Shown here piece by piece: positions 1-59,636 of a stretch of DNA of 59,636 nt. A model generated the notes under the pieces. That model was not told the origin of the DNA and did no database searches. It saw nothing but the letters and a program-made list of their open reading frames with translations. The translations under genes and the position numbers were made by a program. The stretch covers positions 1 through 59,636 of the forward strand of contig JASJCM010000010.1 in the NCBI GenBank assembly GCA_030065985.1. Direction: 5' to 3'. The stretch comes from Woeseiaceae bacterium (GTDB taxonomy: Bacteria > Pseudomonadota > Gammaproteobacteria > Steroidobacterales > Woeseiaceae). Each line of letters begins with the position of its first letter. Position 1 is the stretch's first letter.

Positions 1-487
1 GCCTTACTGTGAGCGCCGATGTCTTTGGCGCAAGCTCCGAAGGTTTGATAACGGCGCAGTTGCCTGCGGCAATCGCGGCGACGAGACCGGCCAACGTCAA
101 CTGCAGCGGATAATTCCATGCACCGATGATAAGCACGACACCGAGGGGTTCGGGTTGCAACCAGCTTTTGCCCGGTTTGCCGACCATTGGCGTCGGTACC
201 TTGCGACGCCTTGTCCATTTCTTCAGATGCTTGCGGCTGTAGGCCGCATCGCTGGCGACGTAGGAAACCTCTGTCGACCAGGCTTCGAGCGCATGTTTGC
301 CGAGATCGGCCTTGAGTGCGTCCAGAATGTCCTGCTCCCGTTCGGCCATCATGCGCTCCACCGCCTCGAGCTGCTGCGCGCGCCATTCCAGGCTGAGCGT
401 CCGTTCGGACTCGAACACGGCTTCAAGTTCGGCGAGCATGTCTGTGTAGTCGGGTTGCGTGCTGATTGGGGTGGCTGCTTCGGTCAT
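1..487 (-). CDS. Aldehyde dehydrogenase, class 3-like (N-terminal part; 3' end outside the window)
   Basis: The minus strand reads an ATG at 487 (MTEAATPISTQPDYTDMLAE) and stays open to the window edge, giving about 162 residues of an enzyme normally near 450-480. The GAWNYPLQLTLAGLVAAIAA segment followed by GNCAVIKPSELAP is the start of the Rossmann NAD(P)-binding domain of ALDH3 or coniferyl-aldehyde-dehydrogenase relatives, where Trp-Asn-Tyr-Pro and Lys-Pro-Ser-Glu contact the cofactor. The family oxidises fatty or aromatic aldehydes to acids. The catalytic Cys and Glu lie in the missing part, so activity and substrate cannot be judged. The TetR gene at 498-1169 lies immediately upstream on the same strand, 10 nt away, and is probably co-transcribed and may regulate it. 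Confidence 0.9.
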   Translation of the reverse strand, partial: MTEAATPISTQPDYTDMLAELEAVFESERTLSLEWRAQQLEAVERMMAEREQDILDALKADLGKHALEAWSTEVSYVASDAAYSRKHLKKWTRRRKVPTPMVGKPGKSWLQPEPLGVVLIIGAWNYPLQLTLAGLVAAIAAGNCAVIKPSELAPKTSALTVR

Positions 488-497
488 GGCAGGAGCC

Positions 498-1169
498 TCA
501 GTCTGAGTTGACGATCCATCCGACGATGCGGCGGATCTCATTGCGTATGGATTTATAGTCTACGTTGTCGAGCACAGCCGGCAACGCCTGGTACTCGAGC
601 CGCGTTATCGTGCCGAGCAACAGGCGCGCATCCGTTTCCGGGTCAGTCGCGTTGAAGTATTCGCAAAACCGAACCATGGGCTGCAACAGTCGGCTGCGAT
701 GCAGAGCAGACAGCTCCTGCAAAGTCGGCTCGTTCAATGCTTCGTAGAAGAAGTGATGTTCGACGGCGAGTCCTTCAGGGTGTTTTGCCAATCCATGCCT
801 GATGTGATCAACAATTCGCTTCGTACAGTAGTCAGTAATGCGCCGCCGCGTTTCCTCGTCGGCAAGGTCAGACGGCGAAAACTGATCGAGGTACCTGAAC
901 GCCTTCTCCCACTGCTCGGTTAGCGCGCCGTAATCCTTATCCATGAAGGTACGGAACGCGAGCGACAGAAGTTCGTTCAGGTCGCGAAAGTAATAGGTCG
1001 TCAGCGATAACTGCACACCCGCCTCACGGGCGATCGCGCGATGCGTCGTGCCGCGCACGCCCTCTTTTGCAATAACGGTGAGCGTAGCGTCGAGGATCTT
1101 GCGACGTGTCTGCTCGCCGCGCGGTCGCGTGCCACGATTCCTGATTTCCACTACGCCGGAGTCACTCAT
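498..1169 (-). CDS. TetR family transcriptional regulator
   Basis: Protein of 223 residues beginning MSDSGVVEIRNRGTRPRGEQ. Residues about 17-63 (TRRKILDATLTVIAKEGVRG, then TTHRAIAREAGVQLSLTTYYF) are a typical TetR N-terminal helix-turn-helix. The remaining all-helical part is a ligand/dimer domain without a recognisable ligand signature. The reading frame is open further upstream to 1406, but the HTH position and the usual TetR length favour the ATG at 1169. The gene ends 10 nt before the aldehyde dehydrogenase start, so it is probably an autoregulated regulator of that gene. The ligand is unknown. Confidence 0.9.
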   Translation of the reverse strand: MSDSGVVEIRNRGTRPRGEQTRRKILDATLTVIAKEGVRGTTHRAIAREAGVQLSLTTYYFRDLNELLSLAFRTFMDKDYGALTEQWEKAFRYLDQFSPSDLADEETRRRITDYCTKRIVDHIRHGLAKHPEGLAVEHHFFYEALNEPTLQELSALHRSRLLQPMVRFCEYFNATDPETDARLLLGTITRLEYQALPAVLDNVDYKSIRNEIRRIVGWIVNSD

Positions 1170-1290
1170 GCCACTATTCTCGCAGATTGGGGCCCTGCTC
1201 GCGTACGGATTCCGAGACACACTACCGGATCCCCTGGCCGAAATGTGCCAAGCTCTTGATAGGACTATGAGAATTCCTCGGGAGAGACCA

Positions 1291-1713
1291 ATGCGACAGC
1301 TGCTTTTCCTCGCCGCCGTGTTCTTCGTCACCGCCGCGGTAGCGGACGACAAACTCGATACAAAAGAGCTCGACAAGTCGTCGACTAATATGAGCACGAC
1401 AACCACCGCAACCGATTACAACTCGAGCCGGTCGAACAACATCAACGCGGCTGTACCGGCCGGCGGGCCGATTGGCGATGAGAACGACGACGACGAACAG
1501 TCTGAAACTCGCGCACAAGATTACAATTCCAGCCGGTCAAACACGACGTCAGCCATAGACGACAAAGTGGACCTGGATAAAGACAGCGTCATCCATCGTG
1601 ATATTGCGACACGCAACATGCAGACACACGACGATGATGATGATGACAAGGCGGCTGCCGAGTACCAGGACCCGGACGATCCCGTCACGCGCAAGCGGCC
1701 CGGCAAGCGCTAG
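1291..1713 (+). CDS. Small secreted acidic protein with duplicated DYNSSRSN motif
   Basis: Protein of 140 residues. The ATG at 1291 is chosen because GGAGAG lies at 1281-1286 and the protein then starts with a signal peptide, MRQLLFLAAVFFVTAAVADD (cleavage probably after AVA). The mature part is low-complexity, hydrophilic and strongly acidic. It carries two copies of DYNSSRSN about 40 residues apart, each followed by N/T-rich sequence, and a six-residue Asp run near the C-terminus (encoded by a GAT/GAC run near 1630-1650). No cysteines and no known domain are visible. It is transcribed divergently from the TetR gene across a 121-bp gap. Function unknown; it is likely periplasmic or extracellular. 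Confidence 0.7.
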   Translation: MRQLLFLAAVFFVTAAVADDKLDTKELDKSSTNMSTTTTATDYNSSRSNNINAAVPAGGPIGDENDDDEQSETRAQDYNSSRSNTTSAIDDKVDLDKDSVIHRDIATRNMQTHDDDDDDKAAAEYQDPDDPVTRKRPGKR

Positions 1714-2948
1714 GCGGTCAACTCCGATACGTCGAGCAAATACTGCTGTCGGCTACCTTCATGTATTGAGTCGATCGTGACGTAGCGATCGTCGGGGCCG
1801 AAGCGCGGGTGTAAATCACATCGATTGTGTTTGCCCACGTCGGGGTCCGTGTAGAACTCCCCGATCATGTAGCACGTATCTGTGTCGACTTCGTAGAGCA
1901 ACACCCGTTGCAGGTTCGACTCTTTGTTTGCGTACGTATCGGTCAGGATGAACCGCCCGTCGCTTGAGTACGTCATGTGCCCGTTCTCGGCAAGCGCACC
2001 CCGGCCAATGACTTCGACAGACCCATCGCGATCATCGTAGAGGTGATAGTGAGCCGAACCGCCGTGCGTGCCCCAGGCGACAATGGAATCAGCGTCCTTC
2101 CACATTGGGTTGGAAAGCAGGGAAGGATTCTCAGCGCCTTCCAGCAGCTTCAAATCGGTACCGTCTACATTGCAGCTGAACAGGCGGTGGCAAAAGCTTG
2201 ATTCGTCGTCGACGCGCTCGGTCCAGCGATGCAAAAACAGGAAGCGCTGGCCATCTGGCGCAGCCGCGACGTGCGTCACCCAATGGATAGCGTTGTCCAT
2301 TGACGGCAGAGAGTCGAACTCAGACAGCTGTCGTAGCGACACAAGCAACTCGAACTCGGCCGTTGCGATATTCATGCGCCATATGCCGTCATCGTCTGGT
2401 GCGGGCTCGGGCTTGGTATTCGCATGCGCGGCGCGAAAGCCGGTGAGCCTGTGTGTTGGCCGGTAACCCAGCGCCTTGTGCGTAACTTCGAGCCGTGCAA
2501 AGTCAATGCACAATGCGTATGCGCCGTCCGGAACAACGGCATAAACTGGCAGCGGTAGCTCGCGTACCTCCTCGTTCGCACAATCGTACACGTTTGCGCG
2601 GAAGTCCGCATAGGGAAACTCGGTAATCTCCGGCCCCATCGCGCGGGTGTTGTAGACGATCTGCTGCTCGCCCGGCGTTTCCAACCACTGTAACTGGCAG
2701 CCAATCTGCCAGTTCCACGCCGTCGACGAGCCGATGATCTTGAAACTATCCTTTTCCTCGAGGTCAAAGTAGCCGACCTCGGCGACTTCGCTGCCGTCGA
2801 GGTCCTGCGTCATGACCGGCACCTGGTTTGACAACAGGTAGCGCCCAAGGTCGTCCCAAGGGCTCTTGCTGTAGTAGCCCAGGAAGTGGTTGCGTTGGCC
2901 GTCGCCGATACGGCGAATCGGGCAGGGCCGATCGATGAATCTGCTCAT
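1710..2948 (-). CDS. TolB/oligogalacturonate-lyase-like beta-propeller protein
   Basis: Protein of 412 residues starting at the ATG at 2948 (MSRFIDRPCPIRRIGDGQRN). No signal peptide is seen, so it is probably cytoplasmic. Repeated blades such as AAPDGQRFLFLHRWTE, YSSDGRFILTDTYA and FGPDDRYVTIDS are typical of TolB/WD40-like propellers. The overall pattern (early GYYSKSPWD, later HPRFGPDDRYV) resembles the oligogalacturonate lyase family, but no pectin-catabolic gene lies nearby, so that enzyme activity is not claimed. It is convergent with the small secreted protein, with stop codons overlapping by 4 nt, and divergent from the S9 peptidase. Confidence 0.65.
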   Translation of the reverse strand: MSRFIDRPCPIRRIGDGQRNHFLGYYSKSPWDDLGRYLLSNQVPVMTQDLDGSEVAEVGYFDLEEKDSFKIIGSSTAWNWQIGCQLQWLETPGEQQIVYNTRAMGPEITEFPYADFRANVYDCANEEVRELPLPVYAVVPDGAYALCIDFARLEVTHKALGYRPTHRLTGFRAAHANTKPEPAPDDDGIWRMNIATAEFELLVSLRQLSEFDSLPSMDNAIHWVTHVAAAPDGQRFLFLHRWTERVDDESSFCHRLFSCNVDGTDLKLLEGAENPSLLSNPMWKDADSIVAWGTHGGSAHYHLYDDRDGSVEVIGRGALAENGHMTYSSDGRFILTDTYANKESNLQRVLLYEVDTDTCYMIGEFYTDPDVGKHNRCDLHPRFGPDDRYVTIDSIHEGSRQQYLLDVSELTA

Positions 2949-3015
2949 GACGGGTATTATGCGCCTCTTTGTGCCACATGGCGCGCATGCAAACAGGCCG
3001 GAAACTGGAGACCTG

Positions 3016-5406
3016 ATGAAGAACAAGATCACGCTGCTGCTTGCCCTGATTCTCGCCGCACCGCTTGCACACGCCGAAGAATTGACACTCGAACGCATCA
3101 TGGCTGATGCCGACTGGCTCGGGAACAAACCGCAGAACGCATTCTGGGGCGCCGACAGCCGCACCGTGTTCTTCGAACAGAAGCGCGAAGGCTCCAAGCT
3201 GCAGGACCTTTACTCCGTGGATACGATCGACGGAGCAATAGCGCAGATTGCCGAGTCGTCCTGGTCACAGACATTCCGCAGATCGACCGTCTACAGCCAA
3301 GCAGGCGACCTGCACGCATGGACCTACGCCGGCGACATCTTCATGAGCGACGGCGACACCTCCTGGCAGGTGACACGCACGGCCGCTACCGAGTCTTCGC
3401 CGATGTTCATGGCGGACGGGCGGCGCATCGCGTTTCAGCGCGATGGCCAGATGTTCGTCTTCGACCCCGCTAGCCGGCTTGCCGAACAGGTCACAAATCT
3501 CAAGTTCGAAGATGACCCGACGGCCGACGATGGCTTCGACGTCATGCGGACACACCAGGAGCGCCTCTACCGCAAGCTGCGCGAGTCCGAGCAGGACAAG
3601 GACGAGGCGCGCGAGCGCGAGACTTCGTTGTATGAGCTCGACGAAGCGCTCAGCGCGGCGCCTATCTACATGGGTGACCAGCTGGAGTCGCAGGGGCACG
3701 CGCTGTCGCCCGACGGCCGCTGGCTGCTGGTCGTCACCGAGGCCAAGAGTTTTGACGGCGGCAAAGACGGCAGCATGCCCGAATACGTCACGATGAGTGG
3801 TTACGTCGAAACTCGCACCGTGCGGACGCGGGTCGGCCGGAAGGGACGGGCACCACAGTCGGTGTGGCTCGTCGATCTCGAGACCAGTGAGAAACACGAA
3901 ATCAGCCTGGGCAACTTGCCGGGCATTGACGAGGATCCGCTCGCCAAACTGCGTGCCGGCGCGATCGAGCACTTCGTTGAGCTCGGCGAAGAGCGTGACA
4001 AAGCTGAGGCACGGCTCAAGGCGCCCGACATCCGGGGCGTGCAGTTCTACGAGGTGCAGTGGTCAAACGACGGCGCGCAGGCGCTGTTGTACGTGCATGC
4101 TAACGACAACAAAGACCGCTGGATCGCAACGATCGACTTCGACGGCAAAGAGCTCATCAACCAGCATCGCCTGACCGATGAGGCCTGGGTCAACAACTAT
4201 CACATCGAGCACGGCTGGCTCGACGACAACGAAACGATCTGGTTCCTGTCCGAAGACCACGGTTACCTGGGCTTGTACACGAAGAACATCGACGATCGTC
4301 GTAGCAGAGCGCTCGTAACGGGTGAGCACGTGATCTTCGATCCGGTGCTCGGCCCGTCCGGCAGGTATCTCTATTACCAGGCGAACGTCGAGCATCCGGG
4401 CCTTTACGAAGGTTGGCGCGTCGATGTCGCAACCGGCAAGGCTGAGCAACTGACGAACCTCGATGGCACGAGCGCCATCGTCGTGTCACCCGATGAATCG
4501 AAGTTGCTGATCACGCACTCCACGCACGGCCGTCACGATGAGCTTTTCGTGCAGGACAATCGGCCCGGCGCCGAGGCGCGGCAGCTCACCGACACGATGA
4601 GCGATCTCTACAAATCGATCGACTGGCAGCAGCCGACCTTCGTCGAGGTGCCGTCGTCGCATGTCGACAAACCCATCCATTCGAAACTCTATCTGCCGGA
4701 CGACCACGACCCGTCGAAGACCTACCCGGCCGTCATGTTCGTGCACGGTGCCGGCTATCTGCAGAATGCCGACTTCGGCTGGCCCGACTATTACCGCGAA
4801 CACATGTTTCACAACCTGCTCGCGCAGCATGGCTACGTCGTCATCGACCTGGACTTTCGCGCATCGGAGGGCTACGGCCGTGACTGGCGCACGGCGATCT
4901 ACCGTCGCATGGGCGTGCCGGAGCTCGAGGACTACATCGATGGCATCGACTTCCTTGCGGAGAACTACGGTGTCGATCGCGAGCGGGTCGGCATTTACGG
5001 CGGGTCGTACGGCGGCTTCATGACCTTCGTCGCGCTCTTCAAAGCGCCGGGCACGTTCAAGGCCGGCGCCGCGCTGCGTCCCGTAACCGACTGGTCTCAT
5101 TACAACCACGGCTACACATCGAACATCCTGAACACGCCAGACACCGATCCCGAGGCGTTCTATGTCAGTTCGCCGATTAACTATGCCGAGGGGCTGGAAG
5201 ATGCCTTGCTGATCCAGGCTGGCATGCTGGATGACAATGTCTTTTTCCAGGATGCGGTCCTGCTCGTGCAGCGACTGATCGAGCTCGGCAAGGAAGACTG
5301 GGAAATGGCAATCTACCCTCAGGACCCGCACGGCTACGTGCATCCGGAAAGCTGGCTTGACGGTTACCGGCGTATCTTCAAACTGTTCGAGGCCAAGTTG
5401 AAGTAA
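3016..5406 (+). CDS. Secreted S9 family (DPP-IV/prolyl oligopeptidase type) serine peptidase
   Basis: Protein of 796 residues. The ATG at 3016 is preceded by TGGAG and gives a signal peptide (MKNKITLLLALILAAPLAHA). Residues about 40-520 form the DPP-IV N-terminal beta-propeller; the C-terminal 260 residues are an alpha/beta hydrolase. The triad is visible: Ser664 in GGSYGG, Asp739/Asp740 in MLDDNVFFQD, and His772 in DPHGYVHP. The family releases dipeptides or cleaves short peptides after proline or similar residues, here in the periplasm. The frame is open upstream to 2890, but that would run into the divergent neighbour and lose the signal peptide. It ends 5 nt before the MaoC-like pair. Confidence 0.92.
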   Translation: MKNKITLLLALILAAPLAHAEELTLERIMADADWLGNKPQNAFWGADSRTVFFEQKREGSKLQDLYSVDTIDGAIAQIAESSWSQTFRRSTVYSQAGDLHAWTYAGDIFMSDGDTSWQVTRTAATESSPMFMADGRRIAFQRDGQMFVFDPASRLAEQVTNLKFEDDPTADDGFDVMRTHQERLYRKLRESEQDKDEARERETSLYELDEALSAAPIYMGDQLESQGHALSPDGRWLLVVTEAKSFDGGKDGSMPEYVTMSGYVETRTVRTRVGRKGRAPQSVWLVDLETSEKHEISLGNLPGIDEDPLAKLRAGAIEHFVELGEERDKAEARLKAPDIRGVQFYEVQWSNDGAQALLYVHANDNKDRWIATIDFDGKELINQHRLTDEAWVNNYHIEHGWLDDNETIWFLSEDHGYLGLYTKNIDDRRSRALVTGEHVIFDPVLGPSGRYLYYQANVEHPGLYEGWRVDVATGKAEQLTNLDGTSAIVVSPDESKLLITHSTHGRHDELFVQDNRPGAEARQLTDTMSDLYKSIDWQQPTFVEVPSSHVDKPIHSKLYLPDDHDPSKTYPAVMFVHGAGYLQNADFGWPDYYREHMFHNLLAQHGYVVIDLDFRASEGYGRDWRTAIYRRMGVPELEDYIDGIDFLAENYGVDRERVGIYGGSYGGFMTFVALFKAPGTFKAGAALRPVTDWSHYNHGYTSNILNTPDTDPEAFYVSSPINYAEGLEDALLIQAGMLDDNVFFQDAVLLVQRLIELGKEDWEMAIYPQDPHGYVHPESWLDGYRRIFKLFEAKLK

Positions 5407-5411
5407 GTCAC

Positions 5412-5852
5412 ATGATCGACAAATCGCTAATCGGCACGGAGATGCCGAGCCACTCGACCACCGTCGAGGCGAATCGACTCCGGTTTTTTGCCAAGGCTAC
5501 TGGCCAGACTGACCCGGTCTACGTTGATGAATCAGCTGCGCAAGCTGCCGGCTACCGTGGCCTGCCGATGCCGCCGACGATGGCTTTCTGTTTCGATATG
5601 GACGTGCCAAATCCGTTCGAGATTCTCGACGTGCTCGATGTAGAGCTTGGCCGGCTGCTGCACGGCGAGCAGCATTTCGACTACCTCGGCGATGTCTGCG
5701 CCGGCGATACGCTGACTTATCGCACCAGGATTTCAGATATCTACGACAAAAGAAACGGTGCGTTGGAGTTCATCGTGACCGACACCGACGTCGACAACCA
5801 GGATGGCGACTGCGTCGTGAAGATGCATCGCGTCTACGTGATTCGCAACTGA
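5412..5852 (+). CDS. MaoC-like hydratase, FAS1-type N-terminal (hotdog) domain protein
   Basis: Protein of 146 residues with a single hotdog fold of the FAS1-like dehydratase/MaoC_dehydrat_N type: TVEANRLRFFAKATGQTDPVYVD near the N-terminus and PMPPTMAFCF in the middle. Proteins of this type usually pair with a second, catalytic MaoC subunit, which is exactly what follows 10 nt downstream. Together the pair probably hydrates an enoyl-CoA or dehydrates a hydroxyacyl-CoA. This subunit lacks the clear Asp-His hydratase motif seen in the next gene, so it is likely the non-catalytic or substrate-shaping half. The exact acyl-CoA substrate cannot be read from sequence. Confidence 0.85.
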   Translation: MIDKSLIGTEMPSHSTTVEANRLRFFAKATGQTDPVYVDESAAQAAGYRGLPMPPTMAFCFDMDVPNPFEILDVLDVELGRLLHGEQHFDYLGDVCAGDTLTYRTRISDIYDKRNGALEFIVTDTDVDNQDGDCVVKMHRVYVIRN

Positions 5853-5862
5853 GGAGTCGAGC

Positions 5863-6276
5863 ATGCCCCCAATCACCCTTGACTCCCTCAGCATCGGCGA
5901 CACTCTGCCACCACTGACCGTCAAACCCATCTCAAGGACGACCCTGGCGCTGTATGCCGGCGCGTCGGGCGACCACAACCCAATTCATCTCGATATCGAT
6001 TTCGCGAAACGGTTTGGACTCGATGACGTCATCGCGCACGGCATGCTGATTATGGCCTACGCGGGTCGGATGCTGACGGACTGGGTACCGCAGTCGGCAC
6101 TGCAACGCTTCGGCGTCCGCTTCAGCGCTATGACCGCGGTACACGACGAAATTACGTGTACAGGTACAGTCACGGCGAAGCATGAAGACGGCACCGTGCA
6201 TGTCGACCTGCAGGCAGCAGATCAACGCGGCGACATCAAACTCGCAGGCGAAGCAGTGCTGCGCCTGGCCGCCTGA
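5863..6276 (+). CDS. MaoC-like (R)-enoyl-CoA hydratase, catalytic subunit
   Basis: Protein of 137 residues with the hydratase 2 motif: YAGASGDHNPIHLDIDFAKR carries the Asp and His that activate water in (R)-specific enoyl-CoA hydratases, followed by the typical IAHGMLIMAY helix. A GAGGAGTCGAGC leader containing a good ribosome site precedes the ATG at 5863. It is co-directional with the preceding hotdog gene and probably forms a heteromeric hydratase with it. Acyl-CoA dehydrogenases elsewhere in the window fit a beta-oxidation-like setting. It is convergent with the M16 peptidase, leaving a 27-bp gap. Confidence 0.9.
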   Translation: MPPITLDSLSIGDTLPPLTVKPISRTTLALYAGASGDHNPIHLDIDFAKRFGLDDVIAHGMLIMAYAGRMLTDWVPQSALQRFGVRFSAMTAVHDEITCTGTVTAKHEDGTVHVDLQAADQRGDIKLAGEAVLRLAA

Positions 6277-6303
6277 GACGGCGGCGCAACACGCTGAAAA
6301 CAA

Positions 6304-9024
6304 TTACCGCAAGCGGTTTCCGTCGGCATCCCACACCTCGACTTCACCGATCTCGAGAGCATTGATCGAGTCCTCGATCTTCTCGAGGTCCCCCGTAACG
6401 AACCACGTGAGTTCGTCGGGATCGATCCGATCGGTCAGCGACGCGACGAGATCTTCGAGCTGCACGGCCTCGTACTCTGCCTTCCGCTGCTCGACGTAAT
6501 CGTCTGCAAGGCCAAACACGCCATTGTTCACGAGGTATTGCAGGGTGCCGTTCGCCGTAGCGGTTACCGCCGGCAGCTTGCGTATGCGCTCATTACGCAC
6601 CTTGTCCAGCTCGTCAGCCGTGATCGGTCTTGCGTCGGCCAGCGCCTCAAACTCGGCAACAAGCTCGCGGATGCTGTCGGCGGTCTTATCGGACTGCACC
6701 TGCGCAATAATCCACCACTTGCGCGGACCGGCTGTCTGACCGGTCCCTGAGCGAACGCCGTAGCTCCAGCCCCTCTCCTCGCGAAGATTCGTGTTGATCC
6801 GCGACATGAAGTTGCCGCCGTAGATCATGTTGGCGAGTGTAAACTCCGTGTGTCCGGCCTGGAACGGCGGATCGATAACGCGCGCGGCAACAATATTGGA
6901 CTGTGGCGCACCGGGCATGTCGAAGACGATGACGCGAGGCTGCGGCTCCGGTTGCGGCGCCGCGAGCACGTCGACATCCAACGACTCGCCTTTAACCGGC
7001 TTCCAGTTGCCGAAGTGCTTGTTAAGCGTGCTGCGAAGCTCTTCCGATTCAATGCCACCGACCACGTACAACGTGAGATCCTGCGGGCGGATGCGTCGTT
7101 CGTAAGCCGCGCGAATATCGGCATCGGTCAGCGCCGCGACATCCGCCGTTGTGGACGGCATGCCGCCATAGGGATGCTCCCCATAGATCACAGCGTCGGA
7201 ATACATGCGCGCAAGCGTTGCGGGATTCGTCTTGCCCTGCTCGATCGTGGCGATGGACTGCTCCTTGAGCAGTGCAACTTCCTTTTCGTCGAACGACGGG
7301 TTGCGCACGATATCTGCGGCGAGCTCCATCGCATCGTCGATCTTCGAGGTCAATGTGGAAACCGTCATACGACTGGAGTCGTTATCGAGCGACATGCTGA
7401 ATGAGCTGCCCGTGCGCTTCAGATCGTCCTGAATCTCGTCCGCAGACCGCTCCTTCGTGCCCCGGCTCATTGCGGGGAATGCGATTGCGCTGGCCGCCGG
7501 ATTCTCGTTCGCCGAGACAACAGAACCGATACGGAACAGGCCGACGACACTGACCGCTGGGACCCCGGCGCGCTTTACGAAGCGTACGGGGATGCCGTTC
7601 TTCAGCTCGAAGTCCTCGACCTCAGGACCCTTGGCGGGCGGGTAACTATCGACCGACGGCAGGTCACTGCGGTCAACGCCTTCCGCCGCAGCCGTGTAAT
7701 TCGGGAACATCGTGACGTAAATCTCGTGGAATCCGTCACCCAGCCACTCGACTGCTGCCGCCCTAACGGATTCAGGTGTCGAGTTGTCGATCCAGCTGAA
7801 GCCGAGCTTGTACGCATCCGGCGATCCGCCATAGTACTCGCTCTCAGCCAACAGGTTCGCTTTGCCGGCGAGCGAGTCGAGGCCCTTGATAACTGACGCC
7901 GCGTACTGCGTCTTGATCAGCTCGAGTTCTTTCAACGTTGGGCCGTCTCTGAAGAAACGGCTCAGTTCCTCCGCGACGATCTGGCGTACGCGATCGGCAT
8001 CGGCGCCTGGTATCAATACGACCTGCAAACCAACCATCGACGCAAGATCGAAGGGCTGCGTGCTCATCGAGGCGCCCACGGCCAGCTTTTCCTCCTTCAC
8101 GAGTCGTCGGTACAGGCGGGATGACGAATCGCCGCCGAGGATGCGCGTTGCCAGTGAAACCAGTGTCGACGCCTCGTGATCCAAGCCGGGGACAGACCAA
8201 CCTCTGTAAATCAGCGGGTTCGCGACGCGGTCCTGGTAGGTCTCGAACGTGTTGAGAGTGCGCTCCGGCACCCAATCGTCGCGATGCGAAACCGGCGGCC
8301 CGGCGGGAATGTCGCCGAAGTGTGCTTCGACAGACGCAAGCGCAGCGACAGGGTCGATATCACCGGCCACGGTCACGATGGCGTTTGCCGCGCCGTACCA
8401 CTCTTTGAACCACTCGTGCACGTCCTCGAGCGATGCTGCATCGAGATCTTCCATCGAGCCGATCGTCGACCAGCTGTACGGATGACCTTTCGGGTAAACG
8501 CCGGCGAGCATCTTCTTGTAGACCTGCGAGTATGGACGATTGTCGCCGCGACGCTTCTCGTTCTGCACGACGCCACGCTGCTGGTCGAGTTTTTCCTGGG
8601 TGACCGCCCCGAGCAGGTGACCCATGCGATCCGACTCAAGCCAGAGAATGCGATCGAGTGCCGTGTTCGGCACCGTCTGGAAATAACGCGTGCGATCAAA
8701 CCACGTATCGCCGTTCAGCGATCCGCCAACGTCCTGAACCGGCTCGAAGTACTCGCCATCGTAATTTTCGGAGCCGTTGAACATCAGATGCTCGAACAGG
8801 TGTGCGAATCCGGTCTTGCCAGGCTTCTCGTCGCGCGACCCTACTTTGTAGTAGACGTTGACGAAGGCTTGCGGCGCGGCGCGATCGACATGCACCAGTA
8901 CGGTCAGGCCATTGTCGAGAATGTGGCGTTCATAGGGGATATCGACGCCTGCAAGGTCCTGTGCCGCGGCGGGCAGAACCAACAGGGCGGCAAGCAGCGT
9001 TGACGCTGCGAGTCGTTTGATCAT
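6304..9024 (-). CDS. Secreted M16 family zinc metallopeptidase (two-repeat, pitrilysin type)
   Basis: Protein of 906 residues with a signal peptide (MIKRLAASTLLAALLVLPAAAQ). The inverted zinc motif HxxEH is at residues 75-79 (HLFEH) in the first M16 repeat. The second repeat (from about residue 470, EDFELKNGIPVRFVKRAG) lacks this motif, as is usual for the inactive half. The family uses a clam-shell chamber to degrade peptides and small unfolded proteins; here it acts in the periplasm. It starts 19 nt after the upstream symporter gene ends on the same strand, so the two may be co-transcribed. Confidence 0.93.
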   Translation of the reverse strand: MIKRLAASTLLAALLVLPAAAQDLAGVDIPYERHILDNGLTVLVHVDRAAPQAFVNVYYKVGSRDEKPGKTGFAHLFEHLMFNGSENYDGEYFEPVQDVGGSLNGDTWFDRTRYFQTVPNTALDRILWLESDRMGHLLGAVTQEKLDQQRGVVQNEKRRGDNRPYSQVYKKMLAGVYPKGHPYSWSTIGSMEDLDAASLEDVHEWFKEWYGAANAIVTVAGDIDPVAALASVEAHFGDIPAGPPVSHRDDWVPERTLNTFETYQDRVANPLIYRGWSVPGLDHEASTLVSLATRILGGDSSSRLYRRLVKEEKLAVGASMSTQPFDLASMVGLQVVLIPGADADRVRQIVAEELSRFFRDGPTLKELELIKTQYAASVIKGLDSLAGKANLLAESEYYGGSPDAYKLGFSWIDNSTPESVRAAAVEWLGDGFHEIYVTMFPNYTAAAEGVDRSDLPSVDSYPPAKGPEVEDFELKNGIPVRFVKRAGVPAVSVVGLFRIGSVVSANENPAASAIAFPAMSRGTKERSADEIQDDLKRTGSSFSMSLDNDSSRMTVSTLTSKIDDAMELAADIVRNPSFDEKEVALLKEQSIATIEQGKTNPATLARMYSDAVIYGEHPYGGMPSTTADVAALTDADIRAAYERRIRPQDLTLYVVGGIESEELRSTLNKHFGNWKPVKGESLDVDVLAAPQPEPQPRVIVFDMPGAPQSNIVAARVIDPPFQAGHTEFTLANMIYGGNFMSRINTNLREERGWSYGVRSGTGQTAGPRKWWIIAQVQSDKTADSIRELVAEFEALADARPITADELDKVRNERIRKLPAVTATANGTLQYLVNNGVFGLADDYVEQRKAEYEAVQLEDLVASLTDRIDPDELTWFVTGDLEKIEDSINALEIGEVEVWDADGNRLR

Positions 9025-9043
9025 TTGTAACTCCGAAGCTTGC

Positions 9044-10405
9044 TTACAGGCTGGTGTAGAGAACCCACAGAATCGCGAGCGGTACGACGATCCGAATCAT
9101 CCACAGCCAGGCCTTGGCCATTAACGCGCCGCCGAAGTCGAGATCTTCGGCGAGCACCGAGGGTTTGACCAGCCAGCCGACGAACAGTGCCATCAAAATA
9201 CCGCCGAGCGGCATCATTACGTTCGCCGTGAAATAGTCGATCAGTGCAAATGGCGTCATGCCTTCGAATGCGGCGATGCCGCCGAGCGGATACGTCTCGG
9301 ACCAGATGTTGAACGAGAATACCGTCAACAGACCGATGGCCCATGCCAGCACACCGAACACGAGCACGCCGTTGCGACGCTTCATGTGCCACTTGCCTTC
9401 GGCGAATCGCACGATTGGCTCGATAATTGCGATAAGCGACGTTACAGCAGCGAACGCAAGGAGGATGAAGAACACGACGCCAAAGATTCGGCCGCCAGGC
9501 ATTTCGGCGAATGCGGTCGGCAGCGTCTGGAAGATCAGCCCTGGGCCCGAACCCGGATCGAGGTTGTTGCCGAAGACAAGCGGGAAGATCATCAGGCCCG
9601 CAAGTAGCGCAACGAGCGTGTCAGCGCCTGCGATCACGAGGGCGGACTTCGTCAGCGACACGCCCTTCGGCACGTACGAGCCGTACGTCATCAGGAGACC
9701 CATCGCCACGCTGATCGAGAAGAATGCCTGACCGATCGCGACAAGCACTGTCGCGCCGTCAATTTTGCTGAAATCGGCGCTGAACAGGAAATCGATTGCC
9801 CGGCCGAAGTCACCTTCGACCGCCGCGTACCCGATCATCAGAATGAGCATCGCGAACAGCGACGGCATCAGCACCGTGACGGCCTTCTCGATACCCTTCT
9901 TGAGGCCGCGACCGACGATATACAGGGCAATAGCCATGAATACGGTGTGCCAGACAATGAGCTGCCGGGGATCGGCCAGCAGAGCGTCGAATTGCGCCGC
10001 AACAGCCGCCGGGGCCGCATCACCAAAGCCACTGCCTGCCTTGAAGATATAGGACAACGTCCAGCCGGCAATCACACAGTAGTACGTCGCGATCAGGTAG
10101 CCAACAAGCATGGCCATGTAGCCGACGAGCGACCAGGCCCGTGGTTGACCCGCGTCGCGCGCGACATTGGCCATTGCAATGGGTGGACTGTGTCCGCCCG
10201 CACGACCGATCCACAATTCGGCGATCAGGATCGGGATGGCGATAAAGAGCACACACCCGAGATATACGAGCACGAACGCCCCGCCGCCGCTTACCCCGAC
10301 GACGAACGGGAATTTCCAGATGTTGCCGAGTCCAACCGCGGCGCCAACCGCGGCCAGCACGAAAGTGAAGCCCGATGACCAGGATTTCGCTGAAGCTGCT
10401 GCCAT
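9044..10405 (-). CDS. Sodium-dependent transporter, neurotransmitter:sodium symporter (SNF) family
   Basis: Protein of 453 residues with about 11-12 membrane segments. The start (ATG at 10405, MAAASAKSWSSGFTFVLAAV) has an AAGAGGAA ribosome site. It leads into GAAVGLGNIWKFPFVVGVSG, the unwound TM1 motif in this family that binds Na+ and substrate. The family imports amino acids or similar solutes with Na+ (LeuT, TnaT, MhsT are examples); the substrate is not predictable here. A GTG at 10450 would add 15 residues but has no better ribosome site. The M16 peptidase follows, so a role in taking up peptide-derived amino acids is plausible but inferred. Confidence 0.92.
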   Translation of the reverse strand: MAAASAKSWSSGFTFVLAAVGAAVGLGNIWKFPFVVGVSGGGAFVLVYLGCVLFIAIPILIAELWIGRAGGHSPPIAMANVARDAGQPRAWSLVGYMAMLVGYLIATYYCVIAGWTLSYIFKAGSGFGDAAPAAVAAQFDALLADPRQLIVWHTVFMAIALYIVGRGLKKGIEKAVTVLMPSLFAMLILMIGYAAVEGDFGRAIDFLFSADFSKIDGATVLVAIGQAFFSISVAMGLLMTYGSYVPKGVSLTKSALVIAGADTLVALLAGLMIFPLVFGNNLDPGSGPGLIFQTLPTAFAEMPGGRIFGVVFFILLAFAAVTSLIAIIEPIVRFAEGKWHMKRRNGVLVFGVLAWAIGLLTVFSFNIWSETYPLGGIAAFEGMTPFALIDYFTANVMMPLGGILMALFVGWLVKPSVLAEDLDFGGALMAKAWLWMIRIVVPLAILWVLYTSL

Positions 10406-10569
10406 TGTTGTTATTCCTCTTGCCGGCCATCCCCCCGGACAGCGGGACATAGCTTACAACACTGCTCCGACCGACGTGGGACTACCACAGTTGCCGTATC
10501 CCCCGTTTCAGGGATTCTCACTAAGATATTCGGCTAGCCGTGCAAACCATGCAGTAACAGGACACCGAC

Positions 10570-12348
10570 GTGACGACTTACAACCCACCGCTCGACGACA
10601 TCAATTTCTGCATTCGCCACCTTGCGGGCATCGACGACATCCTCAAGCTCGCGCCTTACGAAGGCATTGAGGCTGCGGACCTGGAACAGGTTCTGGACGA
10701 ATCCGCAAAGTTCGCTCGCGACATCATCGCCCCGACCAACGTGCCCGGCGACCAGCAGGGTTGCGCCGTCGAAGGCGACAGTGTGCGCGTACCGGCCGAG
10801 TTTGCCGACGTTCATAGCCAGTTCGTCGAAAATGGCTGGCAGGCGGTGGGTGGCAATGCCGAATACGACGGTATGGGCCTGCCCGCGATTACGGCATTCG
10901 CAACCAACGAGATGGTCCAGACCGCCAACATCTCCTATTCGCTGTTGCCGATGCTGACGTCGGATGCCGCCGAGGCGATGGCGGCGCATGCGAGCGACGA
11001 ACTCAAGTCGACCTATCTTTCGAAGATCGTGACGGGTCAGTGGGCAGCCACGATGAACCTGACCGAGGCACAAGCCGGTTCCGACCTCGCGGCCATTACC
11101 ACGCGCGCCGTCCGCGATGGCGATCAGTTCCGTATCTTCGGCACAAAGATCTTCATCACGTGGGGCGACCACGAACTCTCCGAGAACGTCATTCACCTTG
11201 TCCTTGCGCGCATCGATGGCGCGCCTGAAGGCGTGCGCGGCATCTCGATGTTCCTCGTTCCGAAGTTCCTCGTGACCGCTGACGGCGAGCCAGGCGAGCG
11301 CAACGACCTGCGTGCCACGTCGGTCGAGCATAAGCTGGGCATCCACGGCAGTCCTACGTGCGTCATGCAGTTCGGTGACAAAGACGGCGCCGTCGGTTAC
11401 CTCGTCGGTGAAGAGAACCGGGGACTGCACGCGATGTTCACGATGATGAATCATGCGCGCATGGGCGTCGGCCTGCAGGGGCTTGCAGTCAGCGAGCGCG
11501 CGTTCCAGCATGCGAGCGCTTACGCGCTCGATCGCGTGCAGGGGCGCGTGCCAGGCATGGAGGGCACAGCGCCCATTATCCACCACGCCGATGTTCGTCG
11601 CATGCTCATGCTGATGCGTTCACAGGTCGAAGCGATGCGTGCGTTGTCCTACACGGCTGCGGCGCAAACCGACCTCGCTCATCATGGCGCGGACGACGAC
11701 ACGCGCGCGGCGGCCGACCGGCGCTTGTCTTTGCTGACGCCTATCGTTAAGGGCTGGTGCACCGAGACGTCTGAGCAGGTCACGTCGCTCGGCATCCAGA
11801 TTCATGGCGGTATGGGATTCGTCGAGGAAACCGGCGCCGCACAGCATTATCGCGATGCGCGCATTCTGACGATTTACGAGGGCACGAGCGGCATTCAGGC
11901 TGGTGACTTCGCCGGTCGGAAGGTAATGGGTGACGAGGGGCGCGAACTTCGGGCACTGCTCGCAGAACTGCGCGCGGACTTCGCAGCGGCGAATGACGAG
12001 CCAATACAAGGCATCATCGCTGCGGTATTGGCTGGAATCGACCAGCTCGAGCAGGGTCTCGAATGGTTGCTCGGTAATGCCATGTCCAGCCCGACCACGC
12101 CTGGTACCGCAAGCTTTAACTTCATGATGCTCGCAGGCACCGTGCTCGGCGGTGCCTACATCGCCAAGGCTGCAACAATCGCGACGTCCGGCGAGAGCAG
12201 CCAGGATGCGGGGTTTGGCCAGGAGAAGCTCGCAACTGCGGCGTTTTATTGCGCGCACGTGTTGCCGCGCGCGCATGGGTTCCTCAGCGCCATGACCGCG
12301 GACCCGGCAATTACGATGGCGATTCCGGCGAAGTCGTTCCAGGCCTGA
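10570..12348 (+). CDS. Acyl-CoA dehydrogenase, long DmdC/FadE-like form
   Basis: Protein of 592 residues, starting at a GTG at 10570 (read as MTTYNPPLDDINFCIRHLAG). It is the long acyl-CoA dehydrogenase subtype, with an extra helical C-terminal domain of about 150 residues. NLTEAQAGSDLAAI and FGTKIFITWGDHE are flavin-contact segments; IHGGMGFVEETGAAQHYRDA and RILTIYEGTSGIQAGDF carry the catalytic-base region. The enzyme oxidises an acyl-CoA to the trans-2-enoyl-CoA, passing electrons to ETF. Relatives include 3-methylmercaptopropionyl-CoA dehydrogenase DmdC, but several substrates are possible. It is divergent from the symporter across 164 bp, in which no convincing promoter was seen. Confidence 0.9.
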   Translation: MTTYNPPLDDINFCIRHLAGIDDILKLAPYEGIEAADLEQVLDESAKFARDIIAPTNVPGDQQGCAVEGDSVRVPAEFADVHSQFVENGWQAVGGNAEYDGMGLPAITAFATNEMVQTANISYSLLPMLTSDAAEAMAAHASDELKSTYLSKIVTGQWAATMNLTEAQAGSDLAAITTRAVRDGDQFRIFGTKIFITWGDHELSENVIHLVLARIDGAPEGVRGISMFLVPKFLVTADGEPGERNDLRATSVEHKLGIHGSPTCVMQFGDKDGAVGYLVGEENRGLHAMFTMMNHARMGVGLQGLAVSERAFQHASAYALDRVQGRVPGMEGTAPIIHHADVRRMLMLMRSQVEAMRALSYTAAAQTDLAHHGADDDTRAAADRRLSLLTPIVKGWCTETSEQVTSLGIQIHGGMGFVEETGAAQHYRDARILTIYEGTSGIQAGDFAGRKVMGDEGRELRALLAELRADFAAANDEPIQGIIAAVLAGIDQLEQGLEWLLGNAMSSPTTPGTASFNFMMLAGTVLGGAYIAKAATIATSGESSQDAGFGQEKLATAAFYCAHVLPRAHGFLSAMTADPAITMAIPAKSFQA

Positions 12349-12362
12349 CAGCTGCCAGGCGC

Positions 12363-13862
12363 TTAGTCGCTCTGGCCGATGTCACCGAAGCAGATGAACT
12401 TCGTCTCGACGTACTCGTCGATACCGTAGCGTGATCCTTCCCGGCCCTGGCCAGATTCCTTCACGCCACCGAACGGGATGAACTGCGACGTGAATAAGGC
12501 CTCGTTGACGCCGACCATGCCGTACTCGATGCCTTCAGCGACCCGCCACGAACGATTCTGATTGCTCGTATAGACGTACGATGCCAGCCCGAACTCGGTG
12601 TCGTTGGCCATGTCGATCGCTTCTCTTTCGGTACTGAACTTGAAGATCGGCGCAATCGGGCCAAAGATCTCTTCGTTGAAGATGCGCATGTCGGGCGTGA
12701 CATTGCACAGAATCGTCGGCTCAATGAACTGCGAGTCGTCCTCGCCAAATTCGCCGCCTGCGGCGACTGTCGCGCCGTGCTCGACGGCATCGTCAACAAG
12801 ATCCTTGATGTCCTCGAGCGCCTTGCGCGTGATCATCGGGCCATGCGTTACTGACTCGTCGAGACCGTTACCGATCTTGTACGTGCCTACGACTTTCTTC
12901 AGCTCTTCAATGAACTCGTCATAGACCGTGTCCTGGACGAGAATCCGGTTCGCGCAAATGCAAGTCTGGCCCGAGTTGCGATACTTGGAGGCAGCCGCGC
13001 CCTGCGCAGCGAGCGCAAGATCAGCGTCTTCAAAGACGATGACCGGCGCATTGCCACCGAGTTCCATTGAGAGGCGCTTGAGCGTATCCGCACACTGCTT
13101 CGTCAGCAGCTTGCCGATGGCCGTTGAGCCGGTAAACGTCAGCTTGCGAACGATCGGATTGCGACACATCTCATCCCCGACGGGTGCCGAATGCGCGGTC
13201 GGCAGGACATTGAGCAGGCCTGCTGGCAGACCGGCACGATCGGCAAGTACTGCCAGCGCCAGCATCGATAGCGGCGTCTCATGCGGTGGCTTGGCAACCA
13301 TGGCGCAGCCAACGGCCAGCGCCGGCGCGACTTTGCGGGTCAACATCGCGGCCGGGAAATTCCATGGCGTAATTGCAGCGCAGACTCCAACCGGCTGCTT
13401 GATTACGATACCCCGGCGGCCCGGTTGCGGCAGCGGCAACACATCGCCGTAGACGCGCTTGCCCTCTTCAGCGAACCACTCGATGAACGAGGCGGCGTAC
13501 GCCACTTCGCCCCGCGACTCCGCGAGGATCTTGCCCTGCTCGACCGTCATGATAATGGCGAGATCTTCGAGATTCTCGAGCAGCAGGTCGTTCCACTTCT
13601 TGAGGACCGCCGAACGCTCCATCGCGGTCCTCGCCGCCCACTCCTTTTGCGCGACCTCGGCAGCCTCGATGGCACGGCGTGTCTCGTCAGCGCCGACGCT
13701 CGCGACTTCGACGATCGTTTCGTGGGTTGCCGGATTGAGCACCGGGAACGTCGCGCCGTCATCGGCGTCGACCCATTCACCGTTGATGTAGGCCTGCGTC
13801 CGGATCAGACTCGGGTCGCTTAGCGACCAGTCGGCACCGGCCGATTTCAATGCTTCTGACAT
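12363..13862 (-). CDS. gabD: NAD(P)-dependent succinate-semialdehyde dehydrogenase
   Basis: Protein of 499 residues of the ALDH5/GabD subgroup. The ATG at 13862 is preferred over a GTG at 13871 because AGGGTGA sits at good spacing before it. Seen in order: ITPWNFPAAMLTRKVAPALA (cofactor binding), FTGSTAIGKLL, catalytic Glu in MELGGNAPVIVFEDADLA, catalytic Cys in NSGQTCICANRILVQ, and EEIFGPIAPIFKF. GabD oxidises succinate semialdehyde to succinate, the last step of GABA breakdown. A class III aminotransferase lies 2 kb upstream in the opposite direction, but nothing shows it makes the semialdehyde. Glutarate or malonate semialdehyde relatives are possible alternatives. Confidence 0.88.
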   Translation of the reverse strand: MSEALKSAGADWSLSDPSLIRTQAYINGEWVDADDGATFPVLNPATHETIVEVASVGADETRRAIEAAEVAQKEWAARTAMERSAVLKKWNDLLLENLEDLAIIMTVEQGKILAESRGEVAYAASFIEWFAEEGKRVYGDVLPLPQPGRRGIVIKQPVGVCAAITPWNFPAAMLTRKVAPALAVGCAMVAKPPHETPLSMLALAVLADRAGLPAGLLNVLPTAHSAPVGDEMCRNPIVRKLTFTGSTAIGKLLTKQCADTLKRLSMELGGNAPVIVFEDADLALAAQGAAASKYRNSGQTCICANRILVQDTVYDEFIEELKKVVGTYKIGNGLDESVTHGPMITRKALEDIKDLVDDAVEHGATVAAGGEFGEDDSQFIEPTILCNVTPDMRIFNEEIFGPIAPIFKFSTEREAIDMANDTEFGLASYVYTSNQNRSWRVAEGIEYGMVGVNEALFTSQFIPFGGVKESGQGREGSRYGIDEYVETKFICFGDIGQSD

Positions 13863-13968
13863 GGCTATCACCCTGCTGTGAGGTTGTTGTCGGGTAGGCG
13901 GGCCATTATCTCACGGGAGCGAGGGCCGTTTCTTGGGCTATTTTCAGGTCCAGGAGTGGAATACCCGC

Positions 13969-14670
13969 CTATCCCGACGGGAGCTCGTGCTGCCCGCTGC
14001 AGATAGCGGCTGTGGCCCTGGCGAGTTCATCGGTTGAGGAAACGAGCGGCACACTCAGCATGCCGTCGTGCAGCACCAGCGTGATCTCGGTGCACCCTCC
14101 GACGACCACAGTCGCGCCGCGCGCAGTCAGCGATTCGGCGAGTGTTTGCATGCGCTCGCCAATACCTGCTGAGCGATCGCCAGCCTTGATCGCGAAGATC
14201 AGCTCCATCAGCTCAGCCATTTCCGACTCATCGGGTACGACCAACTCCGCGCCGGATGCTGCGAAAGCCTTCTGATAAACGCCCGCGTCGAGACACCCCC
14301 TCGTCGCCAGAATACCCACGGCTGCGTGACCCTGACAGGCTGCAACCGTGACATCGAGTATCGACAGCAAAGGGATCGAGACAGCATCCCGAATGGCATC
14401 GGCAAAAGCATGCGCCGTGTTGCAGGGCATGACGAGAAACTCAGCGCCTCCCGCCTCAAGACCTCGGGCCATGTCGGCCATGACCGGTCCCGGGTCATCG
14501 CCGTCGCCGAGCAAGGCCTCCTGGCGACACGGAACGCGGGGATTATTGTCGACGAGCATGCGCACATGATCCTGGTCCCGCGCTGCTTTCGTGAACCCGA
14601 TAACGCCGGACATGAAGTCCACGGTTGCGTCGGGACCCATCCCGCCGATAACACCAACAGTCTTTTGCAT
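13969..14670 (-). CDS. Aspartate/glutamate racemase family protein
   Basis: Protein of 233 residues starting MQKTVGVIGGMGPDATVDFM; the IGGMGP signature and both active-site cysteines (MPCNTAHAF and VGGCTEITL) are present. Family members interconvert D- and L-aspartate or related amino acids without a cofactor, using the two Cys as acid and base. Longer upstream in-frame starts exist but would precede the conserved beta-strand. It is divergent from the aminotransferase (90-bp gap) and 106 bp upstream of gabD on the same strand. Specificity (Asp, Glu or another amino acid) cannot be decided. Confidence 0.88.
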   Translation of the reverse strand: MQKTVGVIGGMGPDATVDFMSGVIGFTKAARDQDHVRMLVDNNPRVPCRQEALLGDGDDPGPVMADMARGLEAGGAEFLVMPCNTAHAFADAIRDAVSIPLLSILDVTVAACQGHAAVGILATRGCLDAGVYQKAFAASGAELVVPDESEMAELMELIFAIKAGDRSAGIGERMQTLAESLTARGATVVVGGCTEITLVLHDGMLSVPLVSSTDELARATAAICSGQHELPSG

Positions 14671-14760
14671 ACTGTGTTGTAGCCTCTTCGCGCGTTGCGC
14701 GTCAACGCATGGCACACTGCGTAACGGCAGATCTCACTCCGCCAATGGAGACCGACTCTG

Positions 14761-16044
14761 ATGGGAACCGAGCAACTGGTGCAACGCCGCCGCCACGCGA
14801 TGGGGCCAGCCTACAGCCACTTCTATCGCGAGCCTCTCTATATCGTCCGGGGCGAGGGCGTCTGGCTGTACGACGACGACGGGCGCCGTTACCTTGACTG
14901 CTACAACAACGTGCCATCGGTCGGGCACTGCCGACCGGAAATCGTCGATGCGTTATCACGGCAAGCCGCGACGCTGAATACACATACTCGTTACCTGCAC
15001 CACGCCATTGTCGAGTACGCCGAAATGCTGGCCGATACCCTGCCGGGCGACCTGTCGGTCTGCACCCTTGTCTGCACGGGCACCGAGGCGAATGACCTTG
15101 CGTACCGCATCGCTCGTGCCGTCACCGGCAACGAAGGCGCAATCTGCACGCACGGTGCCTATCACGGCAATTCGACACTGGTCTCCGAACTGTCACCCGG
15201 GTTCGCCCGTAAGCGGCCGAAACCTGACGTTGTCGCGGACGTGATGCCACCTGATGTCTACCGCGGTCCTTATCGCAGCAATGACCCCGACTACATCGAA
15301 AAGTACGTGCAACTGGTTGACGATGCCGTCGACGAACTTGCCGATAACGGCCACAAGCCGGCGATGATGATCATAGACTCGATTTACGACGCCGCCGGCA
15401 TACATACGCCACCGCCCGAGTACCAACAGCGGGCGCACCAGAGAGTTCGTGCAGCCGGCGGTCTCGTTGTCTGCGATGAAGTGCAATCCGGTCTGACCCG
15501 CCTGGGCGACCACTGGTGGGGCTTCATGGACTCCGGCGTCGTTCCCGATATCGTGACGATGGGCAAACCCATGGGCGCGGGCCATCCGCTGGCCGTCGTC
15601 GTAACCACGCCGGAGATTGCAGCGGACTTTGCTCGAGAGTCGTCGTATTTCAATACGTTCGGCGGTAATCCCGTGTCCGCAACGGTCGGCAAGGCGGTTC
15701 TCGATATCGTGCAGCGCGATGACTTGCTCAGCAATGTTCGCAAGAGCGGCGATTACCTGCTGGCAGGACTGCGTCGACTTGGCGAAAAGCACGCGCTCAT
15801 TGGCGACGTTCGCGGCAAGGGGTTGTTCCTGGCCGTTGACCTTGTTCGTGATCGCGAGACGCGCGAGCCGGCCGCGGCGGAGGCTGCCGAGATCATGGAG
15901 CGCATGCGCGAATCCGGCGTGCTCGTCGCGCTCATCGGCGAGAAGCGCAACGCGATCAAGTTCCGCCCGCCCCTCGTTTTCACTACGGAGCACGCAGACA
16001 TCGCGCTCAATGCGCTGGACCAGGCGCTGGAGGAAGAGCAGTGA
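14761..16044 (+). CDS. Class III (omega) aminotransferase, PLP-dependent
   Basis: Protein of 427 residues with the full class III fold: GVWLYDDDGRRYLDCYNNVP near the N-terminus, CTGTEANDLAYRIARAVTG (PLP phosphate site), IIDSIYDAAGIHTPP, VCDEVQSGLTRLGDHWWGF (Asp to the pyridine nitrogen), and catalytic Lys269 in MGKPMGAGHPLAVV. Such enzymes move amino groups from omega-amino acids, ornithine or amines to pyruvate or 2-oxoglutarate; relatives of this type also include phospholyases such as ethanolamine-phosphate phospho-lyase, so a lyase role is possible. It overlaps the following thioesterase by 4 nt (GTGA), indicating co-translation. Confidence 0.9.
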   Translation: MGTEQLVQRRRHAMGPAYSHFYREPLYIVRGEGVWLYDDDGRRYLDCYNNVPSVGHCRPEIVDALSRQAATLNTHTRYLHHAIVEYAEMLADTLPGDLSVCTLVCTGTEANDLAYRIARAVTGNEGAICTHGAYHGNSTLVSELSPGFARKRPKPDVVADVMPPDVYRGPYRSNDPDYIEKYVQLVDDAVDELADNGHKPAMMIIDSIYDAAGIHTPPPEYQQRAHQRVRAAGGLVVCDEVQSGLTRLGDHWWGFMDSGVVPDIVTMGKPMGAGHPLAVVVTTPEIAADFARESSYFNTFGGNPVSATVGKAVLDIVQRDDLLSNVRKSGDYLLAGLRRLGEKHALIGDVRGKGLFLAVDLVRDRETREPAAAEAAEIMERMRESGVLVALIGEKRNAIKFRPPLVFTTEHADIALNALDQALEEEQ

Positions 16045-16493
16045 TCGACCTCGACCAGTTCGAAGCAGACTGCAGGCGAGACATCCCGCTATTGACGGCA
16101 ATGCAGATGAAGTTCGTCGGTTACGACAACCTGGCGTTGACGATGGAGGCGCCACTCGCGCCGAACATCAATAACAAGGGCACGGCCTTCGGTGGCAGCA
16201 TTGCCAGCATTTGCCTGTTCGGCGGCTGGGCCGTGTCGACACTTGGCTTCATGGACAGCGGCGTCGACAACACTGAAATCGTCGTATTCCGGAATGACAT
16301 GACTTTCGAGCGACCCGCACGTGGCCTGCTGACCGTGAAGGCACGCGTCGAGGCGGCGGAGTTCGAGGGTGTGCTCGCGCGGCTCAAAGGCGGCGACCCC
16401 GGTCGCATCCGCTTCGACGTCTACGTCGACACCTTCCACGATGACAAGCGCTGCGCGACGATGCGCGGCGTCTACGTTGTCTGGCTGAAGTAG
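16041..16493 (+). CDS. YiiD C-terminal-like hotdog thioesterase
   Basis: Protein of 150 residues starting at the GTG at 16041 that overlaps the aminotransferase stop. The pattern MQMKFVGYDNLALTMEAPLA, then PNINNKGTAFGGSIASICLF, matches the putative thioesterase domain found at the C-terminus of YiiD/FabY-like acetyltransferases, here as a free-standing protein. It probably hydrolyses or holds an acyl-CoA or acyl-ACP. The substrate is unknown, and the link to the aminotransferase is known only from the overlap. Confidence 0.75.
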   Translation: MIDLDQFEADCRRDIPLLTAMQMKFVGYDNLALTMEAPLAPNINNKGTAFGGSIASICLFGGWAVSTLGFMDSGVDNTEIVVFRNDMTFERPARGLLTVKARVEAAEFEGVLARLKGGDPGRIRFDVYVDTFHDDKRCATMRGVYVVWLK

Positions 16494-16494
16494 G

Positions 16495-16971
16495 TCAGCT
16501 CCGCGAGTACGTGCCCATCAGGCGGTTCATTCCGATGATGGACGGCTCCAGTTTCGCGAGCAGCTCCCACAGCGTCAGCCCCGGCGGCAGATCCAGCTCA
16601 CTGTCGAGTGCGAGAAGCCAGAAGAAGTAGTGATGAGTCCCATGGCCTGGTGGTGGTGCCGGTCCACCATATCCCTGGTTGCCGAAATCGTTGACGCCCG
16701 GTACGTAGTCAGCCACGCCTTCGGCAAGCTCCGAAATGTGTCCCGGGATACCGTACAGCACCCAGTGCACGAAGCCGTAAGAGCCTGGCTTGACGAGCGG
16801 CGCGTCCGGGTCATGGCAGATCAGAGCGAACGAATTCGTGCCCTCCGGCACATCGGTCCACGACAGTGCCGGGGAAACGTCCTCTGCATCACCCGTGTAC
16901 TTCGCCGGGATAGCCCCGCCCGGTTCGAATGCCGATGTCGTCAGACGCATTTCCGAAAGTGCGAATCCCAT
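16495..16971 (-). CDS. YbhB/YbcL family (Raf kinase inhibitor-like, PEBP) protein
   Basis: Protein of 158 residues. The ATG at 16971 has GGAGG four bases upstream. Sequence hallmarks of bacterial PEBP are present: FEPGGAIPAKYTGDAEDVSP, LICHDPDAPL, FVHWVLYGIP and GYGGPAPPPGHGTHHYFFWL, whose Asp, Pro and His residues line the anion pocket. No signal peptide is visible, as in E. coli YbhB. The molecular function of the family is not established; it binds phospho-ligands in other organisms. It lies 13 nt downstream of the SDR gene on the same strand. Confidence 0.9.
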   Translation of the reverse strand: MGFALSEMRLTTSAFEPGGAIPAKYTGDAEDVSPALSWTDVPEGTNSFALICHDPDAPLVKPGSYGFVHWVLYGIPGHISELAEGVADYVPGVNDFGNQGYGGPAPPPGHGTHHYFFWLLALDSELDLPPGLTLWELLAKLEPSIIGMNRLMGTYSRS

Positions 16972-16984
16972 GTGTCCTCCGTTT

Positions 16985-17728
16985 TCAGATGGCCGAGACG
17001 CCACCGTCGACAGCGATCGCCTGGCCAGTCATGTAAGTGTTGTCCGGATCGACGATGTGCAACATGGCATTGACCATCTCTTCGGGCGTGCCGAGGCGCT
17101 TCATCGGTGCACCGGCAGCCACCATCTCCTGCACATCGCGATCAATTCCTTTTGCCACGAGTGGCGTCGGACTGAAATACGGACAAACCGCGTTGACGCG
17201 GACATTCTTGCGCGCGTACTCGAGCGCGGCCGTCTTCGTTATACCGACGACCGCGTGCTTTGCGGCGACGTAGGGCGTCATCTTGTGGGCTCCCGCGATG
17301 CCTGCCATGGAGGCGACGTTGAGAATGGCGCCGCCGCCCTGTTCCGCCATCACCGGGATCTGGTACTTCATGCCAAAAAACACACCCTTCGTGTTCACGG
17401 CGAAGTTGAAATCCATATCCTCCTCGCTTGTATCCACGAGGCTCTTCATTGGCGTTCCGATACCGGCGTTGTTAATCGCGATGTCGATACGGCCGAACTC
17501 CGCGACCGTTTTTGCCACGAATTCGGCGACCTGTTGTTCGTCGCGAACGTCGCAGGAACAGGCGATGCTGGATACATCCAGGGCACCGGCAACCGCCTTT
17601 ACGCCATCTGCATTGAGATCGCCGAGCGCCAGCTTCGCTCCCTGTGCCTCGAGCTTCTCGGCAAGCAGGCGACCGAAGCCACTGGCGGCGCCTGTGATCA
17701 GCACGACCTTGTCGCTGAAGTTGGACAC
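16985..17728 (-). CDS. Short-chain dehydrogenase/reductase (SDR)
   Basis: Protein of 247 residues, start taken as the GTG at 17728 (reads VSNFSDKVVLITGAASGFGR), which is 5 nt after the stop of the upstream acyl-CoA dehydrogenase. Classical SDR marks: GAASGFGR (TGxxxGxG cofactor loop), NNAG, Ser in NVASMAG, and the YxxxK of PYVAAKHAVVG; the ending YMTGQAIAVDGG is also typical. An Asp after beta-2 (LALGDLNADG) suggests NAD(H) use. It likely oxidises a hydroxyacyl-CoA or alcohol in the same pathway as the co-directional dehydrogenase. Confidence 0.9.
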   Translation of the reverse strand: MSNFSDKVVLITGAASGFGRLLAEKLEAQGAKLALGDLNADGVKAVAGALDVSSIACSCDVRDEQQVAEFVAKTVAEFGRIDIAINNAGIGTPMKSLVDTSEEDMDFNFAVNTKGVFFGMKYQIPVMAEQGGGAILNVASMAGIAGAHKMTPYVAAKHAVVGITKTAALEYARKNVRVNAVCPYFSPTPLVAKGIDRDVQEMVAAGAPMKRLGTPEEMVNAMLHIVDPDNTYMTGQAIAVDGGVSAI

Positions 17729-17733
17729 TGCGG

Positions 17734-18960
17734 CTACGACTTCAGCTGTGTCGCAGCAGCCGCAGCCAGGTTGCGGCCCAGCTGCATCATATGTACCTGG
17801 TCCGGGCCATCCGCCAGTCTGATCGTGCGCGCCGCCGAGTATGCGCGCGCGAGGAAAAAGTCCTGGCAAACGCCGGCGCCGCCGTGAATCTGGATGGCGC
17901 GATCGATGACATTACAGGCCATGACCGGGGCGACAATCTTGATCATCGCGATCAGGTCCTTGGCGGCCTTGTTGCCACCCTTGTCCATGCGTTCCGCGGC
18001 CTTCAGCGTTAGCAACCTCGCCTGCTCGATCTCGCAGGCCGAACGCGCGATGTCTTCTCTGACCGACTGCTGTTTCGACAGCGGCCGGCCGAATGCAATG
18101 CGCGACTCGGCACGGACACACATTGCCTCGAGCGCCCTCTGGGCGAGACCAATCAACCGCATGCAGTGGTGAATCCGGCCAGGGCCAAGCCGGCCCTGTG
18201 CGATTTCGAAGCCGCGCCCTTCCCCGAGCAACAAATTGCTCGCAGGTACGCGCACGTTGTCGAAGTCGACCTCGGCATGACCTTCAGGCGCATCGTCAAA
18301 ACCGAATACCCGCAGAGGACGGGTGACCGTCACGCCCTCGGTGTCTGCCGGCACCAGAATCATCGACTGCTGTCTGTAGCGGTTCTCATTGTCCGGGTCC
18401 GTCTTGCCCATCACGATGTAGATCTTGCAGGCCGTATTGCAGGCGCCGCTCGACCACCACTTGCGGCCGTTGATCACGTAGTCGTCGCCATCGCGAACGA
18501 TCGAGGTTTGGATATTCGTTGCGTCGGACGATGCGACGTCGGGCTCGGTCATGCAGAACGCGGAGCGAATCTCGGCGCGCATCAACGGCGTAAGCCACTC
18601 CGCTTGCTGCTCGGCATTGCCATAGCGTGCCAGCACTTCCATGTTGCCCGTATCCGGCGCGCTGCAGTTGAATACCTCGGGAGCCCACAGCACGCGACCC
18701 ATGATCTCGGCAAGCGGCGCGTACTCGAGATTGGTGAGGCCCGGGCTGAAGTCGCCGTAGTTTTGCGGCAGAAACAGGTTCCAGAGCCCTTGAGCCTGGG
18801 CTCTCTGCTTGAGGTCTTCGAGCAATTCAGGCGACGTCCATCGGTCGCCGGCCTCGATTTGCTCCTCGAAGCGTTGCTCATTGGGATAAACGTGTTCGTC
18901 CATGAAGGCCAGCAGCTGCTGCCGCAGTGCCTCCACTTTGGGGGTGTGTTCAAAGTCCAT
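17734..18960 (-). CDS. Acyl-CoA dehydrogenase (ACAD10/11-like)
   Basis: Protein of 408 residues beginning [20 protein letters not shown] at 18960. Marks: [20 protein letters not shown] (flavin site), [20 protein letters not shown], and the C-terminal [20 protein letters not shown] then [20 protein letters not shown]. In this branch an Asp (ADGPD) occupies the region of the catalytic base. Start, length and motifs fit the ACAD10/11 or FadE-like group that dehydrogenates acyl-CoAs with ETF as acceptor. It is followed within 5 nt by an SDR. A longer frame reaches 19122 but has no family similarity. Confidence 0.9.
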
Positions 18961-19052
18961 ACGGCCTAGCTTGCCACAGTCACCGGCATCATGGCGGGAT
19001 TTCAGGAATTCGCAAATCGGCCGATAAACCACTGAGGAGACGGAGGTTCCGA

Positions 19053-19631
19053 ATGTCGAAGATCGGCCGCTGGAAAAACATATTCGGGCATCGGGAAAAG
19101 GTCGCTGTGAAGGTCGGTGCAAAGACCGAGTTGCTCACCGACACGCAGTCGTATCGCTTCAGCGAGATTAGCGAGACGCGGGATGCGCCAATGCACCCCG
19201 CGTATCAGAACCCGCTGAACGATACCCGCTATAGCCTCGAGGATGCCGCATTTCGCCTGATGATCACTGAAGACGACGTGCTCGCCAAGGCCGCGGCGGG
19301 CGGCCTGCGCCTGTATGTCGATGTGGCCGGGAAGTCGGGTCATTGGGCCCGCCGGGACCTCGAGGGCAACGTCAGTCAGTCGTCCATATTCACGATACGC
19401 GCCGGCCTGCTCAAATTGCGTTCGAAGGCCTGCGACGATCTCGCAAAACACGGTAGGGCGATCGTTCGAACGCTGGACCTCTGTCGCACGAACGGGCTGA
19501 CAACGGCGGGGCTCGACGATGACACGCTCGCCAGTCTGCGCGCCTGGGGCCCGGGTGATAAGCAGTTTTTTCCGCTGCACCCTGTCACGATCGAACGCGG
19601 CGCCGTTATTCTGCTGCCGCCCCTTGCGTAG
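19053..19631 (+). CDS. Hypothetical protein, 192 aa
   Basis: I do not recognise this protein. The ATG at 19053 is set by a good GGAGG at 19042-19046. It is soluble with no signal peptide or membrane segment. A central stretch, [20 protein letters not shown] then [12 protein letters not shown], looks like a short helix-turn-helix or wing of the kind seen in phage and accessory proteins of Proteobacteria, but this is only a visual impression. It is divergent from the acyl-CoA dehydrogenase. Its last 26 nt overlap the end of the histidine kinase gene on the other strand. Confidence 0.65.
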
Positions 19632-21465
19632 ACGCTTTCGCATCGAGCAACTCGCGCAGTCGCCGTGCGAGTTCATCCAGCCGGAAAGGCTTGTTCAACA
19701 GAGGAATATCCGGGTCGTGGTCATTCCCCGCACGAAGCGCTTCATCGCGTGTATACGCGGACATGAACATCGGTATCGCATCGGGACACAGTTCCAGCGC
19801 CTGCTTCATGAATGCGGGACCATTCATCTCGGGCATCACAATATCCGAGAGAATGACGTCGATGGCATCGGGGTCGCGCTTGCAGATCTCGAGCCCTGCG
19901 GCACCGCTAAGTGCCGTCTCGACCGCGTAGCCCAGCGACACGAGGCCGGTCTTGACAAACTTCAGGACGTTCTCGTCGTCCTCGACAATCAGGATCGTCT
20001 CTGTACCCGGTCGGGGCGCATCGTTCGTGCCCGCCTCCGGCACTGAATCCATGCCCTTTTCGGTGCGGGGGAAGTAGATGTAGAACTTGGTTCCCTGGCC
20101 TACCGCGCTGTCCACTCGAATATGGCCGCCTGAGCCCGTGACAACGCCATGCGCCGTCGAGAGCCCGAGACCAGTGCCGCGGGTTTCATCCTTAGTCGTG
20201 AAAAACGGCTCGAAGATGCGCTGCAGGGTTTCATCTTCCATCCCGGTACCGGTATCCGCAACGATGAGTCGCCCGTAGCGACCGTCGGGAAGGTCGACGA
20301 CCTGCGCGCCGCTGCCCCCGATCGTAATGCAGTCCGTCGTGATCCGCAGTTCGCCGCCATTCGGCATGGCATCGCGCGCATTGGCGATCAGGTTCATGAT
20401 GACCTGGCGGAACTGGTCAGGATCGACCTCGATCGGACACGGGTCCGACCCATAGGCGAAACTGAGCCTGATATCCTCGCTGACAATTCGCTTCAACAAC
20501 GATTCCATGTCAGAAAGCTGCCGGTTCAGGTCGACAACGCGCGGCTGCAATTGCTGCCTGCGGCTGAAGGCCAGAAGCTGTTGTGTCAGTGTCGCCGCCT
20601 GCTGCCCGGCACGCTGGATCTCGGTGAGCCCCTGATCCAGGGTGCGATCTTTGGCGCTGGCAAGCCGCAGAATCTCGATGTGACCGAGGATCACAGTCAA
20701 TAGGTTATTGAAGTCGTGGGCAACACCGCCGACGAGCCTGCCGAGCGCGTCGAGCTTCTGGATGTGGTGCAGCCGCTCCTGGCTATCGACCAAGGCAGCC
20801 TCAGCCTCGTACTGCCGATCCATTGATCGCTTGAGCGAATACACGATGTACCCACCTGCCACGCCAGAGAACGCCAGACACGCGATCAATACTGCCAGGA
20901 ACCTTGGCCGGTCGCCCTGACGCACAGACAGGGCTTCGAGCTCGACTCGCGCCTCGATCTTGTGCAAGCGATCGAATTGCTCGACCGCCAGCCTGAGCAC
21001 GCCAATCTCGGTCAGCGTTGCTTGTGTCGGACCGGCCTCTTGCTGTAACTGACCTGCCACGCTCTGCAGTCGGTGCGACATTCGCTCGAGCACATCCGCG
21101 AACACGGGCTCCCTGTATTGCTGTTGCAGCGCCGACAGGCCGTCAATACGCGACTGGATCGACTGGACGATACCCACCGGACTGACGAGGACTTCGCTAA
21201 CCCCGGCCAGGCCGGTCCCGGCAAATTCGCCAACAGCCAGGCCTTGCTGCACAAGCCCCCTGAGCAGGTCGACTTCGCGACGTATTTCATTCGATTCCGA
21301 TACGGATTCAAGATGATAGAACTGGATGCGTTCGTGCGTCTGTTTCTCGTCCTGTTGCGCGACATAAAGCGTGCTGAGGACCGTCGCCGAGGCAATGACG
21401 ACGATTACCAGAATCGCATAGACATATCGCAGGACATAGTGCGTACTGACTCGCTCGGCGATCAC
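19606..21465 (-). CDS. Membrane hybrid sensor histidine kinase with C-terminal receiver
   Basis: Protein of 619 residues. An N-terminal TM (about 13-35), a mostly helical periplasmic sensor part (about 40-185) and a second TM (about 189-210) lead into the kinase core. The phosphoacceptor is His250 in GVAHDFNNLLTVILGHIEIL. ATPase boxes include DPDQFRQVIMNLIANARDAM, DTGTGM and GTGLGLSTAHGV. A receiver domain follows (ILIVEDDENV, phospho-Asp in DVILSDIVMPEMNG). The HDFNN form is the TMAO/Tor-like class, in which no separate DNA-binding output is evident. It overlaps the upstream PhnD-like lipoprotein by 4 nt, so that protein is probably its ligand-sensing partner. Confidence 0.92.
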   Translation of the reverse strand: MIAERVSTHYVLRYVYAILVIVVIASATVLSTLYVAQQDEKQTHERIQFYHLESVSESNEIRREVDLLRGLVQQGLAVGEFAGTGLAGVSEVLVSPVGIVQSIQSRIDGLSALQQQYREPVFADVLERMSHRLQSVAGQLQQEAGPTQATLTEIGVLRLAVEQFDRLHKIEARVELEALSVRQGDRPRFLAVLIACLAFSGVAGGYIVYSLKRSMDRQYEAEAALVDSQERLHHIQKLDALGRLVGGVAHDFNNLLTVILGHIEILRLASAKDRTLDQGLTEIQRAGQQAATLTQQLLAFSRRQQLQPRVVDLNRQLSDMESLLKRIVSEDIRLSFAYGSDPCPIEVDPDQFRQVIMNLIANARDAMPNGGELRITTDCITIGGSGAQVVDLPDGRYGRLIVADTGTGMEDETLQRIFEPFFTTKDETRGTGLGLSTAHGVVTGSGGHIRVDSAVGQGTKFYIYFPRTEKGMDSVPEAGTNDAPRPGTETILIVEDDENVLKFVKTGLVSLGYAVETALSGAAGLEICKRDPDAIDVILSDIVMPEMNGPAFMKQALELCPDAIPMFMSAYTRDEALRAGNDHDPDIPLLNKPFRLDELARRLRELLDAKASTQGAAAE

Positions 21466-22343
21466 CGCGAATCCTCGCCGGCCAGCAGCCCCGCCTGCAG
21501 CGCAGCCGCCCGGACGAATTCGAGATCCCCGCTGCCGGCCGGCAGGTACGCGTTAGCGCCCTGCAGCCGCAGTACTTCGCGATGCAAAGGCACTGTCGGA
21601 TCAAGCGCAAGGAGTGCATCAAGAATGGCTGCACGCCTTGGAGCACTCATCGATTCTCTGGCTGCCCAGACATAGTCCGAGTACGGTGGCGTCGTTTCGA
21701 TGATGCGAACCTCGTCTTCGTCCAACTGGCCATTGGCGAACAGCGACTGCACGATGACGCAGTTCGCGACGCCAAGATCGACCGTACCGTCGGCGACCCA
21801 GGCAGCGGTCTGATCGTGACCGGGGGCGTGTCGAATCGACTGGAAGAAGTCTTCGGGCACGAGTCCCGCTTGCGACATGAAATAGCGTGGCATCAGGTGG
21901 CCGGATGTCGAGAGATCGGGCCCGAAACTGAATCGCGCACCTTCAAAGGCAGCAATCGAGGTGCGTTGGCCGGAAGCGCCTGCCAGGTAACAGCTGGTGA
22001 ACTGGATATCGACATCGCGCAGCGCAAGCGGTATCGCGCCGGCATGCAGCTCCGCGCGTACGAACGTAAGTCCGCCAAACCAGGCCAGATCGACATCGCC
22101 AACGGCAAACTGCTGCAACAAATCCGCGTAGTCGGACGGGATGACCAGCTCGAAGCTGAAACCCGTAGTTTCCCCAAGGTAGGCGATTAACGGTTCGTGC
22201 CGCGTTCGCAGATTGTCCGGCACCTGATCCGGCAAGACGCCGACACGGATCGTATCAGCGATATCATCGGGAGGGGCGTCCCCGGTGCAGGCACTTGCCA
22301 CCAGAAACACTGCAATTATCACGAGGTTCCTCAAAGCGGACAC
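21462..22343 (-). CDS. PhnD-like phosphate/phosphonate-binding lipoprotein
   Basis: Protein of 293 residues with a lipoprotein signal (MSALRNLVIIAVFLVASACT, lipobox ASAC). The body is a type 2 periplasmic binding protein of the PhnD/phosphonate group: IRVGVLPDQVPDNLRTRHEP, DYADLLQQFAVGDVDLAWFG, and later FFQSIRHAPGHDQTAAWVAD. No ABC permease or ATPase accompanies it; instead its stop overlaps the start of the hybrid kinase. It therefore probably acts as a sensory binding protein (similar in logic to TorT/TorS), with a phosphonate, phosphite or unrelated small anion as ligand. Confidence 0.88.
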   Translation of the reverse strand: MSALRNLVIIAVFLVASACTGDAPPDDIADTIRVGVLPDQVPDNLRTRHEPLIAYLGETTGFSFELVIPSDYADLLQQFAVGDVDLAWFGGLTFVRAELHAGAIPLALRDVDIQFTSCYLAGASGQRTSIAAFEGARFSFGPDLSTSGHLMPRYFMSQAGLVPEDFFQSIRHAPGHDQTAAWVADGTVDLGVANCVIVQSLFANGQLDEDEVRIIETTPPYSDYVWAARESMSAPRRAAILDALLALDPTVPLHREVLRLQGANAYLPAGSGDLEFVRAAALQAGLLAGEDSR

Positions 22344-22404
22344 ACATTGCGTCGTCAGCGGACAATACTAGCCCAGAGCGGGCAAAATCGCCCGGGGCAG
22401 TCAA

Positions 22405-23178
22405 CTACCCTGCGCTTGCGACGACGAGCAACGGACCTTTGGATACGACCACACCACCTGGCTGTTCGCGCGTAATAGCAAACGCAACAGGATCGCTGAC
22501 TGCAAGCTTGGCATTGATAGGAATCACGACAGTCGATGTTCCTGCAGGAATATCGAAAACGCCGCCATCGACTGGATTGCCATCGCGCTCCGGGTCAACA
22601 ACCCACAGCTGGTATTGGGACCTGGCGGGATCGTTAACAGGCATACCGGTGAGCAGCATGTAGCCCTCCTGCCGCTCGTCGCTCCACACAACATCGCCCC
22701 TGACCGCCGCGTATTCGGAATCCACAGGCGTTGCCCAAGGCAGACGCTTTGCGTCGCCGGCGTCAGCCAGGAGCTCTTCACGAGCTGCCTCGACACTCGA
22801 CGATGTATCGAAATCGACCAAGGTCGTCGCCAGCAGCACCAGGGCAAGCGCCGCGGCGGTTGCCCATCCCCAGCTCCACCGCGGCGTGGGTCGGGGTTGC
22901 GGCTGCATTGGTACGACGTTGTCGCCCCCCGGGCCAAAGAAGCTGTCTGCGTCGGCACGCAGCTTCGCTCTTAGCGTTTCGGGCGCATTCTCCAGGTCCC
23001 GGGCACTCTCGAGGCCGAAGGCGTTCGCCGCTGCCGCGGCGGCGAGGTCGAGGTCAGTCGTGTCCTGCACGCCATGCTCCGTCAGCAGTTCCTGCAAGCG
23101 GCGCGCCTGATCGGCGTTGAGTCCCTCGGTAGCTCGTATCGTCAGGAGCTCGAGAATGTCGGGATGGATGTCGTTCAT
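22405..23178 (-). CDS. Anti-sigma factor, RskA family
   Basis: Protein of 257 residues. The N-terminal part is helical and cytoplasmic (MNDIHPDILELLTIRATEGL, then NADQARRLQELLTEHG). One transmembrane segment (WGWATAAALALVLLATTLVD, about residues 104-123) separates it from a periplasmic RskA-type domain with SQYQLWVVDPERDGNPVDGG, VFDIPAGTSTVVIP and VAFAITREQPGG. It overlaps the sigma gene by 4 nt, the classical pairing in which this protein holds the sigma factor at the membrane until a signal triggers proteolysis. Confidence 0.9.
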   Translation of the reverse strand: MNDIHPDILELLTIRATEGLNADQARRLQELLTEHGVQDTTDLDLAAAAAANAFGLESARDLENAPETLRAKLRADADSFFGPGGDNVVPMQPQPRPTPRWSWGWATAAALALVLLATTLVDFDTSSSVEAAREELLADAGDAKRLPWATPVDSEYAAVRGDVVWSDERQEGYMLLTGMPVNDPARSQYQLWVVDPERDGNPVDGGVFDIPAGTSTVVIPINAKLAVSDPVAFAITREQPGGVVVSKGPLLVVASAG

Positions 23179-23729
23179 GATGTTGCCTTGCCCGCGAGCG
23201 CTGGCTCGCCGAGTACTTCACGTATCTTGACCAGGCCTCGTGCCACGTAGCTTTTGACGGTTCCGAGCGGGATACCGGTCTGCTCGGCTATCGCACTGTG
23301 CGACATACCCAGCCACGAGGCCATATTGATCACTTCCTGCTGTTCGGGTTTGAGAGTGCGAATAGCATCGACCACGCGTTCGAGTTCCGCGTTGGCTTCG
23401 AGGAGACCCGTTGCATCTTCACAAAGAGAGTGCTCGATTTCATCAAGAGCCTCGGCGACGGGCTCATTGTCGAGCTTGCGGCGTCGGTCGATCAGGCGGC
23501 GCCGCGCAATCATCGACACAAAAGTCACTTCGCCGGCAACGCCAGGGTCGAAGCGCTCAGCCTTCTCCCACAGTTCAAGGAATATTTCCTGTACGGCTTC
23601 TTCAGCGTCAGCCTCGTTTTGCAGGAAGCGACGCGCGAGCGACCAGACAAGGCCGCTGTAAGTATCAATGCAAGCGGCGACCGCTGCGCGATCGCCGCCT
23701 GCAATTCGCTGTAGAAGCGTGTCGGTCAC
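23175..23729 (-). CDS. ECF RNA polymerase sigma factor (SigK-like context)
   Basis: Protein of 184 residues starting at a GTG at 23729. Region 2 is FLQNEADAEEAVQEIFLELW then EKAERFDPGVAGEVTFVSMI; region 4 is LKPEQQEVINMASWLGMSHS then AIAEQTGIPLGTVKSYVARG. It directs RNA polymerase to a small regulon, probably including its own operon. It lies 14 nt downstream of the fasciclin gene and overlaps the anti-sigma gene. In Mycobacterium tuberculosis, SigK with RskA controls the fasciclin proteins MPT70/MPT83, and this operon has the same three parts. Confidence 0.93.
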   Translation of the reverse strand: MTDTLLQRIAGGDRAAVAACIDTYSGLVWSLARRFLQNEADAEEAVQEIFLELWEKAERFDPGVAGEVTFVSMIARRRLIDRRRKLDNEPVAEALDEIEHSLCEDATGLLEANAELERVVDAIRTLKPEQQEVINMASWLGMSHSAIAEQTGIPLGTVKSYVARGLVKIREVLGEPALAGKATS

Positions 23730-23743
23730 GTGCTAATGCTAAC

Positions 23744-24538
23744 TCAGCGTGACATCTGGCGGTTTGCCTGCATCTGGCCATTGCCGTGCAGGGAGGCGTT
23801 GACGTCGTCGAGTGCATAGCGAAGCTGCCACGCGCTGGCGCGTGAGCTATGCGTGTTGGCGGCCTCCATGAGGCCCACCTCGAGGCGCGCGCGCTCCTCG
23901 GTCGTCAGGTTACCTTCGCGCATCAGCTGTTCGGACACTGCCTTGTAGACGGCGACCGTCGCCTGCATGTTGCCGTGGTTGAACATCGGCACGCCGCGGT
24001 CGATCGCATTGCTGATAGCTGCAGCAGAGTCGGCACGCGACATCTGCTTCGGCGGCAGGATGACACGATCGATGACGTGGATAACGCCGTTCGAAACATC
24101 GATATCCGTCGTCACGATGCGAGCGTTTTCGATATTGAAGCCGCCTTCGGTCTGGCGGATTACAGCGTCAACGCCGGCCAGGGTTTCGAGGCGCGCGCCA
24201 TCGGCAAGAGCCTGCGATCCGAGGTCACCTGCAACGACATGGAACTTCAGAATGGTTGCGAGCCGATCTTTGTTTTCCGGCTGCAGCAACGTTTGGATAG
24301 TACCGGCGGGCAACGCGCTGAATGCGTCGTCGGTCGGCGCGAATACGGTCAGCGGACCGTCGCTCTTCAAGGCGTCAACGAGGCCAGCGGCCTTGGCTGC
24401 GGCGATCAGGGTTTCGAACGTGCCCGCAGAAGCGGCCGTGTCAACGACGTCCTTCTTGTGGCCATGGCCGGCGAATGCCGGTGCCGCGAGGGTCATGGCG
24501 ATAAGCGCGACCCAGATTGTTTTCATTGCTTTCATCAT
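23744..24538 (-). CDS. Secreted fasciclin-domain protein with C-terminal extension
   Basis: Protein of 264 residues. ATGs at 24538 and 24535 both suit the GGAG upstream. A signal peptide (MMKAMKTIWVALIAMTLAAPAFA) precedes a FAS1 domain (about 30-165) with H1 box TVFAPTDDAFSALPAGTIQT, then ILKFHVVAGD, and H2-like NGVIHVIDRVILPP. About 90 further residues (ADSAAAISNAIDRGVPMFNH then a helical stretch with TTEERARLEVGLMEAANTHS) are not part of FAS1 and are unrecognised. FAS1 domains mediate adhesion or ligand binding outside the cytoplasm. It is the first gene of the operon with the sigma and anti-sigma genes and is probably the main output of that switch. Confidence 0.9.
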   Translation of the reverse strand: MMKAMKTIWVALIAMTLAAPAFAGHGHKKDVVDTAASAGTFETLIAAAKAAGLVDALKSDGPLTVFAPTDDAFSALPAGTIQTLLQPENKDRLATILKFHVVAGDLGSQALADGARLETLAGVDAVIRQTEGGFNIENARIVTTDIDVSNGVIHVIDRVILPPKQMSRADSAAAISNAIDRGVPMFNHGNMQATVAVYKAVSEQLMREGNLTTEERARLEVGLMEAANTHSSRASAWQLRYALDDVNASLHGNGQMQANRQMSR

Positions 24539-24613
24539 TTGTCTCCAAGTTTTGTTTCGACCGCGGGGGAGGCGGGCTTGTATGTGTATTCGTGCCGCTC
24601 GAGGTCTTGGACG

Positions 24614-24634
24614 CGCAAGAGCGCTATTCTTGCG
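24614..24634. repeat. Perfect inverted repeat between fasciclin operon and sodB
   Basis: CGCAAGA at 24614-24620 and TCTTGCG at 24628-24634 form a perfect 7-bp dyad with a 7-bp spacer, in the 180-bp divergent gap. It could be a regulator site for either operon or a hairpin in the sodB leader. It has no T-tract, so it is not a terminator. Confidence 0.5.
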
Positions 24635-24718
24635 TAACAAAATGTTTCCGCGATTTCGTGCTTGCGGCGAAGTCGATAAGCTTCGGTGTCTGATTTCCCG
24701 GATTCACGGAGTGAAAAA

Positions 24719-25324
24719 GTGTCTATTGAGTTTCCTGACTTGCCGTATGCAAGCGATGCGCTGGAGCCACATATTTCGGCTGCGACGCTCGGCTTCCACC
24801 ATGGCAAGCACCACAAGGCCTATGTCGACAAGCTGAACGCAGCAATCGCCGGTAAGCCCTACGACGAGCTCTCGCTGGAGAAGATCATCGCGGCTGCCTA
24901 TGAGGCGTCCGACACCGGCATCTACAACAATGCTGCGCAATCCTGGAACCACACGTTCCTGTGGCACAGCATGTCGCCGCAGGGTGGCGGCTCACCGTCA
25001 GGTCCGCTTGCCGATGCGATTAACGAACGCTTCGGTGATCTCGACGGTTTCCGCAAGGCATTCCGCGGGGCAGCTCTTGGACAGTTCGGTAGTGGCTGGA
25101 CCTGGCTGGTTCGCACCGCGCAGGGTCTCGACATTGTGAGCACCGGCAATGCGGACGCGCCCACGACCAATGGCCTCACCCCGCTGCTGACACTCGACGT
25201 CTGGGAGCATGCCTACTACCTCGATTTCCAGAACAAGCGTGACGCCTACGTCGACACGTTTCTCGAGCACCTGGTGAACTGGGACTTCGCGGCGCAGAAC
25301 TACGAGGCCGCCGACGCGATATAG
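24719..25324 (+). CDS. sodB: Iron superoxide dismutase
   Basis: Protein of 201 residues. The GTG at 24719 is chosen because GGAGTG ends 5 nt before it and the resulting start (reads VSIEFPDLPYASDALEPHIS) aligns with E. coli SodB (MSFELPALPYAKDALAPHIS). Metal ligands: His27 (FHHGKHH), His78 (AAQSWNHTFLWHS), Asp160 and His164 (DVWEHAYY). Gln74 in the AAQ-W-NH segment is the iron-type residue. The enzyme disproportionates superoxide in the cytoplasm. It lies 7 nt before the TerB-like gene. Confidence 0.95.
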   Translation: MSIEFPDLPYASDALEPHISAATLGFHHGKHHKAYVDKLNAAIAGKPYDELSLEKIIAAAYEASDTGIYNNAAQSWNHTFLWHSMSPQGGGSPSGPLADAINERFGDLDGFRKAFRGAALGQFGSGWTWLVRTAQGLDIVSTGNADAPTTNGLTPLLTLDVWEHAYYLDFQNKRDAYVDTFLEHLVNWDFAAQNYEAADAI

Positions 25325-25331
25325 TACGACG

Positions 25332-25808
25332 ATGTTTGCTCAGCTTATTGATCGCATCAGCGGCGCACTGGCCACCCCGGAAGCAGATACTTCCGGGGAG
25401 GATCGCGAAGCCGCGATTCGCAAGGCAACGGCGGTCCTGATGATCGACGTCGCGCGTGCCGACAGTGTCTTCGACCCGTCTGAGTTCGACAGCGTTTTCG
25501 ATCGTATCTCGGCGCACTTTGGCCTGACGGGCCAGGAGGCGGCGGAACTCGTCAACAGTGCGGATGAAGAGGCCGAGCGGCTGACGTCGCTACACGATTT
25601 TACCCAGCTTCTTCATGCGAACCTCGACGAGAACGAGAAATCCAGCGTTATCGGCCTGCTATGGGAGGTTGCCTACGCCGACGGGCGGCTCGATAAGTAC
25701 GAGGACTCACTCGTTTTGAAGATCAGCGATCTCCTGCACGTCAGTCGCGGCCGCGTCATGCGATTAAAGCACGATGCGGAAAACGGAGACGGTTCAGGAG
25801 CCGCCTGA
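25332..25808 (+). CDS. TerB-like (tellurite resistance/co-chaperone type) protein
   Basis: Protein of 158 residues, all-helical, with two TerB-like half motifs: AAIRKATAVLMIDVARADSV followed by FDPSEFDSV, and EKSSVIGLLWEVAYADGRLD followed by KYEDSLVLKISDLLHVS. The Asp/Glu residues at the ends of these helices are those that bind metal in TerB folds. The N-terminus MFAQLIDRISGAL is amphipathic. Function in this short form is unknown. It follows sodB by 7 nt and ends convergently inside the CIA30 gene, with 15 nt of overlap. Confidence 0.85.
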   Translation: MFAQLIDRISGALATPEADTSGEDREAAIRKATAVLMIDVARADSVFDPSEFDSVFDRISAHFGLTGQEAAELVNSADEEAERLTSLHDFTQLLHANLDENEKSSVIGLLWEVAYADGRLDKYEDSLVLKISDLLHVSRGRVMRLKHDAENGDGSGAA

Positions 25809-26411
25809 ATCGCTCTCTGTCTTAGCCTGGTAGGCGTGCACGCTCGCAAGCTGCAGTTCGAATGGCCCGTCGAGGCTGTCGTAAATCATCAACCCCATTC
25901 CTGTGATCCGGCGGCTGTCCAGCGGCGGCCCCTTGAGTTCGTAGCCGCGAAACCGTGGAACGAAGCTGGAGAACGGGATATCGACTGTTTGCCATTCGCC
26001 TTCCTGAGTGTCGAAGTCTGCCCAGTAGCTGACCTCCCGGCCGCGCCAGCGCGGCGTGGTGGTCAATCGCCAGGTATAACGTCGGCCATCGCCTTTGACC
26101 TGCAGACGGATACCCGCGTGCTTCGACAGATCGAGACGCAAGTTCTGCGTGCGAATTGAACTGAAGCCGCCACCTCGGGTATTGGTCCGACCGGTGAATG
26201 AGATTTCGCCCCGGGATTGTGTGAAATCGCCTTCACTGCGTCCTCCCATCACGTTGTCGTTCACAACGTACCAGCCCAGGTCAGCGCTGCTCTCGGTGAA
26301 CTCCGTCAATAACAGATCTTTGTCTTTGGCGGTGTCAGAAGCATTGACCGTGGTGTAAGAAGAAGTCATCAGCAGTAGTCCGAAAAACAGCGACAGACGC
26401 ATCAGGTACAT
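25794..26411 (-). CDS. CIA30-family (NDUFAF1-like) galactose-binding-fold protein, exported
   Basis: Protein of 205 residues. ATG at 26411 or 26402; either gives a signal peptide ending near TTVNAS. The body matches the CIA30 domain: LGWYVVNDNVMGGRSEGDFT, FTGRTNTRGGGFSSIRTQNL, LQVKGDGRRYTWRL and WQTVDIPFSSFVPRFRG. In mitochondria this domain assists complex I assembly; bacterial secreted versions have no established role and probably bind carbohydrate or another ligand. It is divergent from the DUF429 gene. Confidence 0.88.
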   Translation of the reverse strand: MYLMRLSLFFGLLLMTSSYTTVNASDTAKDKDLLLTEFTESSADLGWYVVNDNVMGGRSEGDFTQSRGEISFTGRTNTRGGGFSSIRTQNLRLDLSKHAGIRLQVKGDGRRYTWRLTTTPRWRGREVSYWADFDTQEGEWQTVDIPFSSFVPRFRGYELKGPPLDSRRITGMGLMIYDSLDGPFELQLASVHAYQAKTESDSGGS

Positions 26412-26446
26412 TTCCAGTTTAGTGAATCGTGGCAGGTAGACATCGA

Positions 26447-27277
26447 GTGAACCAGCGCGTTCCGCAAACCATACTCGGCATTGACTTCACTTCGACGCCA
26501 ACGGCGCGAAAACCGCTCACCTGCGCCCGAGCCGAGTTTAATGGGGACTCGCTGAAACTTGTCGAGCTGTTGCGCTGGCCGCAGTTTGACGAATTCGAGG
26601 CCACGCTGGTTTCTGCAGGTCCCTGGGTCGCGGGAATCGACTTTCCATTTGGCCAGTCTCGTCGCTTTCTCGAGAATGCAGGTTGGCCGCTATCCTGGCC
26701 CGCGTACGTTGCTCTCGTCGCATCGTTCGACCGCGAAGGTTATCGACGTACACTCGAAGACTACAAGCGGCACAGGCCGGTCGGCGACAAGCACCACAAG
26801 CGCAGCTGCGATGTCATTTCGCGCTCGCAGAGCCCGCAGACGCTCTATGGCACGCCGGTTGGGCTGATGTTCTTCGAGGGTGCGCCGCGCCTCCTCAGTG
26901 CCGGCGTTCATTTACCCTACCATCACGACGGCGACCCCTCTCGAGTTGTACTGGAGACCTATCCGGGCCTCCTTGCCCGGCATCTAATCGGCAACCGGGG
27001 GTACAAAAGCGATACCAGGAAGAAGCAGACCCGTGAACAGCGCTGCGCGCGCCATGACCTCTGGCGATTGCTGACAGGTGCGGAAGGCCGGAAGCTTTAC
27101 GGTTTTTCCATCGAAGCACCGCTCGAACTCGTCAATGATCCCGGCGCCGATGACCTCGACGCGCTGCTTTGTGCCGTGCAAGCAGCATGGGGCTGGAGCC
27201 ATCGATCGCGCGGCTACGGAGCGCCGCCTGACCTCGACCGCCTGGAGGGCTGGATCTGCGACCCAGCCATGATCTGA
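26447..27277 (+). CDS. DUF429-like protein (RNase H-fold nuclease-like)
   Basis: Protein of 276 residues starting at the GTG at 26447 (reads VNQRVPQTILGIDFTSTPTA), with AGGTAGA about nine bases upstream; a GTG at 26429 is the alternative. The ILGIDFT strand, VAGIDFPFG and DDLDALLCAVQAAW resemble the acidic corners of an RNase H-like fold as in DUF429. The family has no settled biochemical function. It is followed by a 72-bp gap with a palindrome and then the GbsR-type regulator. Confidence 0.7.
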   Translation: MNQRVPQTILGIDFTSTPTARKPLTCARAEFNGDSLKLVELLRWPQFDEFEATLVSAGPWVAGIDFPFGQSRRFLENAGWPLSWPAYVALVASFDREGYRRTLEDYKRHRPVGDKHHKRSCDVISRSQSPQTLYGTPVGLMFFEGAPRLLSAGVHLPYHHDGDPSRVVLETYPGLLARHLIGNRGYKSDTRKKQTREQRCARHDLWRLLTGAEGRKLYGFSIEAPLELVNDPGADDLDALLCAVQAAWGWSHRSRGYGAPPDLDRLEGWICDPAMI

Positions 27278-27321
27278 TGGCGCATCAATTTTCGGAACTA
27301 TTGAATGCGACTGAGTCTAAT

Positions 27322-27339
27322 TTTCAACAATTCTTGAAA
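27322..27339. promoter_or_regulatory. 18-bp palindrome, candidate operator of the GbsR-type regulator
   Basis: The sequence TTTCAACAATTCTTGAAA is a dyad with TTTCAA/TTGAAA arms and a central AATT; 16 of 18 positions are symmetric. It ends 10 nt before the regulator ATG at 27350. AT-rich symmetric DNA just before a GbsR/MarR-type gene and cydAB is what an autoregulatory operator would look like. Binding is inferred. Confidence 0.55.
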
Positions 27340-27349
27340 TTACTGAAAT

Positions 27350-27904
27350 ATGTCACCGTACGTAGAAACCTTCGTGATGCACGTTGGCGAAATGGGCTCC
27401 CGCTGGGGCCTGAACCGCACGCTTGGCCAGATGTGCGGGCTTCTGTATGTCTCCCAGCAGCCACTCAACGCCGACGAAATTGCCGACGCGCTCAGCATCT
27501 CGCGCTCCAACGTCAGTATGGGACTGAAGGAGCTGAAGGCCTGGCGCCTGGTTCGCCCCGCCACGGTCGCCGGTGATCGTCGCGAATACTGGACCACCCC
27601 GAAGGACGTCTGGGAGCTTTTTCAGGTGCTCACCGAAGAGCGGCACCGACGCGAAGTGCAGCCGACGCTGACGATGCTTCGCGAGACGCTCATGATTGAG
27701 CCAATCACCCCTGACGATCGCTATGCGCAGGAACGCTTGCGTGAGATGCACGAGCTTATCGAGCTCATGACCAACTGGATGGATGAAATCCAGAACCTGC
27801 CGCCGCGCACCCTCGTGCGGCTGCTCAAGCTCGGGCGCCGAATTCAGAACCTGCTCGACAAACGGCGCAAGTCGCGCAATTCAAATCAATCTACTGACCT
27901 CTAA
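27350..27904 (+). CDS. GbsR/MarR-family transcriptional regulator upstream of cydAB
   Basis: Protein of 184 residues. FVMHVGEMGSRWGLNRTLGQ, MCGLLYVSQQPLNADEIADA and LSISRSNVSMGLKELKAWRL form the GbsR-type winged helix. The YWTTPKDVWELFQVL wing and the long C-terminal helix are also typical. Known members (GbsR, OpuAR) respond to choline or betaine, but the gene is placed 11 nt before cydA, so here it most likely controls the bd oxidase. No cysteine or haem-type sensor motif is evident, so the signal is unknown. Confidence 0.88.
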   Translation: MSPYVETFVMHVGEMGSRWGLNRTLGQMCGLLYVSQQPLNADEIADALSISRSNVSMGLKELKAWRLVRPATVAGDRREYWTTPKDVWELFQVLTEERHRREVQPTLTMLRETLMIEPITPDDRYAQERLREMHELIELMTNWMDEIQNLPPRTLVRLLKLGRRIQNLLDKRRKSRNSNQSTDL

Positions 27905-27915
27905 AGGAGACGCGA

Positions 27916-29271
27916 ATGGACGCCCTTGCGCTTGCAAGAGTGCAGTTTGCTGCGAACATCACTTTTCACATCCTGTTTCCAGCGATCACGATGGGCCTTG
28001 CGTGGCTGCTCGTATATTTCAAGTCGAGGTACAACCGTACCGGCGCAGAGCATTGGCTTGAAGCCTATCGTTTCTGGGTAAAGGTGTTCGCGCTGTCTTT
28101 CGCACTTGGCGTTGTCAGCGGCATTACGATGAGTTTCCAGTTCGGAACCAACTGGCCAGGCTTCATGGAGACGGTTGGGAATATTGCCGGTCCCTTGCTC
28201 GGGTACGAAGTCCTTACCGCGTTCTTCCTCGAGGCAACCTTCCTCGGCATCATGTTGTTCGGGCGCAAACGCGTCGGCAATCGGGTTCACACGGTCGCAA
28301 CATGGATTGTGGCCATCGGTACGTCGATGTCCGCTTTTTGGATCCTGGCACTGAACTCGTGGATGCAAACGCCGACGGGATTCGAAATGCGTGACGGCCA
28401 GGCATTCCCGCTAAGCTGGATCGAGGTCATCTTCAACCCGTCATTGCCGTATCGGCTCGTGCACATGATGCTCGCATCGGGTTTGACTGCAGCGTTTCTC
28501 GTGGCGGGGCTATCTGCCTATCGCCACCTGCGCGGGGATCGAAGCGAAGCGAATCGCACAGCACTGCGAGTCGGCGTATGGCTCGCCGCCTTGCTGATCC
28601 CAGCACAAATCGTGGCCGGCGACCTGCACGGCCTGAATACGTTCGAGCACCAGCCGGCGAAAGTTGCCGCGATGGAGGGGCTCTGGGATGACACTGAAGG
28701 TGCGCCGCTACTGCTATTCGCGTTGCCCGACGAGGAGGCACGAGAAAATCGCTTCGAGATCGGGGTACCGAAACTTGCGAGCCTGATCCTGACGCATGAG
28801 CTTGATGGCAGGGTTCCGGGCCTCAACAGTTTCGAAGGCGAGCACCCACCGGTCGGCGCCGTGTTCTTCGCTTTCCGCATCATGGTGGGCGTCGGGCTCC
28901 TGATGCTTGTCGTGTCGTGGTGCGCAGCCTGGGCGATGAGGAAGAACAGGCCGCCGGGTGAGTGGTTGTCCCGCACGCTGGTCGCGATGACGTTTTCCGG
29001 ATGGGTCGGCACGGTGGCCGGATGGTATGTGAGCGAGATCGGTCGACAGCCATGGCTGGTCCATGGCGTCCTGCGCACGGCGGACGCGGTCGGGCCGGTC
29101 GGTGCTGGGGTGATATCCGTGTCGCTGGCCACCTATCTGCTCGTCTACGCAGTGCTGCTCGGCGCTTACGTATCGGTAGTCTTCTACCTCGCTTCGCAGG
29201 CCGCCGGGGGTGAGGTTCCGCGGGAGCGGGACCGACTCGATAATCCGCTGCAGGCGGCGGAGGCAGGCTGA
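27916..29271 (+). CDS. cydA: Cytochrome bd-type ubiquinol oxidase subunit I (short Q-loop, CIO-like)
   Basis: Protein of 451 residues with about nine TM helices; AAAGGAGACGCGA precedes the ATG. His18 in FAANITFHILFPAITMGLAW is the b595/d-site axial ligand position. SGITMSFQFGTNWPGF and YEVLTAFFLEATFLGIMLFG carry the conserved proton-channel and haem-near residues. The Q-loop between helices 6 and 7 is short, as in CIO/bd oxidases of Pseudomonas. The enzyme oxidises ubiquinol and reduces O2 at the cytoplasmic membrane with high oxygen affinity or cyanide tolerance. Its stop overlaps the cydB start (TGATG). Confidence 0.95.
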   Translation: MDALALARVQFAANITFHILFPAITMGLAWLLVYFKSRYNRTGAEHWLEAYRFWVKVFALSFALGVVSGITMSFQFGTNWPGFMETVGNIAGPLLGYEVLTAFFLEATFLGIMLFGRKRVGNRVHTVATWIVAIGTSMSAFWILALNSWMQTPTGFEMRDGQAFPLSWIEVIFNPSLPYRLVHMMLASGLTAAFLVAGLSAYRHLRGDRSEANRTALRVGVWLAALLIPAQIVAGDLHGLNTFEHQPAKVAAMEGLWDDTEGAPLLLFALPDEEARENRFEIGVPKLASLILTHELDGRVPGLNSFEGEHPPVGAVFFAFRIMVGVGLLMLVVSWCAAWAMRKNRPPGEWLSRTLVAMTFSGWVGTVAGWYVSEIGRQPWLVHGVLRTADAVGPVGAGVISVSLATYLLVYAVLLGAYVSVVFYLASQAAGGEVPRERDRLDNPLQAAEAG

Positions 29272-30263
29272 TGGAATACTGGCTCCCAGTCATCTTCGCG
29301 GGCCTGATGGCCCTTTCCATGCTCGTCTATGTCGTCCTGGACGGCTACGATTTGGGTGTCGGCATCCTGCTCAACGGGGCGGGCGACCGTGAGAAAGACC
29401 TGATGATTGCTTCGATCGGTCCGTTTTGGGACGCGAACGAGACCTGGCTCGTGCTCGGTGTCGGCCTGTTGCTCGTCGCGTTTCCAATGGCGCACGGTGA
29501 GATCCTGACGTCGCTCTATCTGCCGGTTGCCACCATGCTGGTCGGCCTGATCCTGCGCGGCGTTGCGTTTGACTTCCGTGTGAAGGCGCGAGACCCACAC
29601 AAGCCGGTCTGGAACCAGGCGTTCTTCGCCGGGTCCGTGCTCGCGAGCTTCGCCCAGGGCTACATGCTCGGCTACTACATAACCGGTTTCGAGACCACGC
29701 TGGCAGCGCATGGATTCGCATTCTTGATCGGCATCTGCCTGCTTGCAGGCTACGCGTTGCTCGGCGCGACCTGGCTGATCATGAAGAGTGAAGGAGAGCT
29801 GCAGCGTAAAGCGGTCACCTGGGCACGGTACGCGCTGTGGCTAACCGCTCTCGGTATCGCAGCTGTATCGATCATGACACCGCTGGTCAGCTCTCGCGTT
29901 GTCGAGAAATGGTTCTCTTTCCCGCAGTTCATTTTGCTTTCACAGATTCCGGCCGTGTCTGCCGCGTTGGTTCTGATCAGCCATTTCCGACTGAAGAAGC
30001 TCGCGCACAACGGCGTCGAGGGCGCATGGATTCCGTTTGCAATGGCCGTCGCGCTCTTCGTCCTTGCCTTCGCTGGATTGGGATATAGCCTGTTCCCCTA
30101 CCTGATCATTGACCGGATAACCATCTGGGACGCGGCAGCCGCAACCGAGTCGCTGAGCTTCATCCTATGGGGTGTCGTGATTTCATTGCCGGCGATTCTC
30201 GGCTATACCGTCTTTGCTTACCGGGTCTTCTGGGGGAAGACCAGGGAGCTGAGCTACGATTGA
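29271..30263 (+). CDS. cydB: Cytochrome bd-type ubiquinol oxidase subunit II
   Basis: Protein of 330 residues with about eight to nine TM helices. Typical CydB start: MEYWLPVIFAGLMALSMLVY, then VLDGYDLGVGIL and IGPFWDANETWLVLGVGLLL; the acidic residues Asp and Glu in these motifs are conserved. It is translationally coupled to cydA by a 1-nt overlap. It completes the haterodimeric oxidase core. A small possible gene follows in the same frame after its stop. Confidence 0.95.
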   Translation: MEYWLPVIFAGLMALSMLVYVVLDGYDLGVGILLNGAGDREKDLMIASIGPFWDANETWLVLGVGLLLVAFPMAHGEILTSLYLPVATMLVGLILRGVAFDFRVKARDPHKPVWNQAFFAGSVLASFAQGYMLGYYITGFETTLAAHGFAFLIGICLLAGYALLGATWLIMKSEGELQRKAVTWARYALWLTALGIAAVSIMTPLVSSRVVEKWFSFPQFILLSQIPAVSAALVLISHFRLKKLAHNGVEGAWIPFAMAVALFVLAFAGLGYSLFPYLIIDRITIWDAAAATESLSFILWGVVISLPAILGYTVFAYRVFWGKTRELSYD

Positions 30264-30287
30264 CGCGGCGAGACGCCGGGAGTCGCG

Positions 30288-30488
30288 ATTGAGTTTTCGT
30301 GCCGCCGAGCTCGCTCTTCCCACGAGGACTACGATATTTCGGACGATACGGAGCTCGACTTTCTCGCACACAGCCGCTCTCTCGGCCGCGTCTTGATGGT
30401 ACTGATGATCGTCAAACCACGGTGGTTCAAGGGGCTGTCCGTCGTATTCGCCGGGTACACGATCCTGATTCTCTTGCTCACTGCCTGA
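30288..30488 (+). CDS. Possible small membrane protein after cydB (start uncertain, perhaps AUU)
   Basis: After the cydB TGA the same frame stays open from 30264 to the TGA at 30486-30488. It encodes an acidic stretch (HEDYDISDDTELDFLAHSRS) and then LMVLMIVKPRWFKGLSVVFA with GYTILILLLTA, one clear TM helix. The only ATG is at 30396 (30 residues) and lacks a ribosome site. A GGGAG at 30278-30282 sits 5 nt before an ATT at 30288, which would give 66 residues. Small single-TM subunits (CydX, DUF2474) follow cydB/cioB in many bacteria; this sequence does not obviously match those, so the role is inferred from position only. Confidence 0.4.
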   Translation: MEFSCRRARSSHEDYDISDDTELDFLAHSRSLGRVLMVLMIVKPRWFKGLSVVFAGYTILILLLTA

Positions 30489-30512
30489 GGAGTGACCGGG
30501 CGGGACGCGAAG

Positions 30513-31253
30513 TTAGGGCAATCGTGTCGAGAACATCATGTAGTTGACGGCCGTCGATGGAGTCACGCGAAGGCTGCGAGCGAATGGGTTTGCGGCCACG
30601 CCGACGGCATCTTGAACGGCAAGGCCGCCGGCTTCGAGGTAGGTCTCGATTTCACGCGGTTTCTGGAACATTGACCAGCGATGAGTACCGCGTGGCAGCC
30701 ATCGCAGTATGTATTCCGCGCCGACGATCGCGAACAGCCATGCTTTGGGCGTGCGGTTGATCGTAGCCACGAACATGACGCCTGAATCCGCGGTGAGCGT
30801 TGTGCAATCCCGCATGAAAGCCGCTACGTCCGCGACGTGCTCAACCACCTCCATGTTAAGAACGACATCAAATCTCTCGCCGGACGCGGCGACCTCGGCT
30901 GCCGTCGCAACCCGATAGTCTATATCGAGCGCTTCTTCCGCGGCATGTGTGGACGCGATGCGAATGTTCTTCTCGACAACATCGATACCGGTCACCAAGG
31001 CGCCAAGGCGCGCCATCGACTCGGAAAGTATTCCCCCACCACAGCCAACGTCGAGCACGCGCAGGCCCTCGAGTGGCTTCCGGATACCACTATTCTGGTT
31101 GAAATGCGCACAGAGCTTGTCGCGAATGTAAGCGATACGAAGGTCGTTGAGTTTATGCAATGGCCAGAAAGGGCCTGCCCGGTCCCACCAGGTGGCGGCC
31201 ATGCGCGAGTAGAACTCAACCTCTCTCGGGTCGATCGTTGAATCCTGAATCAT
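30513..31253 (-). CDS. ubiG: Ubiquinone biosynthesis O-methyltransferase
   Basis: Protein of 246 residues. EVEFYSRMAATWWDRAGPFW then PLHKLNDLR is the UbiG N-terminal signature. The SAM site is VLDVGCGGGILSESMARLGA; the acidic residue of GIDVVEKNI follows. NMEVVEHVADV and TINRTPKAWLFAIVGAEYIL then RWLPRGTHRW are UbiG-specific. It methylates both hydroxyls during ubiquinone synthesis, at the membrane surface. Its start overlaps the DMT transporter stop by 4 nt, so it is the last gene of a three-gene minus-strand operon. Confidence 0.95.
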   Translation of the reverse strand: MIQDSTIDPREVEFYSRMAATWWDRAGPFWPLHKLNDLRIAYIRDKLCAHFNQNSGIRKPLEGLRVLDVGCGGGILSESMARLGALVTGIDVVEKNIRIASTHAAEEALDIDYRVATAAEVAASGERFDVVLNMEVVEHVADVAAFMRDCTTLTADSGVMFVATINRTPKAWLFAIVGAEYILRWLPRGTHRWSMFQKPREIETYLEAGGLAVQDAVGVAANPFARSLRVTPSTAVNYMMFSTRLP

Positions 31254-32206
31254 GCGTCCTCCCTAGCAACAGCCCTGGGCGGTGCGAAGACTCGCTGGCG
31301 TAATGCCCGCAATTGCATAACAGCACGCGAACCGAATTCGCTCAGGCCGATACCCGACAGGATGAGCGCCAGACCGAGGAACACCGATGTCGATATCGCC
31401 TCGTCGAGAAGCAACGCGCCAGCAATTACAGCCCAGGCAGGTACGAGATAATTAACAAAGGAAAGGAATGTCGGTCCCGGACCCTGGACGAGTCGAAAAT
31501 ACAGCAGCGTGGCGAAGCCGGTAGCAAGCAAGCCGAGCACAATGAGCGCTGCGACGGATGCAGGACCGGGTACTGCAATAGCCGGCAGCTCGAGCAAAGC
31601 GGCAGGACTAGCCAGGATGCTCGCAACGATGAGCATGCCCGCAGCCCTTCTCACCGGATCGCCAGCGCCAAGCCGCCGCGCATAGATAGTGCTGATCGAG
31701 TAGCTAAGCGCTGCGCCGAGAGCGGCAATCGTCCCGAGCAGAGCCGTGTTGCCGGCGAGTCCGCGGAGAAATTCTGGTCCGATAATCACGGTTACGCCGG
31801 CGAAACCAACAAAGAACCCTGCCAGGCGAAAGGCAGTGAGCTTCGCGCCTGGGATGAAAAAGTGCGCGAGCGTCAGTACGAACAGCGGCATGACCGCCAT
31901 CAGGATTCCGGCAAGTGACGAGGTAATGTGTAACTGCGCCCACGCAATGAGGTGGAAAGGCAGCACGTTGCCAAACACTGCGAGAACGACCATTGGAATC
32001 CAGGCGCGTCCAGCCCTTGGCAGCGTCTCGCCGGTGAGGCGCAAATAGCCATAGATAAGGACGGTCGCGATAACGATTCGACCTGCGACAAGCACGGAAG
32101 GCGTGAATGACGCCAGAGCGAGCTCATTGAAGAAGAACGCACTGCCCCACAAAACCGTGAGTGCGAGCAGCGACAGCCAGTCCCCTGCGTGTGGCGCTCG
32201 AGGCAT
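31250..32206 (-). CDS. DMT superfamily (EamA) transporter
   Basis: Protein of 318 residues with ten predicted TM helices in two EamA repeats (LTVLWGSAFFFNELALASFT in the first; GAALSYSISTIYARRLGAGD in the second). DMT proteins export amino acids, nucleotide sugars or other metabolites; the substrate is not predictable. It starts 3 nt after the DUF4149 gene ends and overlaps ubiG by 4 nt. Confidence 0.9.
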   Translation of the reverse strand: MPRAPHAGDWLSLLALTVLWGSAFFFNELALASFTPSVLVAGRIVIATVLIYGYLRLTGETLPRAGRAWIPMVVLAVFGNVLPFHLIAWAQLHITSSLAGILMAVMPLFVLTLAHFFIPGAKLTAFRLAGFFVGFAGVTVIIGPEFLRGLAGNTALLGTIAALGAALSYSISTIYARRLGAGDPVRRAAGMLIVASILASPAALLELPAIAVPGPASVAALIVLGLLATGFATLLYFRLVQGPGPTFLSFVNYLVPAWAVIAGALLLDEAISTSVFLGLALILSGIGLSEFGSRAVMQLRALRQRVFAPPRAVAREDA

Positions 32207-32209
32207 CGC

Positions 32210-32662
32210 TCAGACTCCTTGTGCCGCCAGTGTCGATACCGCGACGAGTACCGCGATGCCAAGCAAGAGAATTACGACCGTCAACAGGACACTAATGCGA
32301 TGCAGGCGAGAGAATAGCGCTTCACCGGCTTGACCGGCGTCGCGCGCGGCGTTGATTTGTGGAACCATCCTCAACGACACAGCCTCGAACAGAACCATAA
32401 CGGACGTCACAACCGCGAGAGCGACGACACCCGGAGGCCACGCGGCCAATACACCGAGCCAGATCAGCCCCGCCAGCATCACGAGGCCGCAGACAAGCCC
32501 CAGCCGGAAAAACCGCGGAAACAGGGTGCGCAGGAATGTGCGGGCGGCGGACTCGTTGAGATCAGCGAATACCGTCGGCGCAACCACCGCAGTCTGGAAA
32601 ATGATGGCGCCCACCCAGATCCCGGCCGAGATGGTCAAAAGCGCTGTTGCAAAGCTCGTCAT
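32210..32662 (-). CDS. DUF4149 (TMEM205-like) integral membrane protein
   Basis: Protein of 150 residues with four TM helices. SAGIWVGAIIFQTAVVAPTV then FADLNESAARTFLRTLFPRF is the DUF4149/TMEM205 N-terminal pattern. Function is unknown in bacteria. It is the first gene of the operon with the DMT transporter and ubiG and is divergent from the Coq7-like gene. Its start codon lies at the edge of the repeat cluster at 32661-32708, so it may share regulation with the coq7-merR pair. Confidence 0.8.
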   Translation of the reverse strand: MTSFATALLTISAGIWVGAIIFQTAVVAPTVFADLNESAARTFLRTLFPRFFRLGLVCGLVMLAGLIWLGVLAAWPPGVVALAVVTSVMVLFEAVSLRMVPQINAARDAGQAGEALFSRLHRISVLLTVVILLLGIAVLVAVSTLAAQGV

Positions 32663-32708
32663 GTCGAGATATTGTCTATTTAGTGTCTATTAAAAAACGA
32701 GACAATAT
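32661..32708. promoter_or_regulatory. TGTCTA repeat cluster: candidate operator of the CarH/LitR-like MerR regulator
   Basis: Three tandem 11-bp units each carry TGTCKA: 32661-32671 (ATGTCGAGATA), 32672-32682 (TTGTCTATTTA) and 32683-32693 (GTGTCTATTAA). A 9-bp perfect inverted repeat (ATATTGTCT at 32669-32677, AGACAATAT at 32700-32708) overlaps them and ends at the coq7 ATG. Another TTGTCTA is at 32724-32730 inside the gene. The same motif is in the 34300-34338 site. CarH proteins are known to bind 11-bp direct repeats, so this is probably the autoregulatory site; binding is inferred. Confidence 0.65.
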
Positions 32709-33266
32709 ATGAACATTTCGGGTTTGTCTATCGAACCCTTCGATCAACTGCCGCTTTCGCCGGACACGGTCGCTGATCTGCGCTCTGACCACGCTGGAGA
32801 GACAGGCGCCGTCCAGATCTACCGCGGGATGCTCGCCGTTTCGCGAGACCCAGTCGTCCAGCGCTTTGCGCTGACGCATATCCGTGCCGAGCTTCGCCAC
32901 CTGCGCTTTTTCGATCGTTGGCTACCCATGCGCTATCAAAGCCGCTTGCTACCTGTATGGCGCGCTGCCGGGTGGCTACTGGGCGCCGGCTCCGCGTTAT
33001 TTGGCCGTCGCGCGGCATTCCACACGGTCGCGGCCGTCGAGACGTTTGTGGAGCGGCACTACCTCGCCCAGATCGAAGTCATGGACAAGACGCCGCGTCT
33101 CGAAAACTTGTGTCGCGTGTTGCGCCACTTCTGCGACGAAGAGGTACATCATCGCAATGATGCGAGCAGTCGAGTAGCCGAGACCCCGGGCTGGTTACCG
33201 CGCGCCTGGGCGCACGTCGTCGGGCTGGGTTCGATGTTCGGCGTTCTAGTCGCCCGTAAGGTATAA
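32709..33266 (+). CDS. coq7: Coq7-like demethoxyubiquinone hydroxylase family protein
   Basis: Protein of 185 residues. The diiron ligands of Coq7 are all visible: LRSDHAGETGAVQIYRGML (Glu), ELRHLRFFDRW (Glu-x-x-His), VETFVERHYLAQ (Glu) and CDEEVHHRNDAS (Glu-x-x-His). The family hydroxylates the C6 of the quinone ring in ubiquinone synthesis. The ATG at 32709 has little ribosome site because the operator arm covers that stretch. It is one base before the MerR gene, an unusual partnership for a housekeeping step; it may be a conditional enzyme or act on another quinone or substrate. Confidence 0.88.
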   Translation: MNISGLSIEPFDQLPLSPDTVADLRSDHAGETGAVQIYRGMLAVSRDPVVQRFALTHIRAELRHLRFFDRWLPMRYQSRLLPVWRAAGWLLGAGSALFGRRAAFHTVAAVETFVERHYLAQIEVMDKTPRLENLCRVLRHFCDEEVHHRNDASSRVAETPGWLPRAWAHVVGLGSMFGVLVARKV

Positions 33267-33267
33267 C

Positions 33268-34278
33268 GTGTCAGATCACGCACCAGGTAATCGTATGAAT
33301 TCACAAACCAGCAGCAGCGAGCACCAATTCGGCATCGGTGCTGTCGCAAAAATGACAGGATTGACAGACCACACGATTCGCGTCTGGGAGCGCCGCTATG
33401 GCGCGGTCATTGCCGGCAGGGCGGCGAACGGTCGGCGGATGTACAGCGCCGCCGACGTAGAGAAACTGGGCTTGCTGAAACGCCTGACGGACGAGGACTT
33501 TTCGATCGGCCAGATCGCTGGCGATAGCATCGACGAACTGCGACAGCGCGCCAAAAAGTTAGACGAGATTGTCGGCGCGCCGCTACCTGACAGTATAAGC
33601 ATCGCCGTTCTTGGCGATTTCCTGCCGAACCAGCTAGCAATGAGTGAGCTAGATCTTGCGCCGGTCGATGTCGTTGTGGCGGACAGCAACCGCGACCGTT
33701 TCATTGCTGATCTGCGTCGGCACGACATTGACGTCATCGTCGTTGAATCTCCGGTACTCGATAGCAGCGTGTCGACACAATTACTCGACTTGATGCAACA
33801 GGCCAAAGCGGAACGCGGTGTACTTGTCTACAGTTTTGGCCGAGCCAGAGATGTCGACCTTGCTCGCGACGCTCGCATACATGTTTTGCGCGCACCGGCG
33901 AATGTGGACGAAGTACGTGCCGCTGTTATGCGCGCATATTCGCCCGGCGCATCGAAGCGAGCCGCACTGAAACCGCAGACGGACGAAGCTGGGTCTGATT
34001 GGGATTTCTCGGGGCCCGTTGCGCCACGGCGCTTCAACAATTTACAGCTGGCAACGCTGGCTCGGGCATCAACCAGCATCGACTGCGAGTGTCCGCATCA
34101 TCTCGCACAGCTCGTTGGCGACCTGTCGGCTTTCGAGGTCTACAGCGCCAACTGCGCAAACCGTGACGAGGAAGATGCTGCATTGCACCGCTATCTCCAC
34201 CAAACGACCGCACACGCCCGTGCATTGATTGAAGAGGCGCTTGAGCGCGTGGCGAGAGCCGAAGGTATCGAGTACTGA
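33268..34278 (+). CDS. MerR-family regulator of CarH/LitR architecture with degenerate cobalamin-type domain
   Basis: Protein of 336 residues from a GTG at 33268 with AAGGT upstream; an ATG at 33295 is possible. Residues about 20-85 are a MerR helix-turn-helix (FGIGAVAKMTGLTDHTIRVW followed by ERRYG). Residues about 105-225 look like a Rossmann-like alpha/beta domain (ISIAVLGDFLPNQLAMSELD, VDVVVADSNRDRFIADLRRH and IDVIVVESPVLDSSVSTQLL) placed as the B12-binding domain is in CarH/LitR, but without its DxHxxG cobalamin motif. A C-terminal helical part has CECPHHLAQLVGDLSAFEVY. It is likely a repressor of its own operon and of the photolyase-like gene; the signal is unlikely to be B12. Confidence 0.82.
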   Translation: MSDHAPGNRMNSQTSSSEHQFGIGAVAKMTGLTDHTIRVWERRYGAVIAGRAANGRRMYSAADVEKLGLLKRLTDEDFSIGQIAGDSIDELRQRAKKLDEIVGAPLPDSISIAVLGDFLPNQLAMSELDLAPVDVVVADSNRDRFIADLRRHDIDVIVVESPVLDSSVSTQLLDLMQQAKAERGVLVYSFGRARDVDLARDARIHVLRAPANVDEVRAAVMRAYSPGASKRAALKPQTDEAGSDWDFSGPVAPRRFNNLQLATLARASTSIDCECPHHLAQLVGDLSAFEVYSANCANRDEEDAALHRYLHQTTAHARALIEEALERVARAEGIEY

Positions 34279-34299
34279 CCGGGCGTTACACTTTGTTAC

Positions 34300-34338
34300 T
34301 TTTTTGTCTAGCTTTTATATAGACAAAAAATTGACAAA
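34300..34338. promoter_or_regulatory. Second candidate operator of the MerR regulator (11-bp inverted repeat plus direct repeat)
   Basis: TTTTTTGTCTA at 34300-34310 and TAGACAAAAAA at 34320-34330 are a perfect 11-bp inverted repeat with a 9-bp spacer. GACAAA recurs at 34322-34327 and 34333-34338, exactly 11 bp apart, and the second copy overlaps the -35 element TTGACA at 34331-34336. The core TTGTCTA is the same as in the 32661-32708 cluster. Occupancy would block the promoter, which fits a repressor. Confidence 0.65.
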
Positions 34339-34358
34339 GAACCAGCAACAGCTATTCT
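34331..34358 (+). promoter_or_regulatory. Sigma70-type promoter
   Basis: A consensus -35 TTGACA (34331-34336), 16-bp spacer and -10 TATTCT (34353-34358) predict transcription starting near 34365, past the merR stop. It would produce the candidate small RNA and, by read-through, the downstream small ORF and photolyase-like gene. It overlaps the candidate operator. Confidence 0.6.
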
Positions 34359-34364
34359 GTAGCC

Positions 34365-34446
34365 ACGGTCTGGATACGTCTGGCGTGCCAGCCGAGCAGA
34401 GGACGACCTCTCCTCCCCATAACGTCTTCGTTCTCTGCTTTTTTTT
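34365..34446 (+). ncRNA. Candidate terminated small RNA or attenuated leader, about 80 nt
   Basis: From the predicted start near 34365 the transcript would reach the intrinsic terminator whose T-run ends at 34446. No ribosome site with an ORF is obvious in it. The terminator loop contains a C/U-rich anti-Shine-Dalgarno-like segment (CCTCTCCTCCCC at 34407-34418). It might be a regulatory RNA under the MerR operator, or a leader whose termination controls the photolyase-like gene. The 5' end is approximate and inferred. Confidence 0.45.
34395..34446 (+). terminator. Rho-independent terminator
   Basis: The arm AGCAGAGGACGA (34395-34406) pairs with TCGTTCTCTGCT (34428-34439), a 12-bp stem with one G-U pair, followed by a run of eight T (34439-34446). 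It lies 117 nt after merR and before the next gene, so it ends either the merR message or the short RNA begun at the 34331-34358 promoter. Confidence 0.8.
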
Positions 34447-34449
34447 ATT

Positions 34450-34472
34450 GGGCCGGCGCATGGCGCCGGCCC
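34450..34472 (+). repeat. Perfect GC-rich hairpin just after the terminator
   Basis: GGGCCGGCGC (34450-34459) and GCGCCGGCCC (34463-34472) are perfectly complementary with an ATG triplet as loop. There is no T-tract downstream, so it is not itself a terminator. It lies 27 nt before the small ORF at 34500 and may act on read-through RNA. Confidence 0.6.
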
Positions 34473-34499
34473 ACTCTTCTAACAGAGGGTAAGTGAACA

Positions 34500-34622
34500 A
34501 TGGAAATGCTCGTATTGCTCGGCCTCGGTCTTGTTACATTGGCAGTTATCGATCGGCAACATGCGGCGATGCGGCGCATGATGAAGGCGCCCATCGAGAC
34601 CGATGAGAAGCGCGATCGCTGA
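34500..34622 (+). CDS. Small (40 aa) single-TM protein, leader of the photolyase-like gene
   Basis: The ATG at 34500 is preceded by AGAGGGTAAG, a good ribosome site. The peptide is MEMLVLLGLGLVTLAVIDRQ followed by HAAMRRMMKAPIETDEKRDR: one hydrophobic helix and a basic tail. The last 20 nt overlap the photolyase-like start at 34603, so translation is probably coupled. No similarity is recognised. Confidence 0.6.
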   Translation: MEMLVLLGLGLVTLAVIDRQHAAMRRMMKAPIETDEKRDR

Positions 34623-35859
34623 ATCCAACCGGGCGGCCGGGCTTGACAGGCTACAGGCCTTCGCGAGTAAGGCCGGCTCTCGCTACACCAAGTCCCGTAA
34701 CTTCGATTTCGGGCCAGGAAGGCACGGTAACGTGTCAATGCTGTCTCCCTACGTCAGGCATCGGCTCGTGCTGGAGCACGAAGTCATAGGCGCCGCACTC
34801 AGACACCACGCGTTCAGCACCGCAGAAAAATTTATCCAGGAAGTATTCTGGAGATCTTATTTCAAGGGCTGGCTCGAGCATCGACCTCGCGTCTGGGCAG
34901 ACTATCGCGAAGACGTCGCGAAGCTCATCCGCGACGTGGAAACGGACTCGCAACTGGCCGAGCGTTACAGCAAAGCCCTGAGTGGCGACACTGGCATTGA
35001 GTGTTTCGACGCATGGGTTTCGGAACTGTTGTCAACCGGTTACCTGCACAACCATGCACGTATGTGGTTCGCAAGCATCTGGGTCTTCACGCTGGATCTG
35101 CCTTGGCAGCTGGGCGCTGATTTGTTTTACCGGCACCTAGTCGACGGCGACCCCGCATCGAATACCCTGAGCTGGCGCTGGGTCTGCGGACTGCATACGC
35201 AGGGCAAAACCTACCTCGCACGCGCCTCGAATATCGCGAAATTCACCGACGATCGATTCAACCCGGAAGGCCAGCTGGCGACTGACGCGCCATCGTTGGT
35301 TGAGCCGACAGTCTACTCAGTCCAGCCGCTTCGTGACGCGCAGGCACTGCCGCCGGGCGAATCCTTCGGTCTGTTAGTCACCGAAGAAGACGGTTATCCC
35401 GAGTCGCTCCTCGGCGGCCAGGCGCCCACCGCCATTCTTGGTGCCGTTGCGCCGGGGGCACGCTCACCATTGCCGATAGGTGGCAAAGCTGAGGACTTCG
35501 TGCTCGGGGCGGTGCGCGATGCGGTCGAAAGAGCAGGATCTTTCTTTGGCGTCGACGGGGAAATACTGGTGTCCGAAGACTGGCAGAGCGAAGTCGTCGC
35601 ATGGGCGACCCGGCATCGGCTTAAGACGATTGCAACAGCATATGCGCCTGTCGGCCCAACTGCCGAGCTGCTGGAGAAAGTCCGTGATGAACTTAATCGT
35701 CACGGCATTACCTTGCTGCAGATACGCCGTCCTTACGACGAGACCGTCTGGCCGCATGCGCAGCGTGGGTTCTTCAAGCTTAAGCAACAGATTCCGGCGA
35801 TGCTTGAGCGAATGGGCGCCGAGAACGGTGCGGTTCGTGTTGCCACGACGGCTGGCTAG
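34603..35859 (+). CDS. FAD-binding cryptochrome/photolyase-like protein with reversed domain order
   Basis: Protein of 418 residues. The first 230 residues are a photolyase/cryptochrome FAD domain: SRYTKSRNFDFGPGRHGNVS followed by MLSPYVRHRLV, FIQEVFWRSYFKGWLEHRP, LHNHARMWFASIWVF and NTLSWRWVCGLHTQGKTYLA. The usual N-terminal antenna alpha/beta domain is absent. Instead residues about 240-400 (ESFGLLVTEEDGYPESLLGG, VSEDWQSEVVAWATRHRLKT, ELLEKVRDELNRHGITLLQI) resemble that domain but sit C-terminally. It lies after a MerR regulator and its operator, so it is probably a light-related sensor or repair enzyme; activity is not established. It ends 3 nt from the convergent permease. Confidence 0.82.
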   Translation: MRSAIAESNRAAGLDRLQAFASKAGSRYTKSRNFDFGPGRHGNVSMLSPYVRHRLVLEHEVIGAALRHHAFSTAEKFIQEVFWRSYFKGWLEHRPRVWADYREDVAKLIRDVETDSQLAERYSKALSGDTGIECFDAWVSELLSTGYLHNHARMWFASIWVFTLDLPWQLGADLFYRHLVDGDPASNTLSWRWVCGLHTQGKTYLARASNIAKFTDDRFNPEGQLATDAPSLVEPTVYSVQPLRDAQALPPGESFGLLVTEEDGYPESLLGGQAPTAILGAVAPGARSPLPIGGKAEDFVLGAVRDAVERAGSFFGVDGEILVSEDWQSEVVAWATRHRLKTIATAYAPVGPTAELLEKVRDELNRHGITLLQIRRPYDETVWPHAQRGFFKLKQQIPAMLERMGAENGAVRVATTAG

Positions 35860-35862
35860 CCT

Positions 35863-37113
35863 CTACTCCGACTGCAGCGCCAGTACCGGATCGAGCCGCG
35901 CCGCAGACAAAGCCGGGTAAACGCCGAACCCGACCGCAATGCCGACGCAAACCAGCACGGCGAGGGCGATGACGAGCAACGACCAGGCGACGGCCCAACC
36001 GGCGAACGCAGCGATGCTGTAGGCAAGCACGATACCCAGCAACACGCCGATCCCGGCGCCTATAAGCGCGATGACCGTCGCCTCGACCAGAAACTGTCTC
36101 ACGATGTCGACCTCCCTGGCGCCTACCGCCCGCAGCAGACCGATTTCGGATTTTCGCTCTAGAACGCTGGCCAGCATGATGTTCATGATGCCGATGCCAC
36201 CGACAAGCAGAGAGATGCCGGCGACGGCCGACATGACGATCGTGAAGATACGCTGTGTCTGCTGGTGTTGAGCCAGCAGTCGTGCCGGAACGATGAGCTG
36301 ATAGTCGTTCTGTTCACCGTGACGTCGCGACAGCAAGGCGTCAATCGCCCGGGCCGCCTGCGCAGGCCGAGTCTCGGCCGCGATCCGCAGTTTGAGTTGA
36401 TCGAGCTCGGCACTCAGATCTTCTTTCTTCAATCGGGTCAGGCCGGTTTGCAGCGGCAGGTATACGTGGTTCGCTTCGCCACCGATTTCGCGACCTTCGA
36501 ACTCATCGTCGGCAAGCTGCCGGTCGCGAAGTACGCCGACAACTTCGAGCCAGAGGTGATTGACCTTGATGTGCTTGCCAACGGCGCTGCCATTCGGAAA
36601 CAGGTCGCGCGCAGCATCGCTGCCGATGACCGCGACCTGGGCAAACGCACGATCGGCGGACTCATCGAAGATCTCGCCACGGTTAGCTTCGAGGCTCGAT
36701 AACGCGAAATAGCTGGGACTTACCGCAAACACGCTGGCGCGACTCTGGCCCTCGCGACTGAACAGAGTCCAGGTACGAAAACGCCGACTGCCGGCCCAAT
36801 CCTCGACAAAGGGTAACGTCGCGTCGATTGACTGGGCATCACGAATCGACAGACCAGCTGAATGCTTGCGCACCTCCTTCAGCGACTCGCTATCAAGCTC
36901 GCGGGCTTCGGCGAGCAGGTTCCTGAGGCCCATACCTTCGATGAGTTCGAGCGCCTGCCTCTTGCCGCCCTCGCTGACGGCGAGCATCGCGATGACCGCG
37001 CCGACACCAAATACCATGCCCAGCAATGTCAGTGCCGTGCGCAGCCGATGGTGCGCAAGCTGACCGAGCGCCTGGCGCACGTCAATTGACAGATTCTGGA
37101 GCCGCTGCTGCAT
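35863..37113 (-). CDS. MacB/FtsX-type ABC transporter permease
   Basis: Protein of 416 residues. A first TM (HHRLRTALTLLGMVFGVGAV) precedes a large periplasmic MacB_PCD-like domain (about 60-270), then three TM segments (TIVMSAVAGISLLVGGIGIM, VEATVIALIGAGIGVLLGIV, WSLLVIALAVLVCVGIAVGF). The ERKSEIGLLRAVGA motif is the typical coupling region. MacB-type systems use ATP to drive export through the periplasm rather than membrane translocation. It is the last gene of a five-gene minus-strand operon (ATPase, three fusion proteins, permease) and overlaps the previous gene by 1 nt. Confidence 0.92.
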   Translation of the reverse strand: MQQRLQNLSIDVRQALGQLAHHRLRTALTLLGMVFGVGAVIAMLAVSEGGKRQALELIEGMGLRNLLAEARELDSESLKEVRKHSAGLSIRDAQSIDATLPFVEDWAGSRRFRTWTLFSREGQSRASVFAVSPSYFALSSLEANRGEIFDESADRAFAQVAVIGSDAARDLFPNGSAVGKHIKVNHLWLEVVGVLRDRQLADDEFEGREIGGEANHVYLPLQTGLTRLKKEDLSAELDQLKLRIAAETRPAQAARAIDALLSRRHGEQNDYQLIVPARLLAQHQQTQRIFTIVMSAVAGISLLVGGIGIMNIMLASVLERKSEIGLLRAVGAREVDIVRQFLVEATVIALIGAGIGVLLGIVLAYSIAAFAGWAVAWSLLVIALAVLVCVGIAVGFGVYPALSAARLDPVLALQSE

Positions 37114-38312
37114 CAGGATGCGTCGACGGGTAGCACAAGGCTGACGCGATCACCCGACGACAGCCCAGCCGTGACCTCGACGCGATCCGGGCTGCGCCGC
37201 CCGATCGTTACATCGCGACGCTCGGCGCGCTGCCCACGCAAGACATACACGTAGGCGTTGCTCACATCGCCGTGAACAGCCTGAGCAGGGAGAACGAATC
37301 CCTCCTCGACGCGACCCGTGATGATCTCGGCTCGGAGTCGGTTACCAACCCGCATCAGGTCGACATCAACCTCGTCGATACTCGCCTCCACTGTCACAAA
37401 CTTCTGCGGATCCGTGCGGTTGCGGGGACTCGCTACCGGCGACACCGATATAACGCTGGCCGTGAACTCGCGTTCGGTCGCTGCATCGAGACGCAGGCGA
37501 ACCAGCTGTCCTTCTTCCAGGCCAACGGCATCGTTCTCGGGAACAAACAGGCGCGCCTGGACCTTGCCGCGTACGGGCAGCAACCCGATCGGACGGCCCG
37601 GGAAAACCGTCTTGCCCTTGCCGAGCTTTTCGCCCCACGGCGTGCGCGCGTACACGAACGTGCCGTCTGCCGGGCTGCGCAGCTCCATCATATTGAGCGC
37701 CATGTCCTGCTTCTCCAGCTTGGACATCTCTCCCGCACGCTCGGCGTTGATCATGTTTTGCTCGGCCTGCGCGCGCTGATCGAACGTATCGAACTGCCAG
37801 TCGAGGAACGACGCCTGGGCCCCGAGGTACTCGAGGTCGGAAAGTGCATCGATGATTTCGTTGCGACTGAACATGCGCTCGTCGACTTCTTCGTAGGTCT
37901 CCGTAATCTCGCGCTCGCCATCGACGCGCAACGACTCGTGACCGATGCGGGTCAGCTCAAGACCGCTAGTACGTTCGGTATTCGCCAGCTTGAACTCAGA
38001 CTTTGCGACATTGAGCGCCGCAGCCTCCCGATCGAGCACGATCTGAACATCGTCGAATCTCGCGATCACATCGCCTTTGCGAATCTCGGAGAATTCGGGT
38101 GCCATCCAGGCGATGTTGAAGCCCATGCGAATCGAGCCCGGAAGAGCGATGGGTAAGGACTCCGACGCAACCAGTTCGCCATCGGCGCGCACGACGAGAT
38201 TCGTGCTCGTGTCACTCGCAATGACGACCGGCACATCGGAATCCGCGTCGGAACAGCCTGCAATGAAAAGCGCGCAACCAAGGATCAGAAATATGGTCGG
38301 GATTCGGGTCAT
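37113..38312 (-). CDS. HlyD/RND-type membrane-fusion lipoprotein (third in the operon)
   Basis: Protein of 399 residues with lipoprotein signal MTRIPTIFLILGCALFIAGC. HlyD-type order: barrel-sandwich half (WMAPEFSEIRKGDVIARFDD), helical hairpin (about 95-220), second half (MMELRSPADGTFVYARTPWG), then beta-barrel and membrane-proximal parts (VRLRLDAATEREFTASVISV to EEGFVLPAQAVHGDVSNAYV). It probably connects the MacB-type permease to an outer-membrane channel, which is not encoded here. Its ATG overlaps the stop of the upstream fusion protein by 4 nt. Confidence 0.9.
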   Translation of the reverse strand: MTRIPTIFLILGCALFIAGCSDADSDVPVVIASDTSTNLVVRADGELVASESLPIALPGSIRMGFNIAWMAPEFSEIRKGDVIARFDDVQIVLDREAAALNVAKSEFKLANTERTSGLELTRIGHESLRVDGEREITETYEEVDERMFSRNEIIDALSDLEYLGAQASFLDWQFDTFDQRAQAEQNMINAERAGEMSKLEKQDMALNMMELRSPADGTFVYARTPWGEKLGKGKTVFPGRPIGLLPVRGKVQARLFVPENDAVGLEEGQLVRLRLDAATEREFTASVISVSPVASPRNRTDPQKFVTVEASIDEVDVDLMRVGNRLRAEIITGRVEEGFVLPAQAVHGDVSNAYVYVLRGQRAERRDVTIGRRSPDRVEVTAGLSSGDRVSLVLPVDAS

Positions 38313-39454
38313 GGCATGGCAACCTCGTCGCCGGCTTCAATGCCCGATTCGACGACGTGCATCCCGGCGCTGGCGCGGCCCACCGTAATCGGCGTCCAGC
38401 CATCGCCGCGAACCACGACACCAGGTCTACCTTCCCGATATTGAATGGACTCGTCCGGCACTGCGAGCGCATCGCGCTGCGTGTCGACGATAATCGTCAG
38501 TTTTGCGGACATGCCCGGCCGTAACAGGCTGATCGCGTCGTCCGGCAGCACTGCCGTAACATCGCGCACCATTGCCTGCGAGTACTGTGACTGACGGCGC
38601 ACTATGCTCGCTACTTCGATCACTTCGCTGTCGAGCTCCCCGGTACCGGCAGCGTCGATGACGACTTTCGCAGGCTGTCCCACCTTGATACTGGCCGCAG
38701 CGTACTCGGGCACTTCGGCCTGCACGACCAGTTTGGTCGGGTCCGCCAGTTCCACGACGACGAGGCCGGGATTTACGCCGTCGCTGACATCGAGCTTCTC
38801 GCCCGACCGGCTGGTTCCAACGATCACGACACCTTCGCGTGGCGCACGAATAGTGAAAGACTCAAGCTCGCGTGTCGCACCCGCCAGCTCACTTTCGAGA
38901 CGACGAATATCGGCTTCGAGTTCGGCACGCCGCGCTTCACGAACCCGCTCGACCAGGACGCTGCGCTTCTGTTCATGCTCGTAGCGCTCGGCTGTGCGAC
39001 GCCTATCTTCTACGAGCTTCCTGTACTCGAGATTGGCGTAGACCTGTGGATCGACTTCCGCTTTGCGGGCAGCCTTCTCTGCTTCACTTCTCGCTTCGGC
39101 GAGCAGAACAACGTCCTCTTCGACTTCTCGCGCCTGGGTTTCGAACAGTGATTCGAGCTCTGAACGCTTCGCATTGAGGTCCGCCTTGAGCGTACGTACA
39201 CGATCATCGGTTGAGCTGTTGTCGAATTCAGCAAGCATGTCGCCGGCTTTCACGCGCGTACCCTCGCGCGCGAGGTTTGTAATGGTAAGGCGCCAGTTCC
39301 TGGATGGCGGTGGACCGAAGCGCAACGCATCCGACGAAGTGACAACACCGCTGGCAGCGATCGTGATCGGGCGATCGGATGGCTCAACCGTTATCCAGTC
39401 GTCCGCCGCCGCAGAGCCGGCAACGAGCAACAGCAGCAGCGTCAGCCGGCTCAC
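38309..39454 (-). CDS. HlyD/RND-type membrane-fusion protein (second in the operon)
   Basis: Protein of 381 residues. The GTG at 39454 overlaps the upstream stop (GTGA) and gives a signal peptide (reads VSRLTLLLLLVAGSAAADDW). It has the HlyD pattern: LAREGTRVKAGDMLAEFDNS, a long coiled coil (about 80-195, rich in Arg/Glu), IRAPREGVVIVGTSRSGEKL and RPGMSAKLTIIVDTQRDALA with VPDESIQYREGR. It is soluble periplasmic rather than lipid-anchored. It is one of three consecutive fusion proteins with one ATPase and one permease. Confidence 0.9.
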   Translation of the reverse strand: MSRLTLLLLLVAGSAAADDWITVEPSDRPITIAASGVVTSSDALRFGPPPSRNWRLTITNLAREGTRVKAGDMLAEFDNSSTDDRVRTLKADLNAKRSELESLFETQAREVEEDVVLLAEARSEAEKAARKAEVDPQVYANLEYRKLVEDRRRTAERYEHEQKRSVLVERVREARRAELEADIRRLESELAGATRELESFTIRAPREGVVIVGTSRSGEKLDVSDGVNPGLVVVELADPTKLVVQAEVPEYAAASIKVGQPAKVVIDAAGTGELDSEVIEVASIVRRQSQYSQAMVRDVTAVLPDDAISLLRPGMSAKLTIIVDTQRDALAVPDESIQYREGRPGVVVRGDGWTPITVGRASAGMHVVESGIEAGDEVAMP

Positions 39455-40413
39455 TGATCCTGCTCCGCGATGCTGCGCACGCCCATGACACTCATGCCAG
39501 GCATTACGGTCGACGGCATGCCGTTGACGGGCTCTGCCAGGACCTGAAAGTAACCGCCGTCGCTCCAATCTTCCTTGTTTACCGCCTGGTTCGAACGCCA
39601 GCTCACGCGCGTCGCGAAATCCTCCGAGCCCTGCGCATCGGCAATGACGTCGATAGCGTCACCCTGAGTGATCTCCCGGATATCGGCTTCGTGTACCCAG
39701 AAGCGAATCTGCAGGTCCTCACGACTTGCAATCTGCGCAATCTCGAAACCGCTGTAATGCGTTTCGCCAGGGAAGATCTTCTTGCCGTTGAAGCGGTTTT
39801 CGCCGTAGATCAGGAAGCCGGCTTTTTCGGCACGAATCTCGGTTGCGACGAGCGCCTCCTTGATACGCGTGTAGTTGGACTCGGCCTGTGCCACCTCGAG
39901 CGCGTTCTCCTCGATCGTATCCTGTAGCTGTTCCTGCTTGATCAACAGTTGCGCCTCAGCCCGCACGAGATCCTTGAGCGAGACCTCGCGCGCGAGCTGA
40001 TACCTGTCATAGTCGAGCTTCGGGATCGTCGATTGCGGAATTGCCGCGTCAAGCTCGGCAAGGCGTACGGCGGACTCCGCATCGGCAAGTGCGCTCTCGG
40101 CATCCAGAACCTCGAGCTTGAGTTCGTCGATACTGCGTGCGGCCGTCAGCTGACGTTTCTCGAGATCGGTACGCAGCTGCTCTTCGCGCGCAATCAGGTC
40201 GCCCGGATCCAGCTTGACCACGACATCACCCGCTGCAACCTCGCTACCCTCCGGCGCCATCCATTCGATACGCCGCTGCCAGGCGCCGGGAAGCGAGGGC
40301 ATTTCGATGGTCTGCGCATTCACGTCCTCGACGACACCGGTCAGCAGCGGACCTGCGTAGAGCGGTGCCGCCAGAAACGTAATGGCGAACAGGCTAATGA
40401 TGGATCGTGTCAT
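39451..40413 (-). CDS. HlyD-type membrane-fusion protein (first in the operon)
   Basis: Protein of 320 residues with a signal peptide ([20 protein letters not shown]). WMAPEGSEVAAGDVVVKLDP, a coiled-coil hairpin (about 75-185) and TEIRAEKAGFLIYGENRFNG define a HlyD-like fold; KIFPGETHYSGFEIAQIASR follows. The barrel part is shorter than in the next two proteins. It overlaps the ATPase gene end by 20 nt (40394-40413) and the next fusion protein by 4 nt. Confidence 0.88.
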   Translation of the reverse strand: MTRSIISLFAITFLAAPLYAGPLLTGVVEDVNAQTIEMPSLPGAWQRRIEWMAPEGSEVAAGDVVVKLDPGDLIAREEQLRTDLEKRQLTAARSIDELKLEVLDAESALADAESAVRLAELDAAIPQSTIPKLDYDRYQLAREVSLKDLVRAEAQLLIKQEQLQDTIEENALEVAQAESNYTRIKEALVATEIRAEKAGFLIYGENRFNGKKIFPGETHYSGFEIAQIASREDLQIRFWVHEADIREITQGDAIDVIADAQGSEDFATRVSWRSNQAVNKEDWSDGGYFQVLAEPVNGMPSTVMPGMSVMGVRSIAEQDQ

Positions 40414-41071
40414 GTTCGATCTTGCCGTCGCGCATGCGGATCAACCGCTTTGCATGCGCCGCAATCTCCTCCTCGTGAGTAACCATGAGAATGGTCTGCC
40501 CGTCGCGATTGAGCTCGGCAAACAGCTCCATGATTTCTACCGAAGTTCGACTATCGAGGTTGCCGGTTGGTTCATCGGCAAGCAGTAAGCGTGGCGCGTT
40601 GATCAGGGATCGTGCGATCGCTACGCGCTGCCGCTGGCCGCCCGAGAGCTGGTTGGGTCGGTGACCCACCCGGTCACTCAGACCAAGCCTGTCCAGCAGT
40701 GTTAGTCCGCGCTGCTGGCTGTCGGCGACATCGATATCCGTATAGCGCAGAGGCAGCAGGACGTTGTCGAGCGCCGTTAGCCTTGGCAGCAGATGAAAGC
40801 TCTGGAATACGAAGCCGATCTTCTCGTTGCGAATGCGTGACAGACGCTCGTCATCGAGCATCGCGACCTCCTCGCCAAAAAACCGGTACTTGCCGTCATC
40901 CGGGGAATCGAGGAAGCCGAGGATATTCATCAACGTGGACTTGCCCGAACCCGATGGCCCCATGACGGCCACGAAGTCGCCTTCGCCGATCTCCAGATCG
41001 ACGTTGTCGAGTGCATGAACCGTCGTGTCACCAACACGGAAGCGGCGACAGAGTTTCGTTGTTGTAATCAT
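40394..41071 (-). CDS. MacB/LolD-type ABC transporter ATP-binding protein
   Basis: Protein of 225 residues. Walker [10 protein letters not shown]-loop [12 protein letters not shown], signature [16 protein letters not shown], Walker [13 protein letters not shown] and the switch His in LMVTHEEE are all intact. It belongs to the LolD/MacB group that drives mechanotransmission or lipoprotein release. It is the first gene of the operon with three fusion proteins and the permease. The substrate is unknown. Confidence 0.95.
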
Positions 41072-41117
41072 CGGTACGCCGGAGTATTCCTCGCGGCCTA
41101 TAGTAGCGCGCCCTGGC

Positions 41118-42002
41118 TCAGCTATTCGAACCTGGTGGTTTCATGACGAGAACCGGCGTATTTCGCTTGTACGCCTCGTAGTGTTCCTCGCCGCCCCATC
41201 GCTCGTCGGCTGCTGCCTCGAGCAACGGTACACCACTCACCTTGGTCAGCAGGAAGAAGACGAATACCGGCGAAATCAGCGTCGCCCATTGCCAGCCCTC
41301 GAGGACCGGTATCGCGATGATCGCCATGCCCGTCCAGAGCACGATCTCGCCGAAGTAATTCGGATGCCGCGACCAGGCCCACAGGCCGGATGTAATGAAC
41401 TTGCCCTTGTTTGCCGGATCGGCGCGGAAGGCTGTCTTCTGCTGGTCCGCGACGATCTCGATCAGGATGCCGATGGTCCAGACAGCGATTCCGACATAAC
41501 CGATGACGCCAAGCGGTTCCCGGTTGCCGCCCGTGATGATCGCCAGCGCGCAGGCAGCGGTCAGCAGTACCCATAGTCCCTGCAGCGTCCATGCCAGAAA
41601 GAACCGCACAGGGCGGTGCTTCATCTCGTCGAAGCGACTGTCTTTTCCAGCCCGCGAAATACGCACAAACAGGAAGGACGCCAGCCTAATCGACCAGAAC
41701 AACACCATGCCGGCGACGATCGCCGAGCGAAGGTCGAGAGTGCTCGAGAGCAATACAGCGACGATGGTCACGGTGATGTAGGTGATGCCGCCGGTGAGAT
41801 CGTAGAAGTGCTCGGTCCGCTTAAGCGCAGACGGAATGAAAACGGCCCAGTTGACGGCAAATGCGAGCAAGCCGCACAGAGCGAATACCGGGAGGCTCCC
41901 GAACCGGTCTCCCCCGTCGCTGCCGGCCCACGAAATCAGTGCGCCGATGATGACGGTGACGGCAATGCCGGTGATGATCTGCTGGTCAGTGCGTTCGGCC
42001 AT
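41118..42002 (-). CDS. DUF1295 (steroid 5-alpha-reductase-like) membrane protein
   Basis: Protein of 294 residues with about seven to eight TM helices. The SRHPNYFGEIVLWTGMAI motif near residue 220 is the DUF1295/ICMT-like SAM- or NADPH-binding signature, preceded by TSGLWAW. Bacterial members are generally of unknown substrate; the fold suggests reduction or methylation of a lipid. It is separate from the MacB operon (46-bp gap). The 137-bp gap upstream of its start holds no clear promoter. Confidence 0.88.
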   Translation of the reverse strand: MAERTDQQIITGIAVTVIIGALISWAGSDGGDRFGSLPVFALCGLLAFAVNWAVFIPSALKRTEHFYDLTGGITYITVTIVAVLLSSTLDLRSAIVAGMVLFWSIRLASFLFVRISRAGKDSRFDEMKHRPVRFFLAWTLQGLWVLLTAACALAIITGGNREPLGVIGYVGIAVWTIGILIEIVADQQKTAFRADPANKGKFITSGLWAWSRHPNYFGEIVLWTGMAIIAIPVLEGWQWATLISPVFVFFLLTKVSGVPLLEAAADERWGGEEHYEAYKRNTPVLVMKPPGSNS

Positions 42003-42139
42003 GACGGTTCCCTCAAAACGTTGGGAAGCAGTATAGGGCCGAACTTTGGCTTCTGGAGCGCCAGCATCACTTTGTTACAACGTGTCACAACAATGAAACC
42101 GGCAACAGCAACAGTGGCGGCCCTGCTGGCCGCATAGCT

Positions 42140-42778
42140 CTAGAGAATGCCTTCGAGTCCGTCGAGATCGTTGATGACGCGCCAGTCGCCACCGGTCTTC
42201 TCGACCCGACCTTGCCATTCCTCGAGCCGCTGCAGGTACTCCCGAGGATCGATGTTATCCGAGCGCAATTTGGTAACGTTCAATGCGATCACCTCGAATC
42301 CCTCCAGCTCGACATCGATATCGCGAACGTAACCTTCCTGGAGGTCTTCCTTGAGGTCCGAAAAGATGAGGATCGTCTTGGTGCCAGTGTCTTTCTCGTT
42401 CAGGAATTCAACAGCCTGAAGCAATCCGCCCGTAATGTCGGTATACGGAGAGGGCTCGGCGGCGTCCACGAATTCACTGACCTGCTGAGCGAACAGACGC
42501 TTCTGGCGGTTGACCGCCGAGGGTCGATCATCAAACGATACCTTGGCAACGATATCCTTTTCGCTAAAGCTGCCGGTGTCGATCCGTGCCACAGCAAACG
42601 TGTCAGTGGCATCCAGTCTGGACAGCGTGTATCGAATGATCTGTTCGGCTTTCTGTAATTCTTCAGTGTACGTACCCGAGGTATCGAGCAACATGTAGAC
42701 ACCGGTGTTGGCGGGTGTGGACTCACTGCTGCACGCGACCAGCAGAGCACAGGCGGCCATGACAAATAGCTTCTTCAT
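42140..42778 (-). CDS. VWA-domain lipoprotein
   Basis: Protein of 212 residues starting MKKLFVMAACALLVACSSES (lipobox LVAC). The remaining part is a von Willebrand A fold: VYMLLDTSGTYTEE (MIDAS Asp-x-Ser-x-Thr), TDITGGLLQAVEFLNE (MIDAS Thr/Asp) and ILIFSDLKED. No known catalytic motif is present; VWA domains bind protein partners through a metal ion. It overlaps the upstream coiled-coil membrane protein by 4 nt, and both should be under the c-di-GMP riboswitch. Function unknown. Confidence 0.8.
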   Translation of the reverse strand: MKKLFVMAACALLVACSSESTPANTGVYMLLDTSGTYTEELQKAEQIIRYTLSRLDATDTFAVARIDTGSFSEKDIVAKVSFDDRPSAVNRQKRLFAQQVSEFVDAAEPSPYTDITGGLLQAVEFLNEKDTGTKTILIFSDLKEDLQEGYVRDIDVELEGFEVIALNVTKLRSDNIDPREYLQRLEEWQGRVEKTGGDWRVINDLDGLEGIL

Positions 42779-44202
42779 GAACCGACCCTCCCAGGTATTC
42801 CGGCAGCTTCCGCAGCACGTCTTTCGATGCGTTCCTCGAGCCACAGCGGCACGAAGATCGGCACGTCATAGACGTGTTTCAGCAAGACACCAAGATAAAG
42901 AAAGGCACTGCCGAGCAGACGCAGGATCAATGCGAGAGCCCGCATTAATGCGATCGCGATCAGCCCCACAATCGTGCGTAAGGAATGAACGAATGTCTCG
43001 AGCGGTATCGCCACAAATGTCAGTGCAAACGGCAGGATGAAACCCATGCCCATCTGCGCCGCCGTCGTGATCCACAGGTACTCGTTTGTGGCCGTTGCGG
43101 CATCGGCGCCACCACGCAGCAATGCTGACGTCGCGAGTTCATCATGCAGCAACACTTCGCGCATATAGGCAAGTCCTGCCTCGACGCTGGCCAGCAGGAA
43201 CAGAATCGTGAAGGTGATCCAGATCATGCGAACACGCGTCCGGTCAGGCAGTGCTCCAATCACCGGGAAAAGCCGGGTAATACGGAGCGACTCCATCAGA
43301 AACAGGCCCATCGAAATCTCGACCATGATGATCACCAGCGCGGCGATATCCGCCGTCCGAAACCCACCGATCAGGTTTGTTCCGCCGACCATCTCGGCCA
43401 TAGGGCGTGCGATCAATGAGAAATTGATCGTAGCGCCACCAATCGCAATCGCGAGCACAAATGCCGAGACGAAGAAATTGACTAGCGACGATGACGACAA
43501 CACGGAAACCGCACGATCCCGGCCTCGAACGATGTCCTCGTACTCCTGCATCAACCGGTCAATCGTTACGGAACGACTCAGCAGACTGTCCACGTTCTTC
43601 CCGACAGCCGCCAGATTCTGCTGTATCTGTCGCCATTCCGGACGCATGTGGCGCAACAGCTTGTGACGCTTCGCACTTGCCGCGTGATAGGCAGCCATGG
43701 CCTCTTTGTGCGCTTTGATTAGCGACTTGTGGATATCGCTCAATATACTGCCGATGTGCGCTCGACCCTCTTTCGCGTCCATCTCGGCGACAGCCTCGAC
43801 AGCCTTGACCCAACCAGGCGGGTCCGGCGGTACATCGACAGCTTCCTGGTGGTCTTTCTCGATGCGGTCGATCGACTCACTGAGCGCGCGGTGCAGCGAG
43901 GAGTAGTTCGCGAGGTCTTTTCGCACGGTTTCATTGATGCGATCGAACTCACGTTCGATGACACGCTCTTTGGCCTCGCGGCCCTGCGCGAGCAGCACGT
44001 CTCGGTTGCGGGCGGCGAGTTTGGTCTCAGACCTCGACACTGCTTTGGAAGCAACTTTGAAGCCGCGATGCAGCGCGCGCGTCGAAACCTGGATGGCGTT
44101 ATGCGCCGTCGCTCGTACAAGGTACAAGGCGGCGACGATCAGAACGATAAAGAGTAGTGCCGAGAGTATCGGCCAAGGCGTAATGCCAAGCATGAAGCTC
44201 AC
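42775..44202 (-). CDS. Multi-TM protein with long coiled coil, unknown function, riboswitch-controlled
   Basis: Protein of 475 residues from a GTG at 44202 (an ATG at 44193 is possible). An N-terminal TM (about 8-30) precedes a charged coiled-coil part (about 40-230) with QTVR/DRIN-like heptads. Then come about five hydrophobic segments: SLVNFFVSAFVLAIAIGGAT, TADIAALVIIMVEISMGLFL, VRMIWITFTILFLLASVEAG, AAQMGMGFILPFALTFVAIP and IVGLIAIALMRALALILRLL. I do not recognise a family. Its start lies immediately after the GEMM-I riboswitch; the candidate ribosome site GGGG is inside the aptamer's conserved 3' segment. Its partner is the VWA lipoprotein. Confidence 0.75.
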   Translation of the reverse strand: MSFMLGITPWPILSALLFIVLIVAALYLVRATAHNAIQVSTRALHRGFKVASKAVSRSETKLAARNRDVLLAQGREAKERVIEREFDRINETVRKDLANYSSLHRALSESIDRIEKDHQEAVDVPPDPPGWVKAVEAVAEMDAKEGRAHIGSILSDIHKSLIKAHKEAMAAYHAASAKRHKLLRHMRPEWRQIQQNLAAVGKNVDSLLSRSVTIDRLMQEYEDIVRGRDRAVSVLSSSSLVNFFVSAFVLAIAIGGATINFSLIARPMAEMVGGTNLIGGFRTADIAALVIIMVEISMGLFLMESLRITRLFPVIGALPDRTRVRMIWITFTILFLLASVEAGLAYMREVLLHDELATSALLRGGADAATATNEYLWITTAAQMGMGFILPFALTFVAIPLETFVHSLRTIVGLIAIALMRALALILRLLGSAFLYLGVLLKHVYDVPIFVPLWLEERIERRAAEAAGIPGRVGS

Positions 44203-44286
44203 AATGGTAACCCCGCTGTCGTAGTGATCCCTTAGACCGGTGGCTTTGCGAAGCGCCCTTTCGAACGCCGTGCCCTTTTCATTTGT
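44203..44286 (-). promoter_or_regulatory. Cyclic-di-GMP-I riboswitch (GEMM-I aptamer)
   Basis: On the minus strand the sequence shows the conserved GEMM-I blocks. An AAAAGGGCA segment is followed by a GAAA-tetraloop stem (GCGTTC-GAAA-GGGCGC, 44268-44253), then CGCAAAGCCACCGG (44250-44237), CTAAG, and the AGCGGGGTTACC segment (44217-44206). Outer P1 pairing is ACAAATG at 44286-44280 with CATTGT at 44206-44201, with one bulge. GEMM-I RNAs bind c-di-GMP. The GGGG just before the gene start lies inside the aptamer, so translation control is likely; on/off sense is not determined. Confidence 0.92.
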
Positions 44287-44501
44287 TCGCTGAGCCTTTC
44301 ACAGCGGTTGAGAGAGTGTCAATGTGGATGCGACATAACAGCGGATTGCCGCGGCGGAGACGCCTCGCAAAAACGCGTTCCCGACCTGACATAAACACCG
44401 AAAAGCCCGCCTAAACCCCCGAAAAAGGGAACTTTTTGACCGCGGGAGCCGTGTTTCCTATAACGCACCGCAGGGGTTGCGCACAACAATAGGGACAACT
44501 G

Positions 44502-45530
44502 GTGCAGGAAGCCACACCACAATTCCGGGGAGGAATGCCGTGGCGGTCGCTTATCGCGACGGCCTTTTTGGCGGTTGTGTCCGGTTGCGCCACATCGCCG
44601 ACGGAGACTGCGTCAGAACCGGAAGCGGATCCGGAGCCCGGAATTCCGTTTATCCGGTCCATTCCGGATACGCCACCTCCGGCTTCCGATGTGACGATCG
44701 ATCCGCCAGCCATCGCTATCGTCATGGCGAGCCGCAGTCCCGCATACGAGGATGTCGCCATAGCGCTGGCGGATCATTTCGACACGGTTTCGATTTACGA
44801 CCTCAGCGACCGCAGCCAGCCGCCGGTGAGTGCCTTTCGACTTATCAACGATGGTTCGAGTGACGTCGTCGTTGCAATTGGCCTGCGCGCGGCTAACTCG
44901 TCGTTGGCGTTGTCAGATGCGCCCGTTGTTTTCAGCCAGGTTTTTAACTACCAGGATCATGCGCTCCTTGGCGAGCGCAGCAGGGGTATTGCGGCCATTG
45001 CCCCGATGGCTGCTCAACTTGCAGCCTGGAAGGAGGCAGAACCGACATTGTCGTCGGTCGGCTTCGTGATAGGTCCGGGTCATGACGCTCTGATCGAAGA
45101 GGCTGAGCTGGCCGCGGAACGACACGGCGTTCAACTGGTTGTGAACGTGGCCAATTCGGATCAGGAAGCGCTGTATTTCTTCAAACGCATGGTGCGGGAT
45201 ATCGACGGTTTCTGGCTACTGCCGGACAACCGGGTACTTAGCAGCCGTATGCTTCGTAAGGCGATCGATCAGGCCAATCAACATGGCGTGTCGGTACTTG
45301 CGCCCAATCAAAGCCTGCTTTCGATCGGCGCCACCATCAGCGTATCCACAGTACCGACCGATGTCGCAGACCGCATTCGCGAGGTAGTCGAACGCATTAA
45401 CCAAGGACAGCTCCAGGCTGTCGCGCCGATTACAGCATTGACGGAAATTCGAGTCGACGTCAATGAAGCTTTGTTGCAGCGGCAAACCGTTGCCAAGGGG
45501 TCGCGCGAGATCAGGGAGGACGCACTGTGA
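44502..45530 (+). CDS. ABC substrate-binding-like lipoprotein (PF04392-type), partner of the GGDEF-EAL protein
   Basis: Protein of 342 residues. Start taken as the GTG at 44502 with AGGGA upstream; an ATG at 44535 has its GGGGAGGA too close. Either way a lipoprotein signal follows (MPWRSLIATAFLAVVSGCAT). The body has SRSPAYEDVAIALADHFDTV, VVAIGLRAANSSLALSDAPV, VGFVIGPGHDALIEEAELAA and WLLPDNRVLSSRMLRKAIDQ, the pattern of the ABC_sub_bind (TrpX-like) family. No permease or ATPase is near. It overlaps the GGDEF-EAL gene by 4 nt, so it is probably a periplasmic sensor module for it. Confidence 0.85.
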   Translation: MQEATPQFRGGMPWRSLIATAFLAVVSGCATSPTETASEPEADPEPGIPFIRSIPDTPPPASDVTIDPPAIAIVMASRSPAYEDVAIALADHFDTVSIYDLSDRSQPPVSAFRLINDGSSDVVVAIGLRAANSSLALSDAPVVFSQVFNYQDHALLGERSRGIAAIAPMAAQLAAWKEAEPTLSSVGFVIGPGHDALIEEAELAAERHGVQLVVNVANSDQEALYFFKRMVRDIDGFWLLPDNRVLSSRMLRKAIDQANQHGVSVLAPNQSLLSIGATISVSTVPTDVADRIREVVERINQGQLQAVAPITALTEIRVDVNEALLQRQTVAKGSREIREDAL

Positions 45531-47719
45531 GCCAGCTTCTGGGTCGCCTGATCTCTCGACTCGGCGTGTTGCATGGCCGCAAGCCTGGCAAGCGCGTACT
45601 CGTGCACGAGATCCTGTCAATCCAGATACTCAGTGCGGCGTTAGTCGGGGGTCTCGCAATCGCCGTACTTTACTGGGGTAGTCAGTGGGTATTGAAGGAC
45701 AACTACAGTCGCTGGGCGCTGCAATGGACCGAGGAGCTCAACGAGCTCGGCTCGCCGCTATTTCTCTCCGACGACAGCGAGGCATTAGTACGACTGGAAA
45801 GCTTCGTCGAGCGTTACCCGGAAATCGACCGCGTCTCTTACTATGGGCGTGACGGAAAAGCACTGTTTGCCGTGGTGAATGATAAAGAAGACGGTGCGTT
45901 GGAAAACCTACCCGAGGGTCGGCTCATCGAAGCAACATCCGTTATCGGCGGCAAGGAACCCTACGTTCTCAGCGGCAGCCTGATCGATCCCCGCAAGTTT
46001 GAGGTGCTCGCGCCGGTATGGACCGAAGCGATCGCCGACGACGGTCTGTTTGACTTTGATCCCAACGCGCCCGAGGAGAACACGGCAACCGAGCTCATCG
46101 GCTTCGTTGCGCTCCACCTCGACTTCATCATGTTTCACGACCGGCTGCTGGCCAACATACGCGCTGCGATACTCGTGCTGTTGGTACTGCTGATTGGGTT
46201 TGCGCTGTATGGCAGGCGCGTGCTGCAGAATGCCCTGCGGTCGATTTCACAGCTCGAGGAACCGATTCGTGAACTGGCCAAGGGCAATCTTGGCGTCAAG
46301 TTCGAGCCCGCCGAGCATCGTGAGATATCAGATATCGTCGATGCGCTGGAAACGACCGCCACGGCCCTGTCGGAGCGAGACGCCGAACTTCTCGAACTGG
46401 CGAATCACGACAATCTGACCGGCCTTTACAATCGGCGTCGCTTCGTCGAGGAGTTGCGTTCGAACCTGTTCGACATCATGCGGCATGGCGGCAGCAGTGC
46501 ACTGTTCTTTATCGACCTTGACCAGTTCAAGTATGTCAACGACCTGTGCGGGCACCCGGCCGGCGACCGTCTTATCCGCAAGGTTGCCGATGAGCTTTCC
46601 CGCAGCGTTGCGGGCAATGCGATCGTCGCCCGCTTCGGCGGTGACGAGTTTGCGGCGTTGTTCCCTGATGCAGACGAAAAAGAGGCGCACGAGGCAGCCA
46701 GCCTGATCATGACCAACATGCGGCGCATGGCGCATATCGAGAACGACCACGTCTTCCACGTTCATTGCAGCATCGGCGTGACGATTGCGACGCCCGCCAA
46801 CATGCACCAGGACGAGCTTATAGCGCAGGCGGACAAGGCCTGCCGCGAAGCCAAATCAGCGGGCCGCAACCGCGTGCGCTTCTTCGACGCAACAGAGTCC
46901 GGCGATAGCGTCGATCTCGAAGTCGGATGGATAAACCGACTTCGCAGCGCGCTCGACGAAGACTCTTTCGAACTGCGCTTCCAGCCGATAAACGACATTC
47001 GCAGCGGCAAGACGACGCACCATGAGGTCCTGATTCGAGCGCGAGCCGACGATGGTTCGCTGGTTTCGCCGGATGCCTTCCTGCCCGCGGCCGTGCGCTT
47101 CGGCATGATGTCGGAGATCGACCTCTGGGTCATCAGGAATGCGGCGAAAGCGTATGCCGAACATGTCGGCGCGCACCCGCAGCTCAGGTTCTCTATCAAT
47201 ATTTCAGCCAATGCGTTCGAGAGCGAGGACCTGCCGCGATATGTCCACGACACGTTCGACGAATTCAACGTGCCGCCGGAGAACATCGTGCTCGAGATTA
47301 CAGAGAGCCTCGCGATTCGGCGCCCTCTGCACGTCGAGAGGCAGATCGCTGCGTTGCGCGCACTTGGTTGCAAGCTCGCACTGGACGACTTCGGTACGGG
47401 CTACAGCTCGTTTAGCTACTTGCAGAAACTCGATTGCGATTACATCAAGATCGATGGTGCTTTCGTCAACGAGCTGCTCGACAATCCGGTCGACCAGAAG
47501 GTCATTCGGCTGATCGCGGATATTGGTCGCGAGGCCGGTATGCGCACGATTGCAGAATACGTGCAGAGCGCCGAGGCACTGGCATTGCTCGAAGAACTCG
47601 GCGTCGATCTGGCGCAGGGCTACTTCGTCGGGGAACCCGAAGAAGTACCGCGGTTTGCGCCGACACCGATCTCACTCAAGTCGCGCCGAGGCAAGCGCCG
47701 TAAGGGGCGGTCCGCCTGA
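45527..47719 (+). CDS. Membrane diguanylate cyclase/phosphodiesterase (HAMP-GGDEF-EAL)
   Basis: Protein of 730 residues from a GTG at 45527. TM1 (about 28-50), a periplasmic sensor part (about 55-205), TM2 (about 210-230) and a HAMP-like linker lead to GGDEF (NHDNLTGLYNRRRF to RFGGDEFAALF, intact) and EAL domains. The EAL core has HEVLIRAR in place of the usual EALLR, but Glu, NISANAF, EITES, DDFGTGYSS and the KIDGAFV Lys remain, so it may be active. It makes or degrades c-di-GMP at the membrane. It is coupled to a sensor lipoprotein and lies opposite the riboswitch-controlled operon. Confidence 0.93.
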   Translation: MSQLLGRLISRLGVLHGRKPGKRVLVHEILSIQILSAALVGGLAIAVLYWGSQWVLKDNYSRWALQWTEELNELGSPLFLSDDSEALVRLESFVERYPEIDRVSYYGRDGKALFAVVNDKEDGALENLPEGRLIEATSVIGGKEPYVLSGSLIDPRKFEVLAPVWTEAIADDGLFDFDPNAPEENTATELIGFVALHLDFIMFHDRLLANIRAAILVLLVLLIGFALYGRRVLQNALRSISQLEEPIRELAKGNLGVKFEPAEHREISDIVDALETTATALSERDAELLELANHDNLTGLYNRRRFVEELRSNLFDIMRHGGSSALFFIDLDQFKYVNDLCGHPAGDRLIRKVADELSRSVAGNAIVARFGGDEFAALFPDADEKEAHEAASLIMTNMRRMAHIENDHVFHVHCSIGVTIATPANMHQDELIAQADKACREAKSAGRNRVRFFDATESGDSVDLEVGWINRLRSALDEDSFELRFQPINDIRSGKTTHHEVLIRARADDGSLVSPDAFLPAAVRFGMMSEIDLWVIRNAAKAYAEHVGAHPQLRFSINISANAFESEDLPRYVHDTFDEFNVPPENIVLEITESLAIRRPLHVERQIAALRALGCKLALDDFGTGYSSFSYLQKLDCDYIKIDGAFVNELLDNPVDQKVIRLIADIGREAGMRTIAEYVQSAEALALLEELGVDLAQGYFVGEPEEVPRFAPTPISLKSRRGKRRKGRSA

Positions 47720-47844
47720 GGCACTACCAGGGTCGCGTAAAAAGCACGTAGCCCCATATCCAAAACTGCTACGCAGTCGGTCGAATCAGACGATTCAATG
47801 TGTTCTTGTTGACTCCAGTTCGGTCACTTTTGGACGTTTGAGCT
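47720..47844. other. Gap of 125 bp between the GGDEF-EAL gene and the amidotransferase
   Basis: This holds a short GAATC/GATTC dyad with a 4-bp spacer and no convincing promoter, ribosome site or hairpin terminator. Confidence 0.5.
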
Positions 47845-48723
47845 GTGTGCGAGCTATTCGCAATGTCGAGCCGCTATCCGACCTCCGTGGGTTTCTCCCT
47901 GGAGACGCTCGCCCAGCGCGGCGGTCACAACGGCCCGCACAAGGACGGCTGGGGTGTCGCTTACTTCGAGGGACGCGACGTCTTCCTGCTTCGCGAGTCG
48001 AGCCCGGCGGCAGAAAGTGAGCTCGTACGGTTCATGGAAGTGAACGGGCCGCCGAGCAACCTGGTGCTCTCTCACATCCGGCTCGCAACCCAGGGCAGAC
48101 CGGCTCTTCGCAATACGCAGCCATTCCAGCGCGAGCTTGGCGGGCGAGCGCACCTGTTCGCGCATAACGGCAGCATGCCTGACGTGAGAGAGGCCTGCAG
48201 TCTGACGACGAATCAGTTTACACCGGTTGGCGAGACCGATTCTGAATTCGCGTTCTGTTGCCTGCTCGAGCGCCTGGGCAGCTTGTGGAACGGCGGTAAC
48301 GGCAACCTGCCATCGGTCGAAGCACGCCTCGAGGTCGTCGCCGAGTTCGCCACTTCGCTGCGCTCGCTTGGTGCGTTCAATTTTGTTTACGCCGACGGCG
48401 ACACGTTGTTCGTTCACGCCCACATCCGCAAACAGAACGATGGTGTCGAGCGGCCGCCCGGATTGCATCTGCTGGTTCGATCTTCCAACGAACAGGCTAT
48501 CGACCTGACCCAGTCCGGGGTCATGCTGGCACCCGTCGCACAGGAGCTCGCGCTCGTCGCAAGTGTACCGCTAACCGATGACGAACCCTGGGAGCCGATC
48601 GCTCCGGGTGAAGTTATTGCATTGCGGCAGGGTTGTGTCTGGGCGCGAGTGCCGGCTATTCAAACTCGACGAGCAGATCCTTCGCGTCAAACTGATCGCC
48701 AATCCGTGCAAGCACGCGCTTGA
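47845..48723 (+). CDS. Class II glutamine amidotransferase (YafJ-like)
   Basis: Protein of 292 residues starting at a GTG at 47845 so that Cys2 (read MCELFAMSSRYPTSVGFSLE) becomes the N-terminal nucleophile. Further class II marks: GPHKDGWGVAYFEGRD, LSHIRLATQG, AHLFAHNGSM and GETDSEFAFCC. Such enzymes release ammonia from glutamine or hydrolyse gamma-glutamyl compounds; YafJ-type members are stand-alone and of uncertain substrate. The final 68 nt run into the end of pyruvate carboxylase on the other strand, an unusually long convergent overlap. Confidence 0.9.
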   Translation: MCELFAMSSRYPTSVGFSLETLAQRGGHNGPHKDGWGVAYFEGRDVFLLRESSPAAESELVRFMEVNGPPSNLVLSHIRLATQGRPALRNTQPFQRELGGRAHLFAHNGSMPDVREACSLTTNQFTPVGETDSEFAFCCLLERLGSLWNGGNGNLPSVEARLEVVAEFATSLRSLGAFNFVYADGDTLFVHAHIRKQNDGVERPPGLHLLVRSSNEQAIDLTQSGVMLAPVAQELALVASVPLTDDEPWEPIAPGEVIALRQGCVWARVPAIQTRRADPSRQTDRQSVQARA

Positions 48724-51700
48724 TCTTGGCGTCCCGCTCTGCAGCAATCGAGGTTTCCATTTTCATGGCTTCCATCGTCAGCAACGTGTCGCCGCGTTTG
48801 ACTTCCTGACCAACCTCGACCGAAATCGTCGACACGACACCAGGCATCGGGGCCCCGACGTGATTGGGGTTGGTACTGTCGGCCTTTTCGTTCTCGTGGA
48901 GCGCGGATTCGGAGCCGCGGTCCTGGATCAGAACCGAGCTCGGCTGGCCATTGACCTCGAAGAAGACCCGTCGATAGCCACGATCATCCACGTCTCCGGA
49001 CGTCAGATGCCGAATCACGATCTTGCGACCGTCGTCCATCGTGACAATGATCTCTTCTTCGGGGCGCATGCCGTAGAAATACACGTGCGTTGGCAGCACA
49101 CCGACGTCACCAAACTCCTCGCGATGCCGGCGGAACTCGGTGAAGACCTTCGGGTACATAAGGTAAGACGCGAGATCGAAATCCGTGACCGGATGCTCGT
49201 GACCTTCATCGAGCCTGCGACGTTCGTCGTCGAGATCCACGGGTTCCAGCAGGGAGCCAGGGCGAACCTCGATCGGCTTGCGTGACTTGAGCACCTTCTT
49301 TTGCAGCGCCTCTGGGAATCCGCCCGGCGGCTGCCCAAGCTCGCCGGAGAACAGCGAGACGACCGACTCAGGGAATGCGATATCGGTATCAGGATCAAGA
49401 ACGTCCTCGATGCTGGTATCGGAGGTCACCATCATCAGCGCCATGTCACCGACGACTTTGGATGACGGCGTTACCTTGACGAGGTCACCGAAGGCCATGT
49501 TGACGTCCGCGTAGGCGCGCGCGACCTCGTGCCAGCGACTGGCGAGTCCGAGTGATGACGCCTGCTCCTTGAGGTTGGTGAACTGGCCGCCCGGCATCTC
49601 ATGGAGATACACCTCCGAAGCGCCCGAGCGGATGTCTGGCTCGAATGCCGCATACTGGTCACGCACCTGCTCCCAGTAGTCGCTGATAAGTCGCACATTC
49701 GCGAGATCGACACCGGGGTCGCTCTCCGTGTTCTGCAATGCTGCAACGATCGACCCGAGACACGGCTGCGACGTCAGGCCACTCATCGAATCCATGGCCG
49801 CGTCGAAGGCATCCACGCCCTCCTCGACCGCTGCCAGCACCGACGCGGCCGCGGCGCCGCTCGTATCATGCGTGTGGAAATGGATGGGCAGGCTGATTTC
49901 CTGCTTGAGTTCGCGAATCAGCAGACGCGCCGCCGCCGGTTTAAGCAGTCCGGCCATATCCTTGATGCCGAGCACGTGTGCACCGGCCGCCTCAAGCTGC
50001 TTGGCGAGATCGATGTAGTAGCGCAGGTCGTACTTCGAACGCATCGGGTCCAGGATGTCGCCTGTGTAGCAGATCGCTGCCTCCGCGATCTTCCCGGTCT
50101 CGCAGACCGAGTCGATTGCCAGGCGCATGTTCTCGACCCAGTTGAGGCAGTCGAAGATACGAAACACATCGACGCCGGCTTCCGCCGACTGCTGCACGAA
50201 GTAACGCACGACATTGTCTGGGTAGTTCGTGTAGCCGACCCCGTTCGACGACCGCAACAGCATCTGCTGCATCAGGTTGGGCATGGCCGCTGAGAGGTCA
50301 GCCAGTCGCTGCCACGGATCCTCATGCAGGAAACGCATGGCGACGTCGAAGGTCGCGCCTCCCCAGGATTCGACCGAGAAGAGCTGCGGCAGCAGCTGCG
50401 CATAATGCGGTGCGATACGCAGCATGTCGGCCGATCGCATGCGCGTTGCCATGAGCGACTGGTGCGCATCGCGGAAAGTCGTATCCGTTACGAGCGGCAC
50501 GCTGCTGACTTTCATGAACTCGGCGACCGCTTCCGGACCGTCCGCTTCGAGGATCTGCCGCACGCCGCGCGCCGGACCTTGTGCGTCGATCAGCGGCGCC
50601 TCTGGCTCCTCGAGGACCGCAGGCATTTTCCGTCCCGTCACCTGGTCATTGCCATTGACGATGGTGTCGCCGATGAAATGCAACAACTGCGCAGCATGGC
50701 TGCTGTCGGGCGGCAGGTCGAGCAGGTCCGGCGACTCGTCGACGAAGCGCGTGTTGTATTCGCCCTTCATGAAACGCGCGTCCAATATCAGTGCCCTGAG
50801 GAAAGCGAGATTCGTCTCGACGCCGCGCACTCGGAACTCGCTCAAACCGCGCAGCATGCGATCCGTCGCCTCCGCCTCCGACACGCCGGACGTCGTTATC
50901 TTGACGAGCAAGCTGTCGTAGTGACGGCCGATGACGGCTCCTGAATAGGCGGTGCCAGAGTCCAGCCTGATCCCGGGGCCGGCGGGGCTGCGATAGGTAA
51001 CGATGTGACCGTAGTCGGGGATGAAATTGTTGCGCGGGTCTTCGGTCGTCACGCGGCACTGGATCGCCGCGCCGCGCATCTGGATATCTGCCTGCGCGGG
51101 AATGCCGGACTTGTCGACGTCGCCGATCTTCGCGCCGGCGGCGATACGTATCTGCGATTTAACGAGGTCGAGCCCGGTGATCTGCTCCGTGACCGTGTGC
51201 TCAACCTGGATGCGCGGATTCACTTCGATGAAGTAAAACTCACCCGTATCGACATCCTGCAGGAACTCGACTGTGCCAGCATTGCAGTACTGCACGGACT
51301 GCGCCAGTCGCACCGCCGCAGAGGTGATCTCCTCGCGCTGCGCTTCGGTCAGATACGGTGCCGGCGCACGCTCGACAATCTTCTGGTGTCGCCGCTGGAC
51401 CGTGCAATCGCGCTCGAACAGATGCACAACCTCACCGTGTGAGTCGCCCATGATCTGGACCTCGACATGGCGGGCATTGCGTACGAGCTTTTCCAAATAG
51501 ACCTCGTCGTTGCCGAATGCGGCAAGCGCTTCGCGTCGCGCGACAGCAACCTGATCGACCAGATTGGATTCATCTTCGATGACGCGCATGCCGCGGCCAC
51601 CACCGCCCCAGCTCGCCTTGAGCATGACCGGAAATCCGATCTCATTCGCGAGCCGGACAATTTCCGCCTCATCGTGAGGCAGTGGCTGCGTCGCCGGCAT

Positions 51701-52093
51701 GACGGGTACATCCGCTTCTACGGCGATTGCTCGCGCCTCGACCTTGTTGCCGAGCCTCCGCATGGTATCGGGTGACGGGCCGATGAATGTGATGCCCGCA
51801 TCGGCGCACATGCGCGCGAACTCGGGGTTCTCCGACAGGAACCCGTAACCGGGGTGGATGGCATCCGCGCCCGACGATTGCGCGATGCGGATGATGTCCT
51901 CCATGTCGAGGTAGGCTTCGAGCGGCCGTTTGCCGGCACCCACCTGGTAGGACTCCCTGGTCTTGAAACGATGCAGGGTCAGGCGATCCTCGGCCGAGTA
52001 AATGCCGACGGACGGAATGTGCAGCTCGCTCGCCGCGCGAAACACGCGGATGGCGATCTCGCTGCGATTAGCGACGAGAATCTTGTTAAACAT
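48656..52093 (-). CDS. pyc: Pyruvate carboxylase
   Basis: Protein of 1145 residues, full single-chain length. Order: biotin carboxylase (MFNKILVANRSEIAIRVFRA; ATP-grasp loop SWGGGGRGMR; VEVQIMGDSHGEVVHLFERD), carboxyltransferase (TDTTFRDAHQSLMATRMRSA, Lys in VLGIKDMAGLL, HFHTHDTSGAAAASVLAAVE), and biotin carboxyl carrier with AMKMET (biotinyl Lys1111). It makes oxaloacetate from pyruvate and bicarbonate (anaplerosis). The promoter should lie in the 214-bp gap upstream, which contains a large dyad. Confidence 0.97.
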   Translation of the reverse strand: MFNKILVANRSEIAIRVFRAASELHIPSVGIYSAEDRLTLHRFKTRESYQVGAGKRPLEAYLDMEDIIRIAQSSGADAIHPGYGFLSENPEFARMCADAGITFIGPSPDTMRRLGNKVEARAIAVEADVPVMPATQPLPHDEAEIVRLANEIGFPVMLKASWGGGGRGMRVIEDESNLVDQVAVARREALAAFGNDEVYLEKLVRNARHVEVQIMGDSHGEVVHLFERDCTVQRRHQKIVERAPAPYLTEAQREEITSAAVRLAQSVQYCNAGTVEFLQDVDTGEFYFIEVNPRIQVEHTVTEQITGLDLVKSQIRIAAGAKIGDVDKSGIPAQADIQMRGAAIQCRVTTEDPRNNFIPDYGHIVTYRSPAGPGIRLDSGTAYSGAVIGRHYDSLLVKITTSGVSEAEATDRMLRGLSEFRVRGVETNLAFLRALILDARFMKGEYNTRFVDESPDLLDLPPDSSHAAQLLHFIGDTIVNGNDQVTGRKMPAVLEEPEAPLIDAQGPARGVRQILEADGPEAVAEFMKVSSVPLVTDTTFRDAHQSLMATRMRSADMLRIAPHYAQLLPQLFSVESWGGATFDVAMRFLHEDPWQRLADLSAAMPNLMQQMLLRSSNGVGYTNYPDNVVRYFVQQSAEAGVDVFRIFDCLNWVENMRLAIDSVCETGKIAEAAICYTGDILDPMRSKYDLRYYIDLAKQLEAAGAHVLGIKDMAGLLKPAAARLLIRELKQEISLPIHFHTHDTSGAAAASVLAAVEEGVDAFDAAMDSMSGLTSQPCLGSIVAALQNTESDPGVDLANVRLISDYWEQVRDQYAAFEPDIRSGASEVYLHEMPGGQFTNLKEQASSLGLASRWHEVARAYADVNMAFGDLVKVTPSSKVVGDMALMMVTSDTSIEDVLDPDTDIAFPESVVSLFSGELGQPPGGFPEALQKKVLKSRKPIEVRPGSLLEPVDLDDERRRLDEGHEHPVTDFDLASYLMYPKVFTEFRRHREEFGDVGVLPTHVYFYGMRPEEEIIVTMDDGRKIVIRHLTSGDVDDRGYRRVFFEVNGQPSSVLIQDRGSESALHENEKADSTNPNHVGAPMPGVVSTISVEVGQEVKRGDTLLTMEAMKMETSIAAERDAKIKRVLARIGDQFDAKDLLVEFE

Positions 52094-52167
52094 CAGTCTT
52101 ACGCGAGATTATGCAGCTCTTGAACGTTTCGGCAGACACCCCTGCCACGGCTGCTCAGGTCTAGAGA

Positions 52168-52192
52168 TTGCCAGACTCTGCGAGGCTGGCAA
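52168..52192. repeat. Large dyad in the pyc/psd divergent gap
   Basis: TTGCCAG (52168-52174) and CTGGCAA (52186-52192) are perfect arms; inside them CTC and GAG also pair (one A-G mismatch, loop TGC). It could be an operator for either gene or a hairpin in the pyc leader. There is no T-tract. Confidence 0.5.
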
Positions 52193-52248
52193 CAGTTACG
52201 TTTGTGATGATCTTGCGCCCTCGTCTCCCGAATACGAAGAACCCCGAA

Positions 52249-52277
52249 TTGACGCCGCCAGGATTCGGGCATAAAGG
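52249..52277 (+). promoter_or_regulatory. Weak candidate promoter of the decarboxylase gene
   Basis: TTGACG (52249-52254), a 17-bp spacer and TAAAGG (52272-52277) precede the ATG at 52308. The -10 is poor, so confidence is low. Confidence 0.35.
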
Positions 52278-52307
52278 ATATCTGGGGCTTTAGCCGTGGA
52301 GTCTGAC

Positions 52308-53438
52308 ATGTCACGCAACGGAACTCGGCGCCAGGCGCGGTCGACCGGCGTCGCGATACTCGCATTTCTTCTTATTTTTGCCTTACCCGGGGTCCAGGCC
52401 GGGAGCGACTACGAACCAGTCGTAACCGAATTGCTGGGGCTCATGGAGTCGCGCCCGGATCTCCAGGAATCGGTAGAGGCTGCAATTGATATTGCGGATC
52501 TCAAGGACGTTCGCGACATGGATGAATTCGTCGCGTACCTGGATCAGCTCGTCACCTTCGTTCCGACCGAACGGGAAGTCGTCCCCGAGTGCCTCAAGTT
52601 CTACTACATCATCAACCAGGCGCCCGGAAACGCGCTGAATGACGATGAGCAGTTCAATGCGTGGATGAAAGACCTCGTCCGCGCGTGGGGCACGTTCCTC
52701 GACACGCCTGCTTCGGCAGCTGGCATCGCGACGTTTCGCGGGGCAACGAACTACAACATCGACGACTATATCGAGGGACCCAGCGGTTGGCAGACCTTCA
52801 ACCAGTTCTTTGCCCGCGAGGTGAAGTCCGGCAGGCGTCCAGTCGCAGAGCCGCGTAATGACCGGATCATCGTGTCGCCGGCGGACGCCGTTTTCATGGG
52901 ACAGTGGCCGATCGACGAGAACTCGAATATCACGGTCAAAGGCGTCAACTGGGCGATCGCCGACCTGCTCGGTGACAGCCCGTACAGGGACGCTTTCAAG
53001 GGCGGCATCTACACGCACAGTTTCCTCTACATCGACGACTACCACCGCTATCACGTGCCGGTGGCGGGGACGGTAAAGGAAGTCCGCAATATCAGCGGCA
53101 AGGTATACATGGACGTGTTCCGCGAGGACGATGGCACGCTCAATGTCGTCGATGGCGACACCTATCAGTTCAATCAGGAACGCGGTCTGGTCGTGATCGA
53201 CTCTCCCGAAGTCGGCCTGGTAGCCGTGTTACCAATCGGCATGGCCTACGTTTCGTCGGTCAACCTGACGACGGAGATCGGTGCAGAACTTCGCAAAGGC
53301 GACCAGTTCGGCTACTTCATGTTTGGCGGCTCCGATATCGTGACGGTGTTCCAGGACAGGAACGTCGTTCTCGACGCCGAAGTCGGCAAGAAGTACTTGC
53401 AGGGGCAGAGGCTGGGCGAGCTCGAGACCTTGCCTTAG
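52308..53438 (+). CDS. Exported phosphatidylserine decarboxylase-family protein
   Basis: Protein of 376 residues from the ATG at 52308 (GGAG six bases before it), with a signal peptide (MSRNGTRRQARSTGVAILAF to PGVQA). TFNQFFAREVKSGRRPVAEP, VSPADAVFMGQWPID, YTHSFLYIDDYHRYHVPVAG and PIGMAYVSSVNLTTEIGAEL are the PSD-family core. The self-cleavage site LGST is here MFGGSD, so the Ser that would become pyruvoyl is kept within a changed motif. Classical PSD makes phosphatidylethanolamine at the membrane; this secreted-looking member may act on another substrate in the periplasm. Confidence 0.82.
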   Translation: MSRNGTRRQARSTGVAILAFLLIFALPGVQAGSDYEPVVTELLGLMESRPDLQESVEAAIDIADLKDVRDMDEFVAYLDQLVTFVPTEREVVPECLKFYYIINQAPGNALNDDEQFNAWMKDLVRAWGTFLDTPASAAGIATFRGATNYNIDDYIEGPSGWQTFNQFFAREVKSGRRPVAEPRNDRIIVSPADAVFMGQWPIDENSNITVKGVNWAIADLLGDSPYRDAFKGGIYTHSFLYIDDYHRYHVPVAGTVKEVRNISGKVYMDVFREDDGTLNVVDGDTYQFNQERGLVVIDSPEVGLVAVLPIGMAYVSSVNLTTEIGAELRKGDQFGYFMFGGSDIVTVFQDRNVVLDAEVGKKYLQGQRLGELETLP

Positions 53439-54631
53439 TCGCTATTGGCGTCGACCAGTTCCGGTTTCCCGACAGGAACTGCGGGTACGTCTTTGAGCCC
53501 GTTGCCGGTAATCAGCAGCACGATAGTCTCGTCCGCGCCGGCCTGACCGTTCGCTGCGAGCTGTTTTGCGGCGGCCCAGGGCGCCGCCGCTGCGGGCTCT
53601 GCAAACACACCGGCCTTGCTCGCGAGTTCACCGATCGAGGCAAGAATTTCATCGTCGGAAACAACGACAGGCTCACCGCCTGACTCGATGACTGCGCGCA
53701 CGGCCGCGAGGCCATCACGCGGCTGATCGACGGAAATGGAGTCAGCGACAGTGCTCGCGGCAACGCTCTCAATATCTACCGAACGCCAGTCCGGATCGAT
53801 GCCGCTCTCACGAATGCTTGCGATCGCCCGGCAGATGGCCGCGCTCCCCGCGGACTGGGCGCAGTCGATCTTCGGCAAGCGATCGACAAATCCGGCCGCA
53901 TGCAGGTCGCGCCAGCCTTTCCAGATGCCGCTCAGGATGTTGCCGTCCCCGGTCGGGACGATGACGCGGTCCGGCACCTGCCCGAGTTGTTCCCATATTT
54001 CGAACGAAGCGGTCTTCTTGCCCTCACGGGTGAACGGGTTGAATCCCGTGCTCCTGTTGAACCAGCCGCGCCTGTCGCATTCTCGCAGGCACAGGTCATA
54101 CGCGTCGTCGTAGCTACCGCGCACTGCAAGCACCCTGGCGCCATAGGCAAGCGACTGCGCCAGTTTGGCCGCAGGCGCCGTTTCGGGCACGAATACCACG
54201 GCATGGAGACCCATAGCCGCGGCGAGACACGCCGTCGATGAACCTGCGTTGCCTGTGCTTGCGACGGCCACAGTGTCGGCGCCGGTCTCGGCAGCTCGCA
54301 GCAATGCAACCGCACTCGCACGGTCCTTGATCGACGAGCTCGGATTGCCCGTCTCGTCTTTGAGCCAGATGTTGTCGAGCCCTGCGGAGGCACCGAGCCG
54401 CCTGACAGGGTGCAGTGGCGTGTTGCCAATGGTCAGCGGCAGCGCTGCGCCAGGATCGGAACACGGCAGCAGAGTTTGATAACGGAAGATTCCCTCGCCC
54501 TCGCCGAAGTCCGATTCGATGGCTGCGTAGTCGTAGGTGATATCGAGGTTGCCGCCGCAGACCGGGCAGACGAAAACTGCGAAGTCCGCGCTTTGTTCGG
54601 TATTGCAGGCCAGGCAGCGGTAACCGTTCAT
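53435..54631 (-). CDS. Threonine synthase-like PLP enzyme (yge-type operon)
   Basis: Protein of 398 residues from the ATG at 54631. A zinc-ribbon-like start (YRCLACN and FVCPVCGGN) precedes a fold-type II PLP core. The PLP Lys is in NPSSSIKDRASAVAL; STGNAGSSTACLAAAMGLHA and GDGNILSGIWKGW are phosphate- and substrate-side motifs. Threonine synthase itself or a related beta/gamma-eliminase (threonine dehydratase, 2,3-diaminopropionate lyase) are possible. It is the last gene of an operon with carbamate kinase, YgeW and YgeY, so a catabolic lyase is at least as likely as threonine biosynthesis. Confidence 0.82.
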   Translation of the reverse strand: MNGYRCLACNTEQSADFAVFVCPVCGGNLDITYDYAAIESDFGEGEGIFRYQTLLPCSDPGAALPLTIGNTPLHPVRRLGASAGLDNIWLKDETGNPSSSIKDRASAVALLRAAETGADTVAVASTGNAGSSTACLAAAMGLHAVVFVPETAPAAKLAQSLAYGARVLAVRGSYDDAYDLCLRECDRRGWFNRSTGFNPFTREGKKTASFEIWEQLGQVPDRVIVPTGDGNILSGIWKGWRDLHAAGFVDRLPKIDCAQSAGSAAICRAIASIRESGIDPDWRSVDIESVAASTVADSISVDQPRDGLAAVRAVIESGGEPVVVSDDEILASIGELASKAGVFAEPAAAAPWAAAKQLAANGQAGADETIVLLITGNGLKDVPAVPVGKPELVDANSD

Positions 54632-54638
54632 AGTCGCG

Positions 54639-55580
54639 TCAGGGCACGATGTGCGTGCCCTGTCCTCCGCGCATCGCCTCTTCGAGGTGATGCGGTTGCG
54701 TGATGATGACCTCCTCACCGCCGGCTTCGAGAAATTCGATAGCTGCCTCGATCTTCGGCTGCATGCTGCCAACGGCGAAGTGACCTTCGTCGAGATAGCG
54801 TCGGCACTCAGCCAGTGTCATCTGATCGATATCTGTCTGTTCGGGCGTGCCGAGATTGAGCGCAACCTTGTCGACATCGGTCGAGAACACGAGCACGTTC
54901 GCTCCGAGCTCCCGCGCCAGCAGACAAGAGGCCGCGTCCTTGTCGATGACCGCGGGTCTTGGCCGCAACGAGCCATCCGGTTTTCGAATAACGGGTATGC
55001 CGCCTCCACCCGCCGCAACCACGATCGTGTCGCTTTCGACCAGAGAACGAATCACGGACATCTCGAGGATCTCCAGCGGCGCCGGCGATGGCACAACGCG
55101 CCGCCAGCCCCGGTTCGCGTCCTCCGCGATCGTCCAGCCGTCGTCTTCGGCACGCTGTCGCGCTTCCGCTTCGCTCATGAACGGACCGATTGGCTTGGTC
55201 GGATTTGCAAAGCTCGGATCCTCGGCGTCGACGAGTACCTGCGTGACGACGGCTACGGCTTGTTGCTTACTACCGAGACGATGAAACGCGTTCTGCAGCG
55301 TCTGCGCGATCTGCATGCCGATCGAGCCCTGGGTATCCGCAACGCAGTTTGCGAGCGGCACCTGGTGGAGAACGTCGCGCGTCAGCTCGGAACGCATCAG
55401 GATGAAGCCGACCTGGGGGCCGTTGCCGTGCGTCACGACGACGCGGTTGCCGGCCTCAACAATTGGCGCAATGTTCGACGCCGTCTCGCCGGCGGCACGA
55501 TACTGGTCAACGACCGACATGTGTTCCGAGTCGGTGATCAGTGAATTACCGCCGATGGCGATGACAACGAGAGGTTTCAT
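54639..55580 (-). CDS. arcC: Carbamate kinase
   Basis: Protein of 313 residues. VVIAIGGNSLITDSEHMSVV, VVVTHGNGPQVGF, the central AAGGGGIPVIRKPDGSLRPR, PAVIDKDAASCLLARELGAN and the GSMQPKIEAAIEFLEAGG ending are all carbamate kinase. It makes ATP from carbamoyl phosphate and ADP, releasing CO2 and ammonia. It follows the YgeW gene by 9 nt, the expected order if YgeW phosphorolyses a ureido compound to carbamoyl phosphate. Confidence 0.95.
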   Translation of the reverse strand: MKPLVVIAIGGNSLITDSEHMSVVDQYRAAGETASNIAPIVEAGNRVVVTHGNGPQVGFILMRSELTRDVLHQVPLANCVADTQGSIGMQIAQTLQNAFHRLGSKQQAVAVVTQVLVDAEDPSFANPTKPIGPFMSEAEARQRAEDDGWTIAEDANRGWRRVVPSPAPLEILEMSVIRSLVESDTIVVAAGGGGIPVIRKPDGSLRPRPAVIDKDAASCLLARELGANVLVFSTDVDKVALNLGTPEQTDIDQMTLAECRRYLDEGHFAVGSMQPKIEAAIEFLEAGGEEVIITQPHHLEEAMRGGQGTHIVP

Positions 55581-55589
55581 GCTTGCGAC

Positions 55590-56591
55590 CTACATCGTCA
55601 GGGCCATGAGCGCTTTCGCCGTATGCAGACGATTCTCGGCCTCCGGGTAGACGCGTGATTGCGGACCATCGATGACGGCATCGGTGACTTCGCAGCCACG
55701 ATCGGCGGGCAGGCAGTGCATGTAGATCGCCGAGTCCCTGGCCCGCGCCATCATGGCTTCGTCGCAAATCCAGCTGCGGTACTGCTCGGCTACTTTCATG
55801 GCCTCATCGGGATTGCTGAACAGCGCTTCGACGCCCCAGCTCTTCGGGTAAACGATATCGGCGTCAGCGAACGCCTCTTCCATGCTGTCGACGACTTCAA
55901 ACTTACCGCCCGACTGTGCCGCGTTCTCGTGGGCGAGGCGCATCGGCTCGTCCATCAGCGTGTACTCGGGTGGATGCGCCAGCGTCACGTTCATGCCAAA
56001 GCGTGTCATGAGCATGATCAGGCCCTGGGGCACAGACATAGGCTTTACGTAGCTCGGCGCATAGGCCCACGACACAGCGATCTTGAGCTCGGAGAGATCC
56101 TTGCCAAACTCCTCGCGAATCGTCATCAGGTCAGCAAGCGTCTGGCACGGATGATCCACATCGCACTGCATATTGATGATCGGGATGTCCGCCCATTGCG
56201 CGACGTCGCGCATGTACGTCTGCCCCTCGCCCGGCACGAGATCGTGCCGGATCATAATGCCGTGCCCGTAGCTCGACAGGATGATTCCCATGTCCTTCGG
56301 GCTCTCGCCGTGGGCGATCTGCGAAGTCTCGGAGTCGATGAAATGCGCGTGCCCGCCAAGCTGCGTTATGCCGGCTTCGAAGGAATTCCTCGTCCTCGTC
56401 GACTTGTCGAAAAAGATCAGGAAAGCTGTCTTGTGCGGCAGGTGCAGCGTCGGCACGCCGCTTCTGAACTCTGTCTTTAGCTGGTCCGCGGTATCGAGGG
56501 CGGTGTTGATTTCATCAACCGACCAGTCCTGGGTCATCAGCCAGTCGCGCCCTTTCAGGTGCGTGGGAATCGATTGCATGGTCGGGCTCAC
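55590..56591 (-). CDS. ygeW: YgeW-type (knotted) carbamoyltransferase
   Basis: Protein of 333 residues from a GTG at 56591 with AGGAGG seven bases upstream. The carbamoyl phosphate motif is FFDKSTRTRNSFEAGITQLG; the MHCLPADRG motif and DVDHPCQTLADLMTI are aspartate/ornithine-carbamoyltransferase hallmarks, and the SWAYAPSYVKPMSVPQG stretch is YgeW-like. YgeW is linked to ureido-compound breakdown in purine (urate) catabolic clusters, where it generates carbamoyl phosphate. It overlaps the YgeY gene by 4 nt. Confidence 0.9.
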   Translation of the reverse strand: MSPTMQSIPTHLKGRDWLMTQDWSVDEINTALDTADQLKTEFRSGVPTLHLPHKTAFLIFFDKSTRTRNSFEAGITQLGGHAHFIDSETSQIAHGESPKDMGIILSSYGHGIMIRHDLVPGEGQTYMRDVAQWADIPIINMQCDVDHPCQTLADLMTIREEFGKDLSELKIAVSWAYAPSYVKPMSVPQGLIMLMTRFGMNVTLAHPPEYTLMDEPMRLAHENAAQSGGKFEVVDSMEEAFADADIVYPKSWGVEALFSNPDEAMKVAEQYRSWICDEAMMARARDSAIYMHCLPADRGCEVTDAVIDGPQSRVYPEAENRLHTAKALMALTM

Positions 56592-57802
56592 GTTACTGCC
56601 TCCTCGTTTGGGGTCTTTGCGAATTCGTCGACAAGCGCGACATAGAAGGCGGATGCACGCACGAGGTGCTCAACTTCCACCTGCTCGTTGGGCGCATGCG
56701 CGAATTTCTCGTGGCCGGGCCCGAAGCCGATCGTGGGGAAGCCCATCATGCCGGCGGTCGCGACCGCGTTGGTGCTGAAGACCCAGAAGCCGACTTCGGC
56801 TTCTTCGCCGAACGCATTGCGATGCGCAGCGACTGCCGCACGCGTGCCGGGCGCGTCTGCGGGCAGCTGCCAGGTCGGATAGTATTTGCGCGTCGGGTAC
56901 TCGAGACCCGTGTAGCTGGGGACGCTGTATTCGAGGACGGAAACGGTCGCCTCAGCGGCCTGCACCGAGGGCAGCGCCTCGATCTCCGCGACCGACGTTG
57001 CCTCGGTTTCATCGACCGTAAGGCGCCTGTCGAGATGAATCGTGCAGCCGTCCGCCACCGCACAAAGGCTTGGCGACGTCGAACGAATGTCGCTGATCGT
57101 CACGGTGCCTTTGCCGAGCGGATCGCGCGGTTCGAGCCTCTCGTTCAGGGCCTCGATGTCGGCAATGATGTCCGCCATCTTGTAAACGGCGTTGACGCCG
57201 CGCTCCGGCGCGGAACCGTGACAGGAGATGCCGGACGTGTGCACTTCCATTTCCATGCGCCCGCGATGGCCGCGATAGACGCGCAGGCTCGTCGGCTCGG
57301 TAATCACGACGAGTTCAGGACGTATGCCGTCTTCCTTGGCGATGTACTGCCAGCAAAGTCCGTCGCAATCTTCTTCCTGGACCGTGGCTGTCACGAGAAC
57401 GGTCACGTCGTCGGGGACGCCCCGCTGGCGGATCAGTCCACCGGCATAGACGCTCGACGCTACACCGCCTTTCATGTCGCTCGCGCCGCGTCCGTACAAA
57501 ACGCCATCTTCGATCTCGGCAGAGAACGGGTCCCTGTCCCACAGGCTCCGATCGCCAACGTCGACGATGTCGACGTGACCGTCCAGCGCAATGACGCGTG
57601 GACCGGAACCAATACGTCCGATCAGGTTGCCCATCGGGTCGACAGTCACTTCGTCATAACCCAGTTTCTCCATCTCCTCGCGAATACGGGCAATCACGTT
57701 CCCTTCCTGGGAACTCAGGGAAGGAATCCGGATGATGTCCTGCATGAAAGCGGTCAGGTCCGCTTCGAGACGACGTGCGTCGTCCAGGTAGTTGTTATTC
57801 AT
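56588..57802 (-). CDS. ygeY: YgeY-family (selenium metabolism-linked) M20-type hydrolase
   Basis: Protein of 404 residues. Metal ligands of the M20 fold: His in IALDGHVDIVDVGDRSLWDR, Asp in YGRGASDMKGGVASSVYAGG, Glu-Glu in ATVQEEDCDGLCW, and the late His in GFGPGHEKFAHAPNEQVEVE. The dimerisation lid carries HTSGISCHGSAPERGVNAVY. The family is a deacylase/ureidohydrolase named for its place in molybdenum-hydroxylase/selenium loci of E. coli and Clostridia. It overlaps its neighbours by 8 nt upstream and 4 nt downstream. Confidence 0.93.
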   Translation of the reverse strand: MNNNYLDDARRLEADLTAFMQDIIRIPSLSSQEGNVIARIREEMEKLGYDEVTVDPMGNLIGRIGSGPRVIALDGHVDIVDVGDRSLWDRDPFSAEIEDGVLYGRGASDMKGGVASSVYAGGLIRQRGVPDDVTVLVTATVQEEDCDGLCWQYIAKEDGIRPELVVITEPTSLRVYRGHRGRMEMEVHTSGISCHGSAPERGVNAVYKMADIIADIEALNERLEPRDPLGKGTVTISDIRSTSPSLCAVADGCTIHLDRRLTVDETEATSVAEIEALPSVQAAEATVSVLEYSVPSYTGLEYPTRKYYPTWQLPADAPGTRAAVAAHRNAFGEEAEVGFWVFSTNAVATAGMMGFPTIGFGPGHEKFAHAPNEQVEVEHLVRASAFYVALVDEFAKTPNEEAVT

Positions 57803-59252
57803 TGAATGCCTCGATCAGCCGGTCCCACTCATCGACGACTTCCGTCGAAAAGACCCGGCTCCAGAAATCGGTGTCCCAGAGTTGTCGCAGCTCGTCGGAC
57901 GACTTGCCCTGCTGCTCGACCCAGGTGAAATATTTGAAATTGTGCAGTGCCTTGCGGTCGGCGTAGTTCAGCTCGCGCACGTAGTCGGGCGTGATGCCCT
58001 GCAGGTAACGCGCGTAGTGTCGGTCCGCCATTTGGGCCGTGTACTCGCCTTCGGCTTCGCGCATCTCGTGCATCCGCGATTCATACAGGTTCATCGCATC
58101 GGTCAACGGCACAAAGATGACATCGCGCGCATCCATGTCGTAGTAGCGCGCTGTCTTGACGGCTGCCACGAGGTTGCAGAGGCTCGAAATACCGAGCAGC
58201 GGCAGCGACGCTAGCAGATCCTCGTCGACGCCTTCTCGCCGCAGGCATTCGTGCCCGGCATCTTCGTTGAACATCCGCATGAGCTGCATCATCTGCTCAT
58301 CGTCCACGGCCGCAACGAAGTCCGTATTGCGAACGTTGTGTATCCACGGGATGTGCTTGTCGCCGATGCCTTCGATACGGTGCTCACCGAATCCGAACTG
58401 CAGCAACGTCGGGCATTGCAGTGCCTCGGTCGCAACGACACGCAGGTCAGGGTGCTGCGTCCGCAGATAGTCGCCCGCAGCAATCGTCCCGGCGGAACCT
58501 GTCGCACTGACATAGCCCGAGAGGCGCCGCCCGTCGCCAAAGTTCGCTGCGAAGATTTCGTCAATAACTGACCCGGTCACGTGGTAGTGCCATATCGCAT
58601 TGCCGAATTCCGCAAACTGGTTGAAGACAACCACATCATCACCACGCTCGCGCACGAGTTCGTGGCACTTGTCATAGATCTCCTTGACGTTCGATTCGGT
58701 ACCGGGCGTCGCGATGACTTCATCGGTACCAATCATCTGCAACCATTCGAAGCGTTCGCGGCTCATGCCCTCCGGCAGGATGGCGATGGCGTTGCAGGCC
58801 AGCAGCGCGCAGTCGTAGGCGCCACCGCGGCAGTAGTTGCCCGTTGACGGCCAGACGGCCTTCTGGGTTTCAGGGTCGAAATTACCGGTCACGAGTCGTG
58901 GCACGAGGCACCCGTAGGCGGCGCCAACCTTGTGCGCACCTGTCGGGAACCAGTTGCCGACGATACCGACGATCGTTGCATCGACGCCGGTGATTGCGCG
59001 GGGAAACTCGATCCAGTTGCCGTTGTTGAAGCCGCCGCCGTGCTCGACGGGTTCGTTTTTCCAGGTGATCCGAAACAGGTTTGCCGGATCGACGTCCCAG
59101 AGACCGACGTCTTTCAAGCGCGTCGCAATGTGGTCAGGCACCAGGCTCGGGTCTTTCATCTGCGCGAAAGTCGGCAGCTCGATGCCTCGTTGGCGCGCCC
59201 GCGCCTTCGACTTGTCGAGAACAGCCTGATTGATATGGGGTACGAGGCTCAC
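57795..59252 (-). CDS. PLP-dependent fold-type II enzyme (cysteine-synthase-like), long form
   Basis: Protein of 485 residues from a GTG at 59252 with a strong AGGAGGTGAAC. The PLP region is IVGNWFPTGAHKVGAAYGCL (putative Lys), with the GNYCRGGAYDCALLACNAIA helix and GYVSATGSAGTIAAGDYLRT glycine-rich loop binding the phosphate. It is longer than cysteine synthases (about 310) and ends with a unique 120-residue region (ARDVIFVPLTDAMNLYESRM onwards). A catabolic ammonia-lyase or beta-replacing role in the yge-type operon is likely, possibly substituting for YgeX; the substrate is not shown by sequence. Confidence 0.8.
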   Translation of the reverse strand: MSLVPHINQAVLDKSKARARQRGIELPTFAQMKDPSLVPDHIATRLKDVGLWDVDPANLFRITWKNEPVEHGGGFNNGNWIEFPRAITGVDATIVGIVGNWFPTGAHKVGAAYGCLVPRLVTGNFDPETQKAVWPSTGNYCRGGAYDCALLACNAIAILPEGMSRERFEWLQMIGTDEVIATPGTESNVKEIYDKCHELVRERGDDVVVFNQFAEFGNAIWHYHVTGSVIDEIFAANFGDGRRLSGYVSATGSAGTIAAGDYLRTQHPDLRVVATEALQCPTLLQFGFGEHRIEGIGDKHIPWIHNVRNTDFVAAVDDEQMMQLMRMFNEDAGHECLRREGVDEDLLASLPLLGISSLCNLVAAVKTARYYDMDARDVIFVPLTDAMNLYESRMHEMREAEGEYTAQMADRHYARYLQGITPDYVRELNYADRKALHNFKYFTWVEQQGKSSDELRQLWDTDFWSRVFSTEVVDEWDRLIEAFNE

Positions 59253-59636
59253 TGTTCACCTCCTAAAGCAACGTGCGGTATGGGCTCGAGATCGCCCCAG
59301 CCGAGTTCGGCAGTGTCAGCACCCGCCGCGCAGGCGCGCAGCAGCTCGTCCTGGTCGACAGGCAGGCTACGTACCCTGACGCCGGTTGCCCGGTAGATTG
59401 CGTTGGTGATCGCGGGCGGTGTTGCGATGCTTGGCAATTCCCCGGCACCTTTCGCACCAAAAGGACCCGTCGACACGGCGTGCTCGACGACGTGCGAGAC
59501 GATCTCCGGCGCATGGGTGATGCTCGGCATCTTGTAGCGCGCCATCAGGCGTGACCACGGCTTACCGTCCTCCTGGATATAGTGCTCGGTCAGCGTGTAG
59601 CCCAGCGCCATGACGATGCCACCTTCAATCTGGCCC
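59249..59636 (-). CDS. Xanthine dehydrogenase-type molybdenum hydroxylase, C-terminal end (5' end outside window)
   Basis: The minus strand is open to the window edge (GQIEGGIVMALGYTLTEHYI at its visible start) and codes for the last about 128 residues of a molybdopterin-binding large subunit. GPFGAKGAGELPSIATPPAI then TNAIYRATGVRVRSLP is the conserved end, whose GAGE Glu is the base that activates the hydroxylating water in xanthine oxidase-type enzymes. Its stop overlaps the PLP enzyme start by 4 nt, so it is operonic. XdhD-like proteins of this kind oxidise purines. Confidence 0.9.
   Translation of the reverse strand, partial: GQIEGGIVMALGYTLTEHYIQEDGKPWSRLMARYKMPSITHAPEIVSHVVEHAVSTGPFGAKGAGELPSIATPPAITNAIYRATGVRVRSLPVDQDELLRACAAGADTAELGWGDLEPIPHVALGGEQ

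Follow-up and report, generated by a model that had tools for sequence, protein, structure and literature searches.

CarH, known from Thermus, Bacillus and Myxococcales, is a photoreceptor and repressor that uses AdoB12. Its repeats carry the half-site TnnACA, and in Thermus one repeat includes the -35 element, as described in PMC9304148. According to the same source, Myxococcus CarA is independent of B12, binds 11-bp repeats at an operator in which inverted repeats are also noted, and is derepressed by CarS (PMC9304148). Class II LitR proteins (Pseudomonas putida PplR and P. mendocina PmlR2) are MerR proteins encoded near light-induced genes that include photolyase; in the account of PMC9758184, they make no use of B12, retain a B12-binding_2-like domain and bind TGTACA-N12-TGTACA. 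Class III, described from Burkholderia multivorans, combines a MerR head with a C-terminus without known domain and, as cited in PMC9758184 and PMC6739363, has a light-dependent spectrum attributed to a chromophore other than B12. Light sensing by the B12-less classes III to V is left open in PMC9758184.

Our study concerns a window of 59,636 nucleotides from a marine Woeseiaceae bacterium (GCA_030065985.1, contig JASJCM010000010.1), meaning the whole stretch of DNA that was analysed. Like CarH, the system encoded in it has a MerR head, tandem 11-bp repeats with TnnACA and an overlap with the -35 element; unlike CarH, its regulator has no B12 domain or motif and carries receiver-like and CECP domains instead, and its operators have a conserved inverted arrangement, TTGTCTA-N9-TAGACAA. 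It resembles class II LitR in the proximity of a MerR gene to a photolyase-like gene and in dispensing with B12, but has neither the B12-binding_2-like domain nor the TGTACA operator of that class. With class III it shares the MerR head and a C-terminus without a B12 domain, and with CarA the independence from B12 and the direct and inverted repeats, but not the derepression by CarS. For MliR, the description in PMC9478572 includes no receiver-like or CECP-type domain.

The regulator and its homologues

The regulator gene, merR (33295-34278, plus strand; ATG at 33295, alternative start GTG at 33268), encodes 327 amino acids. Its DNA-binding head (33328-33519, plus strand; about residues 12-75) matches Pfam MerR_1 (1.3e-15) and has a MerR-type HTH of the CarH/MlrA subtype; the regulator's best match in both NCBIfam and PDB (3whp/5c8d) is CarH, over the head only and far under the CarH cut-off of NCBIfam. 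The preliminary description had noted that the motif DxHxxG is missing from this protein, which our analysis bears out: no B12 Pfam domain was found up to E 0.1, including the B12-binding_2-like four-helix domain, and the motif is absent from the window regulator and from the region after the head in 36 aligned homologues (1 of the 36 has the string by chance, ahead of the HTH). AdoB12 sensing as in class I CarH is thereby ruled out. The motif of the helical B12 domain of CarH, W-x9-EH, occurs in 0 of 36 homologues; Myxococcus CarA, for its part, retains a CarH-type C-terminus.

The middle domain (33586-33948, plus strand; residues 98-218) had been described as Rossmann-like; it models as a receiver (CheY-like) fold instead. 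At the end of its third strand, the phosphate-acceptor position is occupied by Glu in 34 of 36 homologues (Glu151 in the window) and by Asp in only 2, which rules out a phosphorelay receiver. The helical domain that follows (34030-34263, plus strand; residues 246-323) carries the pattern CECPxH...C...H, formed by C264, C266, H269, C287 and H298; C264, C266, C287 and H298 are invariant in 36 of 36 homologues, and CECP is present in 16 of 16 sequences from three lineages. In the AlphaFold secondary structure, C264, C266 and H269 lie at the opposite end of helix 266-285 from C287 and H298, and a single mononuclear site per monomer is therefore unlikely; as a metal site, the module would require two sites or an inter-subunit site. 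We take the pseudo-receiver and the CxCPxH domain to be the sensor region. It is important to note that the VIA-align rows for the regulator reach mainly residues 98-220 and hardly cover fold relatives of the CECP domain.

Outside the genus, a homologue in Burkholderia anthina (32% identity over 97%) shares the CECP domain and sits in a cluster of GTP cyclohydrolase, ECF, SDR, DUF3429 and photolyase genes. The window regulator shows the class III pattern of a MerR head, a C-terminus without B12 domain and a Burkholderia homologue in a photolyase cluster. The B. anthina protein is itself probably a class III LitR, and the class III LitR already described probably belongs to the wider family of the window regulator; the plasmid matches listed contain no B. 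multivorans record. A scan at 6 of 7 positions or better found no TTGTCTA pairs in four plasmid homologue loci from Burkholderia, Caballeronia and Methylomagnum. In Caballeronia, a different perfect 11-bp tandem repeat, TGAAACGATAA, lies upstream of merR, and in Methylomagnum the sequences TTGTCAA and TTGTCAT were seen by eye at a spacing of 11 bp. In addition, the module is found without a MerR head in Verrucomicrobiales, where 4 of 6 loci have it behind a co-oriented ECF sigma gene, an arrangement that would be expected if the sensor is portable.

Two operators and their conservation

Operator 1 lies between the divergent DUF4149 and coq7 genes. As previously described, it contains three TGTCKA units (TGTCGA, TGTCTA and TGTCTA at 32662, 32673 and 32684) with a step of exactly 11 bp, which belong to the direct half-sites ATGTCGA (32661-32667), TTGTCTA (32672-32678) and GTGTCTA (32683-32689) of the plus strand. 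Our analysis adds an inverted half-site, TTGTCTC (32699-32705, minus strand), 9 bp from the last direct unit, and an extra TTGTCTA near the likely transcription start (32724-32730, plus strand), where near relatives have similar half-sites at about equal offset, as judged by eye. An alignment of 20 upstream regions suggests a putative -10 box, TATATG (32706-32711, plus strand), which the promoter scan did not recover; the half-site at 32683 would fall on the -35 element of this putative coq7-merR promoter. Among 5000 dinucleotide-shuffled versions of the 85-bp operator 1 region, none had three TGTCKA units and one had two, and no other run of at least two units with an 11-bp step occurs on either strand of the window.

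Operator 2 lies directly 3' of merR, before the photolyase-like gene. The perfect 11-bp inverted repeat (TTTTTTGTCTA at 34300-34310, TAGACAAAAAA at 34320-34330) and the GACAAA pair (34322 and 34333) that had been reported here were recovered at the same coordinates, and they resolve into four half-sites: a weak outer TTGTTAC (34293-34299, plus strand), 11 bp ahead of an inner TTGTCTA (34304-34310, plus strand), which is followed after 9 bp by an inverted TTGTCTA (34320-34326, minus strand) and an outer TTGTCAA (34331-34337, minus strand), giving the geometry TTGTCTA-N9-TAGACAA. The complement of the outer site, TTGACA (34331-34336), is the -35 box of a promoter whose -10 box, TATTCT (34353-34358, plus strand), follows after a 16-bp spacer; in the alignment, 16 of 19 rows have TTGACA at the position of this fourth half-site, and a sigma-70 scan recovers the same promoter. 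When the 324-bp intergenic region was shuffled with its dinucleotides preserved, 40 of 2000 versions contained a perfect 7-N9-7 inverted repeat; the total count of 7-bp inverted repeats in the region was reached by 0 of 300 shuffles. Taken alone, these chance statistics amount to moderate evidence for operator 2. Across the whole window neither TTGTCTA (5 observed against 2.3 expected, with as many in 12 of 100 shuffles) nor the direct pair at up to 2 mismatches (4 against 1.5; 7 of 100 shuffles) is enriched.

The complement of the half-site, TAGACAA, reads T-AG-ACA-A and agrees with the published CarH repeat TnnACA (PMC9304148); at the level of sequence, the 11-bp repeats place the system within the LitR/CarH superfamily. 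It is conservation in relatives that we consider the decisive argument, from comparison of sequences, for the operators. The preliminary description had proposed one operator code of the CarH 11-bp type for merR and the photolyase-like gene, and had named absence of the motif from orthologous loci as a refutation; these loci do retain it: operator 1 is kept upstream of coq7/merR, and both operators are conserved at equivalent places in relatives, which rules out a chance motif. The pair was not found in the order relatives L016 and L017 or at locus L049. In total, 74 geometric pairs were counted in 45 sequences compared with 0.6 per mononucleotide shuffle, a figure inflated by several loci that are one genome entered twice. 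Seven site-like matches (L088, L096, L103, L108, L117, L123 and L125), which by eye fall within or next to unrelated genes, were set aside as chance.

A survey of 73 genomes of the genus identified the regulator in 19, and the operator sites track it. The inverted pair, scored at up to 1 mismatch, occurs in 16 genomes, 13 of them with the regulator (Fisher p 1.3e-7), the direct pair in 18, again 13 with the regulator (p 1.6e-6), and the photolyase-like gene in 18, of which 17 have the regulator (p 1.7e-13). Six of the 19 regulator genomes are without the inverted pair at that threshold and six are without the direct pair; conversely, the inverted pair occurs in three regulator-negative genomes (G013, G036 and G061) and the direct pair in five (G004, G018, G036, G063 and G068), G036 having a regulator fragment; the sites read in the other regulator-negative genomes (L088, L096, L103, L108 and L117) look like chance matches. 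Within the genome that the window comes from, no perfect pair, inverted or direct, occurs outside the window.

Target genes and a conserved RNA

The gene 5' of merR encodes a COQ7-like hydroxylase (32709-33266, plus strand; under the NCBIfam COQ7 cut-off). On the minus strand, the divergent operon starts with a DUF4149 membrane protein (32210-32662) and continues with an EamA transporter (31250-32206) and a UbiG-like methyltransferase (30513-31253). Behind operator 2 lies a photolyase-like flavoprotein gene (34603-35859, plus strand), with the FAD domain first and the alpha/beta domain last, the latter likewise hardly covered by the VIA-align rows. It is preceded by a putative small membrane protein of 40 amino acids, found by eye (34500-34622, plus strand; no Pfam match), which resembles ORFs in some relatives. 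A HiPIP gene accompanies the photolyase-like gene in several relatives, and UbiG is followed by DPRP-type photolyase genes in relatives such as L031, L034 and L114.

The regulon had been proposed to be local. Its linked targets stand, but a strictly local regulon is ruled out by unlinked coq7, EamA or photolyase-like copies that retain the operator in three genomes, as labelled by tblastn against window or L034 proteins: EamA (67% identity) in L098, coq7 (56%) and EamA-UbiG (57% and 62%) in L097, and HiPIP-photolyase (63% and 60%) and UbiG-DPRP (71% and 68%) in L114.

An unexpected result was a conserved RNA with a C-rich loop 3' of operator 2. Its hairpin 1 (34395-34439, plus strand) has the C/U-rich loop CCTCTCCTCCCC (34407-34418) and is followed by a run of eight T (34439-34446); hairpin 2 (34449-34473, plus strand) consists of GGGCCGGCGC, ATG and GCGCCGGCCC. 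The set was built from 21 promoter matches, of which we dropped four: L010/L052 and L013, without such hairpins, and two that do not represent operator 2 (L006/L035, other side, and L117). L043 was added by hand. A loop run of at least three C is present in 18 of 18 sequences (CCUCUCCUCCCC in the window), and hairpin 2 is followed by four or more consecutive T in 14 of 18 aligned rows, the window not among them. Because MAFFT misplaced hairpin 1 in several A4/A5 rows, the RNA model R1 is limited to hairpin 2, with its nine pairs. The RNA is strong in no genomes other than the 18 that carry the photolyase-like gene, at a cut-off chosen afterwards. The alpha-r14 RNAs have variable stems and a C/U-rich loop resembling an anti-Shine-Dalgarno sequence, as the window RNA does, and CcsR RNAs act in stress defence; the exact Cuckoo/CcsR/alpha-r14 loop, CCUCCUCCC, is absent from the window RNA, which differs from those families in being tied to a LitR-type operator and a photolyase. 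An Rfam search of 32600-34650 gave nothing above the gathering score, with microRNA and snoRNA matches only below it.

Proposed mechanism and competing explanations

We regard it as fairly probable that the merR product is a repressor of the LitR/CarH superfamily that works without B12 and controls its own gene, and whose C/H sensor module opens the promoters that bear its operator. Binding, repression, signal, cofactor and RNA action are what we infer beyond the observations above. MerR heads would bind TTGTCTA half-sites, both direct and inverted, that are spaced in 11-bp steps, and the bound regulator would sit over the -35 boxes of the coq7-merR and photolyase promoters. Target genes and relatives suggest a signal such as light, singlet oxygen or redox; light or photo-oxidative stress would be sensed most likely through the CxCPxH...C...H module, as a metal, Fe-S or thiol site, and passed through the pseudo-receiver, releasing the oligomer from DNA. 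Derepression would then open the coq7-merR promoter and the one that drives the C-rich-loop RNA and the photolyase-like gene, with the HiPIP gene in several relatives, and probably the divergent promoter of DUF4149, EamA and UbiG as well.

That the sites belong to another regulator, with merR a bystander, seems very improbable: the link between protein and site is drawn from sequence, yet the sites lie on either side of merR, their occurrence follows that of merR across 73 genomes, and their sequence agrees with the half-site of this family of MerR heads. A division of labour is also unlikely, if less so, in which a separate flavoprotein reads light and the regulator acts as a passive repressor, as in PmlR2 with its short LOV protein or BluR with BluF. 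PMC9758184 indeed describes a short LOV protein that inactivates class II LitR and a BLUF protein that does the same to E. coli BluR. The LOV motif pattern searched for was of the NCRFLQ type. BLUF proteins turn up in 5 of the 19 genomes that have the regulator, including the window's genome (at C82), and in none of the 54 that lack it, so some species may make use of a partner photoreceptor. However, BLUF or the LOV pattern, which is strict, is found in only 8 of the 19 regulator genomes, some of them incomplete, and the pattern is absent from the window's own genome (84% complete). The eight window proteins that were scanned, from merR and its surroundings, include no LOV or BLUF protein, and such a partner would leave the invariant C/H module unexplained.

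A possibility that deserves more weight, while still the less probable one, is that the input is redox, oxygen or metal status and that the photolyase belongs to an oxidative-stress regulon. The CxC...C...H set suits metal or thiol chemistry, the co-regulated COQ7, UbiG and, in relatives, HiPIP genes are redox or quinone genes, and a Vibrio cholerae MerR protein encoded beside phr is part of a blue-light response linked to ROS (PMC5241685). Against this, the photolyase-like gene and the regulator occur together in 17 of 19 regulator genomes and 17 of 18 photolyase genomes; this co-occurrence and the DPRP-type genes behind UbiG in relatives point to light or UV. As a tentative extension of the repressor reading, the receiver-like domain and CxCPxH...C...H may form a portable B12-free sensor of light or singlet oxygen, placed on a MerR head or, as an anti-sigma-like partner, with an ECF sigma factor; in Woeseiaceae it might co-induce the photolyase and an anti-Shine-Dalgarno small RNA that lowers translation in light stress.

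What has been established on the operator code, the -35 geometry, the target genes, the residues that may do the sensing and the distribution of the module is sufficient to allow direct tests; if the small RNA is indeed induced by light, the switch would also have an unexpected RNA output.

Operators 1 and 2 and their promoter geometry

The three 11-bp units before coq7-merR (operator 1, from 32661) and the inverted repeat before the photolyase-like gene (operator 2, 34293-34337) were found as the preliminary description had reported them. Our analysis added an inverted half-site at operator 1 (32699-32705) and a weak outer unit at operator 2 (34293), and both operators have the same geometry: a plus-strand half-site, 9 bp and a minus-strand half-site, with more units 11 bp outward. 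The half-site motif TTGTCTA on its own is not enriched in the window. In the window's genome (2.77 Mb, 84% complete), the sole perfect inverted pair and the sole perfect direct pair are these two operators; weaker matches are about equal to or rarer than reversed-pattern controls (30 vs 26; 22 and 15 vs 36 and 50).

Conservation was analyzed in 45 sequences (the window, 16 loci of relatives and 28 named loci), which were scanned in both geometries for half-sites matching at 6 or more of 7 positions. The scan identified 74 pairs versus 0.6 per shuffle, in a set where several genomes are present twice. Pairs occur in all 19 of the loci L031-L048 and L052; L050 and L051 have one apiece, and among the order relatives L013 has two and L014 and L015 one each. 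At this threshold, no pair was found in L049, in the order relatives L016 and L017, or in any of the six Verrucomicrobiales loci (L053-L058).

The consensus of operator 2 (19 rows, 18 scoring at least 11/14; L038 falls short, and in L040 the arrangement differs, at an offset of 174 bp) is TTGTTAC-AATA-TTGTCTA-N9-TAGACAA-AACA-TTGACA; a weakly conserved TAgnct resembling a -10 box comes next. TTGACA occupies the fourth unit in 16 of the 19 rows, and a role as -35 box would explain why this unit reads TTGTCAA and not TTGTCTA; a promoter scan of the window recovered the same -35/-10 pair. Operator 1 has the consensus TTGTCTA-nATA-nTGTCTA (20 rows, 18 at 11/14 or more). A TATA that is less well conserved follows after 16-17 bp, which would place the second unit of the operator at the -35 position for coq7-merR, a promoter that the scan did not report. 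In PMC9304148, the CarH repeat is given as nnnnTnnACAn, to which TAGACAA, the complement of TTGTCTA, conforms (T-AG-ACA-A), and one repeat in Thermus takes in the -35 element. The first ATG of the coq7 reading frame (32709) overlaps a -10-like TATATG (32706-32711) that is common to near relatives without coq7; therefore, the true start may lie further downstream, for example at TTG 32724.

Gene content and co-occurrence in the genus

The operators are embedded in a divergent minus-strand operon DUF4149-EamA-UbiG-like (30513-32662), coq7-like and merR (32709-34278, merR from 33295), a putative 40-aa membrane protein (34500-34622) and the photolyase-like gene (34603-35859). The product of this last gene begins with the FAD domain and ends with an alpha/beta domain, opposite to the arrangement typical of photolyases. 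Most of the closest named relatives of the regulator are metagenome bins of Woeseiaceae or other Gammaproteobacteria. The genes beside merR vary. According to tblastn on the 22 MerR-headed named loci, some of which end early (gene names follow Pfam), merR is adjoined by the photolyase-like gene in 13, DPRP in nine (one at just 36% identity), a HiPIP gene in eight, a renalase-like oxidoreductase in six, EamA and UbiG in five each, DUF4149 in four and COQ7 in one, which makes coq7 ahead of merR uncommon. The HiPIP gene (L034:6165-6566 and seven further named loci), absent from the window, separates operator 2 from the photolyase-like gene, except in L052, where it stands by itself, and is a possible electron donor.

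The regulator (E <= 1e-30) was identified in 19 of 73 genomes of the genus. The photolyase-like gene is present in 18, 17 of them shared with the regulator (Fisher p 1.7e-13), the inverted pair at up to one mismatch in 16, 13 shared (p 1.3e-7), and the direct pair in 18, 13 shared (p 1.6e-6). It is important to consider that these genomes are related and that the p-values consequently overstate independence; the genomes are also largely incomplete. Genome G036, scored as lacking the regulator, holds a 40-residue C-terminal piece of it, apparently truncated where a contig ends, and the sole copy in G079 is distant (262 bits). A more distant copy of the family was observed in G064:C10, G095:C17 and G079:C236 (262-271 bits). 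Targets on contigs other than that of merR retain the operator in three genomes (G025, G089 and G020), with EamA at L098, coq7 and EamA-UbiG at L097, and HiPIP-photolyase and UbiG-DPRP at L114. G043 and G056, which belong to one family, each have a direct pair some 180-210 bp ahead of a UbiG-like stretch.

A structured RNA behind operator 2

Directly 3' of operator 2 lies a structured leader of two hairpins with a C-rich loop (34395-34473), which is kept in L031-L037, L039, L041-L043, L045-L048, L018 and L090. In a set of 18 chosen sequences, which leaves out L010/L052 and L013 as lacking the RNA, hairpin 1 was more stable than dinucleotide shuffles in all 18 (z < -2, mean -3.4; stretches cut to begin at the stem) and always contains a run of at least three C. 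In the MAFFT alignment (A4), pairing cells reach 88.2%, versus 79.6% for shuffled and 36.9-49.1% for slid alignments; both sides change in 9 of 17 pairs (matched by 10 of 500 shuffles) and the covariation score is 0.333 versus 0.185 (0 of 500), shuffle counts that are not probabilities because the sequences are related. At least four T follow hairpin 2 in 14 of the 18 rows; in the window, the T-run comes after hairpin 1. A simple terminator scan of the window reported none, since the loop of hairpin 1 is 21 nt long and the window's hairpin 2 lacks a T-run.

A covariance model, with pairs from hairpin 2 only, matches at 38.8 bits or more, a cut-off chosen after inspection of the list, in 18 of the 73 genomes, exactly those with the photolyase-like gene; 17 of the 19 matches score as members of the model and two (G092:C76 and G020:C11) do not. 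The next match (37.4 bits) is in G035, without the photolyase-like gene, followed by 33.9 and lower, and G001, which has the regulator without the photolyase-like gene, gives none at the 38.8-bit level. At E <= 0.01, 33 genomes have some match, part of them to hairpin 2 only. The RNA resembles the cuckoo, CcsR and alpha-r14 RNAs described in PMC10253847 and PMC10746234 but lacks their exact motif. It may act as a small RNA, as an attenuator or in both ways; in a literature search, the titles and abstracts of the matches listed did not connect LitR or a light-inducible photolyase with a small RNA.

The C-terminal module and a proposed light-responsive model

Plasmid proteins of Burkholderia anthina, B. 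arboris, Caballeronia and Methylomagnum have the MerR head and CECP domain in common with the regulator (31-32% identity). Upstream of the homologous merR in Caballeronia (L085:7919-7940), we observed a perfect 11-bp tandem repeat, TGAAACGATAA, with a different half-site and the same spacing. The B. anthina gene is surrounded by GTP cyclohydrolase I, an ECF sigma factor, SDR, DUF3429, an FAD oxidoreductase, DUF2878 and a photolyase. Class III LitR regulators are described, in PMC9758184 and PMC6739363, as light-responsive, mainly from Burkholderia and with no known C-terminal domain; as a Burkholderia regulator in a photolyase cluster, the B. anthina homologue suits this class, compared by description only.

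At E <= 1e-10, the module was found in 9 of 398 sampled genomes of the phylum. It carries a MerR head in five (the window's own genome and L139-L142), and four, all of one genus, encode proteins of 105-112 residues. The latter (L143-L146, genus g116) comprise little beyond the CxCP...C...H domain, and three of them sit, by eye, behind an apparent PfkB-type kinase gene. In Verrucomicrobiales, the module also lacks the MerR head and, in L055-L058, lies right behind a same-strand ECF sigma gene (called by Pfam in L055 and L058 and by 77-97% identity in L056 and L057); L053 has a sigma-like stretch on the opposite strand about 1 kb off, and no sigma gene was seen near the module in L054. In genome G417, an ECF sigma gene comes after merR. 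The window itself has an ECF sigma factor-like reading frame (23175-23729), about 9 kb from the operators and 31% identical to the Verrucomicrobiales sigma. We infer that the module is a portable sensor.

Light may instead reach the regulator through a BLUF partner in some species. BLUF is enriched in genomes with the regulator, the window's own included (5 of 19 vs 0 of 54 others), and an NCRFLQ-type motif occurs in 4 of 19 versus 2 of 54; with one or the other found in just eight of the 19, such a LOV or BLUF partner is not a general feature. A small BLUF-domain protein of the window's genome (L134, G000:C82:12613-12888) is a possible light partner.

In the favored sensing model, centered on the CECP module, the regulator would repress both promoters in the dark by occluding their -35 elements and would autoregulate merR, and light or photo-oxidative stress would bring about its release via this module.
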